Assembly (NCBI RefSeq): GCF_029338515.1
Contig: NZ_CP119988.1
Location: 124,001-188,000, forward strand
Length of the DNA stretch: 64,000 nucleotides
Direction: 5' to 3'
From: Haloglomus litoreum
GTDB lineage: Archaea > Halobacteriota > Halobacteria > Halobacteriales > Haloarculaceae
Each line of letters begins with the position of its first letter. The first letter of the stretch is position 1. Below are positions 1 through 64,000 of this stretch, one piece after another. A model generated the notes under the pieces. The model was not told the origin of the DNA and made no database searches. It was given only the letters and a program-made list of their open reading frames with translations. The translations under genes and the position numbers were made by a program.

Positions 1-50
1 TCGTCACCCGGGTCCACGTCCGGGAGTGAGGGCGGCCGGTGCCCCGCCGC

Positions 51-64
51 CCGAAGATGTTCGG
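51..64 (+). promoter_or_regulatory. CCGAAN4TTCGG palindrome (copy 1)
   Basis: A 14-bp palindrome, CCGAAGATGTTCGG, ends 37 bp before the ATG at 102. Four further copies occur before genes in the first 7.1 kb, mostly at the same distance. In a leaderless haloarchaeal promoter this places the site just upstream of the BRE/TATA position, where an activator would sit. It resembles the palindromic element reported before haloarchaeal denitrification genes under NarO control; that comparison is from memory. Confidence 0.7.
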
Positions 65-101
65 GGCCACCGCCTCGGCGGTGGCGGGCCATCCCTCCGA
101 C

Positions 102-725
102 ATGGACCTCCCCTCGCCGTTCGGCACGGACGAGGCCGACTTCGACTCGTACGACCACTTCGTCCCCGACCATCTCCCCGACCCCGGGCCGTTCCTCGCC
201 GACGCCGCGGTGCTGACCGGCGACACCCACGTCGCGTTCCACCGGACGACCCGCGACCTGTTCGAGGAGCGGTCGGTGAAGGACGCCACCTTCGGCTACA
301 ACCTCGCACGGCTCAACCTCGACACCCGGCACCCGGACGCGGGCTTTCGCTACGCCGAGGAGAGCGACGCCGTCCTCCGCGCCGAGTTCACGCCGACGAC
401 GGAGTTCTGCCCCCAGAGCGACACGCTCTGTGTCGGCGCCTTCCGCGCCTGGAACGCGCTGGCCGACCGCCACGGCTACGACCTCGTCCGGGTCCGGGTC
501 GACCCGATGCACCAGCGCGCGCGGACCGTCAACGGCCGACTCCGGAGCCTGGAGACGAGCCACGCCGACGGCATCGACCTCGCGCCCGTCGAGCGCGAGG
601 CCGCCGGTGGACTCCGCCGGGAGGACGACGCGCCGGACGACGCTGGTGGCGCGGGGACCGGAACCGGGCGCGCGGACGCCGGGACCGCCGACGATCCCGA
701 CGAGGGGCCCGCGACGCCGTTCTGA
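102..725 (+). CDS. MIP18/DUF59-like C-terminal-domain protein, 207 aa
   Basis: The 207-residue protein is unnamed but has a suggestive core. Residues 94-120 read EFTPTTEFCPQSDTLCVGAF and onward, followed by VRVDPMHQRARTVNGRLRSLE. This resembles the C-terminal half of MIP18/FAM96 (CIA2) Fe-S assembly factors (TPTVPHCSMATLIGL, then a closing LNDKERV-type helix), with C103 at the position of the reactive cysteine and a second Cys at 110. The last 40 residues are a low-complexity acidic Gly/Asp/Ala tail. The ATG at 102 is chosen because the palindrome at 51-64 ends 37 bp upstream, the same spacing as at other genes here. A role in Fe-S or metal-cofactor insertion for the co-regulated redox genes is inference; the homology is distant. 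Confidence 0.75.
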   Translation: MDLPSPFGTDEADFDSYDHFVPDHLPDPGPFLADAAVLTGDTHVAFHRTTRDLFEERSVKDATFGYNLARLNLDTRHPDAGFRYAEESDAVLRAEFTPTTEFCPQSDTLCVGAFRAWNALADRHGYDLVRVRVDPMHQRARTVNGRLRSLETSHADGIDLAPVEREAAGGLRREDDAPDDAGGAGTGTGRADAGTADDPDEGPATPF

Positions 726-820
726 CCGGCGGACGGTCACCCGGGGCGGCCGGTGTTCCCCGCCGGCCGCTCATCCGGGCACACGACCGCGTTATGCTGT
801 CGCGGTCCGTCCGGACGGCT

Positions 821-1492
821 ATGACCGACCTCCACTCCGACGCCGTGGCGCGATTGCTGGCGCGGGCGGGACCGCCGCGTGACGCGGTCCTGCGGGAACT
901 GGATGCGCGCGCCGACCGCGAGGGGTTCCCGACCGTCGGTCCGGAGGTCGGGCGGGCGCTCGCACTCTGCGTACGGCTCATGGGGGCACGGACGGTTCTG
1001 GAGCTGGGCTCCGGCTTCGGATACTCCGCGTACTGGATGGCCCGTGCGCTCCCCGAGGGGGGGAGGGTGACCCTCACCGACCGCGATGCCGACCGCCTGG
1101 CCGACGCACGGTCGTCCTTCGAGCGCGGAGGGCTTGCCGACCGGGCCCTGTTCGAGCACGGTGACGCCGTCGCGTTCGCCGAGGCGTGTACCGACCGCTT
1201 CGACCTCGTCGTCCTGGACCACGACACCGCCGACTACGTTCGTGGCTTCGACGCCGTCCGCGACCTGGTGGTCCCGGGAGGGGCTGTCGTCACGGACAAC
1301 GTCGCGGCCTACGGCGACGTGCTCACGCCCGATGGGCTGGCGGCGACGCTCGACGGCGAACCGGCGCCCAACGAGCGGACGCGGCTCGTCGCCGACTTCC
1401 TCGATCACGTCGGGGCAGCTCCCGGGTTCGAGACCTACCTCCTCCCGCTCGGCGAGGGGATGGCCGTCTCCTGCCGGGTCGGACGGGCCTGA
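821..1492 (+). CDS. Class I SAM-dependent O-methyltransferase
   Basis: A 223-residue methyltransferase of the catechol/caffeoyl-CoA O-methyltransferase type. Motif I is VLELGSGFGY (about residues 59-68), followed by the acidic post-I strand VTLTDRDADR and the motif FDLVVLDHD; VVPGGAVVTDN is the usual strand-5 region before the active-site loop. It probably methylates a small hydroxylated acceptor in the cytoplasm, but the acceptor cannot be told. The ATG at 821 is preferred over an in-frame ATG at 794 because homologues start close to the MTDLHSDAV-like helix. It lies 95 bp after the MIP18-like gene and lacks the palindrome carried by its neighbours. Confidence 0.9.
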   Translation: MTDLHSDAVARLLARAGPPRDAVLRELDARADREGFPTVGPEVGRALALCVRLMGARTVLELGSGFGYSAYWMARALPEGGRVTLTDRDADRLADARSSFERGGLADRALFEHGDAVAFAEACTDRFDLVVLDHDTADYVRGFDAVRDLVVPGGAVVTDNVAAYGDVLTPDGLAATLDGEPAPNERTRLVADFLDHVGAAPGFETYLLPLGEGMAVSCRVGRA

Positions 1493-1501
1493 CCGCGACG
1501 C

Positions 1502-1813
1502 TCACCCGTCCGTGGTCGCCCGCGGCGCGAAGGTGACCACCGCTACGGCGTCGGTCTCGGCGCGCGGCGCCACCTCGCGGCGGCCGTCGAACCGGAGGAG
1601 GTCGCCCGCCTCGCAGTCGTACGCCTCCCCGTCGAGTTCGACCGTCATCCGGCCCTCGACGACGTGGAGCAGCACGTCCGACTCCGGGTGGGTGTGCGCC
1701 GGCATCGACCGGCCGGCGTCGAGCGAGAGCCGGACGGCGCGGGGCCGCGGCGTCTCGAACAGTTCGGCGTGCGGTTCCTCGGTCGGATCGTCGATGGAGA
1801 CGTGTTCGGGCAT
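1502..1813 (-). CDS. Cupin-domain protein, 103 aa
   Basis: A single-domain cupin of 103 residues. The first cupin motif is visible as MPAHTHPESDVLLHVVEGRM (His-rich metal-binding turn followed by the VVEG hairpin), and the second as the GEAYDCEAGDLLRFDG segment. Such minimal cupins bind a divalent metal and serve as small sensors, isomerases or dioxygenase-like proteins; substrate and role here are unknown. The gene ends 10 bp from the convergent methyltransferase gene and lies directly downstream of the membrane protein at 1832-3244 on the same strand (18 bp gap), so it is probably co-transcribed with it. Confidence 0.85.
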   Translation of the reverse strand: MPEHVSIDDPTEEPHAELFETPRPRAVRLSLDAGRSMPAHTHPESDVLLHVVEGRMTVELDGEAYDCEAGDLLRFDGRREVAPRAETDAVAVVTFAPRATTDG

Positions 1814-1831
1814 GGGTCGGTGGTGCGTCGG

Positions 1832-3244
1832 TCAGTCGCTTGACTCCAGCGGCGCATCGAACGAGTCCGCCGCCGCGTCGGCGGGGCCGTCCTCGGATGC
1901 GTCCGGGGGCGTCCCCGCGAGGAGCCCCCGGAGCCCGCCGTGGACGTGGCGCCGGACGACGCGTCCGAGGTTCGCCGCGAACAGCGCCGCACCGGCGACG
2001 AGTGCGGCCGTGCCGGCGAGCCCGAGCGCGGCCACGATGTCGTCCGTCGGGAGTCCCCACACGTCGCCGGCGGCGGCCGCGGTCAGCAGGACCGTCGCCG
2101 CGACGAGCGCGCCGAAGTCGGCCGCGGCGAGGCGGCCGTCGTACAGCTCGTCCACCGACGGGACGGTGGCCAGTCCCAGCCGGTCGCTGTAGCGCTCCAC
2201 CCAGACGAGGAAGGGGACGACGTGGTAGAGCGTCCCGGCCACGACGAGGGTGCAGACGCCCAGGACGAGCACCGGCGCCGCGACGGGTCCCCCGAGCGGG
2301 TGTCGGAGCGGGTTCGCCAGCCACGTCGGGACGGCCAGCGCGAGCCACGCGGGCAGCGCCATGGCGACGCCGGCGTACCGGGTCAGCGTCGGGGTCCGGG
2401 CGGCCCGCGCGCGGGCGAGCGTCCGGCCGAGCGCGACCGCGAACGCGGCCGTGCCCAGGCCCACTGCACCCACGCCCACGACCGCGACCGCGGGCACGGC
2501 CAGCAGCCGCCCGGCCGCGAGCACGAGTACGCCGCCCGGGAACAGCGCGGTCTCGGCGGCCAGGAGCCGGCGGTCGGTCGCGTCGGCCTCGACGTTGGTG
2601 AACATCGGAGCCAGTTGCGCGAGCGCGCCGAAGACGGTCGTCAGGACGATCCCGAGGACGGCGAGCGTGAGGTGTGCGGCCCGGAGCGCCCCCCGCCCGA
2701 GGCCCAGTTCGGCCGCGACCGGGCGGACGAACCCGGTCGCCAGCGCGGTCCCCGCGAGCGTCGCGAGCACGAGGAAGCCGAGCGCCAGCGCGAAGTGACG
2801 CTCCGTGTGGTCCCAGGGGCGGGCGCTCGCCAGCGTCCGTGCGAGGTTGTACGCGAACGTCCAGAACCCGGCGAGGACGGCCACCCCAGCCAGCCACAGG
2901 AGATCGAGCCGCCCGGCCAGGAGGCAGGCGACGAACCCGGTCAGCCCGGCGGTCAGCAGCCACAACTGCGCGCGCGCCAGCCGGCGCGAGTGGAGCGCGA
3001 CGCCGGACCAGACGGGGACGAACTGCGTCATCGCGCCGGCGATGGTGACACAGACCCACCCCGTCAGGAGGAGGTGGGCCCGTGCGACGCCGGCGAGCGC
3101 GGGGGCGACGCCCAGCGCCGACGCGAGCCACAGGCCGGCGCCCGCGAGCAACAGCCCGACCGCGACCAGGAAGTGCAACAGCGGCACCCGGAGCGGCGGC
3201 CCGCGGGCCGTGTCCAGGTCGCCCGGGATGGCGGTGGCGCTCAT
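1832..3244 (-). CDS. Multi-pass membrane protein, CcoN/NnrS-like
   Basis: About 470 residues with roughly 12 hydrophobic segments and a hydrophilic acidic tail. Histidines sit inside or beside membrane segments (RAHLLLTGW, AAHLTLAVLG, TLYHVVPFLVW), recalling heme-ligand positions of heme-copper oxidase subunit I and NnrS-type proteins. Such proteins occur near nitrite/nitric-oxide reductase genes in haloarchaea, and a role in respiratory or NO-related redox chemistry is inferred. ATG 3244 is preferred over the upstream GTG at 3256 because it lies exactly 37 bp from the palindrome at 3282-3295, matching the spacing at sister genes. The cupin gene follows 18 bp downstream. Confidence 0.8.
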   Translation of the reverse strand: MSATAIPGDLDTARGPPLRVPLLHFLVAVGLLLAGAGLWLASALGVAPALAGVARAHLLLTGWVCVTIAGAMTQFVPVWSGVALHSRRLARAQLWLLTAGLTGFVACLLAGRLDLLWLAGVAVLAGFWTFAYNLARTLASARPWDHTERHFALALGFLVLATLAGTALATGFVRPVAAELGLGRGALRAAHLTLAVLGIVLTTVFGALAQLAPMFTNVEADATDRRLLAAETALFPGGVLVLAAGRLLAVPAVAVVGVGAVGLGTAAFAVALGRTLARARAARTPTLTRYAGVAMALPAWLALAVPTWLANPLRHPLGGPVAAPVLVLGVCTLVVAGTLYHVVPFLVWVERYSDRLGLATVPSVDELYDGRLAAADFGALVAATVLLTAAAAGDVWGLPTDDIVAALGLAGTAALVAGAALFAANLGRVVRRHVHGGLRGLLAGTPPDASEDGPADAAADSFDAPLESSD

Positions 3245-3281
3245 ATGCGAGGCCACGACCGCGCCCGCCGTCGCCGTGTCC

Positions 3282-3295
3282 CCGAAGATGTTCGG
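3282..3295 (-). promoter_or_regulatory. CCGAAN4TTCGG palindrome (copy 2)
   Basis: CCGAACATCTTCGG on the minus strand, 37 bp before the ATG at 3244 of the CcoN/NnrS-like gene. The site also lies 24 bp past the stop of the HTH regulator gene, so it serves the membrane protein as a separate promoter and breaks the apparent run of minus-strand genes. Confidence 0.7.
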
Positions 3296-3319
3296 AGGCG
3301 GGCCGTTCTCCCTGGGCGC

Positions 3320-3982
3320 CTACGAGTCCGGCGGCGCCACGTCCAGGTCGGTGTCCAGGCGGTCGGCGACGAACGACTTCACGACGGCCTCCTCGGCGCG
3401 GTGGAGGATCTCGCTGAGCGTCGAGTTCGCCATCCCCAGCTCGTCGGCCAGGTCCGAGAGCGTCGTCGTGCGCGGGGTGTCGTAGTACCCCCGCTCCAGC
3501 GCCTCGAGCAGGACCTCGCGCTGTTTCTCGGTCAGCGGCGCGGCCGCCTCCACGGACTCGTACAGCCGGTCCAGCGAGTACGTCACGCCGAGGTCGTCGA
3601 AGGCCTCGCCCAGCGCCGCGATGCGGTCGCGCGAGGCCGTCAGTTCGAGATGCGCCCGGCCGTCCCGTATCTCGACCGGGAGCGACAGCGGCACGCCGGA
3701 GGCCTGCACCGAGGCCAGCAACAGCGGCTCCGTCGTCTCGAACTGGACCACGAGTCCCTCGGGGTCCCGCCGGATGGCCTCGACCGCCGTCAGTCCCGGC
3801 GCCTCGCGCATCCACTCGAGCACCGCGTCCGGCGTCTCGGTGCGGACCTCGACGAGGCCGAAGCCGTCCTCCTCGCGCGGCACCGCCGAGAGGACCCGGA
3901 ACGTCGCCTCCGGGTACTCGCGGGACACCGCGCCGATCCAGACCGCCGGCGGCAGCGTGACCGTCACCTCCGCGTGGGGCAT
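3320..3982 (-). CDS. Bat-type HTH (HTH_10) transcriptional regulator
   Basis: A 220-residue haloarchaeal regulator of the Bat/HTH_10 class. The first 140 residues form a sensor-like domain. The C-terminal part (about 150-205) contains LTEKQREVLLEALERGYY, then LSDLADELGMANSTLSEIL, the typical HTH with a conserved final helix. NarO and DmsR, activators of anaerobic respiration genes, belong to the same broad class, and NarO carries N-terminal cysteines; this protein has no cysteine at all, so direct Fe-S or redox sensing through Cys is unlikely. It is a natural candidate to bind the palindromes found at five promoters nearby. ATG 3982 is used; a GTG lies one codon upstream. Confidence 0.88.
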   Translation of the reverse strand: MPHAEVTVTLPPAVWIGAVSREYPEATFRVLSAVPREEDGFGLVEVRTETPDAVLEWMREAPGLTAVEAIRRDPEGLVVQFETTEPLLLASVQASGVPLSLPVEIRDGRAHLELTASRDRIAALGEAFDDLGVTYSLDRLYESVEAAAPLTEKQREVLLEALERGYYDTPRTTTLSDLADELGMANSTLSEILHRAEEAVVKSFVADRLDTDLDVAPPDS

Positions 3983-4059
3983 CACCGCCCACCTCGGGCC
4001 GGCGGCGGGTTAACGGTTCCCGTCGCGCCCGCCCGGGCTGCCCGGGGCGGATCTGGACG

Positions 4060-4112
4060 ATTACAACTCGTATAGGGGTTCAGTGTTGTGCTGTATGGGT
4101 TCAAAATTACAA
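4060..4112. promoter_or_regulatory. Nested direct repeats upstream of the Bat-type regulator
   Basis: An AT-richer patch contains ATTACAA at 4060-4066 and 4106-4112, and inside them GTATAGGGGTTCA at 4070-4082 and GTATGGGTTCA at 4093-4103. The pair lies about 80-130 bp upstream of the regulator start at 3982, in the spacer before the molybdopterin-domain gene. It could be an operator or an autoregulatory site; no function is established. Confidence 0.35.
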
Positions 4113-4154
4113 TATCGTCGGTTGTTTGTCCTCTCTGGTACGTATCCGGCTGCC

Positions 4155-4721
4155 TCAATCGAGTCGCCCCGCGAACGACTCGCGCTCGTCGCGGTCCTCG
4201 TCGGGTGCGAGGCGGACCGCGCGGACCCGTTCGACCCCCTTGACCGTCCGGATGGAGTCGAGATCGGGGGCGACCAGGCGGGGGGCCCGCTCGCCGAGCG
4301 GGAGCCGGTCGCCGTCGCGCTCCAGCGCCAGGACCCCGTCCAGCGCCACCCGGAGCGGCACGCAGGCCGTGTAGTCCCCGCCCCCGGAGGCGACCACGAG
4401 ATGCGTCGCCGTCCCGTCCACGTCGGCGAGGTCGAGCAGCCGGCCGACCGGGACGCCGCGCCACCAGCCGCCCCAGCGGTCGCCCGACCCGCACCGGTAC
4501 TCGCAACTGCGGCTCTCGAACCGCTGGCCGAGCAGTCGCCGGTAGTCCAGCCGCGTCGTCGAGCCGTCGCGGTCGGCGACCAGGAGCCGGTAGTCGGTCC
4601 CCGCCCGCCGTGCCGGGTCGGTGCCGGCCCGGCCCTCGCGGGTGTCGCCGCCTCCCGCGTCCCCGGTGGTCCCCGCTCGCCCCGTCCGGTCGGGCCGGCG
4701 GCCGCGGTCGGTGGTCGTCAC
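4155..4721 (-). CDS. Molybdopterin-binding (sulfite-oxidase fold) protein
   Basis: A 188-residue protein with one oxidoreductase molybdopterin-binding domain after a roughly 40-residue disordered Gly/Asp/Arg leader. The segment SCEYRCGSGDRWGGWWRGVP corresponds to the HCVTGWS...W-GVPL region of YedY/sulfite-oxidase-like proteins and holds candidate Moco-ligating cysteines; LVASGGGDYTACVPL and APRLVAPD follow in expected order. It lacks the C-terminal dimerisation domain of sulfite oxidases and shows no signal peptide or membrane anchor. The GTG start at 4721 overlaps the stop of the MobA-like gene by four bases (GTGA), indicating translational coupling and a joint Moco-related role. The electron partner is unknown. 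Confidence 0.75.
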   Translation of the reverse strand: MTTTDRGRRPDRTGRAGTTGDAGGGDTREGRAGTDPARRAGTDYRLLVADRDGSTTRLDYRRLLGQRFESRSCEYRCGSGDRWGGWWRGVPVGRLLDLADVDGTATHLVVASGGGDYTACVPLRVALDGVLALERDGDRLPLGERAPRLVAPDLDSIRTVKGVERVRAVRLAPDEDRDERESFAGRLD

Positions 4722-5236
4722 GGCTCCACCTCCCCACCGGTCTCGGCGGCGGCCGCCCGGGCCCGCCGGTGGTCCGCCGGCGTGTCCACGTCGAACAGGC
4801 ACCGGCGGTCGGCGTCGGCCGGGCGGGTCTCGACCCGTTCGAGCGCGGCCACCAGCGCCCGGAGGCGGCGGGTCCCCTCGGCGAGGAGCCGCCGTCCCGC
4901 CCGCTCGACCGCGGCGGTCGGGTAGACCGCGTGGGTCGGGTCCGGCTCGCCGTCGACCGTCGCCAGGACGGCTGCCGGCTCGTCCCCGCCCGCGTCGTCG
5001 CGCTCGGCCCGTTCGAACAGGCGCGTCACGAGCGCCGGCGCGACGAACGGCTGGTCGCCGGCCACCACCGCCAGCCGCGGCGCCTCGACCGCCGCCGCGC
5101 CGGCGACCAGGCCGGCCAGCGGCCCCCGGTCCGCGATGGGGTCGACGGCGTCGCTGGCGCCCCAGGCGTCGCCGACGAACCCTGCGACCGCGCCACTCCC
5201 CGCCGCGACGATGAAATCGCGCCGGAGGAGGCTCAT
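4718..5236 (-). CDS. MobA-like guanylyltransferase, N-terminally truncated
   Basis: The 172 residues match the later two-thirds of molybdenum cofactor guanylyltransferase MobA: DPIADRGPLAGL, VVAGDQPFVAPALV (metal-binding Asp) and the terminal DVDTPADH. The N-terminal LAGGxSxRxG nucleotide-binding loop is absent: an in-frame stop lies three codons before the ATG and no such motif is seen upstream. The first residues, MSLLRRDFIVAAGSGAVAG, instead look like a twin-arginine signal start. A TATA-like GATATAC lies about 30 bp upstream, so the short form may be expressed. Either the gene is decaying or it is a Moco-related protein that no longer transfers GMP. It is coupled to the downstream molybdopterin-domain gene. 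Confidence 0.65.
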   Translation of the reverse strand: MSLLRRDFIVAAGSGAVAGFVGDAWGASDAVDPIADRGPLAGLVAGAAAVEAPRLAVVAGDQPFVAPALVTRLFERAERDDAGGDEPAAVLATVDGEPDPTHAVYPTAAVERAGRRLLAEGTRRLRALVAALERVETRPADADRRCLFDVDTPADHRRARAAAAETGGEVEP

Positions 5237-5345
5237 GCGACACTACCTCCGTCGACCCGCGGGACGGTCGGGTATATCACGGCCGTCGGTTGGACGGACC
5301 ACCGAATAGCATCCCTTCCCGGTTCCCACGCCCTCGTATCGGCCA

Positions 5346-5359
5346 CCGAACCTGTTCGG
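5346..5359 (+). promoter_or_regulatory. CCGAAN4TTCGG palindrome (copy 3)
   Basis: CCGAACCTGTTCGG ends 79 bp before the ATG at 5439 of the radical SAM gene. This is the one copy that breaks the 37-38 bp rule. If the promoter geometry is the same, transcription would begin near 5397 and leave a leader of about 42 nt, or an alternative start such as GTG 5412 is used. Confidence 0.65.
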
Positions 5360-5438
5360 CGACAGCTTCAAGGGGGTGGTTCCCACGGTCTGGGACCGAG
5401 GCCCCCCGTTCGTGGTCCGGGCGCCCCGTCTCCCGCCC

Positions 5439-6581
5439 ATGCGACCGACCGACGTCGACACCGACCGGCGACCGTTCGTCCTCGTCTGGGAGGTGACGCA
5501 GGCGTGCGACCTCGCGTGCGACCACTGTCGCGCCGACGCCCACCCCGAGCGCCACCCGCGCGAACTCACGACCGCGGAGGGGCGAGCCCTGCTGGACGAT
5601 GCCGCCCGCTTCGCCGACGGGGCCGACACGGACACCGAGCAACTCGTCGTCCTCTCCGGCGGCGACCCGATGAAGCGCCCGGACCTCCCCGAACTCGTCC
5701 GCCACGGGACCGACGCCGGCTGCCGCATGACGCTCACGCCCTCCGGGACCGCGGGGCTCGACCGCGAGGCGCTGGCGGAACTCCACGGGCGAGGGCTCCG
5801 TCGGCTGGCGCTCAGTCTCGACGGCGGCGACGCCGCGAGCCACGACGCCTTCCGCGGGGAGACCGGCAGCTTCGAGACGACCGTCCGCGCGGCCGAGCAC
5901 GCCCGCGAACTCGGCCTCCCGCTCCAGGTCAACACCACCGTCTGTGCCGACACCGTCGAGGAGCTGCCGGCCATCCGCGACCTGGTGCGCGATCTGGGCG
6001 CGGTGCTGTGGTCGGTGTTCTTCCTCGTCCCCGTCGGTCGGGGGGCGACGCTCGACCCGGTTCCGCCGGCACGCGCCGAGCGCGTGATGGAGTGGCTCCA
6101 CGAGGTCCGCGCGGATGCCCCGTTCGCCGTCAAGACGACCGAGGCGCCGTTCTACCGGCGTGTCGCGATGCAGCGCGCACGGGAGGAAGCGGAGGGGGGG
6201 CCGGATGGTCCCCCGTCGGGCGCGATGGAGCGCCGCACCGGCATCGTCGCCGGCGACGGGTTCGCCTTCGTCAGCCATGTCGGCGACGTCTACCCCTCGG
6301 GCTTCCTCCCCGAACCCGCGGGCAACGTCCGCGAGTCGTCCGTCGTGGACATCTACCGCGAGGCCGACCTCTTCCGGCGGCTGCGCGACCGTGACGCCCT
6401 CTCCGGGAAGTGCGGCGCCTGCGAGTTCCGTGCGGTCTGCGGTGGCTCGCGCTCGCGGGCCTACGCCCACACCGGCGACCCGCTCGCCAGCGACCCGCTC
6501 TGCCCGTACGTCCCCGAGGGCTACGACGGACCGGTTCCCGGGCCTGCCCACGAGCCGCGGGAGTTCACAACGGGAGATTGA
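5439..6581 (+). CDS. Radical SAM/SPASM enzyme, NirJ/Ahb-like
   Basis: A 380-residue radical SAM protein. The [4Fe-4S]/SAM motif is CDLACDHC (C23, C27, C30), followed by VVLSGGDPMKRPDL and LALSLDGGD, the usual barrel strands. The C-terminal SPASM/twitch region carries CGACEFRAVCGG and later DPLCPY, which can ligate an auxiliary cluster. The family is related to the heme and heme d1 enzymes NirJ/AhbC/AhbD and to peptide-modifying PqqE-type proteins; haloarchaea often keep one next to nitrogen-oxide redox genes. A tetrapyrrole side-chain modification is a reasonable guess, not proven. ATG 5439 is chosen over upstream in-frame starts because homology begins there. A palindrome of the local regulon precedes it. 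Confidence 0.88.
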   Translation: MRPTDVDTDRRPFVLVWEVTQACDLACDHCRADAHPERHPRELTTAEGRALLDDAARFADGADTDTEQLVVLSGGDPMKRPDLPELVRHGTDAGCRMTLTPSGTAGLDREALAELHGRGLRRLALSLDGGDAASHDAFRGETGSFETTVRAAEHARELGLPLQVNTTVCADTVEELPAIRDLVRDLGAVLWSVFFLVPVGRGATLDPVPPARAERVMEWLHEVRADAPFAVKTTEAPFYRRVAMQRAREEAEGGPDGPPSGAMERRTGIVAGDGFAFVSHVGDVYPSGFLPEPAGNVRESSVVDIYREADLFRRLRDRDALSGKCGACEFRAVCGGSRSRAYAHTGDPLASDPLCPYVPEGYDGPVPGPAHEPREFTTGD

Positions 6582-6662
6582 ATCTAGCTCTGAAAACTCC
6601 GAACAATCTGAAAATATTCGATGTTGTGGGTTTATATTGCTCTCGCGAGATATCTCTCCACC

Positions 6663-6676
6663 CCGAACGTGTTCGG
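6663..6676 (+). promoter_or_regulatory. CCGAAN4TTCGG palindrome (copy 4)
   Basis: CCGAACGTGTTCGG ends 38 bp before the ATG at 6715. An AT-rich stretch (about 6590-6660) lies directly upstream, after the radical SAM stop codon. Confidence 0.72.
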
Positions 6677-6714
6677 GGGAAGGGTCTCGTGGCTCGTCGG
6701 TCATCCCTCGCCCG

Positions 6715-7035
6715 ATGACCGCGACGACCGACCGCGGCGCCGAACTGCGCGAGCTGGCCGCCGACATCGCCGCACATCCGGCGGTGGCGGACGCGTGGCT
6801 GGCGAAGAGCTTCACCGACCGGGTGCTGGTGGTGACGGTCGAGTCCGGCGCGACGCTGCCCGATGCGGTCCGCGAGCGCCTCGCCGCGCACGACTGCCGT
6901 GGCGCCAACGCGGTGTACGACACGGACGGCCCGGACCCCTCCGCGATGGGCGCGGCGGGCACGGACGAGGGCCAGCGCCACCGCTTCGTGGACACCCGGA
7001 CGCGGGGCGAGTACCAGTCGTACGTGATCGATTGA
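6715..7035 (+). CDS. Small conserved-type protein, 106 aa, unknown function
   Basis: A soluble, acidic 106-residue protein without a recognised domain. It begins with a helix-rich segment (AELRELAADIAAHPAVADAWL) and a beta-type stretch (RVLVVTVESGATLP), has a single cysteine (AAHDCRG), and ends in a polar tail (FVDTRTRGEYQSYVID). Its promoter palindrome and position between the radical SAM enzyme and the DUF2249 protein place it in the same regulon, so a role in nitrogen-oxide or metallocofactor metabolism is inferred. The start ATG is fixed by the 38-bp distance from the palindrome. Confidence 0.75.
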   Translation: MTATTDRGAELRELAADIAAHPAVADAWLAKSFTDRVLVVTVESGATLPDAVRERLAAHDCRGANAVYDTDGPDPSAMGAAGTDEGQRHRFVDTRTRGEYQSYVID

Positions 7036-7039
7036 CCAC

Positions 7040-7053
7040 CCGAACACGTTCGG
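7040..7053 (+). promoter_or_regulatory. CCGAAN4TTCGG palindrome (copy 5)
   Basis: CCGAACACGTTCGG lies 4 bp after the stop of the 106-residue protein and ends 37 bp before the ATG at 7091. Neighbouring genes on the same strand thus each have their own activator site rather than one operon promoter. Confidence 0.72.
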
Positions 7054-7090
7054 GAGAACGGCGAGGGGGGAGGCCCCCGTGTCCCCGCTC

Positions 7091-7351
7091 ATGTCCCGAG
7101 TGAGACCCACTCCGGAGTTCGAGCACGCGCCGACCGATCGCCCCCGGGAGCGGCTCGACCACGTCGCGGCCGGGCCACCGACGCCGCTGAAGGAGACGCT
7201 CGAACGGCTGGCGGAGGTGCCCGACGAGACCGTCCTGGTGCAGTTCAACGACCGCGCACCACAGCACCTCTACCCGAAACTCGAGGACCGTGGCTACCAG
7301 TTCGAGACCGTCGAGACCGACGAGGCGGTGGTGACGGCCATCTGGCGGTGA
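7091..7351 (+). CDS. DUF2249 domain protein, 86 aa
   Basis: An 86-residue protein consisting of one DUF2249 domain: LKETLERLAEVPDETVLVQF, then the conserved DRAPQHLYPKLEDRGYQFET, where the family has a phrase like DHDPKPLYYQLE. DUF2249 proteins adopt a TusA/SirA-like fold and are common next to nitric-oxide and hemerythrin-type genes; a role in redox or sulfur-relay chemistry is possible, but the DUF has no proven reaction. ATG 7091 is chosen over the in-frame GTG at 7079 because the palindrome ends 37 bp before it. Confidence 0.85.
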   Translation: MSRVRPTPEFEHAPTDRPRERLDHVAAGPPTPLKETLERLAEVPDETVLVQFNDRAPQHLYPKLEDRGYQFETVETDEAVVTAIWR

Positions 7352-7375
7352 GCGGGCAGCGGGCGGATGCCGCCC

Positions 7376-8107
7376 TCACACCAGCCGTGTCAGCACCAGC
7401 CCGCTCCCGAAGATGAGCGCGTTGTAGCCGCCGTGGGCGACCATCGCCGCGACGAGGGAGCCGGTCCGCTCGTAGAGCCAGCCGAACGAGAGGCCGACGA
7501 GGAGGATGACGCCGAGCGAGAGCGCCGCGCTCGGCCCCGAGGTCACCACGAGCGTCGGGACGTGGACGACCGCGAACAGGAGGCCGGCGCCGAGGATGGC
7601 GCCGGTCGCCGCGAACCGCTCGCGGAGGTACTTCTGTATCGTGCCCCGGAACAGCAGCTCCTCGGCGGGGCCGACGACGAGGATGGACGCGGGGATCATC
7701 ACGGCCAGCAGCGTCTCGACCGGGATGGGCGCGTCGACCAGCGACGGCGGCGAGGGGTCGAGCCCGAGCGCCACCGCGCCGGCCACCACGACCGTCCGGA
7801 ACACGAACGCCCCGAGGATGACGGCAGCGACCAGCCCCCACGAGCCCGGCAGCCCGCGGTCGACGTACGCCAGCCCCCGGTCCGTGATGAGGACGAAGAA
7901 GGCGGCCGCGGCCACGAACCCCGCCTCCCCCAGCACGACCGAGAGCACGAACGTCTCCAGGGTCGCCGCCCCGAGGAGGACGGCCGGGAGCGCGAGGAGG
8001 GTCGACATCACGACGCCGAGGACGGTGAGGGCCACGGCGCCGCCGACGTACCACCAGCCGGAGCGCCGGCCGGCCGCCGGTGGGGCGGTCGTAGACGCAG
8101 CGGGCAT
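7376..8107 (-). CDS. CPBP-family intramembrane metalloprotease
   Basis: A 243-residue membrane protein with about eight hydrophobic segments. The three CPBP/Abi motifs are present: EELLFRG (motif 1, the catalytic Glu pair), LLFAVVHVP (motif 2 His) and VAHGGYNA (motif 3 His and Asn). Members are related to CAAX prenyl endopeptidases of the Rce1 type and act inside the membrane; archaeal substrates are mostly unknown. The short N-terminus is rich in Ala/Pro/Thr. It is convergent with the DUF2249 gene (24 bp apart) and shows no link to the palindrome regulon. Confidence 0.9.
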   Translation of the reverse strand: MPAASTTAPPAAGRRSGWWYVGGAVALTVLGVVMSTLLALPAVLLGAATLETFVLSVVLGEAGFVAAAAFFVLITDRGLAYVDRGLPGSWGLVAAVILGAFVFRTVVVAGAVALGLDPSPPSLVDAPIPVETLLAVMIPASILVVGPAEELLFRGTIQKYLRERFAATGAILGAGLLFAVVHVPTLVVTSGPSAALSLGVILLVGLSFGWLYERTGSLVAAMVAHGGYNALIFGSGLVLTRLV

Positions 8108-8284
8108 GGTCGCACTTCGGCGACGGAGATGAAGAATCCGGTGCCGGCTGCGGCGGGGGTTCGGGTCCCTCTAGGCCAGCATCGCGAGCACGGCCCGTTC
8201 GGTCCATGATGGCCCCGTTATCGGGTATTCACCGGATCGAGACGCCGCGTGTCGTGGCCGACGCGATCGGTCCCCGCCCCGTTC

Positions 8285-8698
8285 TCAGGCGTACTGTTCG
8301 ATTAGCGACGCCAGTTCGGGCTTCTGCCGGACGCCGACGACCCGCTCGACCGGCTCGCCGTCGGCGAACAGGTACATCGTCGGGACGCCCTGGACCTGGT
8401 ACTGCGCGGCGAGCTGGCGCTGCTGGTCAACGTCCACCTTCGCGACGGTCGCATCCGTCTCGGCCGCGAGATCCGCGACGATGGGTTCGAGCATCTTGCA
8501 GGGTCCACACCAGTCCGCGTAGAAGTCGACGAGGACGACTCCGCCCTCGTCGAGGAGAGACTGGAACTCGTCCGGCCCGTCGACGTGGACCGGATCGCCG
8601 TGGTTCGGAGCGCTGCCTTCATCCGATTCAGCCCGTGCTCGCAGTTCCTCGGCCTTCCGTACTCGTGCCTCCGACAGGTCGCTGTCTGATTCGCTCAT
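8285..8698 (-). CDS. Thioredoxin with charged N-terminal extension
   Basis: A 137-residue thioredoxin. The active site WCGPCK (C64 and C67) sits after VVLVDFYAD, and the cis-proline follows in the segment VQGVPTMYLF. The usual thioredoxin core of about 100 residues is preceded by a roughly 40-residue charged extension (SEARVRKAEELRARAESDEG), common in haloarchaea. It reduces protein disulfides in the cytoplasm using a thioredoxin reductase encoded elsewhere. ATG 8698 has a TTAAAT-type box about 30 bp upstream on the minus strand, fitting a leaderless transcript. It is divergent from mutS. Confidence 0.95.
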   Translation of the reverse strand: MSESDSDLSEARVRKAEELRARAESDEGSAPNHGDPVHVDGPDEFQSLLDEGGVVLVDFYADWCGPCKMLEPIVADLAAETDATVAKVDVDQQRQLAAQYQVQGVPTMYLFADGEPVERVVGVRQKPELASLIEQYA

Positions 8699-8893
8699 CG
8701 GCACACCATACTCGCCTGTTGGATTTAAGAGTTTTGCACAATTTGGACAAGATAGTGGTGCCCCCGACTCCTGGGCTCCGGTCTGCGCGGCAGCGCCCGA
8801 CGAGGTGAAGACATCGTTCCTGGCGCGACCCCGGCGTTCAGTTCCGCCCCGGAACCCGACTGCTTTTGCCGACGCCCGCACCACCCTGCTGGC

Positions 8894-11620
8894 ATGACAG
8901 ACTCGCCCGACGACGGAGGGGACCGCGACTGGTTCGGCACCGGGGAGCCGACCGAGGCGTCGGGCATCGTCGGCGAGTACGTCGCCCTCGCGCGCGAGGC
9001 CGAGGCGGACGTGCTGGCGATGCAGATGGGTGATTTTTACGAGTTCTTCGGGGAGGACGCCGAACTCGTCGGCGCGGAGCTGGACCTGAAGGTCTCGCAA
9101 CGGTCGTCGGGCGGCGAGAACTACGCGATGGCCGGCGTCCCGGTGGACGACCTCGCACCGTACCTGAAGGCGCTCGTCGAGCGCGGCTACCGGGTCGCGG
9201 TGGCCGACCAGCATCCCGTCGATGACGGCCACGAGCGCCGGGTCGACCGCATCGTCACGCCGGGGACGCTGCTCGACCCGAGCGGCGACGACGCACAGTA
9301 CCTCGCGACGCTGGTGCGCGGTGACGACCGTGGCGAGCCGACCGTCGGCCTCGCCTTCCTCGACGTGACGACCGGGCGCTTCCACGCCACCGCCGTTTCG
9401 GGCCCGGACGCCGAGTCGCGCGCGCTGACCGAGTGCTACCGCTTCGCCCCGACCGAGGTGCTGCCGGGTCCCGACGCCCGCAACGACGACGCGCTGCTGG
9501 AGCGGCTGCGCGAGTCGCTCGGCGCCGACGGTGGCGAGACGCGGCTCACGCTCCACGACGCCGAGGCGTTCGCGCCCGGCCGGGCGAAGCACACCCTGCG
9601 CGAGCAGTTCGGCGACGGCGCCGCCCAGAGCGTCGGGCTCGACTCGGAGGCCGCTATCCAGGCCGCGGGCGCGGCGCTTGCGTACGTCGCGGAGACGGGC
9701 GTGGGCGCGCTGGCGTCGGTCTCGCGCATCCAGGCGTACACACCCGACGACCACGTCTCGCTCGACGCGACCACCCAGCGCAACCTCGAACTCACGGAGC
9801 CGATGACCGGCAACGGCCGGTCGCTGTTCGACACGCTCGACCACACGGAGACGAGTGCGGGTCGGCGCCTCCTGAAGGAGTGGCTCGGCCGCCCGCGCCG
9901 CGACCGCGCGGAACTCGAACGCCGGCAGGGTGCGGTCGCGGCGCTCGCCGCCGACGCGATGGCCCGGGACCGCCTGCGCGAGACGCTCGACGGGACCTAC
10001 GACCTCGAACGGCTGGCCTCGCGCACGGCGTCGGGGAGCGCCGGCCCGGACGCCCTGTTGCGGGTGCGCGAGACGCTCGCCGAGTTGCCGGCGCTCGTGG
10101 AGGCCGTCGAGGCCTCGCCCCGGCTCGCGGACTCGCCGGTCGCCGACCTGTTCGCCGACCTCGACCGCGAATCGGCCCGCGAGGTCCGCGAGGAACTGGA
10201 GGCCGCGCTCGCGGACGACCCGCCGAAATCGCTGACCGCGGGCGGATTGATTCGCCCCGAGTACGACGAGGAACTCGCGGAACTGGTCGAGCACCACGAC
10301 GAGGCCGCCGAGTGGCTCGACTCGCTCGCCGCACGCGAGAAGCGCGAACACGGCCTCACGCACGTCTCCGTCGGCCGGAACAAGACGGACGGCTACTACA
10401 TCCAGGTCGGCAAGAGCGAGTCCGACGACGTCCCCGACCACTACGAGGCCATCAAGACGCTGAAAAATAGCGAGCGGTTCGTCACCGAGGACCTGGAGGA
10501 GCGCGAGCGCGAGATCATGCGCCTCGAGGAGCAGCGCGGCGACCTCGAGGCCGAGGTGTTCCGCGACCTGCGCGAGCGGGTGGGCGCCCACGCCGAGTTG
10601 CTGCAGGCCGTCGGGCGCGCGTTCGCGGAACTCGACACGCTCTGTTCGCTCGCCGAGCACGCCGTGCGCAACGACTGGGTCCAGCCCGAGTTGACCGACG
10701 AAGACGTGCTCGATCTGCGGGCGGCCCGGCACCCGGTCGTCGAGCAGTCCGTCGAGTTCGTCCCGAACGACCTGCGGCTGGACCGCGACCGGCGCTTCCT
10801 GCTGGTGACGGGCCCGAACATGAGCGGGAAGTCGACGTACATGCGCCAGGCCGCCCTCGTGACGCTGCTCGCGCAGGTCGGGTCGTTCGTCCCGGCACGG
10901 GAGGCACGGGTGGGGCTCGTGGACGGTGTCTACACGCGAGTTGGGGCGCTCGACGAACTCGCGCAGGGCCGCTCGACGTTCATGGTCGAGATGCAGGAGC
11001 TGTCCAATATCTTGCATAACGCCACCGAGGACTCGCTCGTCATTCTGGACGAGGTCGGGCGCGGGACGGCGACGTACGACGGGATTTCGATTGCCTGGGC
11101 GGCTACTGAGTGGCTGTCTTCGGCACAGGCTACCGCCCCGTCGCCGAAGGTACTGTTCGCGACTCACTACCACGAGCTGACGATGCTGGCCGACCACATC
11201 GACACGGTGGAGAACGTCCACGTCGCGGCGGACGAGCAGGACGGCGACGTGACCTTCCTCCGGACGGTCCGTGACGGTGCAGCCGATCGCTCGTACGGGA
11301 TCCACGTCGCGGAACTCGCGGGTGTTCCCGATCCGGTCGTCAAGCGCTCTCGCGAGGTGCTCCAGCGCCTGCGTGACGAAGAGGCAATCGACGTGCGCGG
11401 GAGCGAGGACGAGGTGACCGGCGAGTCGAAACAGGTCGTCTTCGACCTCGGGTCCGGGCAGCTCCGGGGCCAGGCCTCCGCCGACGGTGGCGACGGTGAG
11501 ACAGTCGACCCTGTCACCGAGTCCGTACTGGAGGAGTTGCAGGGCGTGGATGTCGAGGATACGTCACCCGTGGAGTTGCTCTCGCAGGTGCAGGAGTGGC
11601 AGCGGCGGCTCGACGACTGA
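8894..11620 (+). CDS. mutS: DNA mismatch repair ATPase MutS
   Basis: A full-length 908-residue MutS. The N-terminal mismatch-recognition domain carries the Phe-x-Glu wedge in GDFYEFFGED (about residues 46-55). Connector, lever and clamp domains follow. The ABC-type ATPase has Walker A GPNMSGKST (residues 640-648), the signature region STFMVEMQELSNIL and Walker B LVILDEVGRGT. The final 80 residues are acidic and end in a short helix. The protein binds mispairs as a dimer and hands over to MutL, encoded elsewhere. Haloarchaea have several MutS paralogues; the intact FxE motif places this in the mismatch-repair group, not the MutS2 or MutS5 types. Confidence 0.95.
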   Translation: MTDSPDDGGDRDWFGTGEPTEASGIVGEYVALAREAEADVLAMQMGDFYEFFGEDAELVGAELDLKVSQRSSGGENYAMAGVPVDDLAPYLKALVERGYRVAVADQHPVDDGHERRVDRIVTPGTLLDPSGDDAQYLATLVRGDDRGEPTVGLAFLDVTTGRFHATAVSGPDAESRALTECYRFAPTEVLPGPDARNDDALLERLRESLGADGGETRLTLHDAEAFAPGRAKHTLREQFGDGAAQSVGLDSEAAIQAAGAALAYVAETGVGALASVSRIQAYTPDDHVSLDATTQRNLELTEPMTGNGRSLFDTLDHTETSAGRRLLKEWLGRPRRDRAELERRQGAVAALAADAMARDRLRETLDGTYDLERLASRTASGSAGPDALLRVRETLAELPALVEAVEASPRLADSPVADLFADLDRESAREVREELEAALADDPPKSLTAGGLIRPEYDEELAELVEHHDEAAEWLDSLAAREKREHGLTHVSVGRNKTDGYYIQVGKSESDDVPDHYEAIKTLKNSERFVTEDLEEREREIMRLEEQRGDLEAEVFRDLRERVGAHAELLQAVGRAFAELDTLCSLAEHAVRNDWVQPELTDEDVLDLRAARHPVVEQSVEFVPNDLRLDRDRRFLLVTGPNMSGKSTYMRQAALVTLLAQVGSFVPAREARVGLVDGVYTRVGALDELAQGRSTFMVEMQELSNILHNATEDSLVILDEVGRGTATYDGISIAWAATEWLSSAQATAPSPKVLFATHYHELTMLADHIDTVENVHVAADEQDGDVTFLRTVRDGAADRSYGIHVAELAGVPDPVVKRSREVLQRLRDEEAIDVRGSEDEVTGESKQVVFDLGSGQLRGQASADGGDGETVDPVTESVLEELQGVDVEDTSPVELLSQVQEWQRRLDD

Positions 11621-11756
11621 CCACGGCGCCGGCGTGAGGAGTTGGTCGCTGTCCGCTCGAGACCCGTTTCAACGTCCCGGCACGCCGTGTGGTCCGGACC
11701 ATCACCGAGCCGTCAGTAACGGAGCCACTTATCCACCTATGCGCTGAGATGTAGAT

Positions 11757-12359
11757 ATGGGCGGCATCGAGCTTCGAGATGGAACGCTCATCGTCAGGCG
11801 AGAGCCGAACCGACTCGACGAGCTGGCGATCGAGTTCTCAGCTATTCTCGATCGGTTCAGCATCGACCACGTCTACATTGCAGGGTATATCTCCATCCTC
11901 GCGGGTCGCGCTCGGTCGACCGAAGACGTCGACGTCCTCATCCAACCCATCGACGAAGGGACCGCAGAGGATCTCGCTGAGACGTTGACGGAGAAGGACT
12001 TCTGGGGTGTGGCTATGCCACTCTCCTCGATGTATGAGATGCTCTCGAACGGTGACAACATCTGGGTCGCCCCCGAAGATCAGGTCACGCCCCATCTCGA
12101 GGTGAAGTTCGTCCGCGACGAGTTCGACCGCGCGTCTCTCGAGAACGCGATCACTGCTCGCATCGGTGGCGAGACTATTCCGATCGGTCCGCTGGAACTC
12201 CAGATCGCCTACAAACTCCATCTTGGCGCCCAGAAAGACATCGAAGACGCAGTCCACCTCTACACGCTCTTCGAGCAAAGCCTTAGTGTCGCTCGCCTCG
12301 AAGAATGGGTAACGCGCCTCGGTGTCGAAGACGAATATGAGCGACTCAAACGTGCCTGA
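11757..12359 (+). CDS. Nucleotidyltransferase-like (DUF6036/AbiEii-type) protein
   Basis: A 200-residue protein of the minimal nucleotidyltransferase fold. The key strand is YIAGYISILAGRARSTEDVD, where D57 and D59 provide the acidic pair (the glycine/serine loop is diverged to GYIS). The fold continues with LEVKFVRDEFDRAS and IGPLELQIAYKLHLGAQKDIEDA, the metal and substrate region seen in AbiEii/MNT-like proteins. Such proteins are often one half of toxin-antitoxin or phage-defence pairs, adding nucleotides to RNA or protein. The next gene overlaps by 23 bp. Base composition is lower in GC than in the neighbours, hinting at transfer. The assignment to a defence pair is inference. Confidence 0.8.
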   Translation: MGGIELRDGTLIVRREPNRLDELAIEFSAILDRFSIDHVYIAGYISILAGRARSTEDVDVLIQPIDEGTAEDLAETLTEKDFWGVAMPLSSMYEMLSNGDNIWVAPEDQVTPHLEVKFVRDEFDRASLENAITARIGGETIPIGPLELQIAYKLHLGAQKDIEDAVHLYTLFEQSLSVARLEEWVTRLGVEDEYERLKRA

Positions 12360-12603
12360 CTTCCTCGACGGGAAACACGAGAAGAACCGCCAGCAGCGCA
12401 TCGAGGCGGTCAAGCACTGGGTCGAGTACATCAAGTCCGAGCCGCCGGAGAAATGGGGGCCACAGCAGAACACTGTCGTCAACGATCAGCTCGAAGCCGC
12501 GCAGAGTGTTCCCACGTCCGCTTCCCACCAACAGCACGTGAAAGACGTCGCCAGAGAGATCGCCGATGCGCAGGACAATTCTGACGAGAGTTCGGAGAAG
12601 TGA
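12337..12603 (+). CDS. Small partner protein of the nucleotidyltransferase, 88 aa
   Basis: A charged, mainly helical 88-residue protein with no known domain (EKNRQQRIEAVKHWVEYIKS, later DVAREIADAQD). The ATG at 12337 lies inside the 3' end of the nucleotidyltransferase gene, an overlap of 23 bp that implies translational coupling. A short acidic or helical partner of this size is typical of the second member of toxin-antitoxin units, but nothing in the sequence tells which member would be toxic. It stops immediately before the hairpin-rich noncoding stretch. Confidence 0.6.
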   Translation: MSDSNVPDFLDGKHEKNRQQRIEAVKHWVEYIKSEPPEKWGPQQNTVVNDQLEAAQSVPTSASHQQHVKDVAREIADAQDNSDESSEK

Positions 12604-12960
12604 CCTCCTCCTCGCCGTGAACGGCGAGGCTTCCCACGGCACCGCACCGCTGGTTTGGGATATTTGCTGGTTGACGACTCGTCGGCATGACGAGCCGATG
12701 GCGGGGCCACACCGCCGTTACTCCTATCCCCAGCAGGGGACTCAGAGTTATCTGAACCGAGACACCACAGCGGTTCGAGAGGGTGTCTCGAACGTTCTGG
12801 CTCTCGGAGTCCCCGATATTGTGCATTTAGGGGGCGGTGGAAGCCGCCTCGGTGCACGTCATGCTACGACGCGATGATAGTTAAATATCCGTATCAGCGT
12901 CAGAACGTTGTCTGTGGGGGATTGTCGGATTCGCGCCCGCCGTAAACGGCGGGATTCTCT
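12604..12960. mobile_element. Hairpin-rich noncoding segment, possible IS200/IS605-type remnant
   Basis: Perfect hairpins lie at 12611-12628 (stem CTCGCCG, loop TGAA), 12678-12694 (stem CTCGTC), 12727-12740 (stem TCCCC, loop AGCA), 12773-12793 (stem GTTCGAGA, loop GGGTG) and 12936-12953 (stem CCCGCCG, loop TAAA). The two outermost hairpins share the same 7-bp stem plus TNAA loop design, differing by one base pair. No convincing coding frame is present. Subterminal palindromes without inverted terminal repeats, and a structured end, recall IS200/IS605 elements and the guide RNA of TnpB. The identity is inferred from shape only; no transposase gene is present. Confidence 0.35.
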
Positions 12961-12975
12961 CCTCGCGGAAAGATA

Positions 12976-13023
12976 GTGACTGAGGCAGTCATCGAGCAGG
13001 GCATCGAACTGCTCGACGAATAG
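12976..13023 (+). pseudogene. Possible truncated 3' gene end (15 codons)
   Basis: Directly after the hairpin segment, 15 codons plus a stop (VTEAVIEQGIELLDE) read like the C-terminus of a small helical protein such as a ribbon-helix-helix antitoxin. Stops occur upstream in frame. It may be the tail of a gene interrupted by the hairpin element, but it is too short to be sure. Confidence 0.2.
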
Positions 13024-13172
13024 GGGCAGTCGTCATCCTTCCGGCGTGTGGAGCAGCAATCGGCGCCACGACCGAGATCCTCTGACCGGCGGTCGAGCGG
13101 CTGTTCGAGTGGCGGTTGCCGTCGCTGTCCGACGAACGGTAGCCGCTCTGGTACGCGCTCGGGTCGTTCTAC

Positions 13173-13547
13173 TCAGTGGGGTCCGTTCGGTCGGCTCGGC
13201 GGAGCAGCTTCAGCGAAACAACAGCGAAGTTCGCTCAACATCATGTATACGCTGTACAGCATCCGCAGGACCGTTCCGGTCGTCATGAACAGAAGGCCAG
13301 CAGTCGGGACGAGCCACGCGACCCCCGGGCAGACGGACCGGGCGACTACCGAAGCCAAGACGAGTCCGGCGGTCTGCACGAGCGACTGAGCGATGGTGCC
13401 AGCGAGGAACCTGAATCTGGCTGTGAGTCCGACGAGGATGAGGACACCTGCGAGCGCTAGGTCCAGCAGGACCGGCAGCGGGGGTACAGCTTCGGGAAGC
13501 AGCCCTGCGGGGTTCGGGAGTGTCCGGATCGAGATCGCCGATGTCAA
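13173..13547 (-). CDS. Hypothetical small membrane protein, 124 aa
   Basis: Three hydrophobic segments are visible: PVLLDLALAGVLILVGLTA, a segment ending in GLVLASVVARSV, and VAWLVPTAGLLFMTTGTVLR. No family is recognised. Hydrophobic spacing and a good ATG support a real gene, but the GC content is average for the patch and the opposite strand also carries long open frames, so confidence is moderate. Nothing nearby suggests a function. Confidence 0.45.
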   Translation of the reverse strand: MTSAISIRTLPNPAGLLPEAVPPLPVLLDLALAGVLILVGLTARFRFLAGTIAQSLVQTAGLVLASVVARSVCPGVAWLVPTAGLLFMTTGTVLRMLYSVYMMLSELRCCFAEAAPPSRPNGPH

Positions 13548-13688
13548 GCAGACCGTCGCGTTCGGCGATGTCGTCGAACGCCTGAGTTACTACGAGTAGC
13601 AGCGGCGAGCGTCGGTGACCGTTCGGCCGAGTCCGGAACCGCAAGGCGTTAGCCGCTCCGGTCGAACAGTCGTTCAGTAACCCCTCAG

Positions 13689-14177
13689 ATGCAGTTCGCC
13701 GTGCTCGCCCGCGACGACGCCGTCTCTCCCGTCGTCGGCGTCGTCCTCCTCGTCGCGGTGGTCGTCCTGCTCTCCTCGACCGTCGGGACGGTCGCGCTCG
13801 GGCTGACCGAGGGGCTCTCGTCCTCGCCGCCGCGGGCGGTCCTCGCCTTCGAGTTCGAGGAGCGAGGGGGGTCGAAGGACCAGGGGCTCGACGACGGCGC
13901 GGCGGTCGAATCCGGGCGCGGCGGCGACCTCACCATCACCCATGCCGGCGGTGACGTCCTCCCCGGCAACGACCTCCGGCTCCGGGACGACGACGGCGGT
14001 GACCTGGCGTTCCCGGGCGGCCCGGTCGGGCTGTTCGGCGACCCGCCGTACCCGGTCTCGGCCGGCGACAGCGTCGAGGTCCCGGTCAACTCCGACGACA
14101 CCGTCCGGGTGGTGTGGGTCGGCGAAGAGGGCGAGACGGCCGTCGTCGGCTCCTGGCGGGGTCCCGATTCGGGTTGA
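13689..14177 (+). CDS. Type IV pilin-like protein (archaeal Pilin_N)
   Basis: A 162-residue secreted protein with the haloarchaeal type IV pilin N-terminus: a short positively charged leader ending near RDDAVSPVVGVVLLVAVVVL, where a PibD-type peptidase is expected to cut before the hydrophobic helix. The helix is followed by a Gly/Asp-rich beta domain (DVLPGNDLRLRDDDGGDLAF). Such proteins assemble into adhesion pili or remain membrane-anchored surface proteins. No pilus ATPase or PilC gene is adjacent, so it is a stand-alone minor pilin or exported protein. The start ATG leaves a 10-residue leader, as is usual for the family. Confidence 0.85.
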   Translation: MQFAVLARDDAVSPVVGVVLLVAVVVLLSSTVGTVALGLTEGLSSSPPRAVLAFEFEERGGSKDQGLDDGAAVESGRGGDLTITHAGGDVLPGNDLRLRDDDGGDLAFPGGPVGLFGDPPYPVSAGDSVEVPVNSDDTVRVVWVGEEGETAVVGSWRGPDSG

Positions 14178-14211
14178 GCCGACCGCTCGTCTCGTCGGGG
14201 TACCGCCGCGC

Positions 14212-14664
14212 CTACGGCGACAGCAGCCGCCCCAGGCGCCGGACCATCCCGCCGAGCAGGCCCGTCTCGCCGTCGTTCTCGTCGCCCCCTTCCTCGGCGC
14301 TCCCGTCCGCTTCCGCCTCGGATTCGGTCCCGTCGACCGCCTCGCGCTCGCCGACAGCGAGCGCGACGGTCACACCCTCGTCGCGCCCGACGGTGACGGT
14401 CAGTTCGTCGGCCGCGGGTTCCCACGCGCCCTCGCGTTCGGCCACGATGCCGGCGTCGGCGAGTTCCTCCAGCCGGTCTCGGACCTCGCGCATGTCGAGG
14501 TTGCACGCCCGGGCCAGCTCCCCAGTCGAGGCGGGGCCCTCGCGGTAGAGGTGGTCGAGCAGCCGGAGGCTCAGCCACGAGGTGGCGACGGCGGCCCGGT
14601 GGGCCTCGCGGGCGACCGTCCTGTCGAAGAACCGGCGGAGTTCTGCCTCGGAGGGGACGGACAT
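14212..14664 (-). CDS. Winged-helix protein paired with the Cdc6-like ATPase
   Basis: A 150-residue protein. Residues 25-85 form a winged helix-turn-helix (LRLLDHLYREGPASTGELAR, then LDMREVRDRLEELADAGIVA), probably an ArsR/MarR-type fold. The C-terminal 60 residues are acidic and disordered, ending in a short basic amphipathic helix (GMVRRLGRLLSP). Its start is one base after the stop of the Cdc6-like ATPase gene, so the two are co-transcribed and probably cooperate. It may be a DNA-binding partner or a regulator of the divergent ubiquitin-like operon; both ideas are inference. Confidence 0.8.
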   Translation of the reverse strand: MSVPSEAELRRFFDRTVAREAHRAAVATSWLSLRLLDHLYREGPASTGELARACNLDMREVRDRLEELADAGIVAEREGAWEPAADELTVTVGRDEGVTVALAVGEREAVDGTESEAEADGSAEEGGDENDGETGLLGGMVRRLGRLLSP

Positions 14665-14665
14665 A

Positions 14666-15802
14666 CTAGCTCTGTGTCAGGTTGGAGAGTTCGCGGCTGG
14701 TCTGTTCGGTGGGCTTGTACTCGATGCCGCGATTCCCCTCCGTCGCGCGGATGAGGCCCTCCTTCTCCAGTTCGGTCAGGGCCTCCTGGACGTGGTAGGA
14801 GCTGGCGCCGAGCGCCTCGGTGATGCCGTTGGCCGTGCTTGGCCCCTGCTCGGCGAGGACCTCGACCACGTCGGCGGCGTGGCCCGAGAGCTGCTCGAGT
14901 TTCCGCGAGGTCTCCTCGGCGAGCGTCGCCCGGACGAACTCGAAGTCGAGGACCTCCCGGTCGGCGCGCGCGCCGGCCTCGATGACCTCGTTGCACTCGC
15001 GGCGGATGTGGCGCGGGTACGGGGTGATGTCCTGGTGGACGAGCTCGATGGCCTCGCGGGTGAACGGCGCGAGGTCGCCCTCGTCGTGGGCGCAGCCGTC
15101 GCCGTCGCCCCACTCGCTCTCACGGCAGTAGTAGCGCAGGCGCTTGTTGACGAGTTCGATGACACCGTCGATGTCGAGTCCCGACAGCGTGATTTCGTCG
15201 CCGATGCGGTCCGACAGCGGCTCGATGCGGCCGTGGATCTGATCGAGCATGTGGGCGGTGCCGTTGAAGACGAGCACCGGCTCCCAGTTCTCCACGTCGC
15301 GCTGGAGGTGGAGGATCTGGCGCAGGGTGCCCTCGCTCCCGTTGATGACCTCGTCGTAGAAGACGACCGTCCGGACGCCGTCCTCGTAGCGCCGCTCCAG
15401 CGCGTCGGCCACGTCGTCGTACAGCTCCGTGCTGGTGGCCGTCGAGTCGACCGGCTCGCCCAGCTCGTCGAGGATGCGTTTGGCCATCGTCTTGCTGAAC
15501 CGGCCCTTCTGGACCGCGACGAAGACGGGCTCGTATCCCTCGACCTCCGTCAGGACCTCGTACATCGTCTTCGTCAGGATGGTCTTGCCCGTGCCGAACG
15601 GGCCCGTGATGAACGTGTTGACGTTGCGCTGGATGTTCTCGCGGAGCCGCCGGAGTTCGTCCTCGTAGCCGGCGAACAGGCGCGGGTCGGGCCACTTCTC
15701 GGCGAACGGGTTCGTCCGGAACCGGTGGCCGTCGACCGCGTACGGCCAGCTCCCCCCGCTCTCGAACTCCCCCTTGATCTCCGAGACGATGTCGTCGACC
15801 AT
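14666..15802 (-). CDS. Orc1/Cdc6-like AAA ATPase with C-terminal winged helix
   Basis: A 378-residue AAA+ ATPase. Walker A is GPFGTGKT (residues 67-74), Walker B TVVFYDE (about 145-151), and an Asn-containing sensor-1-like strand follows in LVFNGTAHM. The C-terminal 70 residues form a winged helix (VVEVLAEQGPSTANGITEAL). It resembles Orc1/Cdc6 family initiators and Cdc6-like ATPases but lacks other features of the canonical origin-encoded initiators, and no origin-type repeat cluster is seen. With the winged-helix gene it lies 191 bp from, and divergent to, the Ubl-E2-JAB/E1 operon. It may be a remodelling or regulatory ATPase linked to that system, or an accidental neighbour. Confidence 0.85.
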   Translation of the reverse strand: MVDDIVSEIKGEFESGGSWPYAVDGHRFRTNPFAEKWPDPRLFAGYEDELRRLRENIQRNVNTFITGPFGTGKTILTKTMYEVLTEVEGYEPVFVAVQKGRFSKTMAKRILDELGEPVDSTATSTELYDDVADALERRYEDGVRTVVFYDEVINGSEGTLRQILHLQRDVENWEPVLVFNGTAHMLDQIHGRIEPLSDRIGDEITLSGLDIDGVIELVNKRLRYYCRESEWGDGDGCAHDEGDLAPFTREAIELVHQDITPYPRHIRRECNEVIEAGARADREVLDFEFVRATLAEETSRKLEQLSGHAADVVEVLAEQGPSTANGITEALGASSYHVQEALTELEKEGLIRATEGNRGIEYKPTEQTSRELSNLTQS

Positions 15803-15914
15803 CGGTTACCTCGGGCTTCCGCGCCCCGGCCCTTCAACGTAGCGGGTGTATCGGCCGTATCTGCTGTGGAGGCTGTATCGTCTCGATGGAATGATCCACG
15901 CAACCGACTCTAAC

Positions 15915-15952
15915 AACTCTAGTAACTCAATCAACTCGACTAGCAGTAACTA
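15915..15952. repeat. Nine-bp-spaced AACTC repeats between divergent promoters
   Basis: AACTC occurs at 15915, 15924 and 15933 (exact 9-bp period) and a weaker AACTA at 15948, in an AT-rich stretch between the Cdc6-like ATPase and the ubiquitin-like operon. The set fits a multi-site operator for the winged-helix protein or a binding array for the ATPase; neither is demonstrated. The period is too short and irregular for a CRISPR array. Confidence 0.4.
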
Positions 15953-15960
15953 CTATACAA
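15953..15960 (+). promoter_or_regulatory. TATA-like box of the ubiquitin-like operon
   Basis: CTATACAA begins 41 bp before the ATG at 15994. Transcription would start around 15980, leaving a short leader; an alternative GTG at 15970 is too close to the box for a leaderless start. Confidence 0.4.
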
Positions 15961-15993
15961 GCGGCATCCGTGCGGCCCGATGTGGTGTCAACC

Positions 15994-16323
15994 ATGGGCG
16001 AACTCATCCAGGTCGAGGGCCGCGAGGTGCCGGTCGAGGACGGCACGACGGTCCAGGACCTCAAGCAGCGGCTGGATCGCGACGACGACGAACTGGCGAC
16101 CTACGAGGAGAACGGGGAGGTGAAGGTGCTCGGCGACCGCGACGAGGTGGCCGACGCCGTCCCCGAGGGCGCGAACCTCAGCTTCCAGCCCGGGGAGGGG
16201 CAGGTGTTCGGCCGTTCCGGCGGGGTCCCGACTGGTCACGGCGGCCGCGGTGGTCGCACGGGCGGGGGCGGTGGGCCTCGGTCCGTCGGGGGGCGGGGAC
16301 GGCGGTCGGGTGGAGGCGTCTGA
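15994..16323 (+). CDS. Ubiquitin-like (beta-grasp) protein with Gly-rich tail
   Basis: A 109-residue protein. Residues 1-73 fit a ubiquitin/MoaD-type beta-grasp: strands LIQVEGREVPVEDG, helix TTVQDLKQRLDRDDDEL, then GEVKVLGDRDEVADAVPEGA and LSFQPGEGQVFG. The remaining 36 residues are almost only Gly, Arg, Ser, Thr and Pro and finish in RRSGGGV. Conjugated Ubl proteins expose a C-terminal Gly-Gly; here one extra Val follows, which the JAMM protease of the third gene could remove. Stop and next start overlap (TGATG). Alternative: a MoaD/ThiS-type sulfur carrier, made less likely by the adjoining E2 and the long tail. The substrate is unknown. Confidence 0.75.
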   Translation: MGELIQVEGREVPVEDGTTVQDLKQRLDRDDDELATYEENGEVKVLGDRDEVADAVPEGANLSFQPGEGQVFGRSGGVPTGHGGRGGRTGGGGGPRSVGGRGRRSGGGV

Positions 16324-16724
16324 TGAAACGCGGCCGTGCCTACGAGGAGGCTCGGAAGCTCGGCGAGCGCTACCCGGTCGCGTACAGCGAGGCCGACCGG
16401 CGAGTCGTCCTCGAACGGTTCGACTTCCCGCCGGGGTGGGACCCCCAGTTCTCCAAGCTCCGGTACGAGCTCCCCGACACGTACCCCCGGGATATGCCGA
16501 CCGTCTACGTCCCGTCGGAGCTGTCCTACGAGGGCAAGAGCCCGACCCATCTGCTCCACGGCATCTCGCCGTACGGCGACTCCGACTGGAGCAAGTGGTG
16601 CATCGAGGACCACAACGTGAACTGGGACCCCGGGTCGGATACGCTGGTGAAGCTCACGACGATGATGCGGGCGTCGCTGGCGAACCCCTACAGCGACAAC
16701 CCGTTCGCGGGGGGGTCGGCGTGA
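16323..16724 (+). CDS. E2-like ubiquitin-conjugating (UBC-fold) protein
   Basis: A 133-residue protein with the order of elements of an E2: a beta meander with LRYELPDTYPRDMPTVYVP (the counterpart of the P-x-YP-x-x-P region, residues 46-64), then the active-site stretch WSKWCIEDHNVNWDP with C93, and the closing helix DTLVKLTTMMRASLANPYSD, whose LANP ending matches the usual LxxPN. H76 and H79 precede the cysteine as in prokaryotic E2-like families. It would accept the Ubl from the E1 as a thioester and pass it to a target. Haloarchaeal SAMP conjugation normally works without an E2, so this gene is unusual. It overlaps both neighbours by 1-4 bases. Confidence 0.75.
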   Translation: MKRGRAYEEARKLGERYPVAYSEADRRVVLERFDFPPGWDPQFSKLRYELPDTYPRDMPTVYVPSELSYEGKSPTHLLHGISPYGDSDWSKWCIEDHNVNWDPGSDTLVKLTTMMRASLANPYSDNPFAGGSA

Positions 16725-18274
16725 GCGAGCGCCGCCTCCGCCTGCCGGCGCGGGTCGTCCGGGAGCTGCGCGAGGCACTCCTCCGGGACGACGAACAGGA
16801 GCGCTTCGCCTTCGTCGATGCCGGGACGGCCGCGCCGCCCGCTGGGGCGGGAGCTGGCGAGGGGGAAGCCGAGAGCGAGGCCCCCTCCGAGCGTCCGGAC
16901 CTGCTCGCGAGCGAGGTGGTCCCGGTGCCGGACGAGCGGCTGGCCCGGCAGTCGAGGACCGCGTGCCGGCCCGAGCCGGCGGTCGAGCGCGACCACGTCG
17001 GGGACTGCTACGACCGGCAGCTCGCGCCGGTTCTGGTCCACAGCCACCCGTTCTCCGACGACCCGCGGTTCAGCAGCATCGACGTGGAGGCGATGGGCCG
17101 GTTCCGCGAGTGGCTGACTGGCCTCTTCCCGGACCGCCCGTTCGGCTTCGCGGTCGTCGGGCAGTCGGGTATCGAGGCGGTGGCGAACGCGGGCGAGCGC
17201 TTCGCGGCGCTCCCGGTCGAGGTCGTCGGCGAGTGGAAACTCGACGAGCCGGTCCCGGGGGCGGTCGACCGGTTCGCGCCGGTCGACGCCGGCGGGCGCG
17301 GCGCTTCGGTTGGGGATGCACCGGTCGCCGACGGCTCTGAGGGCGACCGGGCGGGGACCGACGACGCGGACACGGACACCGACATCGACGCCACCGAGCG
17401 CTTCGACCGGAACGTCCGCGCGCTCGGCGCCGACGGCCAGCGTCGGCTCCAGGACGCGACCGTCGGTATCGTCGGCGTCGGTGGCATCGGCTCGCAGGTC
17501 GCCGAGCAGTTCGCGCGCCTCGGCGTCGGCGAACTCGTCCTGGTCGACCCGGACACGGTCGAGCCGAGCAACCTGCCGCGGCTGGTCGGCGCCTACGACC
17601 ACCACGTCGGGAAGCCGAAGGTCGACGCCGTCCGCGAGCACGCCTGGCGGTCCGCGCCGGCCGACCTCGACGTGACGGCCGTCGCCGAGCCGGTCGAGGC
17701 GGTGCCGGCGCGGCTGACCGACTGCGACCTCGTCGTCGGCTGCGTCGACCGTGTCACGGCGCGCTCGTTCTGCAACGAGTGGGCCGTCAAGCACCTGACC
17801 TACTACGTCGACGCCGGGGTCCGCATCGACACGACGGATGATCGGGTAGTCGGGATGACCGGGTACGTCCACCTGGTGGCGCCCGGGAGCACCGCGTGCT
17901 TCGACTGCCTGGGACGTCACGACCAGGCGGCCGCCCGCATCGAGCGGCTCTCGCCGGACGAGCGCGAGGCCGAACTCGAGCGCGGCTACATCGACACCGA
18001 GCAGGTGGCGCCCGAGCCGGCGGTCATCCACCTCAACGGGCTCTGTGCCTCGAAGGCGGTCTCGGTCGGCACGGACGTCGTGACCGGGGTGAAGACGCCG
18101 CCGGACTTCGTCCGGTACGAGGACACGGCCCACGAGATGACCGCGCTCACGACCGAGCCCAGCCCCGCGTGCCCGACCTGTGGGGACGAGGGCGTGCTCG
18201 GCGTCGGGCGGCGCTCGTTCGGCGACGCACAGTTCACGCCCGAGGACGGTCCCGAGACGGCCACCTCGGACTGA
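16721..18274 (+). CDS. JAB(JAMM)-E1 fusion: Ubl protease and activating enzyme
   Basis: A 517-residue two-domain protein. Residues 1-170 are a JAB/MPN domain with the JAMM zinc motif HSHPFSDDPRFSSID (H107, H109, D121) and an upstream catalytic Glu near 26-28; it is expected to trim the Ubl tail or remove conjugates. Residues 190-228 form an acidic linker. Residues 229-517 are a ThiF/E1 fold: ATP loop VGIVGVGGIGSQVAEQF (248-264), LVDPDTVEPSNLPR, and zinc-binding CFDC (393-396) with CPTC (484-487). It would adenylate the Ubl C-terminus and charge the E2. The active-site Cys for Ubl thioester cannot be named. The GTG start overlaps the E2 stop by four bases. Confidence 0.88.
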   Translation: MSERRLRLPARVVRELREALLRDDEQERFAFVDAGTAAPPAGAGAGEGEAESEAPSERPDLLASEVVPVPDERLARQSRTACRPEPAVERDHVGDCYDRQLAPVLVHSHPFSDDPRFSSIDVEAMGRFREWLTGLFPDRPFGFAVVGQSGIEAVANAGERFAALPVEVVGEWKLDEPVPGAVDRFAPVDAGGRGASVGDAPVADGSEGDRAGTDDADTDTDIDATERFDRNVRALGADGQRRLQDATVGIVGVGGIGSQVAEQFARLGVGELVLVDPDTVEPSNLPRLVGAYDHHVGKPKVDAVREHAWRSAPADLDVTAVAEPVEAVPARLTDCDLVVGCVDRVTARSFCNEWAVKHLTYYVDAGVRIDTTDDRVVGMTGYVHLVAPGSTACFDCLGRHDQAAARIERLSPDEREAELERGYIDTEQVAPEPAVIHLNGLCASKAVSVGTDVVTGVKTPPDFVRYEDTAHEMTALTTEPSPACPTCGDEGVLGVGRRSFGDAQFTPEDGPETATSD

Positions 18275-18394
18275 GAGGGACACACACGCTTCTCGAGGGC
18301 CTCCGGCCCTCGCTCCCTGATTCCGCCGGCCGTCAGCTGCCGGTCCCCCCACGACGGCACGCGCCGCTCGTCCGCCCCCCGCGACGAGCGGGCG

Positions 18395-19297
18395 TCACCC
18401 GTCGTGTGTCTCGGTCCGGAGCACGTTCAGCGACCCGTCCACGACGACCTCGAGGGCGTCGCCCGCGCAGGTGAACGTCAGCGAGACCTCCAGCGGGTCC
18501 CTCGAGCGGACGACGTCCTCGGCCTCGAGAACGTTGCTCCAGCCCGGTTCCGCCCAGACGTTCACGCCCCGCTCGGCGAAGAAGGCCATCACCGGCGGCT
18601 CGAGCAGGAGCGGCCGCTCCATCGTGCTCAGCATGAACCAGTGGCAGTGGGTACACCAGAACAGGAGCGCGGGGGCGTTCCACTCCTCGACGTCGAGCCG
18701 GTCGAGATGGTCCTGGGACACGTCGAGCTCCACGGGCCCCGAGCAGTACGGGCAGAACCCCTGCGACATCGAGCAGAGGTCCGTCGTGAAGCGGACGTTC
18801 ATCGCCGCCGCGACCTCGGGCGCGTCGCTCTCGTCGAACGGCCCCGGCGGCACCGGGTACTGGTGCAACTGGTCGTCGCACGAGGGGCACTCGATGCTGA
18901 CGCGCTGGTCGCGGTAGGACGCGTAGAGCGACTCACCGCAGACCTCGTGGGTCGACGCCAGCTCGAACGGCGGGATCTCCAGTTCCTTCGCGTAGAAGCC
19001 CGCCTTCACCGCCTGGTAGGCCTTGAGCCCCCGGAGCGTCAGGTGGTAGCCGTCCTCCACGCTGGCGACGTAGTCCGTCTCGACGAGCTGCTGGAGGTGG
19101 TAGTTCAGCCGCCCGCTGTCCTCGAGTTCGGTCCCCTCCCAGACGTCCGTGAACCGGAGCGTGGCGTACTGCCCCCCGGTACAGGCGTCGCCGAGCGTCA
19201 TGAGGATGAACAGCCGGTGCTCGTTGGCGACGGTCTTCAGCACCTCGTCCGCGGCGGCGAGACTCGGGCCGCCGGTGCCGGCTGGAGCGCTACCCAT
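18395..19297 (-). CDS. Winged-helix protein with C-terminal zinc ribbons
   Basis: A 300-residue haloarchaeal protein. The N-terminal 100 residues are an ArsR-like winged helix (VLKTVANEHRLFILMTLGDA, later LNYHLQQLVETDYVAS and a wing with GYHLTLRGLKAYQ). The rest holds three Cys pairs that look like zinc-ribbon halves: ECPSCDDQ, GFCPYCSGP and FWCTHCHWF, then a beta-rich end. It is probably a DNA-binding regulator with zinc-dependent folding. Target and signal are unknown. Its 3' end faces the ubiquitin-like operon (120 bp apart), so operon membership is excluded. Confidence 0.85.
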   Translation of the reverse strand: MGSAPAGTGGPSLAAADEVLKTVANEHRLFILMTLGDACTGGQYATLRFTDVWEGTELEDSGRLNYHLQQLVETDYVASVEDGYHLTLRGLKAYQAVKAGFYAKELEIPPFELASTHEVCGESLYASYRDQRVSIECPSCDDQLHQYPVPPGPFDESDAPEVAAAMNVRFTTDLCSMSQGFCPYCSGPVELDVSQDHLDRLDVEEWNAPALLFWCTHCHWFMLSTMERPLLLEPPVMAFFAERGVNVWAEPGWSNVLEAEDVVRSRDPLEVSLTFTCAGDALEVVVDGSLNVLRTETHDG

Positions 19298-20465
19298 ACG
19301 TCGGTAGCTACGGCGGGGACCTAATGACCTTGTGGGGAGCGTGGTGGTGGAGGGTGGTGGTGGAGGGCCGAAGCGGGAACCGGGGAAGTTCCCAGTCGTG
19401 GAGTGGGACGGCTCTGTCATAACGTTCATCTGAAATCGATTTCACACAGCCACTACTCGGTACGTATCCGCCGTGGTTCGAGGCCCCCCGCGGCGAAGGT
19501 GCCGGTCTCGCCTATATATGACAGAGATATTTGAATATTGGAATATAACATGTTGGGTGACATTACTTCGTCCTCTACTGGCGACGTGCCGGCCCTGTAG
19601 TTAGCTGGAGAATGTTGCTGTAGTTATATCCAATGCCCAATATATCAATAATTGGGTTTGTAATATTCATAAATCGGTTTTATCTGAGTAATATCGGTGG
19701 TGGCTGTGGGTGGTCAGTAAGTGGATTGGATTTCTATCTATAAAGCATATGAATAGTGTGATGATTATGAAGTTGTCATTTCTGGTCTATGCGTGGTCAG
19801 CTGCAAAGGGTGTTCTCTATTGGTGGACGGGTGGTGCTCTCACCCGGTGCCTGCAGACAGGGATGCCGGTCTCGGGCGGCCCATCACGTATGCAACGGTG
19901 TGACCGTCCGCTGTCGACGGATGAACCATTACATCCTTACGCTTGTAATGGGTGTGTGGGCGAGTGGCTCGCTCGACACGAAATGGTGCTGTACAGCGCC
20001 GTCCGAAGTTATCTACCGCTGCCTGGGATGTGTTTCCTGTTGACGAACAACATGGTGTGGTGGGGCGTGGGGCTGCCACCGACCCGGAAGGGCTCTCTCT
20101 GTGTATGTGTGTGGTGTTCACACGGACCGCGACCGACCGGGGTGATTCACTCGGGGTGCGGATTCTCGTTCTCTACTGGTGAACGGCGGATGCGGTGTTC
20201 GCTTTGACGGCTGTCGCGGGCCGGTCCGAGCGCTGCCCCCGGACTGCCTCGTGAGAGTCCGCCGTGTCGGTCGTCGGGATGCGCGGTTCGTCCGGGACCT
20301 GCCGAGCTGGTGGGGCATGACGATTCAGAGGGGACTCAGGGACGTCCGGGCGAGGAAGAGCGCATCCGCGAAAACGTTCGACAGCAGAGAACGGGAGGGG
20401 GTGTCGTGACCCTGACCGCGGGGAGGAGCCCCCAGACACCAGCAGCCGGGCGACGGGTGGCGGCT
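19298..20465. other. Gene-poor, AT-richer stretch of about 1.2 kb
   Basis: No convincing gene is present. From about 19500 to 19760 the sequence is AT-rich (TATATATG, ATATTTGAATATTGG and similar), unlike the rest of the window. Frames that stay open have unusually many Cys and Trp residues and no haloarchaeal codon bias. Short degenerate repeats of CTCTACTGG or CTCTATTGG occur near 19574, 19815 and 20172. It may be decayed accessory DNA or carry an untranslated RNA; neither is supported further. Confidence 0.4.
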
Positions 20466-20642
20466 TCACCGGTCTCCCGTGTCTCTCACCCCCTCTGCGT
20501 ACACGGGACATCGGTGGACCTCCCGGTCGGTGTTGTCGGCGATCACCAGCTGCCGCAGTTCGTGCCCGCAGGCCCCCGAGACCTGCTCTCGATGGGCGCA
20601 GTTGCCACAGCTCTGCGGGATACGGTCCTCCGTCTTGGACAT
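20466..20642 (-). CDS. Small CxxC zinc-finger-like protein, 58 aa
   Basis: A 58-residue protein: MSKTEDRIPQSCGNCAHREQ, then VSGACGHELRQLVIAD and EVHRCPVYAEG. Four cysteines and a histidine (SCGNC, ACGH, RCP) can build one zinc site, the pattern of haloarchaeal CPxCG-type micro-proteins. Strong support comes from the promoter: on its strand the box AAATATTTATAT lies 28 bp before the ATG, ideal for a leaderless transcript. Comparable micro-proteins modulate growth, biofilm or stress responses; the target of this one is unknown. It shares its promoter region with the divergent membrane protein gene. Confidence 0.6.
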   Translation of the reverse strand: MSKTEDRIPQSCGNCAHREQVSGACGHELRQLVIADNTDREVHRCPVYAEGVRDTGDR

Positions 20643-20670
20643 GGTCTAGCTAAGTGTGTGAATCGCAAAC

Positions 20671-20682
20671 ATATAAATATTT
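20671..20682. promoter_or_regulatory. Divergent TATA element
   Basis: ATATAAATATTT is readable as a TATA box on both strands. It lies 28 bp from the small zinc protein start (20642, minus strand) and about 35-55 bp from the possible starts of the membrane protein on the plus strand. One element could drive both directions. Confidence 0.55.
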
Positions 20683-20735
20683 CCTGCGGGCCCCTGGCGG
20701 GGGTAGACTGATGAGGGGTGGGCCCACATCCGGGG

Positions 20736-22202
20736 ATGAGCATGGTTCGCTGGCGTGTCGTCTGCCTCGTGGTGCTCGCCTGCCTCGCGGCCGCGCCAGG
20801 GGTGGCCGTCGCCCACGACCCACCGGACACCCGCTTCGACTCCCCCATCCCGCTCACGCACCTGTACGCGGGCGCGGGCGCGACGGTCGCGGCGACGGCC
20901 GGCGTTCTCGGGCTGACGACGGGTCGTGACGGGACGGACCGGGAGTGGGGGATCGGCGGACTCCCCGGGCGCTTCGGGCGGGTGCTGGCGTTCGCGGCCC
21001 GGGGTGGGTTCCTCGCTTGCTTCGCGCTCGCGCTGTTCGCCGGAGTCGCCGGGCCGCCCGACCCGGACGTCAACCTCCTGACGGTCCTCTTCTGGGGCCT
21101 CTGGCTCAAGGGGGTCGCGCTCCTTGCGGCCATCGTCGGGAGCCCCTGGCGGCTCCTCTCCCCGTGGCGGACGGTCTACGAGGCGGGGGTCTGGCTACTC
21201 GATGTCACCCGTTCGTCGTCGGTCGGGTCGGCGCCGGCGGGGGCCAGCGGACCCCCGGACGGGGCTCGGGACCGCGCGGCTGGGGCCGGTGTGGCCCCGG
21301 ATGGGCTGATCGGCTACCCCGAGTGGCTGGGCCGCTGGCCGGCGCTCGTGGGGTTCCTCCTCGTGGTGGGCGTGATGGAGAACCTCGGCGGCGTGCCGGC
21401 CGCCCCCCGCGAGACCGCGCTGCTGCTCGGCGGCTACGGCGTGGTGATGGTCGCCGGCGCCGTCGTCTTCGGTCCGACCTGGTTCCGGCGGGCGGACCTG
21501 TTCGCCGTCTTCTACCGGCTGTTCGGCCGGGTGGCACCCCTCCAGGTCTCGCGCGGCCCGGCCGGCGACGTCCGGATCACCGCGCGGCTACCCTGGCGGG
21601 GCGGGACGGTCCCGGTCGCCGACATCGGGGCGGTCGGCCTGGTCGTCGCGGCCGTCTACACCGTCAGCTTCGACGGGTTCACCAACACGGTGGAGTACCA
21701 GTACCTCCTGACCCGGGTGAGCGTCGCGCTCGACGTCGGTGTCGGTGTCGCCCTCGTCACGTACCTCGGGGGGTACGCGCTGTTCCTCGCCGGGTTCGGC
21801 CTCGTCGTGGCGGCCACGGAGCGCCTCGGCGGGCGCCGGGTCGCGGCCCGGGCGCTGCTGGTGTTCGCCCCGACGCTCCTCCCCATCGCGGTCAGCTACG
21901 ATATCGCCCACACCTACCCGACGACGCTCCGCAACGCGGTGCGCGTCGCCTACACCCTCCTGCCGCTGGGCGGTACTGTCCCGGACCCGCTCGCGTGGCT
22001 GTCTCTCCCCGTCTTCTGGGGGAGTCAGGTCGTCCTCATCACCGTCGGGCACGTCGTCGCCGTCGTCGCCGCCCACGTCGTGACCCGCCGCCGGTACCCG
22101 GACCGGGCCGCCGCCCGGCGGAGCCACCTCCCGCTCACGCTCCTGATGGTCGGCTACACGGTCCTGTCGCTGTGGATCGTCTCGCTGCCCGCCGTGAACT
22201 GA
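20736..22202 (+). CDS. Multi-pass integral membrane protein, about 488 aa
   Basis: A signal-like N-terminus (MVRWRVVCLVVLACLAAAPGVAVAHD) is followed by about ten hydrophobic segments. Polar landmarks are PWRLLSPWRTVYEAG, EYQYLLTRVSVALDVG and AVSYDIAHTYPTTLRNA. No family is assigned with confidence; the pattern recalls haloarchaeal and actinobacterial proteins near copper or heme handling genes, but that is a weak memory-based resemblance. ATG 20736 or 20742 is used; a GTG at 20718 is also possible. It precedes the LivG gene by 76 bp but LivG has its own promoter. Confidence 0.8.
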   Translation: MSMVRWRVVCLVVLACLAAAPGVAVAHDPPDTRFDSPIPLTHLYAGAGATVAATAGVLGLTTGRDGTDREWGIGGLPGRFGRVLAFAARGGFLACFALALFAGVAGPPDPDVNLLTVLFWGLWLKGVALLAAIVGSPWRLLSPWRTVYEAGVWLLDVTRSSSVGSAPAGASGPPDGARDRAAGAGVAPDGLIGYPEWLGRWPALVGFLLVVGVMENLGGVPAAPRETALLLGGYGVVMVAGAVVFGPTWFRRADLFAVFYRLFGRVAPLQVSRGPAGDVRITARLPWRGGTVPVADIGAVGLVVAAVYTVSFDGFTNTVEYQYLLTRVSVALDVGVGVALVTYLGGYALFLAGFGLVVAATERLGGRRVAARALLVFAPTLLPIAVSYDIAHTYPTTLRNAVRVAYTLLPLGGTVPDPLAWLSLPVFWGSQVVLITVGHVVAVVAAHVVTRRRYPDRAAARRSHLPLTLLMVGYTVLSLWIVSLPAVN

Positions 22203-22249
22203 GCCGCCGCCCGTCACGGCTGTCGTCCGCCGGTGCCGCGGGGCAACGA

Positions 22250-22257
22250 TTATATAG
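22250..22257 (+). promoter_or_regulatory. TATA box of the LivGF operon
   Basis: TTATATAG begins 29 bp before the ATG at 22279, a typical leaderless haloarchaeal promoter for the first ABC-transporter gene. Confidence 0.6.
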
Positions 22258-22278
22258 TGCTGTGAGCTATCGCCACAC

Positions 22279-23034
22279 ATGGCCACGCAGCGCGAGGCCG
22301 TCCTGCGCGCGGAGGGGTTGACGCGACGGTTCGGCGCCTTCGTCGCTGTCGACCACGTCGACTTCAGCCTGGACGGCGACGAGATTCACGGCATCATCGG
22401 CCCGAACGGAGCGGGCAAGACGACCTTCTTCAAGATGATCTCCGGGGTCATCCAGCCCTCGGAGGGACGGATCGAACTCAAGGGCGAGGATATCACCGCC
22501 CTCGCCCCGGAGCGCATCGCCCGCCGGGGACTGGCACAGACCTTCCAGATCACCAGCATCTTCCCGAGCCTCACCGTCGAGGAGAACGTCGTCGGGGCGC
22601 TCAACGGACAGAAGCGGTTCCTCAACCCGGCGGTCCCCTATCGGGAGGACTCGGCGACGACCGAGCGAGCACGGGAGATCCTCCGGCGGATCGGACTCGA
22701 CGACGTCGCCGGCGCCGAGGCGGGGAACCTCTCGCACGGCGACCAGGGCGTCCTCGAGATCGGCCTCGCGCTCGCGACCGACCCGGAGGTAATCCTCTTC
22801 GACGAGCCGACCGCCGGGCTCTCGGCCACCGAGACCGAGCGTATCCGGACCATCATCGAGGAGATCAGCGACGAGGCCGCCATCATGCTGGTCGAGCACG
22901 ACATGGACTTCGTGATGGGCCTCGCCGACAGCGTCACGGTCCTCCACAACGGCCAGATCCTGGCACAGGGGTCGCCGGACGAGATCAGCCAGAACAGCGA
23001 CGTACAGAACGTCTACTTCGGGAGGGACGTCTGA
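22279..23034 (+). CDS. livG: Branched-chain-type ABC transporter ATPase (LivG-like)
   Basis: A 251-residue ABC ATPase. Walker A is GPNGAGKTTF (41-50), the signature LSHGDQG (a LivG-type variation of LSGGQ), and Walker B is VILFDEPTAGLS, followed by the H-loop in MLVEHDMDFVMG. It powers import through LivHM-type permeases. It ends with TGATG overlapping livF, so both ATPases are translated together. The permeases and binding protein of the same family are encoded 3 kb downstream, interrupted by RidA and cupin genes, and are very likely the partners. The ligand (amino acid, amide, urea-like or aromatic acid) is not known. Confidence 0.93.
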   Translation: MATQREAVLRAEGLTRRFGAFVAVDHVDFSLDGDEIHGIIGPNGAGKTTFFKMISGVIQPSEGRIELKGEDITALAPERIARRGLAQTFQITSIFPSLTVEENVVGALNGQKRFLNPAVPYREDSATTERAREILRRIGLDDVAGAEAGNLSHGDQGVLEIGLALATDPEVILFDEPTAGLSATETERIRTIIEEISDEAAIMLVEHDMDFVMGLADSVTVLHNGQILAQGSPDEISQNSDVQNVYFGRDV

Positions 23035-23735
23035 TGCTCACCGTCGATCAGATCGATACGTACTACGGGAAGAGCCACATCCTCCACGACGTCAGTCTGG
23101 AGATCAAGGAGGACGAGGTCGTCGCGCTCATCGGGCGCAACGGCGTCGGCAAGACCACCACGATGCGCTCGATCATGGGGATGACCCCGCCCCGCAGCGG
23201 GACCATCACCTTCGAGGGCGAGGACATCACCGGGGCCGACCCCAACCACATCGCGAGCCGGGGCATCGGCTACGCCCCGCAGGAGCGCCGGATGTTCCCG
23301 AAGCTGACCGTCATGGAGAACCTGGAGATGGGGGCCGGGACCGGGTCGTTCGAGGACGACCAGCTCGAGACGGTGTTCGACCTGTTCCCGCGCCTGGAGG
23401 AGCGACAGGACCAGCAGACCGGGACGCTCTCGGGCGGCGAGCAGCAGATGGTGGCGATGGCCCGGGCGATGATCCGTGACCCCCAGCTCGTCCTCCTCGA
23501 CGAGCCGACGGAGGGACTGATGCCGGCGCTCATCCCGGAGATCTCCGACGTCATCGAGACCATCGCCGACCGCGGGTACGCCGTCCTCCTCGTCGAGCAG
23601 AACGTTGACTTCGTGCTCGACATCTGCGACCGCGCCTACCTCATGGATAACGGCCGCATCGAGCAGGAGGCGACCAGCGAGCGGCTCCAGGAGGACCCGG
23701 GCCTGCTGGAGGAGACGCTCGGCCTCTCGCACTGA
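23034..23735 (+). CDS. livF: Branched-chain-type ABC transporter ATPase (LivF-like)
   Basis: A 233-residue ATPase with Walker A GRNGVGKTTT, signature LSGGEQQMVAMARAM and Walker B LVLLDEPTEGLMP. These are classical LivF features, including the APQERRMFPKLTV Q-loop segment. It forms the heterodimer with LivG. The ATG overlaps the livG stop by one base. The gene is followed after 90 bp by a RidA gene with its own TATA-like box. Confidence 0.93.
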   Translation: MLTVDQIDTYYGKSHILHDVSLEIKEDEVVALIGRNGVGKTTTMRSIMGMTPPRSGTITFEGEDITGADPNHIASRGIGYAPQERRMFPKLTVMENLEMGAGTGSFEDDQLETVFDLFPRLEERQDQQTGTLSGGEQQMVAMARAMIRDPQLVLLDEPTEGLMPALIPEISDVIETIADRGYAVLLVEQNVDFVLDICDRAYLMDNGRIEQEATSERLQEDPGLLEETLGLSH

Positions 23736-23790
23736 TCCGCCGGACGGACGCGGCTGCTGCCGGCCGCTGTCCGGGTGTGCACCATGAAAA

Positions 23791-23798
23791 CTTTTAAC
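23791..23798 (+). promoter_or_regulatory. TATA-like box of the first RidA gene
   Basis: CTTTTAAC begins 35 bp before the ATG at 23826. It suggests that the RidA gene has its own short transcript or adds to read-through from livGF. Confidence 0.45.
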
Positions 23799-23825
23799 AC
23801 TGGTCCTGCGTAGTTCCGAGTGACG

Positions 23826-24290
23826 ATGAAGAAGACAGTCATCGATCCCGACGCCGGCAGCGACATCTTCGAGGACCTCGACACGCCGTTCTCGCGTGGG
23901 ACCGTCATCGAGACCGACCAGTACTACCGGATCTTCCTCTCCGGTGCGACCTCCTCCCAGGAGGACGCGTTCAGCTCCAGTTACAACACCTCGATCGGCG
24001 AGCAGACGACCGACATCCTCTCGCGCATGGAGCAGTTCCTCGAGGAGGTCGGCGCGTCGATGAACGACGTCGTCCGGGTCCGCGTCTACACGCAGGACAT
24101 CGACGAGGACGAGTTCCGCGAGCACCACCGCGCTCGCGAGAAGTTCTTCGAGAAGGCCCACTTCCCCGCGAGCACGCTCGTCCGCGTCGACGAGGTGCTG
24201 GTGGGCCGCATCGAGATCGACCTCGAGGCCATCGTTCCGAAGGACGGCGAGTGGGAGACCGACGCCGTGTTCACGGACATCTACGGCTGA
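23826..24290 (+). CDS. RidA-family protein (variant, catalytic Arg not conserved)
   Basis: A 154-residue member of the YjgF/YER057c/UK114 family, longer than the usual 125-130 residues because of an N-terminal extension and a C-terminal tail. The core helix-strand LSRMEQFLEEVGASMNDVVRV and IDLEAIVP are typical. The segment that should read FPARxAI, carrying the imine-deaminating Arg, is HFPASTLVRVDEVL, so the standard RidA Arg is missing and another activity, as in the Rid4-7 groups, is likely. It sits between livF and the bicupin gene. Possible jobs are hydrolysis of an enamine or imine made by the neighbouring oxidases. Confidence 0.85.
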   Translation: MKKTVIDPDAGSDIFEDLDTPFSRGTVIETDQYYRIFLSGATSSQEDAFSSSYNTSIGEQTTDILSRMEQFLEEVGASMNDVVRVRVYTQDIDEDEFREHHRAREKFFEKAHFPASTLVRVDEVLVGRIEIDLEAIVPKDGEWETDAVFTDIYG

Positions 24291-24435
24291 GGGCGACCTG
24301 GTTCTTCACCCGTCGTGTGAGCCACGCCCCGTCCGACCGCGGAGCCGTGGCTGTCCAGCGCGCGAGCCGAGCGGAGAAGCAGTGAGATGAGGTGGGGAGA
24401 CGGCGTGCGAGAGCGGTGCTGGTGGCGGGGCGGCC

Positions 24436-25527
24436 CTACTCCTCGTCCTTGCCCTCGACGCGGTGGACGTTGAACGCCTCGAACACCGGCTGGTCGCTGA
24501 TGACGAACAGGATGGTCTCCTCGTCGTGGGCCTCGTGGGCGTGCCACTGGTCCTGCGGGACGACGAAGGAGTCGCGGGTGTCCCACTCGAGGGTGGTGTC
24601 CTCGACCTGGGTCTCGCCCGACCCCTGGACGACGTGGTAGATCTCCGTGCTGTTGTGGCGGTGGGTCTTCGTCTCCTGACCCTCCTCGAGGAGCTGCAGG
24701 CGGAACGAGGTGGTCGACATCGTCGGGCCGCGGCCGGTCGCCGGGTTGACGTACTCCATCACGAGGCCGTCGTACGGGTCGTCGACGTAGTCCGGCCCGT
24801 CCTCGGCGGCGTTGGTGATGGAGGTGTACGCCTCGTCCCAGGAGTAGCGGTACGGCGGCACGTCGCGGAACTTGTTCTCCTGGTCGCGCAGCGGCCGCAG
24901 GCGACCGTACTGGGAGTTGTAGTACCCCTGCGACTTGTCGACGGGCTGCTGGTACTGCTCGTGGTCGTCGAACACGGAGGCGTTGAGGTGCTGCCCGATG
25001 AGCGGCCAGTCGAGGACGTCGATCCAGATGGTCCGCTCGTCGCTCTCGTTGACGTGGTCGTGCCAGGTCCAGTTCGGCGTCGTGATGAGGGCGTTGTCCG
25101 TCATCGGGAACCGCTCGCCCTCGACCGCGGTGTACGTGTCCTCGTTCCCGTCGACGACGAACCGCACGGCGTTGACGTTGTGGCGGTGGGACCCGGCCTC
25201 CTCCTCCGGCGTCACGGTCTGGAAGAACACCGAGAGGAACGGTGACGGGAGGTCCTGGTCCGACGCGGGGTTCGTCAGGGCCAGCGAGCGCCGGAGGCCC
25301 TGTTCGAGTTCGCTGTACGGCAGCTCCTCCTCGACCTGCTCGATGGTGTCGATGACGTCCTCCCACTTCCAGACGAACGGCTGGAGCTGTTCCTTCGGCT
25401 CGCCCTCCCAGTCCTCGTGGACGTCCCAGCCGGGCCGGAGGAGGCGGTCCTCGAACTTCGATTCGAGATCGTCGCTCACGTGGTCGATATCCCAGTCTAC
25501 AGCAGGAGGCTCTTGCTCTTGGCTCAT
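24436..25527 (-). CDS. Gentisate 1,2-dioxygenase-like bicupin
   Basis: A 363-residue bicupin. The N-terminal cupin has GSHRHNVNAVRFVVDG and WTWHDHVNES; the C-terminal cupin has ETKTHRHNSTEIYHVVQG and the closing QDQWHAHEAHDEE. These His-rich turns are the iron-binding sites of the gentisate/salicylate/1-hydroxy-2-naphthoate dioxygenase family, which opens aromatic rings with oxygen. Its length matches the family. The gene is on the opposite strand to the surrounding importer and RidA genes, with a TATA box 28 bp before the ATG. Aromatic ring cleavage is likely but the substrate is not determined. Confidence 0.88.
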   Translation of the reverse strand: MSQEQEPPAVDWDIDHVSDDLESKFEDRLLRPGWDVHEDWEGEPKEQLQPFVWKWEDVIDTIEQVEEELPYSELEQGLRRSLALTNPASDQDLPSPFLSVFFQTVTPEEEAGSHRHNVNAVRFVVDGNEDTYTAVEGERFPMTDNALITTPNWTWHDHVNESDERTIWIDVLDWPLIGQHLNASVFDDHEQYQQPVDKSQGYYNSQYGRLRPLRDQENKFRDVPPYRYSWDEAYTSITNAAEDGPDYVDDPYDGLVMEYVNPATGRGPTMSTTSFRLQLLEEGQETKTHRHNSTEIYHVVQGSGETQVEDTTLEWDTRDSFVVPQDQWHAHEAHDEETILFVISDQPVFEAFNVHRVEGKDEE

Positions 25528-25554
25528 ACACCTGGGAGGTCGTTTTTCGCACAC

Positions 25555-25561
25555 TTATATC
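25555..25561 (-). promoter_or_regulatory. TATA box of the bicupin gene
   Basis: On the minus strand GATATAA lies about 28 bp upstream of the ATG at 25527, as expected for a leaderless message. Confidence 0.55.
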
Positions 25562-25641
25562 TTGTTGTGGTATCACATGCAGCATCGGCCGGGACGGACA
25601 CGGGCACCCGAAATGTCGAGAAGATTATCTTTTCCGGTATG

Positions 25642-25649
25642 TTTTTATC
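25642..25649 (+). promoter_or_regulatory. TATA-like box of the second RidA gene
   Basis: TTTTTATC begins 35 bp before the ATG at 25677. The bicupin promoter lies back-to-back about 80 bp away. Confidence 0.45.
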
Positions 25650-25676
25650 CGTTCGATGGAACCTGGCGAGTGAGTC

Positions 25677-26057
25677 ATGGTAGAAGAAGTCCGACCAGAC
25701 CCGTCCAAGATGCAGTACAACGACCTGCCGTTCTCCCACGCGATCAAGCACGAGGACTTCGTCTTCGTGTCCGGGCAGGCCCCCCGGGACGCCGACGGCA
25801 ACGTCCCGGAGACGTTCGAGGGACAGGCGCGCCAGGAGCTGGAGAACATCCAGACGATCCTCGAGGAGGCCGGTACCTCGATGGACAACCTGGTCAAGGT
25901 GAAGGTGTACGTCGAGGACATGGACCGGTTCGGCGACCTGAACGAGATCTACCAGGAGTACGTCTCGGAGCCGTTCCCGGCCCGTGCGGCCATCGGCGTC
26001 GACGAACTGGCGAAGAACTTCGTCGTCGAGTTCGAGGCCATCGCGGCCGTCGAGTGA
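25677..26057 (+). CDS. ridA: RidA-family protein with conserved catalytic Arg
   Basis: A 126-residue RidA, the normal length. The active region FPARAAIGVDELAKNFVVEF carries the conserved Arg that binds the carboxylate of 2-aminoacrylate-type imines, and LENIQTILEEAGTSMDNLVK is the typical helix. The enzyme is expected to hydrolyse reactive enamines/imines from amino acid or amine oxidation. It is one of three RidA homologues within 7.5 kb and the only one with the classical Arg. The substrate-binding protein of the importer follows downstream. Confidence 0.92.
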   Translation: MVEEVRPDPSKMQYNDLPFSHAIKHEDFVFVSGQAPRDADGNVPETFEGQARQELENIQTILEEAGTSMDNLVKVKVYVEDMDRFGDLNEIYQEYVSEPFPARAAIGVDELAKNFVVEFEAIAAVE

Positions 26058-26172
26058 GGCCTGCTGCCGTCCGCCGTCACCGACCGCGTGCCACTGGTCG
26101 CCGGGAACGACCGATTCCCGGAACGGAGCCCGTCTCCGTATTTTTCGTGCTACTGAATATGGATTTTTGAGG

Positions 26173-26184
26173 TAGATATAAACG
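26173..26184 (+). promoter_or_regulatory. TATA box of the LivJHM operon
   Basis: TAGATATAAACG lies with its centre about 28 bp before the ATG at 26207. This gives the binding protein and permeases a promoter separate from the RidA genes. Confidence 0.6.
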
Positions 26185-26206
26185 TCAAAAGCCACACCGG
26201 TCGTCC

Positions 26207-27598
26207 ATGCCAACTGATGGCAGTCGAACGTCCGGTGCGAGCAGAGACATAGAGCGTCGCGGGTTCCTGAAGTACGCGGGGACCGGTGCGCTGGTAACTT
26301 CGGTCGGACTCGCTGGCTGTGCGACGAGCGAACCGGCCGGCGATGGCGGCGGTGGCGGTGGCGATGGCGGGGACGGCGGTGGCGGCGGCGATGGCGGTGG
26401 CGGTGGCGACGGCGGCGACGGTGGGTCCACCGGCGGCGACAGCACCGGCCCCGTCAAGATCGGCCTCCAGGCCGACCTCACCGGGCCGCTCTCGCTGTAC
26501 GGCAAGTGGCAAAAGCGCGTCACCGAGCGGTGGGCCGAGGAGCTGAACGCCGAGCACGACGGCATCGCCGGCCGCGAGGTACAGGTGGTCGTCGAGGACA
26601 CGAAGTCGAAGACGAAGGAGGGTGTCGCCGCGATGCGCCGGCTCACGCAGGAGAAGGGCGCACACGTGGTGATGGGGACGAACTCCTCCGGGACGAGCCT
26701 CGCCAGCATCCCGCTGGCGAAGCAGACGGGGACGCCCTACTTCCCGCAGGGGGACGCCTCCTCGCTCGCCGGCGAGGACGCGAACCGGTGGACCGTCCAC
26801 TACGGCCACAGCGTCGACCACCTCTCCATCGGCGGGTTCAAATGGGGCGTCGAGAACCTCGGCTCGAAGTGGACGATGCTGTTCCAGGACTACTCCTACG
26901 GCCAGCAGTTCAAGTCGGTCGCCGAGAACCGGCTCCCGCAGTTCGGCGGTGAACTCCTCCGCTCCATCGGCGTCCCCCTCGGGGAGACGGACCTTGTGTC
27001 CCAGCTCAACAAGGTCCCGTCGGATACGGAGGTGCTGTTCGCGGTGCTGGTTGGGCCGTCGAACCCGGCGTTCCTCAAACAGAGCCGCGACCTCGACGTT
27101 CCGGGCGAGCGCTTCGGCGAGGTCGGTCTGGCCGAGCCGCTGAACCTCACCAACAAGGAGGTCCCGAACGCCGAGGGGATGCACTACGTGTCGACGGTCC
27201 CGGCGCTCCCGGAGGGGATGCCCGAGAACCAGCGGGAGTTCTACCAGACCTACCGCGATGTCGCCGGTATCACCGACTACGAGCAGGCCGTCCCGTTCGG
27301 CCACGCCTGGGAGAACTGGGTCATCCTCTCGTGGATCAAGGACGCCATGGAGAACTCCGACTGGTCGGGCGACGGCGACGGCGACACCCTCATCCGGTGG
27401 ATCGAGGAGGGGCCCCAGCGGAGCGCGAGCAAGCTCTACCCGCAGGGTGACACCTTCTTCCGCGGGTCCGACCATCAGGGGTTCATGGACCTCTTCATCG
27501 AGCAGGTGCAGGACGGTACGCCGACCACCGTCCACCGGGTCGACGTGAACGAGCCGACCTACGAGGCACAGGCCGACCTGACGAGCAAGTCGTTCTGA
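26207..27598 (+). CDS. ABC substrate-binding Tat lipoprotein (LivJ/K-like)
   Basis: A 463-residue Tat lipoprotein. RRGFLKYAG (17-25) is the twin-arginine motif, and LAGC (35-38) the lipobox whose Cys38 becomes the lipid anchor. A Gly/Asp linker of about 35 residues follows, as in many haloarchaeal lipoproteins. The mature domain starts VKIGLQADLTGPLSLYGKW, the type I periplasmic-binding fold of LivJ/AmiC/UrtA relatives. It captures the ligand at the cell surface and hands it to LivHM. Which ligand is bound cannot be read from the sequence; the neighbours suggest an amide, amino acid or aromatic acid. Confidence 0.92.
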   Translation: MPTDGSRTSGASRDIERRGFLKYAGTGALVTSVGLAGCATSEPAGDGGGGGGDGGDGGGGGDGGGGGDGGDGGSTGGDSTGPVKIGLQADLTGPLSLYGKWQKRVTERWAEELNAEHDGIAGREVQVVVEDTKSKTKEGVAAMRRLTQEKGAHVVMGTNSSGTSLASIPLAKQTGTPYFPQGDASSLAGEDANRWTVHYGHSVDHLSIGGFKWGVENLGSKWTMLFQDYSYGQQFKSVAENRLPQFGGELLRSIGVPLGETDLVSQLNKVPSDTEVLFAVLVGPSNPAFLKQSRDLDVPGERFGEVGLAEPLNLTNKEVPNAEGMHYVSTVPALPEGMPENQREFYQTYRDVAGITDYEQAVPFGHAWENWVILSWIKDAMENSDWSGDGDGDTLIRWIEEGPQRSASKLYPQGDTFFRGSDHQGFMDLFIEQVQDGTPTTVHRVDVNEPTYEAQADLTSKSF

Positions 27599-27605
27599 GC
27601 GAACG

Positions 27606-28469
27606 ATGGCACTCGTAGAGAACCTGGCCGTCAGTCTGCTGAACGGGATCGTCTGGGGGACGATCATCGCGCTGATCGCGCTGGGGCTCAACCTCATCTT
27701 CGGCCTGCTCGAGATCATCAACCTCACCCACGGATCGTTCTACATGCTGGGTGCCGTCGGCGGCTACTTCGTCATCGACGCCACCGGGAGCTTCTGGCTC
27801 GCGCTGTTCGCCGCGCCGCTGGTCGTCGGGTTCGTCGGCGTCGCGATGGAACGGACCGTCCTCCAGCCCATCGCCGAGGACATCCCGCTGACCGTCATCG
27901 CGACGTTCGGCATGATCCTCGTCTTCCAGCACCTCGCGCTCGTCATGTTCGGCTCGGGGGTACGGACCCTCGAGTCTCCCATCAAGGCGTCCATCGACCT
28001 CGGCGTGGCCTCGTACTCGCTGTACCGGCTCTCCATCGCCGTCGTCGCCGTCGTGTTCATCGTCCTGCTCCACCTGTTCCTGACCCGGACGCGGCCCGGG
28101 CTGTGGATGCGGGGCGTCCGCCAGGACCGCGAGATGGCCGATGCGCTCGGCGTCCCGACGGACCGGGTCTACATGCTCACGTTCGGCCTCGGGACGTTCC
28201 TCGCGGCGATGGCCGGCGTGTTGCTCGCGCCGGTCGCCGGGGTCAGCCACCTGATGGGCATCGAGATCCTCGCCGTCGCGTTCATCGTGGTCATCGTGGG
28301 CGGGCTCGGGTCGTTCCGGGGCGTCCTCGTCGCGAGTCTCCTGTTCGCGCTCGTCGAGAACCTCGGCAGCGCGTTCATCCCGGCGACGGAGGCACGCATC
28401 TTCACGCTCGTCCTCATGGCTGGAATCGTGCTGGTGAAACCCGAGGGCTTCTACGGAGGGACAGCATGA
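27606..28469 (+). CDS. livH: Branched-chain-type ABC permease (LivH-like)
   Basis: A 287-residue permease with about eight membrane segments. LNLIFGLLEIINLTHGSFYM near the start and FVVIVVGGLGSFRG toward the end are LivH hallmarks, with the EAA-like segment between (DREMADALGVPTDRVY). It builds the translocation pore with LivM. Its gene begins 8 bp after the binding-protein stop and overlaps livM by four bases (ATGA). Confidence 0.93.
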   Translation: MALVENLAVSLLNGIVWGTIIALIALGLNLIFGLLEIINLTHGSFYMLGAVGGYFVIDATGSFWLALFAAPLVVGFVGVAMERTVLQPIAEDIPLTVIATFGMILVFQHLALVMFGSGVRTLESPIKASIDLGVASYSLYRLSIAVVAVVFIVLLHLFLTRTRPGLWMRGVRQDREMADALGVPTDRVYMLTFGLGTFLAAMAGVLLAPVAGVSHLMGIEILAVAFIVVIVGGLGSFRGVLVASLLFALVENLGSAFIPATEARIFTLVLMAGIVLVKPEGFYGGTA

Positions 28470-29458
28470 GCGGGGAGGAGATCCAGTCGCGGAGCCTGGT
28501 GAACGGCAACGCACGGTACCTGCTGGCGGTGGTGGCGCTGGTCGTCGCCGCCGTGCTCCCGCAGCAACTGGGCTCGTTCGGCCGCTTCATCGGTGCGTCC
28601 ATCCTGCTACTGGCCATCTACGGCATCTCCTACGACCTGCTGTACGGCTACGCGGGGCTGACGAGCTTCGGCCACGCGGCCTTCTTCGGCATCGGTGCCT
28701 ACGGGGTCGCCGTCGCGCTCCGGGACGTCGGCGTCGGCGTCCTGGGCTCGCTCGGCCTCGCCTTCCTGCTGTCGGGGGTGATGGCGCTGGCGCTCGGCTA
28801 CATCGCCGTCCGGGTCGCCGAGAACGCGTTCGTCATCGTCACGATCCTCATCGTGCTCGTCGCGAACCTCATCGCCAACACCTGGACGGGCGTCACCGGC
28901 GGGAGCGACGGGTTCACCGTCCTCGTGCCGGCCATCGAGATCGGGAACCTCGTCGCGTTCCCGATGTTCAACGCCCTCAACCAGTACTACCTCGCGCTCC
29001 TGGCGTTCGTCCTCTCCTTCCTCGTCCTCCACCGGCTGGTGCAGTCGCCAATCGGCCTGACGCTGAAGATGATCCGGGAGAACGAGCAGCGCGCCCGCAT
29101 GCTCGGCTACAACGTCCGCCGCTACAAGCTCGGCGTGTTCGTCGTCAGCGGGATGTTCGCCGGGCTGGCGGGCGGCCTCAACGTCATCGTGAACGCCTAC
29201 GTGAGCGCCGCGGAGTTCAGCATCGTCCGCTCGGCCGACCCGGTCATCTACACCATCGTCGGTGGGCAGGGGACGCTGTTCGGTGCGGTGTTCGGTGCCA
29301 TCCTCGTCGGGTTCATGGACTTCCAGCTCAGCCAGTTCACCGACGCCTACCCGATGATCATCGGCGCGATCCTCGTCCTCGTCGTCCTCACCGACCCCGA
29401 CGGTCTCATCGGGATGAGCAAGCGCCTCAAGGACTGGTACACGGACGACGAGGACTAG
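28466..29458 (+). CDS. livM: Branched-chain-type ABC permease (LivM-like)
   Basis: A 330-residue permease with about ten hydrophobic segments. YGISYDLLYGYAGLTSFGHA at the first core helix and SADPVIYTIVGGQGTLFGAV near the end are the LivM counterparts of the LivH motifs; the EAA-like loop is ENEQRARMLGYNVRRYKL. The ATG at 28466 overlaps the livH stop. It closes the importer operon; a longer in-frame extension upstream is antisense-like noise. Confidence 0.93.
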   Translation: MSGEEIQSRSLVNGNARYLLAVVALVVAAVLPQQLGSFGRFIGASILLLAIYGISYDLLYGYAGLTSFGHAAFFGIGAYGVAVALRDVGVGVLGSLGLAFLLSGVMALALGYIAVRVAENAFVIVTILIVLVANLIANTWTGVTGGSDGFTVLVPAIEIGNLVAFPMFNALNQYYLALLAFVLSFLVLHRLVQSPIGLTLKMIRENEQRARMLGYNVRRYKLGVFVVSGMFAGLAGGLNVIVNAYVSAAEFSIVRSADPVIYTIVGGQGTLFGAVFGAILVGFMDFQLSQFTDAYPMIIGAILVLVVLTDPDGLIGMSKRLKDWYTDDED

Positions 29459-29584
29459 CCCCCTCGTTCTCCTCGGCGCGTTCCCCCGGCGCCTCCGTGC
29501 TCCTCGCCACGCGACAGCCGCCGCTGGAGTGCGTGACGCGCGGTGAGGAGGGGACGGGACGGTTCCGACGGCGACCGGACGCCG

Positions 29585-30679
29585 CTACAGGTCCAGCAGC
29601 TCCTGTGCGTTGTCCTGGAGGATCTTCTTCTTCTGCTCCTGCGTGAGTCCATCGTGGTCGAGGATGGACGACGGCGCGTCGAAGTCCATGTGCGGCCAGT
29701 CCGAGGTGAACACGAGCTGGTCCTCGAGGCCGTTGTCCTCGATGATGCGCTGGAGGTGCTCGGGCTCGTGGGTCTCCTCCAGCGGCTGGGTCCCGTAGTA
29801 GAACTCCCGCATGTACTCGCTCGGGAGCTTCGTCAGCCCGGGGATGTCGTGGATGCGCTCGATGTACTCGCGGTCCATCCGGTTCATCGCCATCTGGATC
29901 CACGACTGGCCGGCCTCCCAGAACCCGAAGTCGATGTCGTACCGCTCGGGGATCTCCTGGCCGATGATGTGGACGATGTTCCGGAGGTGGGCCATCGGGT
30001 GGGTCAGCGTGTGGTGCTCGACGAAGTGGTTCGAGCGCAGGAACCCGGCCGGGAAGTACGGCTGGTTCGTGCTGTCACCGTGGAAGATCAGCGGGAGGTC
30101 GTACTCGTCCAGCGCCTCCATCACGGGCTCGTAGCGCTCGTGGCCGAAGCCGTAGTCCATGAAGGAGTTGCTGAACGCGGCGACGACGTTGTCCTCGTCC
30201 CCGTAGCGCTCGATCTCCGCGGCGCTCTCCTCCGGGTGGTCGGGGACGACCAGGATGCTGGTGTAGTTGGTGTCGTCCTCGCGGCCGAACCGGTCCTGGA
30301 TGTAGTTGTTCGTCGCGCGCATGTAGTGGATGCGCTTTGCCTTCTTGGGGATGGCGTACGCCTGGAACCCCATCCCGGCGTTGAACAGCGTCCGGTCGAT
30401 GTGGAGTTCCTCGCGGCGCTCGTCCATCTCCTCGGCGCGCTCGATCTGCCGGCCGCTGGACCACTCCATCTTCCCGCCGGCGGAGCGGTCCCACCCGTCC
30501 GCCCCGAACGGGCCGGTCAGGTCGGGCTGGTAGTCGTAGCCGTCGCGCTCCTGTTGCTGTACCTGTTCGTCGTCGATGTACTCGATGAGAGCCTGGGCCT
30601 TCTCGCCGGTGTGCGTCTCGGCGTCGAAGATGTCCAGCTCCTCGAGGAGTTCTGACTGCTCGACGGAGGTCTGGGCCAT
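29585..30679 (-). CDS. Amidohydrolase (Amidohydro_2/ACMSD-like)
   Basis: A 364-residue TIM-barrel hydrolase of the Amidohydro_2 group. The first metal-binding strand is diverged (DIFDAETHTG instead of xDxHxH). Further landmarks are LPLIFHGDST, HFVEHHTLTHPMAHL, a conserved GFWEAGQSW strand and TSDWPHMDFD near the end, which supplies the last Asp. Members decarboxylate or hydrolyse aromatic acids and lactones, e.g. ACMSD and 4-oxalomesaconate-type enzymes. Co-location with a gentisate-dioxygenase-like bicupin supports a role in ring-cleavage product processing, as inference. Confidence 0.88.
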   Translation of the reverse strand: MAQTSVEQSELLEELDIFDAETHTGEKAQALIEYIDDEQVQQQERDGYDYQPDLTGPFGADGWDRSAGGKMEWSSGRQIERAEEMDERREELHIDRTLFNAGMGFQAYAIPKKAKRIHYMRATNNYIQDRFGREDDTNYTSILVVPDHPEESAAEIERYGDEDNVVAAFSNSFMDYGFGHERYEPVMEALDEYDLPLIFHGDSTNQPYFPAGFLRSNHFVEHHTLTHPMAHLRNIVHIIGQEIPERYDIDFGFWEAGQSWIQMAMNRMDREYIERIHDIPGLTKLPSEYMREFYYGTQPLEETHEPEHLQRIIEDNGLEDQLVFTSDWPHMDFDAPSSILDHDGLTQEQKKKILQDNAQELLDL

Positions 30680-30763
30680 ATTACCAAGTGCAACTGCGAA
30701 TCGATACTACATCAAATTTGGGGTGCATCCCCACCTCCCGGGACTCCGGCGCCGGCGGCCGCC

Positions 30764-31147
30764 TCAGACGGGCGCCTGGAACTCGACCTCGACGCGGGTC
30801 TCGGGCGCGGCGAGCTTCGCCACCCCGATAGCCGTGTGACACGGGTACGGGGCCTCGAACAGCTCCGACCACACCTCCTTGTACGTCGGGAAGTCCTCCT
30901 CGATGTGGGTGAAGTAGCTGGTCACCTTGGTCACGTCGCCGAGGTCGCGGTCGACCTCCTCGAGGATGAGCTCCACGTTCCGGAACGTCCGGCGGGTCTG
31001 GGATTCGATGTCGTCGCCGACGATCTCGTTGTCGGCGTCCCAGCCGACCTGACCGGCCACGTAGAGGGTCCCGTCGTCGATGCGGGCCTGGCTGTAGTTG
31101 CGGTCCGACACGTCCGGCAGGTCCGGTGAGTCGATGACTCGGGTCAC
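30764..31147 (-). CDS. RidA-family protein, third copy (Arg replaced)
   Basis: A 127-residue RidA homologue. The fold markers DGTLYVAGQVGWDADNEIVG and FRNVELILEEVDRDLGDVTK are clear. At the active site the usual PARxAI is PCHTAIGVAKL, so the catalytic Arg is not conserved and a Cys and His are present instead. The GTG start at 31147 gives the usual length. Function is uncertain: it may act on a different imine or be regulatory. It lies divergent from the Rieske gene. Confidence 0.85.
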   Translation of the reverse strand: MTRVIDSPDLPDVSDRNYSQARIDDGTLYVAGQVGWDADNEIVGDDIESQTRRTFRNVELILEEVDRDLGDVTKVTSYFTHIEEDFPTYKEVWSELFEAPYPCHTAIGVAKLAAPETRVEVEFQAPV

Positions 31148-31220
31148 ACCTGTCCGGTGTCGGCACACCCTGTTAAACGTTGGCGTGCTCCCGCCGACCT
31201 TTCGAATTTCCTTAGAAAAG

Positions 31221-31228
31221 TTTATATG
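31221..31228 (+). promoter_or_regulatory. TATA box of the Rieske operon
   Basis: TTTATATG begins 32 bp before the ATG at 31253, a strong leaderless promoter. The stretch upstream (GAATTTCCTTAGAAAAG) is AT-rich, fitting a BRE/TATA region. Confidence 0.6.
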
Positions 31229-31252
31229 TTCTCTTTCGGCACTAGTTTCCAT

Positions 31253-31567
31253 ATGGCATCCGAAGGCGAGGCTGTCGAAGTAGCATCTGCAGACGAGGTA
31301 CCGGACGACGAGGGGCTGGTCGTCGAGGTCGGCGGCGAGCAGATCGCCATCTTCGAACTCGACGACGGCTACTACGCCCTCGACCACGTCTGCACCCATC
31401 AGGGTGGGCCCCTCGGAGAGGGGAAGGTCGAGGGCGGCTGCGTCTACTGCCCGTGGCACGGCCACGAGTTCGACATCAGGTCCGGCGAGCACGCCAACAT
31501 CGACCGCCTCGACACGCAGACGTTCGAGGTCGAGGAGCGCGACGGGAGCCTCTACCTCCACGTCTGA
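31253..31567 (+). CDS. Rieske [2Fe-2S] ferredoxin
   Basis: A 104-residue Rieske ferredoxin. The cluster ligands are C47 and H49 (CTH) and C66 and H69 (CPWH) in HVCTHQGGPLG and GCVYCPWHGHEFD. It has no signal or membrane anchor, so it is a soluble electron carrier, as for Rieske-type aromatic dioxygenases or nitrite-reductase small subunits. No oxygenase large subunit lies next to it. It leads a run of plus-strand genes with the AhpD-like and flavin-binding proteins. Confidence 0.93.
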   Translation: MASEGEAVEVASADEVPDDEGLVVEVGGEQIAIFELDDGYYALDHVCTHQGGPLGEGKVEGGCVYCPWHGHEFDIRSGEHANIDRLDTQTFEVEERDGSLYLHV

Positions 31568-31613
31568 CCGGTCGGCACCCCCTGGTCCCCCTTCCACCAG
31601 CGCCCTCTTCCCC

Positions 31614-32135
31614 ATGCCACTCATCGACTACGTGACCGACCACGACGAGGACGGTGTGTACGAGAAGCGCTCGCTGTACACGGAGGTCCGGATGCACAAC
31701 CCGGCGGTCGTTCGGGCCCAGACAGCGTACTTCGAACGTCTGCTGGAGGCCGGTATCGTCGACGCCGAACTGTACGACTACATCGTGGCCGCCATCGCAC
31801 CCATCAACCGGTCGGCCTACTGCGCGGCGAGTCACCGCGAGAACCTGGCGACCATGCGGGATGTCCCCGAGGAGACGGTCGCCGCACTCCGTGAGGGGGA
31901 CTACGGCGCTCTCGACGAGTTCGAGCGGACGGTCGTCGAGTTCGCCGTGCAGGTCGTCCGCGACCCGAAGGCGGTCGACGAGGCCGACATCGAGCGGCTG
32001 TACGAGGTGGGGTTCGAGGACAGCGACGTCGTCCAGTTGCTCGCGCTCATCGGCGACGGGGCGACGGCCAACCTGTTCAACGCCGCCCTCGACGTGGACC
32101 CGGCCGACCGCGACGACGACCTGCCGACGTTCTGA
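31614..32135 (+). CDS. Carboxymuconolactone decarboxylase/AhpD-like protein
   Basis: A 173-residue all-helical AhpD-fold protein. The motif region is INRSAYCAASHRENL, where AhpD proteins have CxxC and a later His; here only one Cys precedes the SH-R-E-N block, so disulfide-type peroxidase activity is doubtful. It is more like an uncharacterised gamma-carboxymuconolactone decarboxylase relative. It lies between the Rieske ferredoxin and the PPOX-like protein and probably belongs to the same operon. Confidence 0.85.
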   Translation: MPLIDYVTDHDEDGVYEKRSLYTEVRMHNPAVVRAQTAYFERLLEAGIVDAELYDYIVAAIAPINRSAYCAASHRENLATMRDVPEETVAALREGDYGALDEFERTVVEFAVQVVRDPKAVDEADIERLYEVGFEDSDVVQLLALIGDGATANLFNAALDVDPADRDDDLPTF

Positions 32136-32178
32136 GCCTGGCGACAGTTTGACGTTCCTTCCCGTGTGATAGTTCATC

Positions 32179-32664
32179 ATGGCTGGTGATACCGAGCCAC
32201 GCGACCTCGAGTACGGACCGCTAACCGCCATGGGGATGAGCACCGAGGAGATCGACACGTTCCTCCGCGAGGAGGGGGTCGGGCTGCTGTCGCTGGCCGA
32301 CGCCGGCGACGCGTACGCGGTGCCCATCTCGTTCGGCTGGGACGGGACGTCGCTGTACTTCTACCTGTTCCGGTTCGGCGAGCGGAGCAAGAAGTACGAC
32401 TTCCTCGACGGGACCGAGACCGCCTCGTTCGCGGTCTACACGGTCGAGGACAAGTACCGGTGGCGGAGCGTCGTGGCGACCGGACCGCTCTCGGCGGTCC
32501 CGGAGGACGAGGCCGAGACCGTCGACGACGTGATGTTCGACAACGCCTGGTTCCCGAACCTCCTCCCCCTGGACGAGCCACGGACGGAGCTCCGACGGGT
32601 CGAACTCGCGGCCGAGCAGGTGACCGGACAGCAGGGACACGGCTACGAGCACACCGTCGGGTGA
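32179..32664 (+). CDS. Pyridoxamine 5'-phosphate oxidase-like flavin-binding protein
   Basis: A 161-residue split-barrel protein. VGLLSLADAGDAYAVPISFG and LYFYLFRFGERSKKYDFLDG match the haloarchaeal PPOX-type family, which binds FMN or F420-like cofactors; SFAVYTVEDKYRWRSVVATG continues the barrel. It may be a reductase or cofactor-binding oxidase acting on a small metabolite. The gene follows the AhpD-like gene after 43 bp. Confidence 0.9.
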   Translation: MAGDTEPRDLEYGPLTAMGMSTEEIDTFLREEGVGLLSLADAGDAYAVPISFGWDGTSLYFYLFRFGERSKKYDFLDGTETASFAVYTVEDKYRWRSVVATGPLSAVPEDEAETVDDVMFDNAWFPNLLPLDEPRTELRRVELAAEQVTGQQGHGYEHTVG

Positions 32665-32688
32665 GCCGCCGGTCCGGGCGCGCCGGAG

Positions 32689-33621
32689 TCAGACCACGCG
32701 GTTGGTGAACTCGTCCGGGTCGCGCCCGAGGTTCTCCCGGACGAGGGCCGCGACGTCGACCGGGTAGTCCTGCGTGATGGAGGCACAGTGCGGCGTCAGG
32801 ATGGCGTTCTCCAGGTCCCAGAGCGGCGAGTCCTCCGGGAGGGGCTCCTCCTCGAACACGTCGAGCGCCGCGCCGGCGAGGCGACCCTCCCGGAGCGCGT
32901 CGACCAGCGCGGCCTCGTCGACGACCGGCCCCCGCGCGACGTTGACGAGGTAGGCGTCGTCCCGCATCGCGTCCAGCTCCGCGGCACCGACGAGGTGGCG
33001 GGTCTCATCCGTGAGCGGGACCGCGAGGGCGACGAAGTCCGCCTCCGAGACGGCCGGGACGAGGTCGCTCGCGGGGTACACCTCGTCGACGTACTCGACG
33101 GGTTCGACGGTGCGCTTGACCCCCGTGACGTCCATCCCGAGCTTGGCGGCGCGCTCGGCGATACCCTGCCCCAGGGTCCCGAGCCCGACGACACACAGCG
33201 AGTGGCCGGGGAGGGTGAACGCGTCGTTCCACGCGGGCCGGTCCCACTCGCCGTCCTGCGCGTTCCGGACGTGGTCGTGGATGCCGTGGGCCAGCGCCAG
33301 CAGGTACCCCGTCACCATCTCCCCGACCGCGGTCCCGTGGATGCCCGCGCTGTTGGTGAGGACGACCCCCGCCTCCTCGAGCTCGTCCAGCGGGAAGCGG
33401 TCGACGCCCGACTGGATGGCGTGGAGCCACTCGACCTCCTCGGCGTAGGCGTCGAGGTAGAACCGTGTCACGACCGCGTCGCAGGCCGCGATGGCCTCGC
33501 GGTCGTCGCCGATGACCGTCACCTCCGGGTCGATGTCGGCGAGTTCCTCGCGCAGCGCCTCGACGGAGAAGATGGCGTCTATCGACTCGTGGAGTCCGAT
33601 CTGCGAACACTCGTACGGCAT
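32689..33621 (-). CDS. D-2-hydroxyacid dehydrogenase (NAD)
   Basis: A 310-residue dehydrogenase. The NAD-binding loop is VVGLGTLGQG, the catalytic Arg sits in LVNVARGPVVDEAALVDAL, and the His is in LTPHCASITQDYP; the standard Glu lies in the intervening ALDVFEEEPLP. This is the GDH/hydroxypyruvate-reductase type. It interconverts a 2-hydroxyacid and a 2-oxoacid; substrate unknown. A second copy of the family lies at 45534-46499. It is convergent with the PPOX-like gene. Confidence 0.92.
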   Translation of the reverse strand: MPYECSQIGLHESIDAIFSVEALREELADIDPEVTVIGDDREAIAACDAVVTRFYLDAYAEEVEWLHAIQSGVDRFPLDELEEAGVVLTNSAGIHGTAVGEMVTGYLLALAHGIHDHVRNAQDGEWDRPAWNDAFTLPGHSLCVVGLGTLGQGIAERAAKLGMDVTGVKRTVEPVEYVDEVYPASDLVPAVSEADFVALAVPLTDETRHLVGAAELDAMRDDAYLVNVARGPVVDEAALVDALREGRLAGAALDVFEEEPLPEDSPLWDLENAILTPHCASITQDYPVDVAALVRENLGRDPDEFTNRVV

Positions 33622-33740
33622 GGCCGCGAGTTCCCACAGTGAGCACTTCAATGTTCGCTCGCCGGAGGGCCACCCTCCCGCCGGCGCCCGCCCGGCGAGA
33701 CCGGGCAAACTATGCCCGGCCGAGTCGAACCGACGCGAGT

Positions 33741-34670
33741 ATGTCGGAGCCGTTCGGTTCCCTCTCGACGAGCGTGCCGGCCTCGGGGCTCGCGTTCGCG
33801 GTGGGGGCGACCCTGTTCAGTTCCCTGGTCGCACTGGCCATCCGTGCCGGAACGGACACCGACACGGCGGGCTCACAGAACGCCCTCCTGGTCGTGCTTC
33901 TGACGAACGTGGTGCTCATCCTGCCGGTCGCGGTCGTCAGCTCCTACCCGGACTTCGGCCTGACGCCGACATCCGTGGGTGCGTTCGCCATGGCCGGCGT
34001 GGTCGGGACGCTCCTGGGACGCTCGCTCTCGTACGCGAGCATCGAGCGGATCGGCGCGAGCCGGACCGCGCCGATCAAGTCCTCCCAGCCGCTCCACGCG
34101 ACCCTCATCGCCATGGTCGTCCTCGGCGAACAGGTGACGCCGCTCCACATGGCGGGCATCGTCCTGATCGTCGGTGGCGTGGCCGTCGTCTCCTGGGACC
34201 TGTCGCGCTCGTCGGCCGACTCCTCGGTCGACGCCAGCCCGTACGAACTGCTCGTCCCGCTCGGAGCCGCGTTCTTCTACGGGCTCGAGCCCATCTTCGC
34301 CAAGACCGGCATCAACCAGGGAACGCCGGTCGCCGTCGGCCTGGCGATCAAGACGCTGGTCGCGCTCGTCGGCTACACGCTCGTCATGCGGGTCCGATGG
34401 ACGCTCCCCGACCCGCGGACGTTCGACGCCACACAGCTCCGGTGGTACGTCCTCGCCGGACTGTTCAACACCGCGTTCCTCGCCTCGTTCTACCTCGCGA
34501 TCCAGGTGGCTCCGGTCTCGGTGGTCGTCCCCGTCGTCACGACCAGCCCGCTCGTGATCGTCGCGCTCTCGCGGGCCTTCCTGCCGGACATCGAACGGGT
34601 GACCTGGCGGGTCGCCGCCGGGGCGGTGGTCGTGGTCGCGGGCGGCGTTCTCACGACGCTGTACGGCTGA
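33741..34670 (+). CDS. EamA/DMT-family transporter
   Basis: A 309-residue protein with ten hydrophobic segments in two EamA halves; LGRSLSYASIERIGASRTAP and LGAAFFYGLEPIFAKTGI are the typical starts of repeat regions. It is a drug/metabolite transporter, often an exporter of amino acids or nucleosides; direction and substrate are not determined. It stands alone on the plus strand between two minus-strand groups. Confidence 0.88.
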   Translation: MSEPFGSLSTSVPASGLAFAVGATLFSSLVALAIRAGTDTDTAGSQNALLVVLLTNVVLILPVAVVSSYPDFGLTPTSVGAFAMAGVVGTLLGRSLSYASIERIGASRTAPIKSSQPLHATLIAMVVLGEQVTPLHMAGIVLIVGGVAVVSWDLSRSSADSSVDASPYELLVPLGAAFFYGLEPIFAKTGINQGTPVAVGLAIKTLVALVGYTLVMRVRWTLPDPRTFDATQLRWYVLAGLFNTAFLASFYLAIQVAPVSVVVPVVTTSPLVIVALSRAFLPDIERVTWRVAAGAVVVVAGGVLTTLYG

Positions 34671-34684
34671 GCGACCGCCCGGGG

Positions 34685-35836
34685 TCAGTCGAAGTGGTAG
34701 CTGTTCACGGCGCGGTCCCGGATGGAGTCCCAGTCGTGCTCGACGCCGAGGCCGGGCCCCTCCGGCATCGGGACGGTGCCGTCGTCGTCGAGTTCCTCGT
34801 AGTGGTGGGTGGGCGACTCGTCCACGTTCGTCAGCAGCTCGACGTAGTTCGTGTTCCGGGTCGCGGCGATGCAGTGGCGCATCTCCGGGCGGGCGGTGTG
34901 GAACTCCACGTCGAGGCCGAAGCTCTCGGCGGTGTGGGCGATCTTCATCGCGCCCGTGATGCCCGTGTCGAAGTACGGGTCCGCGCGCAGGATGTCGGCC
35001 GCGTCGTTCGCGAGGAAGTCGGCGTGCCCCTCGATGCCCGAGCGCAGCAGTTCCGTCGCGAGGATGGACGTGTCCAGTTCACGCGAGAGCTTCCGGTGGA
35101 GGTGCATCGACTGGCCGGTGTCCTTCATCGGGTCCTCGTACCAGACGAACCCCTCCTCGTCGCAGGCCCGGCCGACGGCGAGCGCGTCGGCGTAGGTCTC
35201 CAGCTCGGCGGTCGCGTCGAGCATCAGGTCCATCTCGTCACCGACGCGCTCGCCGACCGTGTGGACGGACTCGATCACCTGCTCGGCGTCGATGAGGCGC
35301 TCGTCGGCGTCGGCCATGCCGTTGCGACTGAAGCGGATCTTGAACCCCTGGAAGCCGTTCTCGAGCGCCTCCTCGGCCCGGTCGGCGAAGCGCTCGGGCA
35401 GGTCCGCCGTCCGCTCGTTCTCGCTGGCGCCCGCCGACAGGTAGGCCGGCGCGCGCTCGCGGTAGGTCCCGAGCAGTTCGTGGACGGGGGCGTCGTAGTG
35501 CTTCCCGGCGAGGTCCCACAGCGCGATGTCGACCACGCTGACCCCCAGCTGGTCCCACTTCCGGAGCGAGCGCTTGGTCTCGCTCCAGATGCGCTCGCGG
35601 TTCAGCGGGTTCCGGCCGACGAGCCCGGGCGCGACCTCCATTAGCTGGCCGACGGCCAGCGAGTTGTGGACGACGTACTCCCCCGTGACGCCGGCGTCCG
35701 TCTCCAGTCGGACTCCCAGCCGGTCCGGTCCGGGGATGTACTTGTCCCGGTAGAGGTTCTCGCCCTGGCGGAACGATACGACGTCGACACTGGTGACTTC
35801 CGGCGGCATTCCCGCGTAGGTGGTGACCGGTCTCAT
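34685..35836 (-). CDS. Mandelate racemase/muconate lactonizing enzyme-type
   Basis: A 383-residue enolase-superfamily protein with capping domain and TIM barrel. GFQGFKIRFSRNG holds the K-x-R (replacing K-x-K) at strand 2. The metal-binding acids are in MLDATAELE, WYEDPMKD and ATELLRSG, and FHTARPEM carries the strand-7 His. Such enzymes racemise or dehydrate sugar or aromatic acids, or cyclise muconate. The residue pattern suggests a sugar-acid dehydratase or galactonate-like role; the exact substrate is open. It is the last gene of a five-gene minus-strand cluster. Confidence 0.9.
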   Translation of the reverse strand: MRPVTTYAGMPPEVTSVDVVSFRQGENLYRDKYIPGPDRLGVRLETDAGVTGEYVVHNSLAVGQLMEVAPGLVGRNPLNRERIWSETKRSLRKWDQLGVSVVDIALWDLAGKHYDAPVHELLGTYRERAPAYLSAGASENERTADLPERFADRAEEALENGFQGFKIRFSRNGMADADERLIDAEQVIESVHTVGERVGDEMDLMLDATAELETYADALAVGRACDEEGFVWYEDPMKDTGQSMHLHRKLSRELDTSILATELLRSGIEGHADFLANDAADILRADPYFDTGITGAMKIAHTAESFGLDVEFHTARPEMRHCIAATRNTNYVELLTNVDESPTHHYEELDDDGTVPMPEGPGLGVEHDWDSIRDRAVNSYHFD

Positions 35837-35870
35837 AAAAGTGTAGCGCCGTGACAGCTCACCACCCACC

Positions 35871-36779
35871 CTATATCGTCACCAGCGCGGCCCCCGCGAC
35901 GATGAGGGCCGCCCCCATGGCCACCCGGCGGGTGACCCGCTCGAGGTCGCCCAGCAGGAAGTTGGCGAACAGGACGGTGAACAGGGGCGCCGTGGCGGCC
36001 AGCGGGTCCACGATGACGACCCGCCCGGCCGGGTGGGCCAGCGCCGCGAACACCGACAGCAGGGCCAGCGCGGTGAGGGTTCCGCTGCCGGCGAAGTACG
36101 CGTACGTCCGCTGGGGGGCCCGCAGCACGTCCGTCCGGTCGCGCGCCAGCGCGAACCCGACCAGCGCGGCCATCGCGGCGATCTCGTTGAGCGCGACCGC
36201 CTCCAGTGCCGTCGTCGGGGTCGCCTGGAGCCCGTAGCGGCGGATGACGTTGCCGAGCGCGAACGAGAGCGCCGAGCCCAGCGGGAACAGGAGGTCGCGG
36301 GGCTCCCAGCCCCGGAGGTCGCCGCCCTTCGATGTCGAGAGGACGACCAGTCCGCCCACGAGGACGACGACGCCGGTCAGCGTGACCACCGTGACCGTCT
36401 CGCTGATGAGGCCGACGGCGAGCATGGTGGCGAAGAGGGGCCGGGCGCTCAGCGCCGCGCTGTTGACGCTCGCCCCGAGCCGCTCGACGCCGGCGAACGC
36501 CGTGATGCGCCCCAGCGCCGTCCCGACCAGCCCCGCGACGAGGAACAGCCCCAGCGTCTCCAGCGTCAGCCCGGGGAACAGCCCCCGCCCGGACAGCACC
36601 GACTGGACGGCGAGGGCCGACCAGAACAGGCCGGTGTCGACGACGACGACGACGAGCGACGCCTGCAGGGGACTGCCCCCCGCGTCCATCCCGCGCTTCG
36701 AGAGCACCGGCTGGAATCCCCAGAGGAGCGCTGGAGCCAGCGCCAGCAGGTAGACGATGGGCGGAGCCGACGGCGCCAT
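35871..36779 (-). CDS. EamA/DMT-family transporter (second copy)
   Basis: A 302-residue membrane protein with ten hydrophobic segments; ALAPALLWGFQPVLSKRG at the N-terminus and LSFALGNVIRRYGLQATPT at the start of the second half are EamA repeat starts. Homologous to, but clearly different from, the copy at 33741. It is part of a minus-strand cluster with the CPWA-type transferase and the racemase-type enzyme, so its substrate may be linked to their pathway. Confidence 0.88.
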   Translation of the reverse strand: MAPSAPPIVYLLALAPALLWGFQPVLSKRGMDAGGSPLQASLVVVVVDTGLFWSALAVQSVLSGRGLFPGLTLETLGLFLVAGLVGTALGRITAFAGVERLGASVNSAALSARPLFATMLAVGLISETVTVVTLTGVVVLVGGLVVLSTSKGGDLRGWEPRDLLFPLGSALSFALGNVIRRYGLQATPTTALEAVALNEIAAMAALVGFALARDRTDVLRAPQRTYAYFAGSGTLTALALLSVFAALAHPAGRVVIVDPLAATAPLFTVLFANFLLGDLERVTRRVAMGAALIVAGAALVTI

Positions 36780-36824
36780 ATCGGGAGGAGGTGGCGGTGC
36801 CGGGAAATCTCTTCGGGTTCCACC

Positions 36825-37823
36825 TCACCGCCCGGTCGCCGCCGCGGGGGAACGACCCGGGAGCCGGTCGCGGTCGTGGTCGGCCGCCAGGTCGAGATCC
36901 GGACCGACGGGGACGATACCGGACGGGTTCAGCTCCGGGATGCCGCCGTAGTACCCCTCGCGGATGTGGTCGAGTCGGACCGTCTCCGCGATGCCCGGCG
37001 TCCCGTAGAGGTCCCGGACGTACGGCCAGAGGTGCTCGTAGTCGACGATACGCCGGAGATTGCACCTGAACAGGCCGTGGTAGGCGGTGTCGAAGCGGAT
37101 CAGCGTCGCGAACATGCGGAGGTCCGCCAGGCTGAGGCGCCCCGCGGCGAGGTAGCGCCGGTCGGCGAGCACGTCGTCCCAGTGGTCGAGCGCATCGAAC
37201 AGGTCGTGGACGGCGGTCTCGTAGGCCGCCTGCGAGTCGGCCAGCCCCGCGCGGTAGACGCCGTCGTTGATGGGCTCGTAGATGGCGTCGACGACCTCGT
37301 CGATCTCCTCGCGTGCCCCCTCGGGGTAGAGGTCGATGCCGTCGCCGAGGTGGCCCATCTCGGTGGCGAGCATCCGCATGATCTCGATGGACTCGTTGTT
37401 GACGATGGTGTCCCGCGCCGTGTCCCACAGCACCGGGACGGTCACGCGCCCCGTGTACCCGGTGTCGGCCAGCCGGTAGACGTTCCGGAGGTAGCTGAAC
37501 CCGTTCACCGTGTCCGCGGTGCAGCCGTCCTTCCCGGGGGTGAACGCCCAGCCCTCGTCCCCGCGTCGCGGGTCGACGACGTCCATCGAGACGGCGTCGG
37601 TGAGTCCGGCGAGTCGCCGGACCAGCGCCGCGCCGTGGGCCCACGGGCAGTTCCGGGAGACGTAGAGGTGGTATCGCCCCGGTTCGGCCGGGAACTTCGC
37701 CCCCGGCTCGTCCCGGATGCGGTCCCGGAACGACGTGGTCACGCGGTCGTACTCGCCGCTCCCGTCCGCCCACGGTTCGACGTCCTTGTGCCACTTCCCG
37801 TCGACGAGCATGTTCCGCCCCAT
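36825..37823 (-). CDS. Glutathione-transferase-fold protein, CPWA type
   Basis: A 332-residue protein with the SRNCPWAHG motif of glutathionyl-hydroquinone reductases (Xi-class GST), including the catalytic Cys, and the C-terminal all-helical GST domain. The bacterial enzymes reduce glutathionyl-hydroquinones. Haloarchaea lack glutathione but use gamma-glutamylcysteine, so an analogous thiol may be the partner here. ATG 37823 is chosen so that the start fits the family. It lies 45 bp before the EamA gene. Confidence 0.9.
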   Translation of the reverse strand: MGRNMLVDGKWHKDVEPWADGSGEYDRVTTSFRDRIRDEPGAKFPAEPGRYHLYVSRNCPWAHGAALVRRLAGLTDAVSMDVVDPRRGDEGWAFTPGKDGCTADTVNGFSYLRNVYRLADTGYTGRVTVPVLWDTARDTIVNNESIEIMRMLATEMGHLGDGIDLYPEGAREEIDEVVDAIYEPINDGVYRAGLADSQAAYETAVHDLFDALDHWDDVLADRRYLAAGRLSLADLRMFATLIRFDTAYHGLFRCNLRRIVDYEHLWPYVRDLYGTPGIAETVRLDHIREGYYGGIPELNPSGIVPVGPDLDLAADHDRDRLPGRSPAAATGR

Positions 37824-37910
37824 ACCCCGACGTGTGACACGCAGCCACACAAAGCTACCTCCCGCTCGGTCGGCCCGCCGGCCGCTCCGTCGCGCGGTGC
37901 CCCCCGCCGG

Positions 37911-39278
37911 TCAGGTCAGCCAGAGGAGGACCAGGAACTGCAGCGGGACGAGCAGGACCGTGATGAGGAGCGTGCAGGCCGTGGTGGTGACGACGAGGTC
38001 GCGGGTCTCGACGACCCCCTGTCCGAGGATGGTCACGAGGACGATGGACTGGAAGGGGAGGAAGTAGAGGGTGTCCAGCGCGAGCACCTCCGCGAACACC
38101 ACGGGCAGGACCGGCAACCCGGCCTGCTGGGCGTAGGTGGCCACCACCGGCGTCAGGACGCTCGCGACGGCGACCCCTTCCATCAGCACCATCAGCGCGC
38201 CGGTGAACAGGAACACCGCGAGGGCCACGAGCGGGAGGCCGGCGTCGGCCGGGACGAGCGCGAGCAGCGAGCGCGCCGCGGTGTCGGTGAAGCCGGTCCG
38301 CTGGAGCCCCTCGGCGATGGCGAACACCGCGCCGACGAAGAAGACGATGGAGAAGTCGATCTCGCCGACCTGGTCGAACGACAGGACGCCGAACGGCGGC
38401 GCGAGCGCGAGCGTGGCGACCAGCAGCGCGCCGAACAGCGGGTGGAGGCCGTGGAGGAAGTCGGTGGCCCAGACGGTCACGCCGAGGAGCAGGAAGGCGA
38501 GCATCCGCCGCTCCTCGCCGGTCGTCGACCGGTCGGGGTCGCCCGGCAACCGGACCGCGGTCCTCGGTGCCGGCCGGTAGAGGTAGTAGACCACCCCGGC
38601 GATGACCAGCATCCGGGCGACCCCCGTGATGGGGAACAGGAGGGCGAACCACTCCGACCAGGTCACGGTGGCGTCCGTCGTCGACTCGAGGACGCCGACG
38701 GTGACGATGTTCGGGAGGTTGGCGGTGAGGATGCCGGCTCCGCCGTACCAGGTGGTCAGGAGCGGGCCGAGGAACAGGCCCAGCCGCGCCCGCTTCGACT
38801 CGAACCCCTCGCCGACCTCCGCGAGCAGCGGCGCGAGCACGAGGACGCGGACGATGGCCGACGGCAGGAGCAGCGCCAGTGCCAGCGCCCCCGCCGAGAG
38901 CACCGCGAGCAGGTGGAGGTAGAGCCGCCGCGCGTCCTCGACGGCGCTGGCCCGCAGGCGAGCCAGCAGCCGGGTCTGCGCGAACTCGCCCAGCCCGCTC
39001 CGGCGCGTGGCACGGCCGACCACCGCCCCGACGACGATGAGCCACGTCGCCGACAGCCCGAACCCCGACAGCGCGAGCGAGGGGGAGAAGGCGACGCCGA
39101 CGAGCCCGATGCAGACGAGCCCGACGAACCACGGGGGGACGGGGTCGGCCACCCAGAGCACGATGCAGAACAGCGTGATCGCCAGCATGGTCGCGGCGTC
39201 GGGTGGGAGCGGGGCGAGCCCACGGCTCGCCAGGGCGACGGCGGCGGCTCCCGGGACGGCGAGCAGCGACCGGTCCAT
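37911..39278 (-). CDS. SLC13/DASS-family sodium:dicarboxylate symporter-like
   Basis: A 455-residue transporter with 11-12 hydrophobic segments. GAGILTANLPNIVTVGVLES corresponds to the SNT-type hairpin loop of DASS carriers and LFTGALMVLMEGVAVASVLT to the second. It is expected to import organic anions such as di- or tricarboxylates with sodium. It lies in a minus-strand cluster between the flavin reductase and CPWA-type protein genes, consistent with uptake of an aromatic or organic acid. Confidence 0.88.
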   Translation of the reverse strand: MDRSLLAVPGAAAVALASRGLAPLPPDAATMLAITLFCIVLWVADPVPPWFVGLVCIGLVGVAFSPSLALSGFGLSATWLIVVGAVVGRATRRSGLGEFAQTRLLARLRASAVEDARRLYLHLLAVLSAGALALALLLPSAIVRVLVLAPLLAEVGEGFESKRARLGLFLGPLLTTWYGGAGILTANLPNIVTVGVLESTTDATVTWSEWFALLFPITGVARMLVIAGVVYYLYRPAPRTAVRLPGDPDRSTTGEERRMLAFLLLGVTVWATDFLHGLHPLFGALLVATLALAPPFGVLSFDQVGEIDFSIVFFVGAVFAIAEGLQRTGFTDTAARSLLALVPADAGLPLVALAVFLFTGALMVLMEGVAVASVLTPVVATYAQQAGLPVLPVVFAEVLALDTLYFLPFQSIVLVTILGQGVVETRDLVVTTTACTLLITVLLVPLQFLVLLWLT

Positions 39279-39340
39279 CTCGATCCGACGAACGCGTGCC
39301 CCCGACTAAAGGCTACGGACGCTGCGGGGGTCGCGGCTGC

Positions 39341-39931
39341 TCAGGGTTGTCCCTCCGGGCTGACGGCCTCCTCGACGAACGTGTACAGCCCCCCCGACAG
39401 CCGGCCGACCGCGTCGAGTTTGCTGACGTCGACCTTCCCGCCGGTCGTCACCTCGTCGGCGACGTGGGCGTGGACGACGTCGCCGAAGACGACGGTGTTG
39501 TCCCCGACCATCACCTGCTCGCAGCACCGGCACTCGAGGGCGATGTCGGTGGCGGCCACCCGCGGTGGGTCGACGAACCTGGAGGGGGCCTGCTCGACGT
39601 CGGCCAGCTCCCACTCGTCGACGTCCCCGGCGACACGGGCGCTCGTCTCGACCATCTGCTCGAACAGCGGCCGCGTCACGACGTTGACCACGAACTCGCC
39701 CGTCTCCTGGACGTTCGCCAGCGTGTCCTTGAACCGGTCCGGTTTCGAGTCGTCGAATCGGGTGACCGATACCATCACGACCGGGGGGGTGACGCTCACG
39801 GCGTTGAAGTAGCTGAACGGGGCGAGGTTCTCCTCGCCGTCGGCCGAGACCGAACTGACCCAGGCGATGGGTCGGGGGACCACGGCGGCCGACAGGGTCC
39901 GGTAGTCGATCTCGTCTCTCGCGAACTCCAT
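39341..39931 (-). CDS. Flavin reductase-like (DIM6/NTAB) protein
   Basis: A 196-residue FMN-binding split-barrel protein of the flavin-reductase-like group. VPRPIAWVSSVSADGEENLA and LAPFSYFNAVSVTPPVVMVS are the hallmark segments, with CRCCEQVMVGD nearer the C-terminus. Such enzymes give reduced flavin to monooxygenases or act directly on ring substrates. It is the first gene of the five-gene minus-strand cluster down to 34685. ATG 39931 is chosen as the family start. Confidence 0.9.
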   Translation of the reverse strand: MEFARDEIDYRTLSAAVVPRPIAWVSSVSADGEENLAPFSYFNAVSVTPPVVMVSVTRFDDSKPDRFKDTLANVQETGEFVVNVVTRPLFEQMVETSARVAGDVDEWELADVEQAPSRFVDPPRVAATDIALECRCCEQVMVGDNTVVFGDVVHAHVADEVTTGGKVDVSKLDAVGRLSGGLYTFVEEAVSPEGQP

Positions 39932-40008
39932 GTCGAACCTGTGGTGGGTTCGGGATGAAATACGTTGGGTCACCGCTGACACCGGCTGCGTCCGGGTGGG
40001 GGGAAACG

Positions 40009-40019
40009 TTAACATATGG
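40009..40019 (+). promoter_or_regulatory. TATA-like box of the DAO-type oxidase transcript
   Basis: TTAACATATGG lies 22-32 bp before the ATG at 40041, predicting a transcript that starts at or next to that ATG and thus is leaderless for the short leader ORF, not for the oxidase itself. Confidence 0.4.
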
Positions 40020-40040
40020 TGGGCTGGAACGCTCGTCTGT

Positions 40041-40091
40041 ATGCCCAACCGCAGTGCGGACAGCGACCGGACCAGAGGTGAACAGTCATGA
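40041..40091 (+). CDS. 16-codon leader ORF overlapping the oxidase start
   Basis: A mini-ORF encodes MPNRSADSDRTRGEQS. Its stop (TGA) overlaps the ATG of the oxidase gene in ATGA. The TATA-like element 22-32 bp upstream fits a leaderless message that begins at this ATG, so the oxidase would be translated by coupling. The peptide has no evident attenuator codons and may be only a translational entry device. Confidence 0.4.
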   Translation: MPNRSADSDRTRGEQS

Positions 40092-41227
40092 GCCAGATCG
40101 TCATCGTCGGCGGTGGAATCATCGGCACCGGACTGGCGTACTACCTCAGGGAGGCCGACGCCGACGTCACGCTGGTCGAGAAGAACCAGATCGGCTCCGG
40201 GACCTCACAGTACGGGACCGCGATGTTCAGCTGGTTCTTCCCGCATCCCGCCGACTACCTGTTCCGGCGCCGGAGCTGGGAGGGGTGGCGCCACGTCATC
40301 GAGGCGGCCGACATCGAGCACAACACCGTCGGGAACGTCACCGTCGCACAGTCCGAGGAGGCCCTGGCGGGCCTCCGCGAGATCGTCGCCGTCCAGCAGG
40401 CCTACGGCGTCGAGAGCGAGATCATCGGTCCCGACGAGGCCGCCGAGTACGGCTTCGACCCGGACGCCGTCGTGGGCGCGATGCACTCGCCCCACGAGGG
40501 CTTCGTGAACCAGCAGGAGTTCATGGAGTTCTACGTCCGCCAGGCCGAGGCGAACGGCGTCGACATCCGGACCGGCGTCGAGGTGCAGGACGTCACCCTC
40601 GACGACGGCCGCGTCTCCGGGGTGGAGACCAGCGAGGGGTTCATCGAGGCCGATACCGTGGTCAACGCCGCCGGTCCCTGGGCCCCCCGGCTGAACGATA
40701 TGGTCGGCGTCTCGCTCCCGCTCCGGCACGGCCGCGCGAAGATCTGCGTCCTGCAGTTCGACGAGCCCCACGGACTCCCCTACCTCGGCGTCGAGGACGA
40801 CCACTACTTCCGGCCGGAGGGGGCGAGCAAGATGCTCGCCGGGCGACACGTCGGGCTGGCGGGCAAGTACCACGAACTCGGCGAGCACGACCCCGACCAC
40901 TCCCACACCGTCGACGAGGAGTTCCGCCTCGCGGTGGTCGAGACGGTCGACGAGGTCGTCCCCGGGCTGAAGCAGGCCGAGATCGTCAACGACTGGGTCG
41001 GCGTCGTCTGCGTCTCGCCCGACGGCCGGCCGATGGTCGGCCCGACGACCGTCGACGGGTTCCTCACCGCCACGGGCATGAGCGGGGCGGGCATCTCGCA
41101 ACACGCCGCCGTCGCGATGACCCTCTCGGACTACCTCCGGACCGGGGAGCCGTCGGACACCCTCCAGTACCTCTCACCGATGCGGTACATGGACGCGACC
41201 ACCCCCGACCTGTTCGGCTCCCTGTAG
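40088..41227 (+). CDS. FAD-dependent oxidoreductase, DAO family
   Basis: A 379-residue DAO-type flavoprotein. IVIVGGGIIGTGLAYYLREA is the ADP-binding loop, VEKNQIGSGTSQYGTAMFSW the next FAD contact, and WVGVVCVSPDGRPMVGPTTV the C-terminal flavin segment with GAGISQHAA closing the fold. It resembles glycine/sarcosine oxidases and D-amino-acid dehydrogenases and probably oxidises an amino acid or secondary amine, giving an imine that RidA proteins could hydrolyse. A close paralogue starts at 63732. A 16-codon leader ORF precedes it. Confidence 0.9.
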   Translation: MSQIVIVGGGIIGTGLAYYLREADADVTLVEKNQIGSGTSQYGTAMFSWFFPHPADYLFRRRSWEGWRHVIEAADIEHNTVGNVTVAQSEEALAGLREIVAVQQAYGVESEIIGPDEAAEYGFDPDAVVGAMHSPHEGFVNQQEFMEFYVRQAEANGVDIRTGVEVQDVTLDDGRVSGVETSEGFIEADTVVNAAGPWAPRLNDMVGVSLPLRHGRAKICVLQFDEPHGLPYLGVEDDHYFRPEGASKMLAGRHVGLAGKYHELGEHDPDHSHTVDEEFRLAVVETVDEVVPGLKQAEIVNDWVGVVCVSPDGRPMVGPTTVDGFLTATGMSGAGISQHAAVAMTLSDYLRTGEPSDTLQYLSPMRYMDATTPDLFGSL

Positions 41228-41269
41228 CCGCCCGGACTCGCCGCCGGCCACGGGCGGCGCGAGCCTCGC

Positions 41270-41345
41270 CTATACATTTCTAATATGTAGTATATATTTT
41301 CTATTCGTAGTACTATTCGAAAATACTCGGTATATTTGTAAAATC
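41270..41345. terminator. AT-rich convergent terminator region
   Basis: Between the convergent oxidase and IclR genes lies an AT-rich stretch with T-runs on both strands (TATACATTTCTAAT, TATATTTTCTATTC, CGAAAATACTCGG). T-tracts are the usual archaeal termination signal, so this probably ends both transcripts. Confidence 0.45.
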
Positions 41346-41407
41346 GGGGATGTACGGTCCTTCTCGACCGGAATCGGTGGGTGGCGACGCCGGAGCCGGC
41401 GCCCCGG

Positions 41408-42169
41408 CTACTGGTAGACCAGGTTGAGCTCGATGTCGTTCGCGGCCGCCAGCAGCACCCCGGAGAGTTCGTCCTCGCAACGGGCCTGCGTGATGCGGTG
41501 GGCCGCCCCGCTGAGGACGATGGAGCCGTGGATGTCCCCGTCGACCGAGATGGGGACGGCGATGGCGTGGACCCCCTCCTGGTTCTCCTGGAAGTTCGTC
41601 GCGTAGCCCCGCTCGCGGATCTCGGCCAGTTCCTCGAACAGCGCCTCCTCGTCGGTGATGGTGTTGCCGGCCCGTTCGGGCAGGCCGTGGCGCTCGATGA
41701 TGGCCGTCACCTCGTCGCGGGTCATCTCCGAGAGGATGGCCTTGCCGCCCGCGGTCGAGTGGAGGTAGAACCGGGAGCCGAGGATGGACTCGCGGTTGAT
41801 CCCCCCCTCGCTGACGACGCCCTCGAGGAAGACGCCGCGACCGTTCTCCTCGGTGAACAGCCAGGACATCTCGCCGGTCTCGTCGGTCACCTCCTGCAGG
41901 ATGGGTTTCGCGGCGTGGTACACCTCGTACTGGTTCAGCGCGTACTCCCCGTGGCTCAGGAACCGGAGCCCGATGTGGTACTGTTCGCCCTTCTTGACGG
42001 CGTAGCCGTGCTCGGCCATCGTGTTGAGGTGCTTGTGGACGGCGCTCTTCGAGAGGCCGAGCCGGTTGGCCAGTTCCGTCACGCCGGCCCCGTTGGTCTC
42101 CTTGAGCGATTCGATGATGGCGAACAACGTCTCGTCCGATTTCACCATCCCCTTGTGTTCGATACCCAT
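41408..42169 (-). CDS. IclR-family transcriptional regulator
   Basis: A 253-residue IclR protein. The N-terminal winged helix is LFAIIESLKETNGAGVTELA plus LGLSKSAVHKHLNTMAEHGY; the effector domain has the typical FYLHSTAGGKAILSEM and ATNFQENQEGVHAIAVPI. It is divergent from the FAH-kinase-enolase operon at 42368 and almost certainly controls it, with a ligand from that pathway. An inverted repeat, CCGTTC-N9-GAACGG, lies between the genes. Confidence 0.93.
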   Translation of the reverse strand: MGIEHKGMVKSDETLFAIIESLKETNGAGVTELANRLGLSKSAVHKHLNTMAEHGYAVKKGEQYHIGLRFLSHGEYALNQYEVYHAAKPILQEVTDETGEMSWLFTEENGRGVFLEGVVSEGGINRESILGSRFYLHSTAGGKAILSEMTRDEVTAIIERHGLPERAGNTITDEEALFEELAEIRERGYATNFQENQEGVHAIAVPISVDGDIHGSIVLSGAAHRITQARCEDELSGVLLAAANDIELNLVYQ

Positions 42170-42259
42170 GTTCTCTCTTGTCACGACATCTCTCCGGGTC
42201 GTATTCAATCCATCGCCGCCGGCCGCCCCCGCGAGGGGCGGGGATGACGCCGGGCACCA

Positions 42260-42280
42260 CCGTTCGTTACCAGAGAACGG
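42260..42280. promoter_or_regulatory. Inverted repeat between IclR and the FAH operon
   Basis: CCGTTC at 42260-42265 and GAACGG at 42275-42280 with a 9-bp spacer form a candidate operator for the adjacent IclR protein. Both divergent starts lie 90 bp away on either side. Confidence 0.35.
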
Positions 42281-42367
42281 ATATGTGGGTCTCCGGCACG
42301 CTCGGCCCCGGTCTCGGGGATCCTGGCACCGGAAGATTGAGGGGGGAGAGCGAGGAGATACGACCGT

Positions 42368-43222
42368 ATGAGGTTCGTCCGCTACGACCAGGACCGGCTC
42401 GGCCTGCTTCGCGAGGAAGGTGTCGTCGATCTCACCGGGCGGCTGGGGCTCGGGTCGGCCGACCCGCTCCGCGAGTACATCGAGGAGGGGTACGACGCGA
42501 GCGAGTACGCCGACGCCCCGCCGGACCACGCCCGCGAGGCCGTCCGGCTGGAGTCGCCCATCCGACGCCCGGGGAAGGTCATCGCCGCGCCGGGCAACTA
42601 CGAGGACCACATCCGCGAGGCCATCGAGGACGAGGACGTCTCGGTCGAGGAGTACTACTCCATCGAGGACTGGGGCTACTTCCTCAAGGCGACCTCCAGC
42701 ATCGTCGGCCCCGAGGACCGCATCGTACTGCCGTTCACCGACCGCCGCTGCGACCACGAGGTGGAACTCGCCTACCTGATGGCCGAGGACGTCAAGGACG
42801 TCGATGCGGCGGACGCGTGGGACCACATCTTCGGGTACACGGTCCTCATCGACGTCTCCGTCCGGGGGGACCAGGACCGCTCCAGCCGGAAGTCCCACGA
42901 CACCTTCACCGTCGTCGGCCCGGCGGTGGTGACCCCCGACGAACTGGGCGACCCGCAGGACCTGCGGATGCAGCTCTCGGTGAACGACGAGGTCCGTCAG
43001 GACGCCAGCACGTCGAACATGATCTACGACTGCGCCGAGTTCGTCCAGTACGCCAGCATCGGGACGACGCTGGAGGCCGGCGACATCCTCACGACCGGGA
43101 CCCCTTCGGGCGTCGGGCCGCTCGCCGACGGCGACACCGTCCACGCCGAGATCGAGGGCATCGGCTCGATGAGCCTGCCGGTCGAGGCGGTCGACGCGAG
43201 CTACCACGACGCCGCCCCCTGA
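42368..43222 (+). CDS. Fumarylacetoacetate hydrolase-family protein
   Basis: A 284-residue FAH-family protein. RPGKVIAAPGNYEDHIREAI and the DHEVELAYLMAEDVKDV segment, with acidic metal ligands, lead to GYTVLIDVSVRGDQDRSSRK; TTGTPSGVGPLADGD closes the core. Members hydrolyse fumarylpyruvate/acylpyruvates, or hydrate/decarboxylate oxo acids of ring-cleavage pathways. Its neighbours, a kinase and an enolase-like protein, make a sugar-acid or hydroxy-acid route equally possible. It leads a plus-strand operon. Confidence 0.92.
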   Translation: MRFVRYDQDRLGLLREEGVVDLTGRLGLGSADPLREYIEEGYDASEYADAPPDHAREAVRLESPIRRPGKVIAAPGNYEDHIREAIEDEDVSVEEYYSIEDWGYFLKATSSIVGPEDRIVLPFTDRRCDHEVELAYLMAEDVKDVDAADAWDHIFGYTVLIDVSVRGDQDRSSRKSHDTFTVVGPAVVTPDELGDPQDLRMQLSVNDEVRQDASTSNMIYDCAEFVQYASIGTTLEAGDILTTGTPSGVGPLADGDTVHAEIEGIGSMSLPVEAVDASYHDAAP

Positions 43223-43225
43223 GCC

Positions 43226-44248
43226 ATGACCGGGACCCAGCTCCGACCGGAGGAGACCCCGGAGTACCTCGCGCGGGCGGGCGTCCTCCCCGACGCTGCG
43301 GGGGCGGCCGTCGAGCGACTCGGCGGCGGCGTCTCGAACGTCGTCCTGCAGGTGACGTGGGACGACGACTGCGCCGTCGTCAAGCAGCCCCGTCCGAACC
43401 TCGCGGTCGAGGACGACTGGCCGGCGGACGTGGTCCGGGTCCACAACGAGGCCGCGGCGGCCCGCGCGTACCGCGAGGTCCTGCGGCGGGTCGACTCCCC
43501 GGCCCGCGTCCCGGGGATCCGCTTCGAGGACGAGTCGACCCACGTCGTCGCGATGGACTGTGCCCCGACGGGCGCCGGGACGTGGAAGTCCGAACTCCTC
43601 GACGGCCGCGTCGACACCGGGGTCGCGGCCGAGCTGGGGCGGGTCCTCGGCGCGGTCCACCGCGTCGCGGCCGACGACGCGTCGCTGGCCGAGCAGTTCG
43701 CCAACGAGCGCCCGTTCGAGCAGCTCCGGATCGACCCGTACCACCGGACGACGGCCGAGCGCCATCCCGACCTCCGCGAGCCCATCCAGCGCGAGATCGA
43801 CCGCATCACCGGTACGCAGCGGACGCTCGTCCACGGCGACTACAGCCCGAAGAACGTCCTCGTCGACCGCGCCGGCGATGCGCCGGTCCCGTGGCTCATC
43901 GACTTCGAGGTCGCCCACTGGGGCGACCCGGCGTTCGACGTGGCCTTCATGCTCAACCACCTGTTCATCAAGTCCGTCCACAACGCCGACCAGCAACACG
44001 AGTACGCGAACGCCGCGTTCGCGTTCTGGGACGCCTACACCGAGCAGGTGCCGTGGGACGTCGAGGCCGAGACGGTGGCCGAACTGGGCATCCTGATGCT
44101 CGCGCGGGTCGACGGGAAGTCGCCCGTCGAGTACGTCGGCGAGGGGCCGACGGCGGCGGCGCTCCGGCGCATCGCCCGCCGGACCATCGAGCACGGGACG
44201 AGCGACATCGACGAGTTCGCGGCGCGCGTCGCCGCGGAGGCACCGTGA
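43226..44248 (+). CDS. Aminoglycoside phosphotransferase-fold small-molecule kinase
   Basis: A 340-residue APH/choline-kinase-fold protein. LVHGDYSPKNVLVD holds the catalytic Asp and metal-binding Asn, and IDFEVAHWGDPAFDVAFML the DFG-like metal-binding Asp. VKQPRPNLAVEDDWPADVVR lies in the N-lobe. The pattern resembles methylthioribose and homoserine kinase-type proteins. It probably phosphorylates a hydroxyl of a metabolite, whose product could be the substrate of the enolase paralogue downstream (GTGA overlap). The substrate is unknown. Confidence 0.88.
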   Translation: MTGTQLRPEETPEYLARAGVLPDAAGAAVERLGGGVSNVVLQVTWDDDCAVVKQPRPNLAVEDDWPADVVRVHNEAAAARAYREVLRRVDSPARVPGIRFEDESTHVVAMDCAPTGAGTWKSELLDGRVDTGVAAELGRVLGAVHRVAADDASLAEQFANERPFEQLRIDPYHRTTAERHPDLREPIQREIDRITGTQRTLVHGDYSPKNVLVDRAGDAPVPWLIDFEVAHWGDPAFDVAFMLNHLFIKSVHNADQQHEYANAAFAFWDAYTEQVPWDVEAETVAELGILMLARVDGKSPVEYVGEGPTAAALRRIARRTIEHGTSDIDEFAARVAAEAP

Positions 44249-45525
44249 CGACCATCGCGTCCGTCGATGCCTGGGAGGTGCTCGACTCGCGGGGCCACCC
44301 GACGGTCCGCGTGGCCGTCGAGACCGCGGGCGGGCGCGGGGTCTTCACCGTCCCTGCCGGCGCGAGCACGGGCACGCACGAGGCGGTCGAACGCCGCGAC
44401 GGGGGGGACCGCTACGGCAGCCTCGGGGTGCGCGAGGCGGTCCGGAACGTCCGCGAGGACCTCGGCCCGCTCGTCGAGGGCCGCGACGTGGCCGACCAGC
44501 AGGGCATCGACGGGGCGCTCGTCGAGTTCGACGGGACCGAGACCCTCTCGAACGTCGGCGGCAACGCCGTCCTCGGGGTCTCGGGCGCGGTCGCCCACGC
44601 CGCGGCCGACACCCGCGACGAACCCCTGTTCGAGTCCCTCGCCCCTGACACCCCCGGCCGCCTGCCGCTCCCGATGGTCAACATCATCAGCGGCGGCCTC
44701 CACGCCGAGGGCGGCGTCGAGATCCAGGACTTCCTCGTGGTGCCGACGGGCGCGGAGACGTTCCCGGGGGCGCTGGAGGCCGTCTGGGCCGTCCGGCGGG
44801 CCGTCCGCGACCGCGTGGCCGCCGACCGCCTCCCGCTGGTCGCCGACGAGGGTGGGTTCGCGCTGCCGTTCGACAGCGTCGAGGCCGCCTTCGACCTGCT
44901 GGTGGCCGGTATCCGCGACGCCGGCTTCGAGCCGGCCCCCGACGAGATGGCCATCGCCGTCGACGTCGCGGCCTCGCACTTCCACGACCCCGACACCGGC
45001 GAGTACGTCCTGGAGACGCTGGACCGCCGGCTCGCACCCGACGAGATGGTCGAACAGGTCGTCGAGTGGGTCGACACCTACCCGGTCGTCTCCGTCGAGG
45101 ACCCGCTCGCCGAGGACGACTGGGCGGGCTGGGAGCAACTCGCCGACCGTATCGCCGACCGCGTCCAGTTGCTCGGCGACGACCTGCTCGTCACCGACGC
45201 CGAGCGGGTCCGGCGTGCCGCCGACGCGGGCGCGGCCAGTGCGGTCCTCGTCAAGCCCAACCAGGCGGGGACGCTCACCCGGGCGACCGACGTCCTCGAG
45301 ACGGCCACCGAGCGCGGCCTGGGCACGGTCGTCTCGGCCCGCTCCGGGGAGACCTGCGACGTGACCATCGCCGACCTGGCGGTCGCGTACGACGCCGGCC
45401 AGATCAAGATCGGCTCGCTCGCCCGCTCGGAGCGCCTGGCGAAGTACAACCGACTCCTCGAACTCGACCACCGGTACGACCCCGGTCTCGCGCGGCCGGC
45501 GGCGCTGCCGCCGTTCGCCGACTGA
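44245..45525 (+). CDS. Enolase paralogue with altered active-site residues
   Basis: A 426-residue enolase-family protein. The N-terminal VLDSRGHPTVRV, GGLHAEGG (H153), VADEGGFA (E202), metal-site D240, SVEDPL (E285), LLGDDLLVT (D312) and VLVKPNQAGTLT (K337) follow the standard order. Two canonical residues differ: the SHRSGET motif is SARSGET (His373 to A365) and the QEFMI Glu is QDFLV (D162). Normal glycolytic enolase needs both, so a different or altered reaction is likely, perhaps on the phosphorylated product of the coupled kinase. The GTG overlaps the kinase stop. Confidence 0.9.
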   Translation: MTTIASVDAWEVLDSRGHPTVRVAVETAGGRGVFTVPAGASTGTHEAVERRDGGDRYGSLGVREAVRNVREDLGPLVEGRDVADQQGIDGALVEFDGTETLSNVGGNAVLGVSGAVAHAAADTRDEPLFESLAPDTPGRLPLPMVNIISGGLHAEGGVEIQDFLVVPTGAETFPGALEAVWAVRRAVRDRVAADRLPLVADEGGFALPFDSVEAAFDLLVAGIRDAGFEPAPDEMAIAVDVAASHFHDPDTGEYVLETLDRRLAPDEMVEQVVEWVDTYPVVSVEDPLAEDDWAGWEQLADRIADRVQLLGDDLLVTDAERVRRAADAGAASAVLVKPNQAGTLTRATDVLETATERGLGTVVSARSGETCDVTIADLAVAYDAGQIKIGSLARSERLAKYNRLLELDHRYDPGLARPAALPPFAD

Positions 45526-45533
45526 GTCGCCGG

Positions 45534-46499
45534 TCAGTCGAGGGCCTCGGGGTTCACGACCGACGCCGGCTCGCCCCCCTCCAGCGCGACACGGATGTTC
45601 TCGGCCGCCTTCCGCCGGAGCTCCCGCTCGCTCTCGACGGAGTGCCACGCGACGTGTGGCGTGCAGACGACGTTCTCCAGGTCGAACAGCGGGTGGTCCG
45701 CCGGCGGCGGCTCCTCGGGGAGGACGTCGAGGCCGGCGGCGGCGATCTCGCCCGTCTCCAGCGCCGCGACGAGCGCGTCGTGGTCCACGATGCCACCCCG
45801 GGCCGTGTTGACGAGGAGGGCCGAATCCCGCATCGCCGCGAACGCCTCGCGGTCGAACAGGCCCTCCGTCTCGGGCGTGAGGGGGGCGTGGATGCTCACG
45901 GCGTCGACGCGCCCCAGCAGGGCCGACAGGTCCTCGACGGGGTCGTGCCCCGCGCTCCGGATCTCTCCGGGGTCGGTGTGGGGGCCGTAGACCAGGACGT
46001 CGAAGCCGACCGCCGCCGCCCGGCGGGCGACCGCGCGCCCGGTCTTGCCGAAGGAGACGACGCCGAGCGTCCGGTCGGCGATGCGGCGCATCGGGTGGCC
46101 GACCTCCACGTCCCACTCGCCGGTCCGCACCGACCGGTCGTAGGCGACGACGTTCCGCGAGAGGGCGAACAGCAGCGCGAGCGCGTGGTCGGAGACCTCC
46201 GGCGTGCAGTAGTCGGGCACGTTCGCGAGCGGGATGCCGCGCTCGGTCAGCGCGGCGATGTCGAAGTTGTCCACGCCGGTCCCGACCCGCGTGACGACCG
46301 CACAGTCGTCGAGCCGGGCGACGTCCTCGCGGGTGAGGTCGTCGAACATCACCGCCAGCGCATCCGCGTCGGGGAACTTCGACCGCACGTCGGACACCGC
46401 CTCCCCGTCGACGAGCGTCACGTCGAGGCCGTCGAACACCGCCCGCTCGACGTCGAGGTCGTCGAAGGTGTGGTCGGTGTACACGACTGTCTGACTCAT
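45534..46499 (-). CDS. D-2-hydroxyacid dehydrogenase (phosphoglycerate-type, second copy)
   Basis: A 321-residue NAD-dependent dehydrogenase of the SerA/hydroxypyruvate-reductase type. LGVVSFGKTGRAVARRAA is the NAD loop (with FGKTGRA in place of GLGxIG), LVNTARGGIVDHDALVAAL holds the Arg, and CTPHVAWHSVESER the His. It converges with the enolase paralogue (8 bp apart) and may act on its product or a related 2-oxo acid. Confidence 0.9.
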   Translation of the reverse strand: MSQTVVYTDHTFDDLDVERAVFDGLDVTLVDGEAVSDVRSKFPDADALAVMFDDLTREDVARLDDCAVVTRVGTGVDNFDIAALTERGIPLANVPDYCTPEVSDHALALLFALSRNVVAYDRSVRTGEWDVEVGHPMRRIADRTLGVVSFGKTGRAVARRAAAVGFDVLVYGPHTDPGEIRSAGHDPVEDLSALLGRVDAVSIHAPLTPETEGLFDREAFAAMRDSALLVNTARGGIVDHDALVAALETGEIAAAGLDVLPEEPPPADHPLFDLENVVCTPHVAWHSVESERELRRKAAENIRVALEGGEPASVVNPEALD

Positions 46500-46821
46500 A
46501 CGGCCGTACGGTCCGTTGGGGGAGGTAAATAGGTTGCTGCGGCGGCGTCCCGGGTGATCACTGCACGATGGGTGCTCCGGCGGATGTCCTGTGTGTCTCG
46601 ATATCATGCATCACGGTCGTTCTCCGTGAGTGAACGGATATCTATCCACCACCGGGTGGTGGACTGGTGACTCGAGCCCTCTCTGTCGACGTGCCTGGGG
46701 CATCGTCGGTGTGGGCTGCTCCCGGAACGCGTTCGCCTGTGGAGAACAGGCCTCCCGGAACTCGGGTGTCTCACCGAACTGAAGAACGTCGTCGGCCTCC
46801 GAGCGGCGCGAACCCGCGTCC
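46500..46821. other. Intergenic stretch without a gene; one hairpin
   Basis: No reading frame with haloarchaeal features is found. A perfect hairpin (CCACCAC, loop CGG, GTGGTGG) lies at 46646-46662, between the start of the hydroxyacid dehydrogenase and the end of the amidase gene. The rest shows no recognised signal; it may carry the amidase terminator and the dehydrogenase promoter. Confidence 0.4.
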
Positions 46822-48288
46822 CTAGCGACCCGGGTAGTCGTCGTGCCACGGCCGGACGCGCTCGAACGCGGCGCTGGCGGCCAGCACGGTGTCGTCGGCG
46901 AACCGGCGGCCCGTGATCTGCAGTCCGACGGGGAGCTCCTCGTCCGTGAGCCCCGCCGGCACGGACGCCGCGGGGTGGCCGGTGAAGTTGCACAGGTAGG
47001 TCGGCGCCCAGCCCAGCAGCGGGTCGACCGGTTCGCCGTCGACCTCCGACGGGCCCAGCGTCTGGGTGCCGTCGTCGGCGTTCTCGACGGGTGGGGCCGA
47101 CACCGTCGGCGAGACGAGGAGGTCGTACTCGGCGAGGAGGCCCTGCAGGGCGTCGTACACCGCGGTCCGGACGGTGTCGGCGGCGAGGTACTCCGTCGCG
47201 CTCAGCTCGACGCCCCGCTCCATCAGCTCGACGAGCTGCGGGCTCACGTCCTCGCGGTGCTCGCCGAGCAGGTCGACGCCGTTCGCCGCCTGGGCGCGGA
47301 CCAGCGCCCCGTAGCTGGCCTCGATCTGCGTCTCCCAGGCGTCGTACAGCTCGTGGTGCGGGCGCTCGAACCCCGGCGAGACGCGCTCGACCGTCGCGCC
47401 CGCCGCCCCGAGGGCGTCGACGGCGTCGTCGACGACCGCCCGGACGGACTCCTCGATGGGGAACACGTCGAAGTCGGGCGTGTAGGCGACGGTCAGGTCG
47501 TCGATGGGCCGGCGCGTCGCGGCCAGGTAGCTCCCCTCCTGGGCGGGGAGACTGAACGGGTCCCGCGGCGAGGGGCGCCCGAGGACGTCGAGCACGAGCG
47601 CGGCCTCCTCGACGGTCCGGGTCATCGGGCCGGTGTGGCCGAAGGGGGTGTGCTTCGAGAACGCGTTCGGGCGCGGGTCGCGCGGGATGCGCCCGAACGA
47701 GGGCTTGAGCCCGTAGACGCCACACCAGGCGGCCGGGATGCGGATGGAGCCGCCGACGTCGCCGCCCATCGTCAGCGGGGCCATCCCCGCGGCGGCCGCG
47801 GCCGCGCTCCCGCCGGAGGAGCCGCCGGCGTTCCGGCCCACGTCGAACGGCGTGCTCGTCGGGCCGAAGATGAGGTTGTCCGTCGTCCCCTTGTGCCCGA
47901 ACTCCGGCGTGTTCGTCTTCCCGATGACGATGGCACCGGCCTCCTTCAGCCGGCGGGTCGAGACGTCGTCGCGCTCGGGGACGAAGTCGGCGAACGGCTT
48001 CGACCCGAACGTCGTCTGCATCCCCTCCGTGAGGTAGCCCAGTTCCTTGATGGCCACCGGGACCCCGTGCAGCGGGCCGACCGCCTCGCCGGCCTCGAGT
48101 GCCCGCTCGGCCTCCCGGGCCCGTTCCCGGGCGTGGTCCGGGTAGAGCGCGGTGAAGGCGTTGAGCGCGTCGTTGCGCCGTTCGATGCGGTCCAGGTGGG
48201 CGTCGACGACCTCCACGGGGGAGAGGTCGCCGCGCCGGATGCGGAGTGCGAGTTCCGTGGCCGGGGTGAAGCACAGCTGGGTCGACAT
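46822..48288 (-). CDS. Amidase (amidase signature family)
   Basis: A 488-residue amidase of the Ser-cisSer-Lys class. The Lys is in VPVAIKELGYLTEG, and the signature GGSSGGSAAAAAAGMAPLTM with GGDVGGSIRIPAAWCG holds the cis-Ser and nucleophilic Ser. The family also includes GatA, but length, the WCGVYGLKPSFGRIPR stretch and lack of GatB nearby point to a catabolic amidase for arylacetamides or similar. It is divergent from the second IclR gene, which probably controls it. Confidence 0.93.
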   Translation of the reverse strand: MSTQLCFTPATELALRIRRGDLSPVEVVDAHLDRIERRNDALNAFTALYPDHARERAREAERALEAGEAVGPLHGVPVAIKELGYLTEGMQTTFGSKPFADFVPERDDVSTRRLKEAGAIVIGKTNTPEFGHKGTTDNLIFGPTSTPFDVGRNAGGSSGGSAAAAAAGMAPLTMGGDVGGSIRIPAAWCGVYGLKPSFGRIPRDPRPNAFSKHTPFGHTGPMTRTVEEAALVLDVLGRPSPRDPFSLPAQEGSYLAATRRPIDDLTVAYTPDFDVFPIEESVRAVVDDAVDALGAAGATVERVSPGFERPHHELYDAWETQIEASYGALVRAQAANGVDLLGEHREDVSPQLVELMERGVELSATEYLAADTVRTAVYDALQGLLAEYDLLVSPTVSAPPVENADDGTQTLGPSEVDGEPVDPLLGWAPTYLCNFTGHPAASVPAGLTDEELPVGLQITGRRFADDTVLAASAAFERVRPWHDDYPGR

Positions 48289-48340
48289 AGCAGGGACCAC
48301 AGCGAACACCGACAAAAATCGGCACCTACTCGCAAAGATT

Positions 48341-48366
48341 GCCGGATGGGGCTCGGTCCGTCCGGC
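48341..48366. promoter_or_regulatory. Imperfect inverted repeat between amidase and IclR genes
   Basis: GCCGGATGG at 48341-48349 and CCGTCCGGC at 48358-48366 pair at eight of nine positions, in the region shared by the divergent amidase and IclR promoters. It is a candidate IclR operator, by position only. Confidence 0.3.
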
Positions 48367-48459
48367 GTTCTACACAGTCGAACGGCCGCGGTGAGCGGGC
48401 CACGCGGGGCGTTCGGCCCGGCGAAATACTGAATAGCCGGCCCCTCTCTATCCCGTCAC

Positions 48460-49227
48460 ATGGCAACGACCCGCACGAGCAGGCGGCCGGTGCAGTCGGT
48501 CGAGACGACGTTCTCCCTGCTCGAACACCTGCGAACGGCCGATGGGGCGACACTGAGCGCGCTCGCGGACGAGTTCGACCTCGCGAAGAGTACCATCCAC
48601 CGGCACCTGAAGACGCTCGAGCAGCGGGGCTACGTCGTCGAGGAACACGACGTCTACTACCCGAGCCTCCGGTTCGTCGACCTCGGGGAGTACGCCCGGA
48701 CCCGGCGCCCCGCCTACGAGGAGGCGGGGCGGAAGGTCGAGAAGCTCGCCGACCTGACCGGCGAGCAGGCCGGATTCGCGACCGAGGAGCACGAGCGGGC
48801 GGTCCTCGTCCATCGGTGCATCGGCGAGAACGCGGTCCGGGCCGACTCACATCTCGGCAAGCGCTTCCCGCTCCACGCTACCGCGGCCGGGAAGGCCGTC
48901 CTCGCGTCCCTGCCCGCGCGCCGGGTCGAGCGCATCATCGAGACGCACGGGCTGGCGGAGTACACCCCGAACACCACCACCGACCCGGACGCGCTGCGCG
49001 AGGAACTCGACCGCATCCGGGCGGAGGGCATCGCGTTCAACCGGGCGGAGTTCATCGAGGGGCTCCACGCCCTCGCCGTCCCGGTGCACTCGGTGGACGA
49101 CGAACTGCTCGGGGCGCTGACCATCTCTGGCCCTGGCCACCGCTTCCAGGGGGAGTACTACCGCGAGGAACTGCCCGACGTGCTGCTGGAGGCCGCCAAC
49201 GAGCTCGAACTCGACACCCGGTACTGA
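48460..49227 (+). CDS. IclR-family transcriptional regulator (second copy)
   Basis: A 255-residue IclR protein. The winged helix includes FSLLEHLRTADGATLSALAD and LAKSTIHRHLKTLEQRGYVV; the effector domain has FPLHATAAGKAVLASLPARR and FNRAEFIEGLHALAVPV. It differs from the copy at 41408 and faces the amidase gene, suggesting control of amide use. The effector ligand is not known. Confidence 0.93.
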   Translation: MATTRTSRRPVQSVETTFSLLEHLRTADGATLSALADEFDLAKSTIHRHLKTLEQRGYVVEEHDVYYPSLRFVDLGEYARTRRPAYEEAGRKVEKLADLTGEQAGFATEEHERAVLVHRCIGENAVRADSHLGKRFPLHATAAGKAVLASLPARRVERIIETHGLAEYTPNTTTDPDALREELDRIRAEGIAFNRAEFIEGLHALAVPVHSVDDELLGALTISGPGHRFQGEYYREELPDVLLEAANELELDTRY

Positions 49228-49343
49228 AGCGGGACCGCTCACCCGCAGCGGGGCTGTCCGGGTGGCGGAACGTTCCGATTCGATAGAGTCGAACGGTCGA
49301 CGACGGTCGCCGCCGCGCGTGGACAGTCGTCCAGTCCCTGCCG

Positions 49344-51287
49344 TCAGATCTCCTGGACGTGCTCGTACGTCTCGGGGACCGCCTGCGCGTCCTCGGGGAG
49401 CAGGGCGACGACGGTGTGGTCGGCGTAGTCGTCGACGTACTCGATGAGCTCGGCGATGCGCTCGGCGTCGATGGCCTCCAGCGAGTCGAGCAGCATGAAC
49501 GGCACCACCTCGTGGAGGTCGTGGGTGAGGTAGCCGGCGAACGCGAAGACGATGCCGGTGATCTCCCGCTCGCTCTCGCTGAGGTGGTCGACCGTGTCCT
49601 CGTAGGAGGCGCCGTCCTCGGAGCGCCGGACGACGTGGAGGTCGAAGACCGAATCGTCGACGGACTCGCGGCGGCCGCTCCCGGTGGCCTGCCGGCGCTC
49701 GATCCAGATGCGCTCGAGGTTCTCGTACTCGAGGATGTCGAGCAGCGTCTCCATGTGGTCGTTGAACTGCTCGACGGACTCGGACTCGATACGGTCGATG
49801 CGCGTCCGGAGGTTCTCGAGGTCCTCGACGATGGACTCGCGTTCGTCCTCGAGGGCCCCGCGTCGGTCGAGCTCGGCCTCCAACTCCTGGATCTCCGCCT
49901 CGACCTCCGCGAGGTCGTCCTCGAGGCGACCGAGCTCGAACTCCTGCTGGTTGGCCTGCTTGTGGAGGTCGAGCAGCTCCTCGTTCGTGTCGCTCTGGAG
50001 GGCATCGACCTCCGCCTCGAGCTCCCCGATCCGTTCCTCCAGCCGCTCGGGCTCCCCCTCGAGCTGCTCGACCCGCTCCCGGCGTCGCTCCAGCTCGCTC
50101 CGGGTCTGCTCGATGCGGTTCTCGAGCTGGTCGCGCTGACGCTGTTTCTCCTCGTAGGATATCTTCTCGGTCTTCAGGTCGTCGATGTCCGACTGGACGC
50201 CCTTGCGCTCGTCCAGCTTCTCCTGGTAGAGGTCGCGCAGCCGATCCAGCGTGTCGGTGATCTGCTCCTGTTCGACCTCCGTCCCGCACGTCCAGCAGGC
50301 GACCGCCCGGTCCTCGACGAGCTGGTCGGTCACGGAGCCGGAGTCGTCCTCCTGCAGGGCGGCGATGACCTCGGAGCCCTCGCCGGCGAGCATGTCCTCG
50401 TTGAACTGGATGACCGTCTGCAGCTCCGACACCGTCGAGTCGAGCGACCGCTTGCGCTCGCGGAGCCGCTCGATCTGCCCCTCGAGCCCGCCGGCCTCCG
50501 CCATCGGCGTCTCCGGCAGTGTCTCCAGCTCCGACTCGAGCTCCTCGAGCTCGGCCTCCAGTGCCTCGATGCTCTCGCGCTGGGTCCGCAGGCTGCTGCG
50601 GGTCTCCTCGTACTCCGTCCGGACGTCGCTGAGCTCGTCCAGTTTCCCGTCCAGGTCCGCCTTCTCCTCCTGCGTCGACTCGATGTCGCTGTCGACCTCC
50701 TCGATGCGGGCCTCGGTCTCGGCGAGTTCCTCGCGCTTGCGCTCGATGCGGTCGGACAGCTGCTGGCGCTCCTCCTCCAGCTCGGGGAGGTGCTGTTCCA
50801 GCGAGTCCAGGTCGTCGAGTTCGCGGTCGATCTCCCGTCGGCGCTCGGCGAGGTCGGCGATCTCCGACTCGATGGCCTGCGTGTCGATGGGCCGCATGAT
50901 GATCTCCCGGAGGTCGTCGCCACGCTCGACCGCACGGCGGGCCTCGTTCGACTCCAGCAGGAAGGCGAAGAGGTCCGCCACCTCGGGGTCGTCGAGGTAC
51001 GGGTCGCCGTCGGCGATGACGGTCTCGCCGTGTCGCTCCAGCTCCCGCGTGTAGGTCTCGCCGTCGAGGGACAGCTCGACGTGTCCCTCCGAGGCGTCAC
51101 CCTTGAGCGTGACCTGATCGCTCCCGAGCACCGCCATGATGGCCTGCAGGAGGGAGGTCCGGTTCGTCGCGTTGCGGCCCGCCAGGATGGTGACACCGGG
51201 CGAGAAGGTCACTTCCGTCCGGTTTATCCCACCGATGTTCCGGACGGACAGTCGTGCGGCCGACTTCTCGGACTGGACTTGACTCAT
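49344..51287 (-). CDS. Archaea-specific SMC-related protein with zinc hook
   Basis: A 647-residue SMC/Rad50-like protein. The N-terminal P-loop is GRNATNRTS (37-45), where the usual Lys is Arg43; two long heptad-rich coiled coils flank a zinc-hook CWTCG (C331, C334). The C-terminal half has the signature region LSESEREITGIVFAFAGYL and Walker B VVPFMLLDSLEAID. It lacks the length of true SMC or Rad50 and belongs to the haloarchaeal SMC-related family found beside RdfA. It is expected to act on DNA or in a cell-organisation complex; ATP hydrolysis is uncertain because of the altered P-loop. Confidence 0.9.
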   Translation of the reverse strand: MSQVQSEKSAARLSVRNIGGINRTEVTFSPGVTILAGRNATNRTSLLQAIMAVLGSDQVTLKGDASEGHVELSLDGETYTRELERHGETVIADGDPYLDDPEVADLFAFLLESNEARRAVERGDDLREIIMRPIDTQAIESEIADLAERRREIDRELDDLDSLEQHLPELEEERQQLSDRIERKREELAETEARIEEVDSDIESTQEEKADLDGKLDELSDVRTEYEETRSSLRTQRESIEALEAELEELESELETLPETPMAEAGGLEGQIERLRERKRSLDSTVSELQTVIQFNEDMLAGEGSEVIAALQEDDSGSVTDQLVEDRAVACWTCGTEVEQEQITDTLDRLRDLYQEKLDERKGVQSDIDDLKTEKISYEEKQRQRDQLENRIEQTRSELERRRERVEQLEGEPERLEERIGELEAEVDALQSDTNEELLDLHKQANQQEFELGRLEDDLAEVEAEIQELEAELDRRGALEDERESIVEDLENLRTRIDRIESESVEQFNDHMETLLDILEYENLERIWIERRQATGSGRRESVDDSVFDLHVVRRSEDGASYEDTVDHLSESEREITGIVFAFAGYLTHDLHEVVPFMLLDSLEAIDAERIAELIEYVDDYADHTVVALLPEDAQAVPETYEHVQEI

Positions 51288-51401
51288 GTTCCTGATAGGG
51301 TCTCTCTCGGCCGTTCGGCATCAATCTTTTCATGGCGGTCGTCGAGGCACGCATTCCGACGACCGGACCGTGGCCATTACGCATGTACGAGTGTAATGGA
51401 C

Positions 51402-52049
51402 TCACGACGCGTCGCACTCGCAGCCGCCCTGCTCGAACAGCTCGGCCGGTGAGTACTGCTGACCGCAGTCCCGGCAGACGATACGGACGTTGGTGAGGAC
51501 GTCGAACTCCCCGATGTCCAGGCGTCCGGTCGCGTGCAGGTTCTCCACGTTCCGGGTGGTGACGGCATCGAGTCGGCTCTCCAGTCGCTGGATCGCCTCG
51601 AGCCGTTTCTCCCGCTGGTCGTCCGGCGTCTCCTGCTCGACCTTGCGGTACTTGCGGAGGTAGGTGTGGATGGCCTGGTGCGAGACGAAGTCCTCGAGCA
51701 GCGCATCGGGGTCGACGCCGGCCTCCTCGAGCGAGCGCCGCGCCTGCGTCCGCATCCCCTGCGTGACGTCGTCGTCGGTCAGGATGCGGTACAGATTCTC
51801 GGATTCCCCCTGCAGCGGGTCGGCCCCGGCGACCGTCATCGCCCGGCGGAGCAACCGTTCGTTGAAGTGGTCGGCGAGGTCCCGCAGGCTCTGTTGCTCG
51901 CGTCCCTCACCGAGCCACCGCCGCTCGAGTTCGTCCCCGAGCCCCTCCAGCCCGTACTCCGCGATGACCCGTTCGACCTTGCTCCGGTGTCCGCCGTCGG
52001 CGACCGCGGAACCGTCCTCCGCGGCCGATGTGGGGCCGTTCTCGTGCAT
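51402..52049 (-). CDS. rdfA: Rod-determining factor RdfA
   Basis: A 215-residue protein matching haloarchaeal RdfA. The core SKVERVIAEYGLEGLGDELE and LRDLADHFNERLLRRAMTVA is followed by VTQGMRTQARRSLEEAGVDP and DFVSHQAIHTYLRKYR. It ends with a CRDCGQQYSPAELFEQGGCEC zinc-ribbon-like tail. RdfA is required for rod shape in Haloferax volcanii (established in the literature) and is typically next to an SMC-related gene, as here, 114 bp downstream. The biochemical action is not known. Confidence 0.9.
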   Translation of the reverse strand: MHENGPTSAAEDGSAVADGGHRSKVERVIAEYGLEGLGDELERRWLGEGREQQSLRDLADHFNERLLRRAMTVAGADPLQGESENLYRILTDDDVTQGMRTQARRSLEEAGVDPDALLEDFVSHQAIHTYLRKYRKVEQETPDDQREKRLEAIQRLESRLDAVTTRNVENLHATGRLDIGEFDVLTNVRIVCRDCGQQYSPAELFEQGGCECDAS

Positions 52050-52628
52050 CCGACGACATCCTCGCGGCGCGTGTACATTAGTCCTGTCCTCCCCGACCCG
52101 TTTGCTCGTGGTGAACGGTCGGCGGTCCCTTTCGGCGCCGTTCGTCCGGGACCGGCCACGAGACGGCACGTTCGCGCCCGCAACTCCTCTTCCTCGAACT
52201 GAAGTATCGCGATATGAAATACAGCACCTGTCTTCCGATATCTCTGTTCGCTCAAGGGGGATAATGGTGCCTCGGATGCATTCATACTCGGAAGGATCCG
52301 AGAATGGAACCGATATACTGCACGAAACGAAACTAGATTCTCACAATACGATGGATGCACTGTGGTTATCGATAGCACACGCCATCGAACGGCGAGGCGG
52401 TTCCAGCGTATCACGTATCGATGCGGTCCGTCCCGCGGCCAGCTGTGGGAAGATACCGATTCAGTGGTGAAAATCCGCGATAAATGCTACGTTCTGGCAG
52501 GAATGTCGGGGGACGCTGTCTGTTGTGGCGAAGGCAGCGGCCGACAGTGGTTTCAGCATAGTGGACAGGGGCGTACGAATGGTTGAGCGGGGATCCGGTG
52601 TCCGACCGGTGGCTGTGTCGCTCGTCCC
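52050..52628. other. Intergenic stretch without a confident gene
   Basis: About 580 bp holds the rdfA promoter (AT-rich around 52200-52240) and the start of no clear gene. A 68-codon frame from 52264 to 52470 on the plus strand lacks haloarchaeal codon bias and is not annotated. The second half (52470-52628) has no recognised feature. Confidence 0.4.
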
Positions 52629-53828
52629 TCAGCGGACGACCTCGGCGTCGTGGAGCGCTGCGATTCGCTCCTCGGGGTAGCCCAGCGCCGTCAGGATCGT
52701 GTCGGTGTCCCCACCGAGCAACGGGGCGTGGCCGACATCGCTCGACCGACCGGGGAAGGTGACCGGCGACCGGGGGACCGCGTACTCCCCCATCTCCGGG
52801 TGCGTGCGGTGGACGATGGACTCGCGGTGGCGGACCTGCGGGTCCTCGAACACCTCGGCCATCGAGTTGACCGGCGCGCACACCACCCCACGCACGCGCT
52901 CGTCGAAGTACGACGCCCACTCTGTGGCGGTCCGCTCCCGGAACACCTCCTCCAGCGCCTCCCGGAGGTCCTCGTCGTGCTCGACGCGTCCCCGTGTCGT
53001 GGCGAAGCGGTGGTCCGGATCGGCGAACTCCGGCCGGTCGATGGCCTCGCAGAAGTTCTCCCACCGGGCCGGCGCCCACAGCGCCATGTACCCGTCCGCG
53101 ACCTCGTAGACCCCGTTCGGTGCGTAGACCTCCTCGTAGCGCGGCTCGACGCCGTCCTCGCCGAGGCTCGCGGAGTACTCCGCGACGAGGTTGCTCAGGA
53201 AGGAGATCGCCGCGTCGAGCATCGTCACCTCGACCTGCGTGCCCTCGCCGGTCGTCCCGCGCTCGACCAGCGCCATGCACGTCCCGAGCGCCCCGTAGAC
53301 GCCGGTCAGGTGATCGATGGCGAACAGGTTCCGCATCGTCGACGGCCGGTCACCGTCGCCGATCCGGTCGAGCCAGCCCGCCACGGCCGCGACGGAGTTG
53401 TTCACCGCCGGCCAGTCGGCGTACGGGCCGTCCTCGCCGAAGCCGGTGATGGACGTGTGGATCAGCTGCGGGTTCCGCTCGGAGAGCTCCTCCCAGCCGA
53501 ACCCGAGGCGCTCCAGCACGCCGGGACGCATATTCTCGACCAGGACGTCCGCCTCGTCGACGAGCTGCCAGAGGATCTCCGCCCCCGCCTCGGACTTGAG
53601 GTCGATGGCGATGGAGTCCTTGCTGGTGTTCAGCTGGAGGAACCGGTAGGTAAGATCCTCCACGTCCTCGGGGTCGTACCAGAGTGGGCTCCACCGGTGC
53701 GGGCCGCCCTCGAGGCGCTCGACCTTGACCACGTTCGCGCCGTTGTCGCCGAGGAGCTTCCCGACCATCGGGCCCGCGATGGCCGTTCCCAGTTCGACCA
53801 CCTCGACCCCGTCCAGCGGACCGCTCAT
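52629..53828 (-). CDS. Class III CoA-transferase (CaiB/BaiF family)
   Basis: A 399-residue CoA-transferase. VVELGTAIAGPMVGKLLGDN and NANVVKVERLEGG-type starts, LNTSKDSIAIDLKSEAG, ENMRPGVLERLGFGWEEL and NLFAIDHLTGVYGALGTCMA, with the catalytic Asp in the last, follow the family order. It activates an organic acid by moving CoA from a donor. Downstream of an enoyl-CoA hydratase gene on the same strand, it would feed a CoA-bound degradation route. Substrate unknown. Confidence 0.93.
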   Translation of the reverse strand: MSGPLDGVEVVELGTAIAGPMVGKLLGDNGANVVKVERLEGGPHRWSPLWYDPEDVEDLTYRFLQLNTSKDSIAIDLKSEAGAEILWQLVDEADVLVENMRPGVLERLGFGWEELSERNPQLIHTSITGFGEDGPYADWPAVNNSVAAVAGWLDRIGDGDRPSTMRNLFAIDHLTGVYGALGTCMALVERGTTGEGTQVEVTMLDAAISFLSNLVAEYSASLGEDGVEPRYEEVYAPNGVYEVADGYMALWAPARWENFCEAIDRPEFADPDHRFATTRGRVEHDEDLREALEEVFRERTATEWASYFDERVRGVVCAPVNSMAEVFEDPQVRHRESIVHRTHPEMGEYAVPRSPVTFPGRSSDVGHAPLLGGDTDTILTALGYPEERIAALHDAEVVR

Positions 53829-53991
53829 GATGCCCTCCCTCCGCCGAGCCGGGCGCTTCGTGTTCGCTGCTGTGCTCCGTGGACGCTGCTGGTGTCGCTA
53901 CCGGCCGCTCTACTGCTGCGCTGCATCGATGTCTGGAACTCCGGCCAGATCCGCATAAACCTTGGCTCCGGGTTGTCGTCCGTCGTCGTGG

Positions 53992-54795
53992 TCACCGTCC
54001 CCGGAACTCGGGGTCCCGGTCCTCCCGGAAGGCCGCCATCCCCTCCTCGACGTCCTCGGTGAACGAGACGGCGGTCGCGCCCAACCCCTCCATGACGAGG
54101 CCACTCTCCAGCGAGGCGTCGGCTCCCTGGGTGACCAGTTGCTTGGCGATCGCCAGGGCGATGGGCGCCCGGTTCAGGTAGTCCCCGACCACCGACTCCA
54201 GCAGTCCCTCGAACTCGTCCTCGGGGGCGAGTTCGTGGACGAACCCGCACTCGGCCATCTCCGTCGCGGCGTAGTGCTTGCCCCGCATCACCATGTCACG
54301 CGCACGCGAGGCCCCGACCAGTCGCGTGAGCCGCTGGGTACCGCCGCCGTTGGGGATGCCCCCGAGTTTCGCCTCCGGGAGCCCGATGTTCGCGGACTCG
54401 GCCGCGACCCGCGTGTCACAGCAGCAGGCGATCTCGCACCCGGCGCCGAGGGCGTACCCCTCGATGGCGGCGACGATGGGTTTCGGGAAGCGGTCGAGCG
54501 TCCGGTAGAACGCGCGATCCCGTCGCCGCCGTTCCAGGAGTTCGTGGACCTGCTTCTCGCCGCCGCCCTCGTCGTCGTCGGACCCGCTGACGTCCGACCC
54601 CGCACAGAAGACGCCATCCCGGCCCCGGAGGACCACGACGCGGACGTCGTCGTCGGCCCGGAGGTCGTCGAGCGCGGTCTCGATCTCGTCTTTCATCCCC
54701 GGCGTGAGGGTGTTCAGGCTGTCCGGTCTGTCGAGCAGTACCGTCACGCGGCCGTTCCCGGCACGCTGCAGGGTGATGGTGTCGAACGTCGACAT
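53992..54795 (-). CDS. Enoyl-CoA hydratase/isomerase family protein
   Basis: A 267-residue crotonase-fold protein. GRVTVLLDRPDSLNTLTPGM at the start, VFCAGSDVSG (oxyanion-hole region) and IVAAIEGYALGAGCEIACCC with IGLPEAKLGGIPNGGGTQRL are the classical segments; the second active-site Glu is in LPEAKLGG. It probably hydrates an enoyl-CoA from a degraded acid. ATG 54795 is chosen as the family start. It precedes the CoA-transferase gene on the same strand. Confidence 0.92.
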   Translation of the reverse strand: MSTFDTITLQRAGNGRVTVLLDRPDSLNTLTPGMKDEIETALDDLRADDDVRVVVLRGRDGVFCAGSDVSGSDDDEGGGEKQVHELLERRRRDRAFYRTLDRFPKPIVAAIEGYALGAGCEIACCCDTRVAAESANIGLPEAKLGGIPNGGGTQRLTRLVGASRARDMVMRGKHYAATEMAECGFVHELAPEDEFEGLLESVVGDYLNRAPIALAIAKQLVTQGADASLESGLVMEGLGATAVSFTEDVEEGMAAFREDRDPEFRGR

Positions 54796-54963
54796 CGTCG
54801 TTCCGACCTTCGGGGCCTCGCGTAATAGTTCGCCCGCCCGGGGCTCTCGCCGGGGGCGCTCGCGCACGGCCAGGGTGGAAGCGACCGGATGTTCAGAATC
54901 GTAGCCGATTGGTTTGTGGATGTCTATCAAAAGAATTTAGTAGTATTGTTCGCAGGGTAGGGT

Positions 54964-56169
54964 ATGGGTGCTAATGACAGACGCCCGACGCGGCGGAGAG
55001 TACTCGAAACACTCGGCGCCAGCGCCGGCGTCGTCGCTCTCGCGGGCTGTACCGGTGATGGGGGCGACGGTGGCGGCGATGGGGGCGACGGCGGCGGCGG
55101 TGGCGGTGACGGCGGCGACGGTGGTGGCGGTGGCGACGGCGGTGGCGGTGGCGGCGGCTCCGCCATGGCCACGGTCAAGGTCACCGGCACCGGCGGGAGC
55201 TGGGGCGACGGCCGGAAGAAGGCCTTCTACGACCCCTTCCGCAACGGCAGTGACCCCTGGAAAAACGAGCACAAGCTCGACTTCACGGCCCAGGGGCTCG
55301 GTCAGTACCTCGCGAAACTGACCAACAAACCGGACGAACCCAACCACGACCTCTACGAGATGCGAGGGCCGGCCGCTCGGCGCCTCGGGGAGGCCGGAGC
55401 GCTCGCGAAGCAGAAGGGGAACGTGGACTCCTGGAGCGAGATCCCGGAGTACCTGCGCAACGACTACCACGCCAGCACCCTCATCGCCCCGTACGGCATC
55501 GCCTGGAACAAGGGCAAGATCGACAAGGAGTTCAACAGCTGGGAGGACCTGCTCGACTCGGACTTCGAGGGCAAGATGGGACTGCCCGGCTGGGGGGACA
55601 TGTGGGGCGACGAGTTCTTCTACACGGTGAACGCTGCACTGGGCGGCGACCTGGACAACCTCGACCCCGGCTTCAACTACATCCAGGAGCTCGTCGAGAA
55701 GACCGACCCCGTGCTCATCAGCAGCATCGACGAGGCCCGGAAGCTGTTCAAGCAGGAGGAGATCTGGATCAGCTCGTTCCTCTCGGCCCGGACGGAGAAC
55801 ATCACGCTGAACACCGAGGGTGAGGTCGAGATGGGCTGGAAGATCCCGCAGGAGGGCACCTGGTTCGACAGCTGGAGCTGGGGTGTCGCCAAGAACCGCT
55901 CGGAGGACACCAAGCAGGGCGCCTTCGAGTTCCTGGATGGTGCCTACAGTCCGGGGCCGCAGGCCCAGTTCGCCCAGGTGTTCGGCTACCCGCCGGCCCA
56001 CCCGGACTCCTACGAGCTGCTCCCGGACGACGTCATCGAGAACCATCCGAACATCAAGCTCTCCGACGCGCAGCTGGAGGCCCTGAGCCAGCTCGACATC
56101 GACTGGCTCCAGGTCCGCAAGCAGCAGTCCGAGGACGCCAACCGGTGGCGGCAGATCGTCCGCGGATAG
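54964..56169 (+). CDS. Spermidine/putrescine-type ABC substrate-binding Tat lipoprotein
   Basis: A 401-residue Tat lipoprotein. The RRR motif (10-12) starts RRVLETLGASAGVVALAGC, and C29 is the lipobox Cys; a Gly/Asp linker of about 35 residues follows. The mature domain has GTGGSWGDGRKKAFYDPF at its start and PYGIAWNKGKIDK and similar PotD-like strands, the type II periplasmic-binding fold. It may bind a polyamine or related amine, as PotABC is encoded downstream. Whether the ligand is putrescine, spermidine or another compound is not determined. Confidence 0.9.
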   Translation: MGANDRRPTRRRVLETLGASAGVVALAGCTGDGGDGGGDGGDGGGGGGDGGDGGGGGDGGGGGGGSAMATVKVTGTGGSWGDGRKKAFYDPFRNGSDPWKNEHKLDFTAQGLGQYLAKLTNKPDEPNHDLYEMRGPAARRLGEAGALAKQKGNVDSWSEIPEYLRNDYHASTLIAPYGIAWNKGKIDKEFNSWEDLLDSDFEGKMGLPGWGDMWGDEFFYTVNAALGGDLDNLDPGFNYIQELVEKTDPVLISSIDEARKLFKQEEIWISSFLSARTENITLNTEGEVEMGWKIPQEGTWFDSWSWGVAKNRSEDTKQGAFEFLDGAYSPGPQAQFAQVFGYPPAHPDSYELLPDDVIENHPNIKLSDAQLEALSQLDIDWLQVRKQQSEDANRWRQIVRG

Positions 56170-56384
56170 TGCGCCCGCCGCGTCCGCCGCGCCGTCCCCG
56201 GACCGCCGAGTGAGGTATCCGCGTCCCGTTCTTTGACGGCCCGGAACTGCCCGTGTTACCGTTGCTGGCGTGTCGGGACCGGCGGATGACGCCCGGAAAC
56301 CGGTGGTATCGCTAGGGACGTGTTGTCAGGAAACGAACGATTATATTGAAGTATACGCCTGATTAGAGTTCACCCAAGTCACGT

Positions 56385-57428
56385 ATGACATTCGTCGAGA
56401 TACGGAACCTACGGAAGACGTACGAGGACGTCGTCGCACTGAACAACGTCTCCCTGGACATCGAGGAGGGGGAGTTCGTCTCCATCCTCGGGCCCTCCGG
56501 ATCGGGAAAGACGACGATGCTCAAATCCATCGCCGGGTTCGTCGATCCGGACCAGGGGTCGATCACGGTCGGCGGGGAGAACATCCTCGGGCTCCCGCCC
56601 GAGGACCGGAACCTCGGGCTGGTCTTCCAGCGACTCGCGCTGTTCCCCCACATGGACGTGTTCGACAACGTCGCGTTCGGGCTCCGACACCGGCTCGACC
56701 TCTCCGAGGCCGAGATCGAGGAGCGGGTCGCCGACGTGCTGGAGCTCGTCTCGCTGCCCGGCTACGAGGACCGGAGCATCCGGAACCTCAGCGGCGGGGA
56801 GCAACAGCGGGTCGCTCTGGCGCGCGTGATGGTCCTCGAACCCGACGTGCTGCTGTACGACGAACCGCTCTCGGACCTCGACCGACAGCTCCGCGAGGAG
56901 ATGCGTCGCGAGATCAAGGACCTCCACGACCGGCTGGAGATCACCTCCATCTACGTCACCCACAACCAGCGCGAGGCGCTGACCCTCTCCGACCGGGTCC
57001 TCGTCCTCCACAACGGGGAGAAGATCCGCTACGACCCGCCCTCGGATATCTACCAGAACCCCCAGTCCGAGTTCGTCGCCGACTTCGTCGGCGACTCGAA
57101 CTTCATCACCGGGACGGTCTCCCGGCAGAACGGGACCGGGACCTTCGAGAACGACACGTTCTCGCTTCCGATCGAGGACGTCACGACCGAGGGGGAGTCA
57201 CTGCTGTACATTCGGCCCGAGGACGTCCGGCTCGAGGCCGGTAGCGGCGGCGAGAACGGGAGCTACAGCGGCACGCTCACCAGCGTCGTCCACCTCGGCT
57301 CCGTGACGGAGTACCAGGTCACCGTCGGGGACACCTCGTTCCTCGTGACGGAACTGGGGACCCCGAAGTACGACGAGGGTGACGAAGTGACGGTGAGCTT
57401 CGACGACTACGGACTCATGGAGGCCTGA
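56385..57428 (+). CDS. potA: Spermidine/putrescine-type ABC transporter ATPase (PotA-like)
   Basis: A 347-residue ATPase with Walker A GPSGSGKTTM, signature LSGGEQQRVALAR and Walker B VLLYDEPLSDLDRQLREEMR, the CUT1/PotA type, plus a C-terminal TOBE-like domain (LYIRPEDVRLEAGSGG). It drives the import of the ligand of the binding protein at 54964. The gene has its own promoter in the 215-bp spacer (TTATATT 38-44 bp and GTATACG 28-34 bp before the ATG), so expression may not depend on the binding-protein gene alone. Confidence 0.92.
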   Translation: MTFVEIRNLRKTYEDVVALNNVSLDIEEGEFVSILGPSGSGKTTMLKSIAGFVDPDQGSITVGGENILGLPPEDRNLGLVFQRLALFPHMDVFDNVAFGLRHRLDLSEAEIEERVADVLELVSLPGYEDRSIRNLSGGEQQRVALARVMVLEPDVLLYDEPLSDLDRQLREEMRREIKDLHDRLEITSIYVTHNQREALTLSDRVLVLHNGEKIRYDPPSDIYQNPQSEFVADFVGDSNFITGTVSRQNGTGTFENDTFSLPIEDVTTEGESLLYIRPEDVRLEAGSGGENGSYSGTLTSVVHLGSVTEYQVTVGDTSFLVTELGTPKYDEGDEVTVSFDDYGLMEA

Positions 57429-57429
57429 T

Positions 57430-58332
57430 ATGCTCAGTCAACTCACCCGCATGGCCGACGTGACCCGCGAGCGGATGAACGGCAGCGTCGGCGACTGGCT
57501 GGATCGTCAGTCGCTCACCTCCGTCCCGCCGGTCCTGTACATCCTCGTCCTCCTCGTCGTCCCCGTCGCCTACATCATCTACATCAGCTGGTTCGAGTAC
57601 AACGCCCTGACCATCGTCTCGACGGACTTCACGACGCAGTACTACGAGCAGCTCCTCCTCGAGTCGTTCTACCGGAACGTCCTCTGGTACACGTTCAAGG
57701 TCGCCATCATCACGTCGGTCCTGTGTGCGGTGCTGGGGTACGGCCTCGGCTACTTCATCGCGAACACGACGCCCCTGAAGCGGCAGATTACGCTCTTCTC
57801 GGTCTTCCTGCCGCTGATGGTCGGTACCGTCACGCGCCTGTACGGCTGGATGATCCTGCTCGGCGGCGGCGGCGTCATCAACACGTACCTGGACTCCCTG
57901 TTCGGTTTCCAGATGGAGCTCATCGGCAACACGAACGCCATCATCATCGGGATGGTCGGGGTCTTCCTCCCGTTCGTCGTGCTGCCGGTGTACTCCGCCG
58001 TGGAGGACATCCCGGAGTCGTACGTCCTCGCGGCACGGAACCTGGGTGCGAACCGGGCGGAGTCGTTCGTGGAGGTGACGCTCCCCCTGAGCCTCCACGG
58101 GCTCCTCTCGGGGACCGTCATCGTCTTCGCTCTCTCGATGAGCACCATCGTCACGCCGCAGATCCTCGGCGGCCGGACCAACCTGATGATGGGTGAACTG
58201 ATGTACAGCATGGCGAGCAACTTCAACTGGCCGTTCGCGAGCGCTATCGCGACCGTCCTGGCGGTGCTCACCATCTCCGCCGTGTACGGCTACTTCAACG
58301 TCTTCCGAACTCGCATGGAGGTGGAGTCATGA
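57430..58332 (+). CDS. potB: ABC permease (PotB-like)
   Basis: A 300-residue permease with six hydrophobic segments and a typical MalF/PotB-like EAA loop (AARNLGANRAESFVEVTLPL). The extended N-terminal loop ahead of YILVLLVVPVAYIIYISWFE is normal for PotB proteins. It partners with PotC; the genes overlap by four bases (ATGA). It lies one base after the potA stop codon. Confidence 0.9.
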   Translation: MLSQLTRMADVTRERMNGSVGDWLDRQSLTSVPPVLYILVLLVVPVAYIIYISWFEYNALTIVSTDFTTQYYEQLLLESFYRNVLWYTFKVAIITSVLCAVLGYGLGYFIANTTPLKRQITLFSVFLPLMVGTVTRLYGWMILLGGGGVINTYLDSLFGFQMELIGNTNAIIIGMVGVFLPFVVLPVYSAVEDIPESYVLAARNLGANRAESFVEVTLPLSLHGLLSGTVIVFALSMSTIVTPQILGGRTNLMMGELMYSMASNFNWPFASAIATVLAVLTISAVYGYFNVFRTRMEVES

Positions 58333-59201
58333 ACATCGGCTCGTACCTCCGGCGCCCGGTCAACGCGGTCATCACGTCGCGGGACTCGCGGTCCCTCTCA
58401 CGGCCCGCGGAGGTGGCGGCACAGTTCCTCTACTACCTCGTCCTCACGACGGGGCTGCTCGTCCTCACGGCGCCCATCATCGTCATCGTGGGCGTCTCGT
58501 TCAACCCGACGACCCGGCAGATCTTCCCGCCGAGCGGGTTCTCGCTGCGCTGGTACGAGGCCTTCTTCGCGTACCCCGACTTCGTCGAGGGCTTCTTCTT
58601 CGTCAGCCTGCCCATCGCGTTCATCGTCGGCTTCCTCGCCACGGCCCTCGGCGTGATGGCCGCGTACTTCGTCGTCCGCTCGGGGAGCGACTACGAGAGC
58701 GAGGCCTCGACGTTCTTCCTCCTGCCGACGGTGGTCCCGGTCGGCATCCTGGGACTCGCCCTGCTCATCTTCTTCGACCGCTGGGACTTCCTCCCGGCGT
58801 TCGCCAAGCTCGTTCTTGGCCACACACTCATCGGGATGCCGTTCGCCTTCCTCACGTCCGTAAGCGCCCTGCGCTCGGTCGATACGGACCTCGAACAGGC
58901 CGCCAGGAACCTCGGTGCCACGCGGCTCCAGGCGTTCCGGCAGGTCACGCTCCCGCTGATGCGTAGCGGTGTCATCTCCGGCTACCTGCTCGCGTTCATC
59001 CTGTCGTTCTCCGACATCAACATCGCGCTGTTCCTCTCGAACAGCAACGCCCTGACGCTCCCGCTGGCCATCTTCTTCTTCCTGCAGGACAACTCCTCGC
59101 CCATCATCGCGGCGACGGCGACCCTGAAGCTCCTGCTCATCCTCGTCCTGGTGCTCATCATCGGACGGCTCGTCGGCTTCACGGCCGTCGTCCGGGACTG
59201 A
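58329..59201 (+). CDS. potC: ABC permease (PotC-like)
   Basis: A 290-residue permease with six hydrophobic segments. Its EAA loop is AARNLGATRLQAFRQVTLPL, similar to PotC/PotI. VGVSFNPTTRQIFPPSGFSL follows the first helix as in this family. It forms the channel with the permease at 57430. The operon ends here; the next gene is on the other strand. Confidence 0.9.
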   Translation: MNIGSYLRRPVNAVITSRDSRSLSRPAEVAAQFLYYLVLTTGLLVLTAPIIVIVGVSFNPTTRQIFPPSGFSLRWYEAFFAYPDFVEGFFFVSLPIAFIVGFLATALGVMAAYFVVRSGSDYESEASTFFLLPTVVPVGILGLALLIFFDRWDFLPAFAKLVLGHTLIGMPFAFLTSVSALRSVDTDLEQAARNLGATRLQAFRQVTLPLMRSGVISGYLLAFILSFSDINIALFLSNSNALTLPLAIFFFLQDNSSPIIAATATLKLLLILVLVLIIGRLVGFTAVVRD

Positions 59202-59262
59202 GCCCGGGGCGTACTCTCCATCGCGGTCGTTCGACGCTCGGCACTCCCACGCCAGCCGCGAC

Positions 59263-60000
59263 TCAGTGCCCGTCCTCGGGGCGCCCGCCGGGCGGCTCGA
59301 AGTGCATGTAGTAGTACAGCTTCGCGCCGGCGCCCTCGAACACTGACGACCCGTGGTTGACGAGTGCGACGTCGAACTCGTACTCGAGGAGGTTCGTCAG
59401 ATTCCGCTCGGCGGCGACCGCCGCCTCCGCGTCGAGGTCGAGGCCCGAGAACGACGCCGGGTGGACCAGGTACCCGCCCGGCAGTCCCCGCCGGTCGGCC
59501 CCGTTCATCGTGTCCCCGAGGACCGCGATCCCCGCGGCCTCGTCGACGAAACAGCTGTTACCGGGCGTGTGGCCGGGGACGTGGACGGCGGTGAACCGGC
59601 CGATGCGGTCCCCGTCCGCGAACCGCTCGTCGGCGGGGGTCGACACCTCCTCGCGGGCACGGACGTCCTCCTCGGCGGGGTACCAGACCGCGGGATCGTA
59701 GCGGTCGACGACGGCGTCGATGCCGCCGACGTGATCGAGGTGGCGGTGGGTGATGAGGAGCCGCTCGGGTTCGACCCCGACCTGCTCGATGCCGGCCAGC
59801 AGCCGGTCCTCGTGACCGGGCCAGCAGGTGTCGACGAGGGTGGGGGTCTCGCCCTCGCGCGCGAAGAGGTACGTCCGGAGCCGGTCGCGGGCCAGCGTGT
59901 CGGGCCCCTCGCCCGGTGGAGCCCAGGTGATGTCGTGAACGCCGTCGACTGGTTCGGTCACGGTCGGCGATGCTGCTGCATCGGGGGAGTCGCTCGCCAT
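59263..60000 (-). CDS. MBL-fold metallo-hydrolase
   Basis: A 245-residue metallo-beta-lactamase-fold hydrolase. The zinc motif is THRHLDHVGG, with later metal ligands in VPGHTPGN and AVLGDTM and in ALVNHGS. The family includes glyoxalase II-type and similar enzymes that act on thioesters or lactones. A close paralogue lies at 62800 and a 113-bp stretch of the two genes is identical. It is divergent from the aldehyde dehydrogenase gene and may hydrolyse a thioester or lactone of that route. Confidence 0.9.
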   Translation of the reverse strand: MASDSPDAAASPTVTEPVDGVHDITWAPPGEGPDTLARDRLRTYLFAREGETPTLVDTCWPGHEDRLLAGIEQVGVEPERLLITHRHLDHVGGIDAVVDRYDPAVWYPAEEDVRAREEVSTPADERFADGDRIGRFTAVHVPGHTPGNSCFVDEAAGIAVLGDTMNGADRRGLPGGYLVHPASFSGLDLDAEAAVAAERNLTNLLEYEFDVALVNHGSSVFEGAGAKLYYYMHFEPPGGRPEDGH

Positions 60001-60136
60001 ATCGCTGGCCCGGTGCCCGGGGAGTTAGCTCTTCGGTCCGCCCGCGACCGGGGAGCCCCCGTGCAGGGACCGCTGACATCTGTCGGAGCGCCGACAGATG
60101 GTTTTTTGTGATGTCCTCACATGGACTCGGACAGGT

Positions 60137-61576
60137 ATGGAGTCCGGAGCCACGGTCGATCGAGAGTACGGTCCGTACATCGACGGCTCGTTCCACGACG
60201 GAATCGAGCAGTTCGAGGTACTGAACCCGGCGACGAACGAGCCGGTCGCGACGGTGTGGGAGAGCGGCCCCGACCGCGTCGATCAGGCCATCCAGTCGAG
60301 CCTGCGTGCCCAGCCCGACTGGGCGGCCATGGATGGGGCCGAACGGGGCGAACTGCTGTTCGACCTCGCCGATGCCATCCGGGAGAACCGCGAGCGGTTC
60401 GCCCGCATCGACACGCTGGAGAACGGGCAGGTGCTCGCGGCCACGAAGGGTCGCACCAACGGCGTCGCGAACTACTTCGAGTTCTTCGCGGGGGTCGCCG
60501 ACAAGGTCGAGGGCGAGACCATCCCCGTGGACGGTGACCGCCTCGACTACACGCTCCGGGAGCCACTCGGTGTCACCGCCCAGATCGTCCCGTGGAACGC
60601 GCCCACCATCCTCGCCGCACGGGGCTTCGCGCCGGCGCTCGCGGCCGGGAACACCGTGGTCGCGAAGGCCGACCCGAAGACGCCGCTGGGCGTGCTGGAG
60701 CTCGCGGAACTCGCCTCGGAGGTCGGCTTCCCCGACGGCGTCATCAACGTCGTCCCCGGGGACGTCGAGGAGACCGGCCAGCCCCTCTCCGGCGACGACC
60801 GCGTCGACGGGCTGGTGTTCACTGGCTCCCGGCGCGGCGGCGAGGCCGTCATGAAGGCCGCCGCGGAGAGCATCGTCCCGGTGATGCTCGAACTCGGCGG
60901 GAAGTCACCGAGCCTCGTCTTCCCGGATGCCGACGTCGAGAAGGCCCTCGAGGGGACGGTGAACGTGTTCAACAACGCTGGGCAGGTCTGTTTCGCCACG
61001 ACCCGCCTGTTCGTCCACGAGTCGATCTACGACGAGTTCACCGACCGCCTCGTCGAGCGGGTCGAGGCGCTCAGCGTCGGTCCCGGCGACGAGGACCACG
61101 ACATCGGACCGCTCGCCTCGCCCGAGGCGCAGGACCGCGTCGCCACCTACGTCGACGGCGCCGTCGAGAACGGCGCGCGCCTCCTGGCCGGCGGCGAGAT
61201 CCCCCGCGAGGAGGGCAACTTCTACGCACCGACCGTCATCGACCGGGTCGACGACGACGCCGCCATCTCCTGCGAGGAGGTGTTCGGCCCCGTCCTCACC
61301 GTCTACGAGTTCTCCGACGAGGAGGAGGCCCTCGAACGGGCCAACGACACCGACTACGGCCTCTACGCGACCGTGTGGACGACCGACCTGCGCCGGGCCC
61401 ACCGGCTGGCGGGCGAGCTGGAGGCCGGGACCGTCTCGGTCAACGAGTTCCCCGCGGTCCCGACGGCGGCCCCCTTCGGCGGCTACAAGACGTCCGGCAT
61501 CGGCCGCGAGGGTGGCCTGCAGGCGCTCGAACACTACACCCAGCTGAAGAACGTCATCGTCAACCTGGAGGAGTGA
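60137..61576 (+). CDS. Aldehyde dehydrogenase (NAD(P)-dependent)
   Basis: A 479-residue ALDH superfamily enzyme. The Glu motif is LELGGKSPS and the catalytic Cys is C285 in FNNAGQVCFATTRLFVHES; the Rossmann loop LVFTGSRRGGEAVMKAA is present. The Asn needed for hydride transfer lies in QIVPWNAPTI. It would oxidise an aldehyde to an acid, for instance the product of a Pot-imported amine. A zinc alcohol dehydrogenase and the two MBL hydrolases lie alongside. The ATG at 60137 is chosen as the family start. Confidence 0.93.
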   Translation: MESGATVDREYGPYIDGSFHDGIEQFEVLNPATNEPVATVWESGPDRVDQAIQSSLRAQPDWAAMDGAERGELLFDLADAIRENRERFARIDTLENGQVLAATKGRTNGVANYFEFFAGVADKVEGETIPVDGDRLDYTLREPLGVTAQIVPWNAPTILAARGFAPALAAGNTVVAKADPKTPLGVLELAELASEVGFPDGVINVVPGDVEETGQPLSGDDRVDGLVFTGSRRGGEAVMKAAAESIVPVMLELGGKSPSLVFPDADVEKALEGTVNVFNNAGQVCFATTRLFVHESIYDEFTDRLVERVEALSVGPGDEDHDIGPLASPEAQDRVATYVDGAVENGARLLAGGEIPREEGNFYAPTVIDRVDDDAAISCEEVFGPVLTVYEFSDEEEALERANDTDYGLYATVWTTDLRRAHRLAGELEAGTVSVNEFPAVPTAAPFGGYKTSGIGREGGLQALEHYTQLKNVIVNLEE

Positions 61577-61626
61577 CGCGGTCGTCGGTCCTGTCCGCCC
61601 CGCCCTCACCGTCCGGGAGCGCCGGT

Positions 61627-62730
61627 TCAGTCGAAGGTGACGACGCCGCGGATGCCCTCGCCGGCCTCCATCCGCTCGAACGCCGTGTCCAGCTCGTCGA
61701 GGTCGTAGGTGTGGGTGACCAGCGCGTCGAGATCGAGGTGCCCGTCGGCGTACATCCGGGCGTACCGCGGGATGTCGTAGTGGGGGCGGAGCGAGCCGGC
61801 CACGCTCCCGATGATGGTCTTGCCTCCGGGGAGGAGGTCCCGCCGGGGGTGGACTCCGAGGCGCTCCTCGCCGTGGGCGCCGCCGACCATGACGGCCGTC
61901 CCGCCCGAGCGGGCGCTGGCGAGCGCCTGTTCCTGCACCTGCTGGTTCCCGATGCACTCGAAGGTGTAGTCGGGGCCGCCGTCGGTCAGCGCCTCGATGC
62001 GCTCGACCGGGTCCTCCTCGGCGGAGTTGACCGTGTGGGTCGCGCCGAGGTCGGCCGCGGCCTCGAGTCTGTTCTCGGCGATGTCGACGGTGACGAGCGG
62101 CGAGGTCCCGACCGCGTCGGCCCCGAGCAGCGCGCTCATACCGACCCCGCCACAGCCGAAGACCGCGACCGAACTCCCCGGGTCCACGTCCGCCGTCGAC
62201 AGCACGGAGCCGATGCCGGTCGAGGCGCCACAGCCCAGCAGCGCGGCCGCCTCCAGCGGCACGTCGTCGGGGATGGGGACCGCCGTCGACGCCGGGACGA
62301 CCGCCCGCTCGGCGAACGACGACTGGGCGAAGAAGTGCGAGAGCGACTCGCCGTCCCGTGACAGCCGGCGCGTACCGTCCAGCATGTGGCCCTGGTGGAC
62401 GGGCCCGTCGTTCTCACAGAGGAACGGTTCGCCCCGGTCGCAGGAGCCACAGGAGCCACAGTGGGTCGTCACCGAGAGGACGACCCGGTCCCCGGGCTCG
62501 ACGCTGCTGACGCGGTCGCCGACCGCCTCGACGACGCCCGCCCCCTCGTGGCCGAGGACGGCCGGGAGGTCGATGTCGGCCTCCCCGGCGTACCTGGCGT
62601 GGTCGGTGTGGCAGACGCCCACGGCACGGATGTCGACCAGTACCTCGTCCGACCGGGGTTCGTCCAGCTCGACCCGTTCGATGTTGAGTTCACGCGGTCC
62701 TTCCAGTACGGCTGCCTCGATCACCGGCAT
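61627..62730 (-). CDS. Zinc-dependent alcohol dehydrogenase
   Basis: A 367-residue medium-chain dehydrogenase. GVCHTDHARYAGEADIDLPA and LGHEGAGVVEAVG hold the catalytic-zinc Cys and His/Glu, the structural zinc has the Cys tetrad CGSCGSCDRGEPFLC, and the NAD loop is VFGCGGVGMSALLGAD. It oxidises an alcohol or reduces an aldehyde. Located next to an aldehyde dehydrogenase, it may complete an alcohol to acid route. Convergent with the aldehyde dehydrogenase gene (50 bp apart). Confidence 0.93.
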   Translation of the reverse strand: MPVIEAAVLEGPRELNIERVELDEPRSDEVLVDIRAVGVCHTDHARYAGEADIDLPAVLGHEGAGVVEAVGDRVSSVEPGDRVVLSVTTHCGSCGSCDRGEPFLCENDGPVHQGHMLDGTRRLSRDGESLSHFFAQSSFAERAVVPASTAVPIPDDVPLEAAALLGCGASTGIGSVLSTADVDPGSSVAVFGCGGVGMSALLGADAVGTSPLVTVDIAENRLEAAADLGATHTVNSAEEDPVERIEALTDGGPDYTFECIGNQQVQEQALASARSGGTAVMVGGAHGEERLGVHPRRDLLPGGKTIIGSVAGSLRPHYDIPRYARMYADGHLDLDALVTHTYDLDELDTAFERMEAGEGIRGVVTFD

Positions 62731-62799
62731 ACCCGTGCCTCTCGCTCATCGAACTTATAGTATGAGGGCGGTTGGCGCTCGCGTGCCGGCGCTGGGTCG

Positions 62800-63588
62800 T
62801 CAGTCGGGCCCGCACTCCCAGTCGGTTCGGTCGGGGGGGACCGGGAACGCGTCGTCGGCGTAGGTGACCCGCGGCTCGACGTCGAGATAGCGGAGGTCGT
62901 CCCAGAGGTAGCGGTACAGTTTCGCGCTGGCGTCCTCGAACACGGAGACGCCGTGGCTCAGTAGCGCGACGTCGAACTCGTAATCGAGGAGCCGGACCAG
63001 CCCCGCCGAGATCTCGACGTCGTGGCCGTCGCCCGGCGAGGCCGGGGGGTGGACGAGCCTTCCGGGCCGGAACCCGCGGCGGTCCGACCCGACCATGGTG
63101 TCACCGAACACCGCGACGCCGGCGGCCTCGTCGACGAAGGCGTAGTTGCCGGGCGTGTGGCCGGGGACGTGGACGGCGGTGAACCGGCCGATGGACTCCT
63201 CGTGGGTGAACTCGTGGTCCGGCGGCGTCGCCACCACGTCCCGAGAGGTGATCTCCTCCTCGGCGGGGTACCAGACCGTGGGGTCGTAGCGGTCGACGAC
63301 GGCGTCGATGCCGCCGACGTGATCGAGGTGGCGGTGGGTGATGAGGAGCCGCTCGGGTTCGACCCCGACCTGCTCGATGCCGGCCAGCAGCCGGTCGGCC
63401 TGGGCCGGCATCGACGTGTCGACCAGCGTCGGCACGTCGTCCGGGAAGTCGAGGAGGTACGAGCGGTGGTGACGGCCCCGGAGCGATGCGGGCGGTTCGC
63501 CGGGGGCGTGCCAGGTGACCTCGTGGACGTGGGGCAGGAGTTCGCGGACCGCCGGCGACGACGACACGGCGTGCTCGGGCGTGGGCAT
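62800..63588 (-). CDS. MBL-fold metallo-hydrolase, paralogue of 59263
   Basis: A 262-residue hydrolase with THRHLDHVGG, VPGHTPGN and AVFGDTM as zinc ligands. The segment from the LLAGIEQVGVEPERLLITHR start through the HLDH motif and following strand is identical or nearly so to the copy at 59263. At DNA level 63284-63396 and 59696-59808 are identical over 113 bp, while the flanks diverge, implying duplication with later exchange. Substrate unknown. Confidence 0.9.
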   Translation of the reverse strand: MPTPEHAVSSSPAVRELLPHVHEVTWHAPGEPPASLRGRHHRSYLLDFPDDVPTLVDTSMPAQADRLLAGIEQVGVEPERLLITHRHLDHVGGIDAVVDRYDPTVWYPAEEEITSRDVVATPPDHEFTHEESIGRFTAVHVPGHTPGNYAFVDEAAGVAVFGDTMVGSDRRGFRPGRLVHPPASPGDGHDVEISAGLVRLLDYEFDVALLSHGVSVFEDASAKLYRYLWDDLRYLDVEPRVTYADDAFPVPPDRTDWECGPD

Positions 63589-63700
63589 ACGAGCCACTCG
63601 CGGGAGCCAGGTCATATACCTTCGCGTCGACTCCCGGCCCCGGACGTGGCGTGCCATCCCGCCCTGCCGGCGCGCGAGCGGCGGCTCCGCGGTGAAAAAA

Positions 63701-63706
63701 TATAAA
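63701..63706 (+). promoter_or_regulatory. TATA box of the second DAO-type gene
   Basis: TATAAA, part of AAAAATATAAACG, begins 31 bp before the GTG at 63732, a leaderless-type promoter distinct from that of the first paralogue. Confidence 0.6.
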
Positions 63707-63731
63707 CGATAGGAGCACCCAACATCACCTC

Positions 63732-64000
63732 GTGAGTTCTATCGTCGTGGTAGGCGGCGGTATCATCGGGACCGGTATCGCCTACTACCTCAGAGACTCC
63801 GACCATCGAGTGACGCTCGTCGAGAAGAACCAGCTCGGGTCGGGCACGTCCCGGTACTCCACGGCCATGTTCGGCTGGCACTTCCCCCACCCGGCCGACT
63901 ACCTGTTCCGGCGCCGGAGCTGGGCGGGGTGGCGCGACGTCCTCGAGCAGACGGACCTCGAACACCACACCGTCGGGAACGTCAGGGTCGCCCGGTCCCA
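63732..64000 (+). CDS. FAD-dependent oxidoreductase, DAO family, partial
   Basis: The first 89 codons of a second DAO-type enzyme, cut by the window end. It starts with GTG and reads VSSIVVVGGGIIGTGIAYYL, then VEKNQLGSGTSRYSTAMFGW and HFPHPADYLFRRRSW. This is closely similar to the protein at 40088, with long identical DNA runs around ADYLFRRRSW. It probably oxidises an amine or amino acid. No leader ORF is present before it, in contrast to the first copy. Confidence 0.88.
   Translation, partial: MSSIVVVGGGIIGTGIAYYLRDSDHRVTLVEKNQLGSGTSRYSTAMFGWHFPHPADYLFRRRSWAGWRDVLEQTDLEHHTVGNVRVARS

Follow-up and report, generated by a model that had tools for sequence, protein, structure and literature searches.

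Does a three-gene locus of Haloglomus litoreum encode a pathway that conjugates a ubiquitin-like protein (Ubl) by means of its own E2, and which of the known systems does it resemble? The locus lies in the 64-kb window that was analysed as a whole, which is part of a 4.70 Mb contig, and consists of three genes on the plus strand. They encode a Ubl of 109 aa (15994..16323), a 133-aa protein with the UBC fold of E2 proteins (16323..16724), and a 517-aa protein with a GTG start (16721..18274), referred to as JAB-E1, in which a JAB/JAMM domain (about residues 1-175) is followed by a ThiF/E1 adenylation domain (about residues 225-490). The Ubl and E2 genes overlap by 1 base (TGATG) and the E2 and JAB-E1 genes by 4 bases (GTGA). 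All three open reading frames are coding by position-specific GC, and in comparison with Haloglomus halophilum dN/dS was 0.11 for the Ubl core, 0.17 for the E2 and 0.34 for JAB-E1, i.e. the three genes are under purifying selection. Thus, the three overlapping genes described in the original prediction were confirmed in coordinates and order. Moreover, in one sample the complete triple recurred in eight more genera of haloarchaea, and we conclude that the gene arrangement is not due to chance. Elsewhere in the window, two genes with low GC3 overlap each other between mutS and the operon (11757-12603; 200 and 93 aa); neither has a match in Pfam or PADLOC, and they look recently acquired.

The 133-aa protein had been predicted to have a UBC fold with an active-site Cys at position 93. 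It matched Prok-E2_E (PF14462) with an E-value of 4.2e-4, which is under the Pfam cut-off; six of nine members of its family also matched this model (best, 2.5e-5), and another euryarchaeal relative passed the cut-off. In Foldseek searches with an AlphaFold model of the protein (pLDDT 82.9), the best match was Citrobacter BubB (9eae_C; 1.9e-4, TM 0.65), followed by many eukaryotic E2s. On these grounds, we identify the protein as an E2. Cys93 lies in a motif of the type W-x-x-C-[IVT]-x(n)-W-x-P and is invariant in the nine-sequence family alignment; none of the 14 lead haloarchaeal E2s lacks it, and it is also found in the E2s of two other euryarchaeal genomes. Thus, the protein aligns with the UBC family and its close homologues retain Cys93, and the outcome named beforehand as contradicting the prediction did not occur. 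The HPN motif is absent from the E2, and Cys93 is not followed by residues in CEHH spacing.

At the position of Cys93, nine bacterial proteins and two haloarchaeal proteins of a second type (Halorubrum and Halorarius) have Ser, in the form WSRH or [FL]SWH, in a tally that leaves out two more distant bacterial proteins (Mesorhizobium and Mycolicibacterium). The bacterial Ser-type proteins are encoded on plasmids of Rhizobium, Deinococcus, Bradyrhizobium, Phenylobacterium, Neotabrizicola, Robbsia, Acinetobacter, Thioclava and Microbacterium; for the first three, where the automatic alignment has a gap at the Cys93 column, we identified Ser by visual inspection of the motif. WSRH is likewise found in the PDB sequence of Citrobacter BubB. 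The E2 and E1 trees both part the Ser set from the Cys set, the E1 tree being without an outgroup and neither tree giving the root or the ancestral residue. In the tree of E1 proteins, a single group (96/96) unites 13 Cys-type proteins of haloarchaea, whereas the two other euryarchaeal proteins could not be assigned to it.

In JAB-E1, the ThiF domain was matched with an E-value of 4.7e-39, and the JAMM residues E27, H107, H109 and D121 are invariant. The N-terminal part of the window protein misses the Pfam JAB model, and six of nine relatives touch Prok-JAB weakly. The alignment of nine JAB sequences was too diverse to serve as a search query. When the whole JAB-E1 profile was compared with the PDB, the best match was Citrobacter BubCD (E=4.1e-42); with the JAB profile alone, BubCD was the sole credible match (8.4e-7), and the HSHP motif was aligned. 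Together, these matches and residues bear out the fusion of a JAMM protease to a ThiF/E1 domain that had been proposed. In the E1 domain, GxGGxG (252-257), D276, D278, N284, R287, K300 and D343 are invariant. A dedicated catalytic Cys was looked for in the E1 domain and rejected, because the only invariant Cys residues are those of two CxxC pairs (393/396 and 484/487). JAB-E1 of Salinigranum and of the group of operons with two E2s has a hydrophobic C-terminal segment, which suggests that these proteins may be membrane-associated.

The 109-aa protein was without a Pfam match. Its structure model (mean pLDDT 73) has a beta-grasp topology, and Foldseek matched it to ubiquitin, NEDD8, Ras-binding domains and multi-ubiquitin with a probability of about 0.9-1.0 and weak E-values of 0.01-0.08. 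Based on this model, and in support of the predicted Ubl fold, we consider with moderate confidence that the protein is a beta-grasp protein. PF14452 (multiubiquitin, the Bub-type Ubl) was unmatched by the window Ubl and its relatives, with one bacterial relative matching at 2e-12. The conserved core (residues 1-73) ends in V-F-G, and among the relatives the C terminus is F-G, mostly V-F-G, plus 0-7 residues, while a GG end is not conserved. The F-G end is also found in some bacterial Ubls (Rhizobium, ..NFG; Deinococcus, ..TFGGGV). In the window Ubl, the core is followed by a Gly/Arg-rich tail of 36 aa (about 16213-16320, plus strand). Thus, the Gly-rich tail noted in the original prediction is present; it is, however, restricted to Haloglomus and is not the conserved C terminus of the family.

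Among 391 Halobacteria genomes, the E2 was detected in 11, and in 10 of 86 genera; nine of the 11 genomes have the complete triple. Within the family to which the window belongs, five of 96 genomes, including three of Haloglomus, have the E2. Named hosts include H. halophilum, Halobellus captivus, Haloferax marisrubri and Halolamina pelagica, and the survey of named genomes by one JAB motif pattern gave five loci only. The operon is chromosomal and syntenic in Haloglomus, while the copies in Natrinema, Salinigranum and Natribaculum are on plasmids; beside the Salinigranum copy are the 7-deazaguanine genes QueC, QueE and FolE (L050:11-2102). In a sample of 393 genomes from the phylum, a related E2 of the Cys type was found in two non-haloarchaeal genomes, which belong to another family; in these, it is fused directly to the Ubl, and JAB-E1 follows (L044:7428-9501 and L045:6144-8244). 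Relatives on bacterial plasmids have the gene order Ubl, E2, JAB/ThiF. In the viral collection no relative was found, and matches in phages were to the ThiF domain only; we do not claim viral carriage. Two related arrangements were also observed in haloarchaea: a second type of Ubl operon encoding a coiled-coil-Ubl protein, a small E2-like protein and JAB-E1 (L083:2652-5537 and L062:1055-3799), and, on plasmids of Halorubrum and Halorarius (L033 and L061), a related form in which Ubl and E2 are fused and which is accompanied by a KTSC protein.

The original prediction compared the locus with Bil and CBASS; Bub/type 6e is closer. As in Bub/type 6e operons, the order is Ubl, E2, JAB/E1, with JAB N-terminal to E1, and the neighbouring E2 is of the Prok-E2_E/BubB kind; moreover, the best PDB profile match (BubCD) and the best fold match (BubB) are Bub proteins, some bacterial Ubls share the F-G end, and regulators lie beside the operon. 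Bub conjugation is reportedly oxyester-based. The haloarchaeal system differs from Bub in that its E2 has Cys instead of Ser, its Ubl is single, short and without a PF14452 match, its E1 has two CxxC pairs, its hosts are archaea, and one clade has a Cys-less second E2. DUF6527 (PF20137), which we take to be the metal-binding companion of Bub, is the companion in most bacterial loci inspected and was found in none of the 11 archaeal genomes with this E2. Because a Cys-less E2, multiubiquitin and DUF6527 are all lacking, we class the system as a distinct archaeal variant, which adjoins Bub/type 6e and probably works like Bub, and do not count it among the Bub systems themselves. That E1 and protease are one protein had been regarded as a departure from bacterial operons; such fusion is the normal state in type 6e/Bub operons, in which the E2 is E2/RWD-like without the Cys and has been called inactive (Iyer et al. 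2006, PMC1779556).

The locus shares with Bil (BilABCD) a short operon with Ubl, an E2 with Cys, JAB and E1. In Bil, one half of the E1, the adenylation half, is inactive, a Cys domain is present, JAB is separate and the E2 has CEHH (PMC11354881); by contrast, the E1 described here has neither an inactive adenylation half nor a Cys domain and is fused to JAB, and the E2 has no CEHH. Type II CBASS (Cap2/Cap3) likewise combines E2, E1 and JAB activities. There, E2 is fused to E1, a CD-NTase is conjugated and no Ubl is involved, whereas here the E2 gene is separate, JAB is the fusion partner of E1 and the operon includes a Ubl; a CD-NTase was not found among the operon neighbours scanned. The SAMP/UbaA system also has a haloarchaeal Ubl that is activated by a ThiF-type E1 without the eukaryotic Cys domain. 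It uses no E2, its Ubls end in GG and its JAMM protease is stand-alone. The Ubl described here ends in VFG, and JAB-E1 reached 74 of 450 bits with NF047750, the test for a UbaA-type E1, which is far under the cut-off. A separate ThiF-family E1, which is a better match, and ThiS-family genes are encoded elsewhere in the H. litoreum genome and show that the locus is distinct from SAMP/UbaA, as predicted. Finally, the Caldiarchaeum E1/E2/RING cascade has an archaeal E2 with a catalytic Cys, but its proteins resemble those of eukaryotes and include a RING E3, its E1 has a Cys domain, and there is no JAB-E1 fusion (PMC5654768, PMC11354881).

In total, we consider it probable that the locus encodes a haloarchaeal Ubl conjugation pathway of the Bub/type 6e kind with a cysteine-type (thioester) E2. 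What the domains are, which active-site residues are conserved, the closest relatives, the Ser/Cys contrast, selection and linkage follow from comparison of sequences or structures. A working pathway is likely, and we infer each catalytic step and the order of transfer as follows. The JAB domain would trim the Ubl precursor after V-F-G, thereby taking off the Haloglomus tail; the E1 domain would adenylate the V-F-G carboxylate; the adenylate would be handed directly to Cys93 of the E2, with E1 having no dedicated catalytic Cys; the E2 would move the Ubl onto a nucleophile of the target without a recognisable E3; and JAB would take the Ubl off the target again. Direct transfer from the adenylate to the E2 is the economical scheme, because E1 has invariant adenylation residues but no invariant Cys outside the CxxC pairs. 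Several observations speak against the pathway as proposed: no E3 or target candidate was recognised, the E2 has no HPN motif, the window E2 and JAB score under the curated Pfam cut-offs, the Foldseek E-values of the Ubl are weak, PF14452 and DUF6527 are lacking, and two genomes have a Ubl and a Cys-less E2 with no JAB-E1 in the neighbourhood read. As to the trimming step, the Ubl is 95% identical to that of H. halophilum in the core and 67% in the tail, with a 6-aa gap, and across the three Haloglomus genomes an almost invariant core is followed by tails of 30-36 aa that differ in sequence. The Gly-rich tail was rejected as a GG-type conjugation end, as it is hypervariable, limited to Haloglomus and located beyond the conserved V-F-G. 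Probably the working part of the Ubl is the core up to V-F-G, from which the tail is cut off, and the variable tails suggest that this is presumably done by the JAB domain. Were the tail instead a permanent working part of the Ubl, e.g. for localisation, V-F-G would not be the conjugated end. Its retention at 30-36 aa in three Haloglomus species, all with the end GGV, agrees with this alternative; nevertheless, we regard it as quite improbable given that the Ubls of genome G290 and other family members lack such a tail, that it varies so much beside a nearly invariant core, and that the family rule is an F-G end with few residues thereafter.

Two further alternatives concern the fate of the activated Ubl. 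The E2 might not be charged on Cys93 but use another residue in Bub-like serine chemistry, or only position the Ubl as a scaffold. The closest solved relatives are Bub proteins, and the bacterial E2s have Ser at this position, their type having been called inactive (Iyer 2006, PMC1779556); however, Cys93 is found without exception in the lead E2s of the haloarchaeal triples and also in the E2s of the two other euryarchaeal loci, and Cys-less copies are found only as second copies or orphans, which makes this alternative unlikely. Alternatively, E1 could make a Ubl thiocarboxylate for thiolation of a small molecule or tRNA, similarly to MoaD or to SAMP2 with UbaA. The lack of a catalytic Cys domain and the two CxxC pairs resemble MoeB/ThiF, and one relative matches SAMP2 at 3.3e-4, but the operon contains a dedicated E2 and JAB and no rhodanese or sulfurtransferase, the C terminus is VFG and not GG, and the genome has its separate ThiF-family E1 and ThiS-family genes; this sulfur-carrier route therefore appears very unlikely compared with conjugation through Cys93.

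In four loci (Natribaculum, Halorientalis, Haloferax and Halolamina), a second E2 has Ser or Asp at the position of the Cys, and such copies are usually accompanied by their own Ubl. In the E2 tree, they group (96/98) with orphan E2s of two genomes (G204 and G215), in which a Ubl and a Cys-less E2 are present and JAB-E1 is missing from the neighbourhood read. The occurrence of this pair in two genomes without JAB-E1 leaves the family open to a different use. We propose that the Cys-less second E2 plays a UEV-like role. We give an even chance to the wider scheme, namely a thioester-type branch of Bub in Euryarchaeota in which the V-F-G adenylate passes to the E2 Cys and the Cys-less Ubl-E2 pair of one clade is UEV-like. 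At L025:3197-10125 and L026:9154-16091, a pair of a Ubl and a Cys-less E2-like protein without JAB-E1 has genes in its vicinity that encode a transglutaminase-like protein, GrpE, a VWA protein, Hsp70 and large HEAT-repeat proteins; here the same Ubl-E2 pair may be put to another use. A Tubulin_2-like protein is encoded near the operon version with two E2s in two genera (L023:5470-7860 and L022:7429-7959).

Upstream of the operon and divergent from it, on the minus strand, lies a gene for an AAA/STAND-like ATPase with a C-terminal winged helix, a putative controller (14666..15802; AAA_22, 1.1e-9; TrmB-type wHTH, 2.6e-6), next to the gene for its partner, an ArsR-type winged-helix protein (14212..14664, minus strand; HTH_20, 8.6e-9). 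This AAA/wHTH pair is kept beside the operon in Haloglomus and G290. In genome G320, an AAA protein with 61% identity and its wHTH partner are divergent from a different Ubl operon, which encodes a coiled-coil Ubl, an E2-like protein and JAB-E1; the AAA/wHTH pair is present at L018, L034 and L083-L085, and at other loci the divergent gene encodes a different HTH protein. Because the ATPase domain is unspecific, with weak matches in 173 of 392 genomes, we restricted this evidence to near-full-length copies of 61-100% identity. Bacterial Bub operons are preceded by controllers, e.g. CapW, CapH with CapP, or CapK with CapS (PMC13373217), which makes a regulatory role of the pair likely. By analogy, the divergent genes for the AAA and wHTH proteins probably control how the operon is expressed, and the linked regulator genes suggest how archaea control such operons.

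With respect to the biological role, stress or virus defence may or may not apply, and we do not favour either answer. Phage protection by Bub has not been demonstrated (PMC13373217), and defence is therefore only plausible here. PADLOC matches to 'E1-E2' fall in the ThiF domain alone and thus provide no evidence for a defence system. The same biochemistry could also serve a stress response or housekeeping instead of antiviral defence, an alternative that concerns the role and not the mechanism and that we rate just short of even. The chromosomal, syntenic position in Haloglomus, the status of Bub just mentioned, and the lack of known defence genes recognised beside the window operon all speak for it; by contrast, the presence in only 11 of 391 genomes, the plasmid copies and the exchangeable divergent regulators are as usual for Bub/CBASS operons.

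No archaeal E2 was known to a survey of 2010 (PMC2948915); the archaeal E2s discussed since then are those of Caldiarchaeum and of Asgard lineages (PMC5654768, PMC11354881). The Cys-type E2 with JAB-E1 described here looks able to tag proteins, as an archaeal cousin of the bacterial Bub pathway. It places a three-gene system with an E2 and JAB-E1 in cultured haloarchaea, beside SAMP/UbaA, where it is open to haloarchaeal genetics. Since the E2 has Cys where the sampled Bub-type E2s have Ser, the system could show how two ubiquitin chemistries relate, and this natural contrast within one protein family makes thioester versus oxyester chemistry of the ubiquitin type directly testable. If true, a thioester branch of Bub would form a connection between the E1s of sulfur carriers, Bub of the serine type and the classical cascade of E1 and E2.
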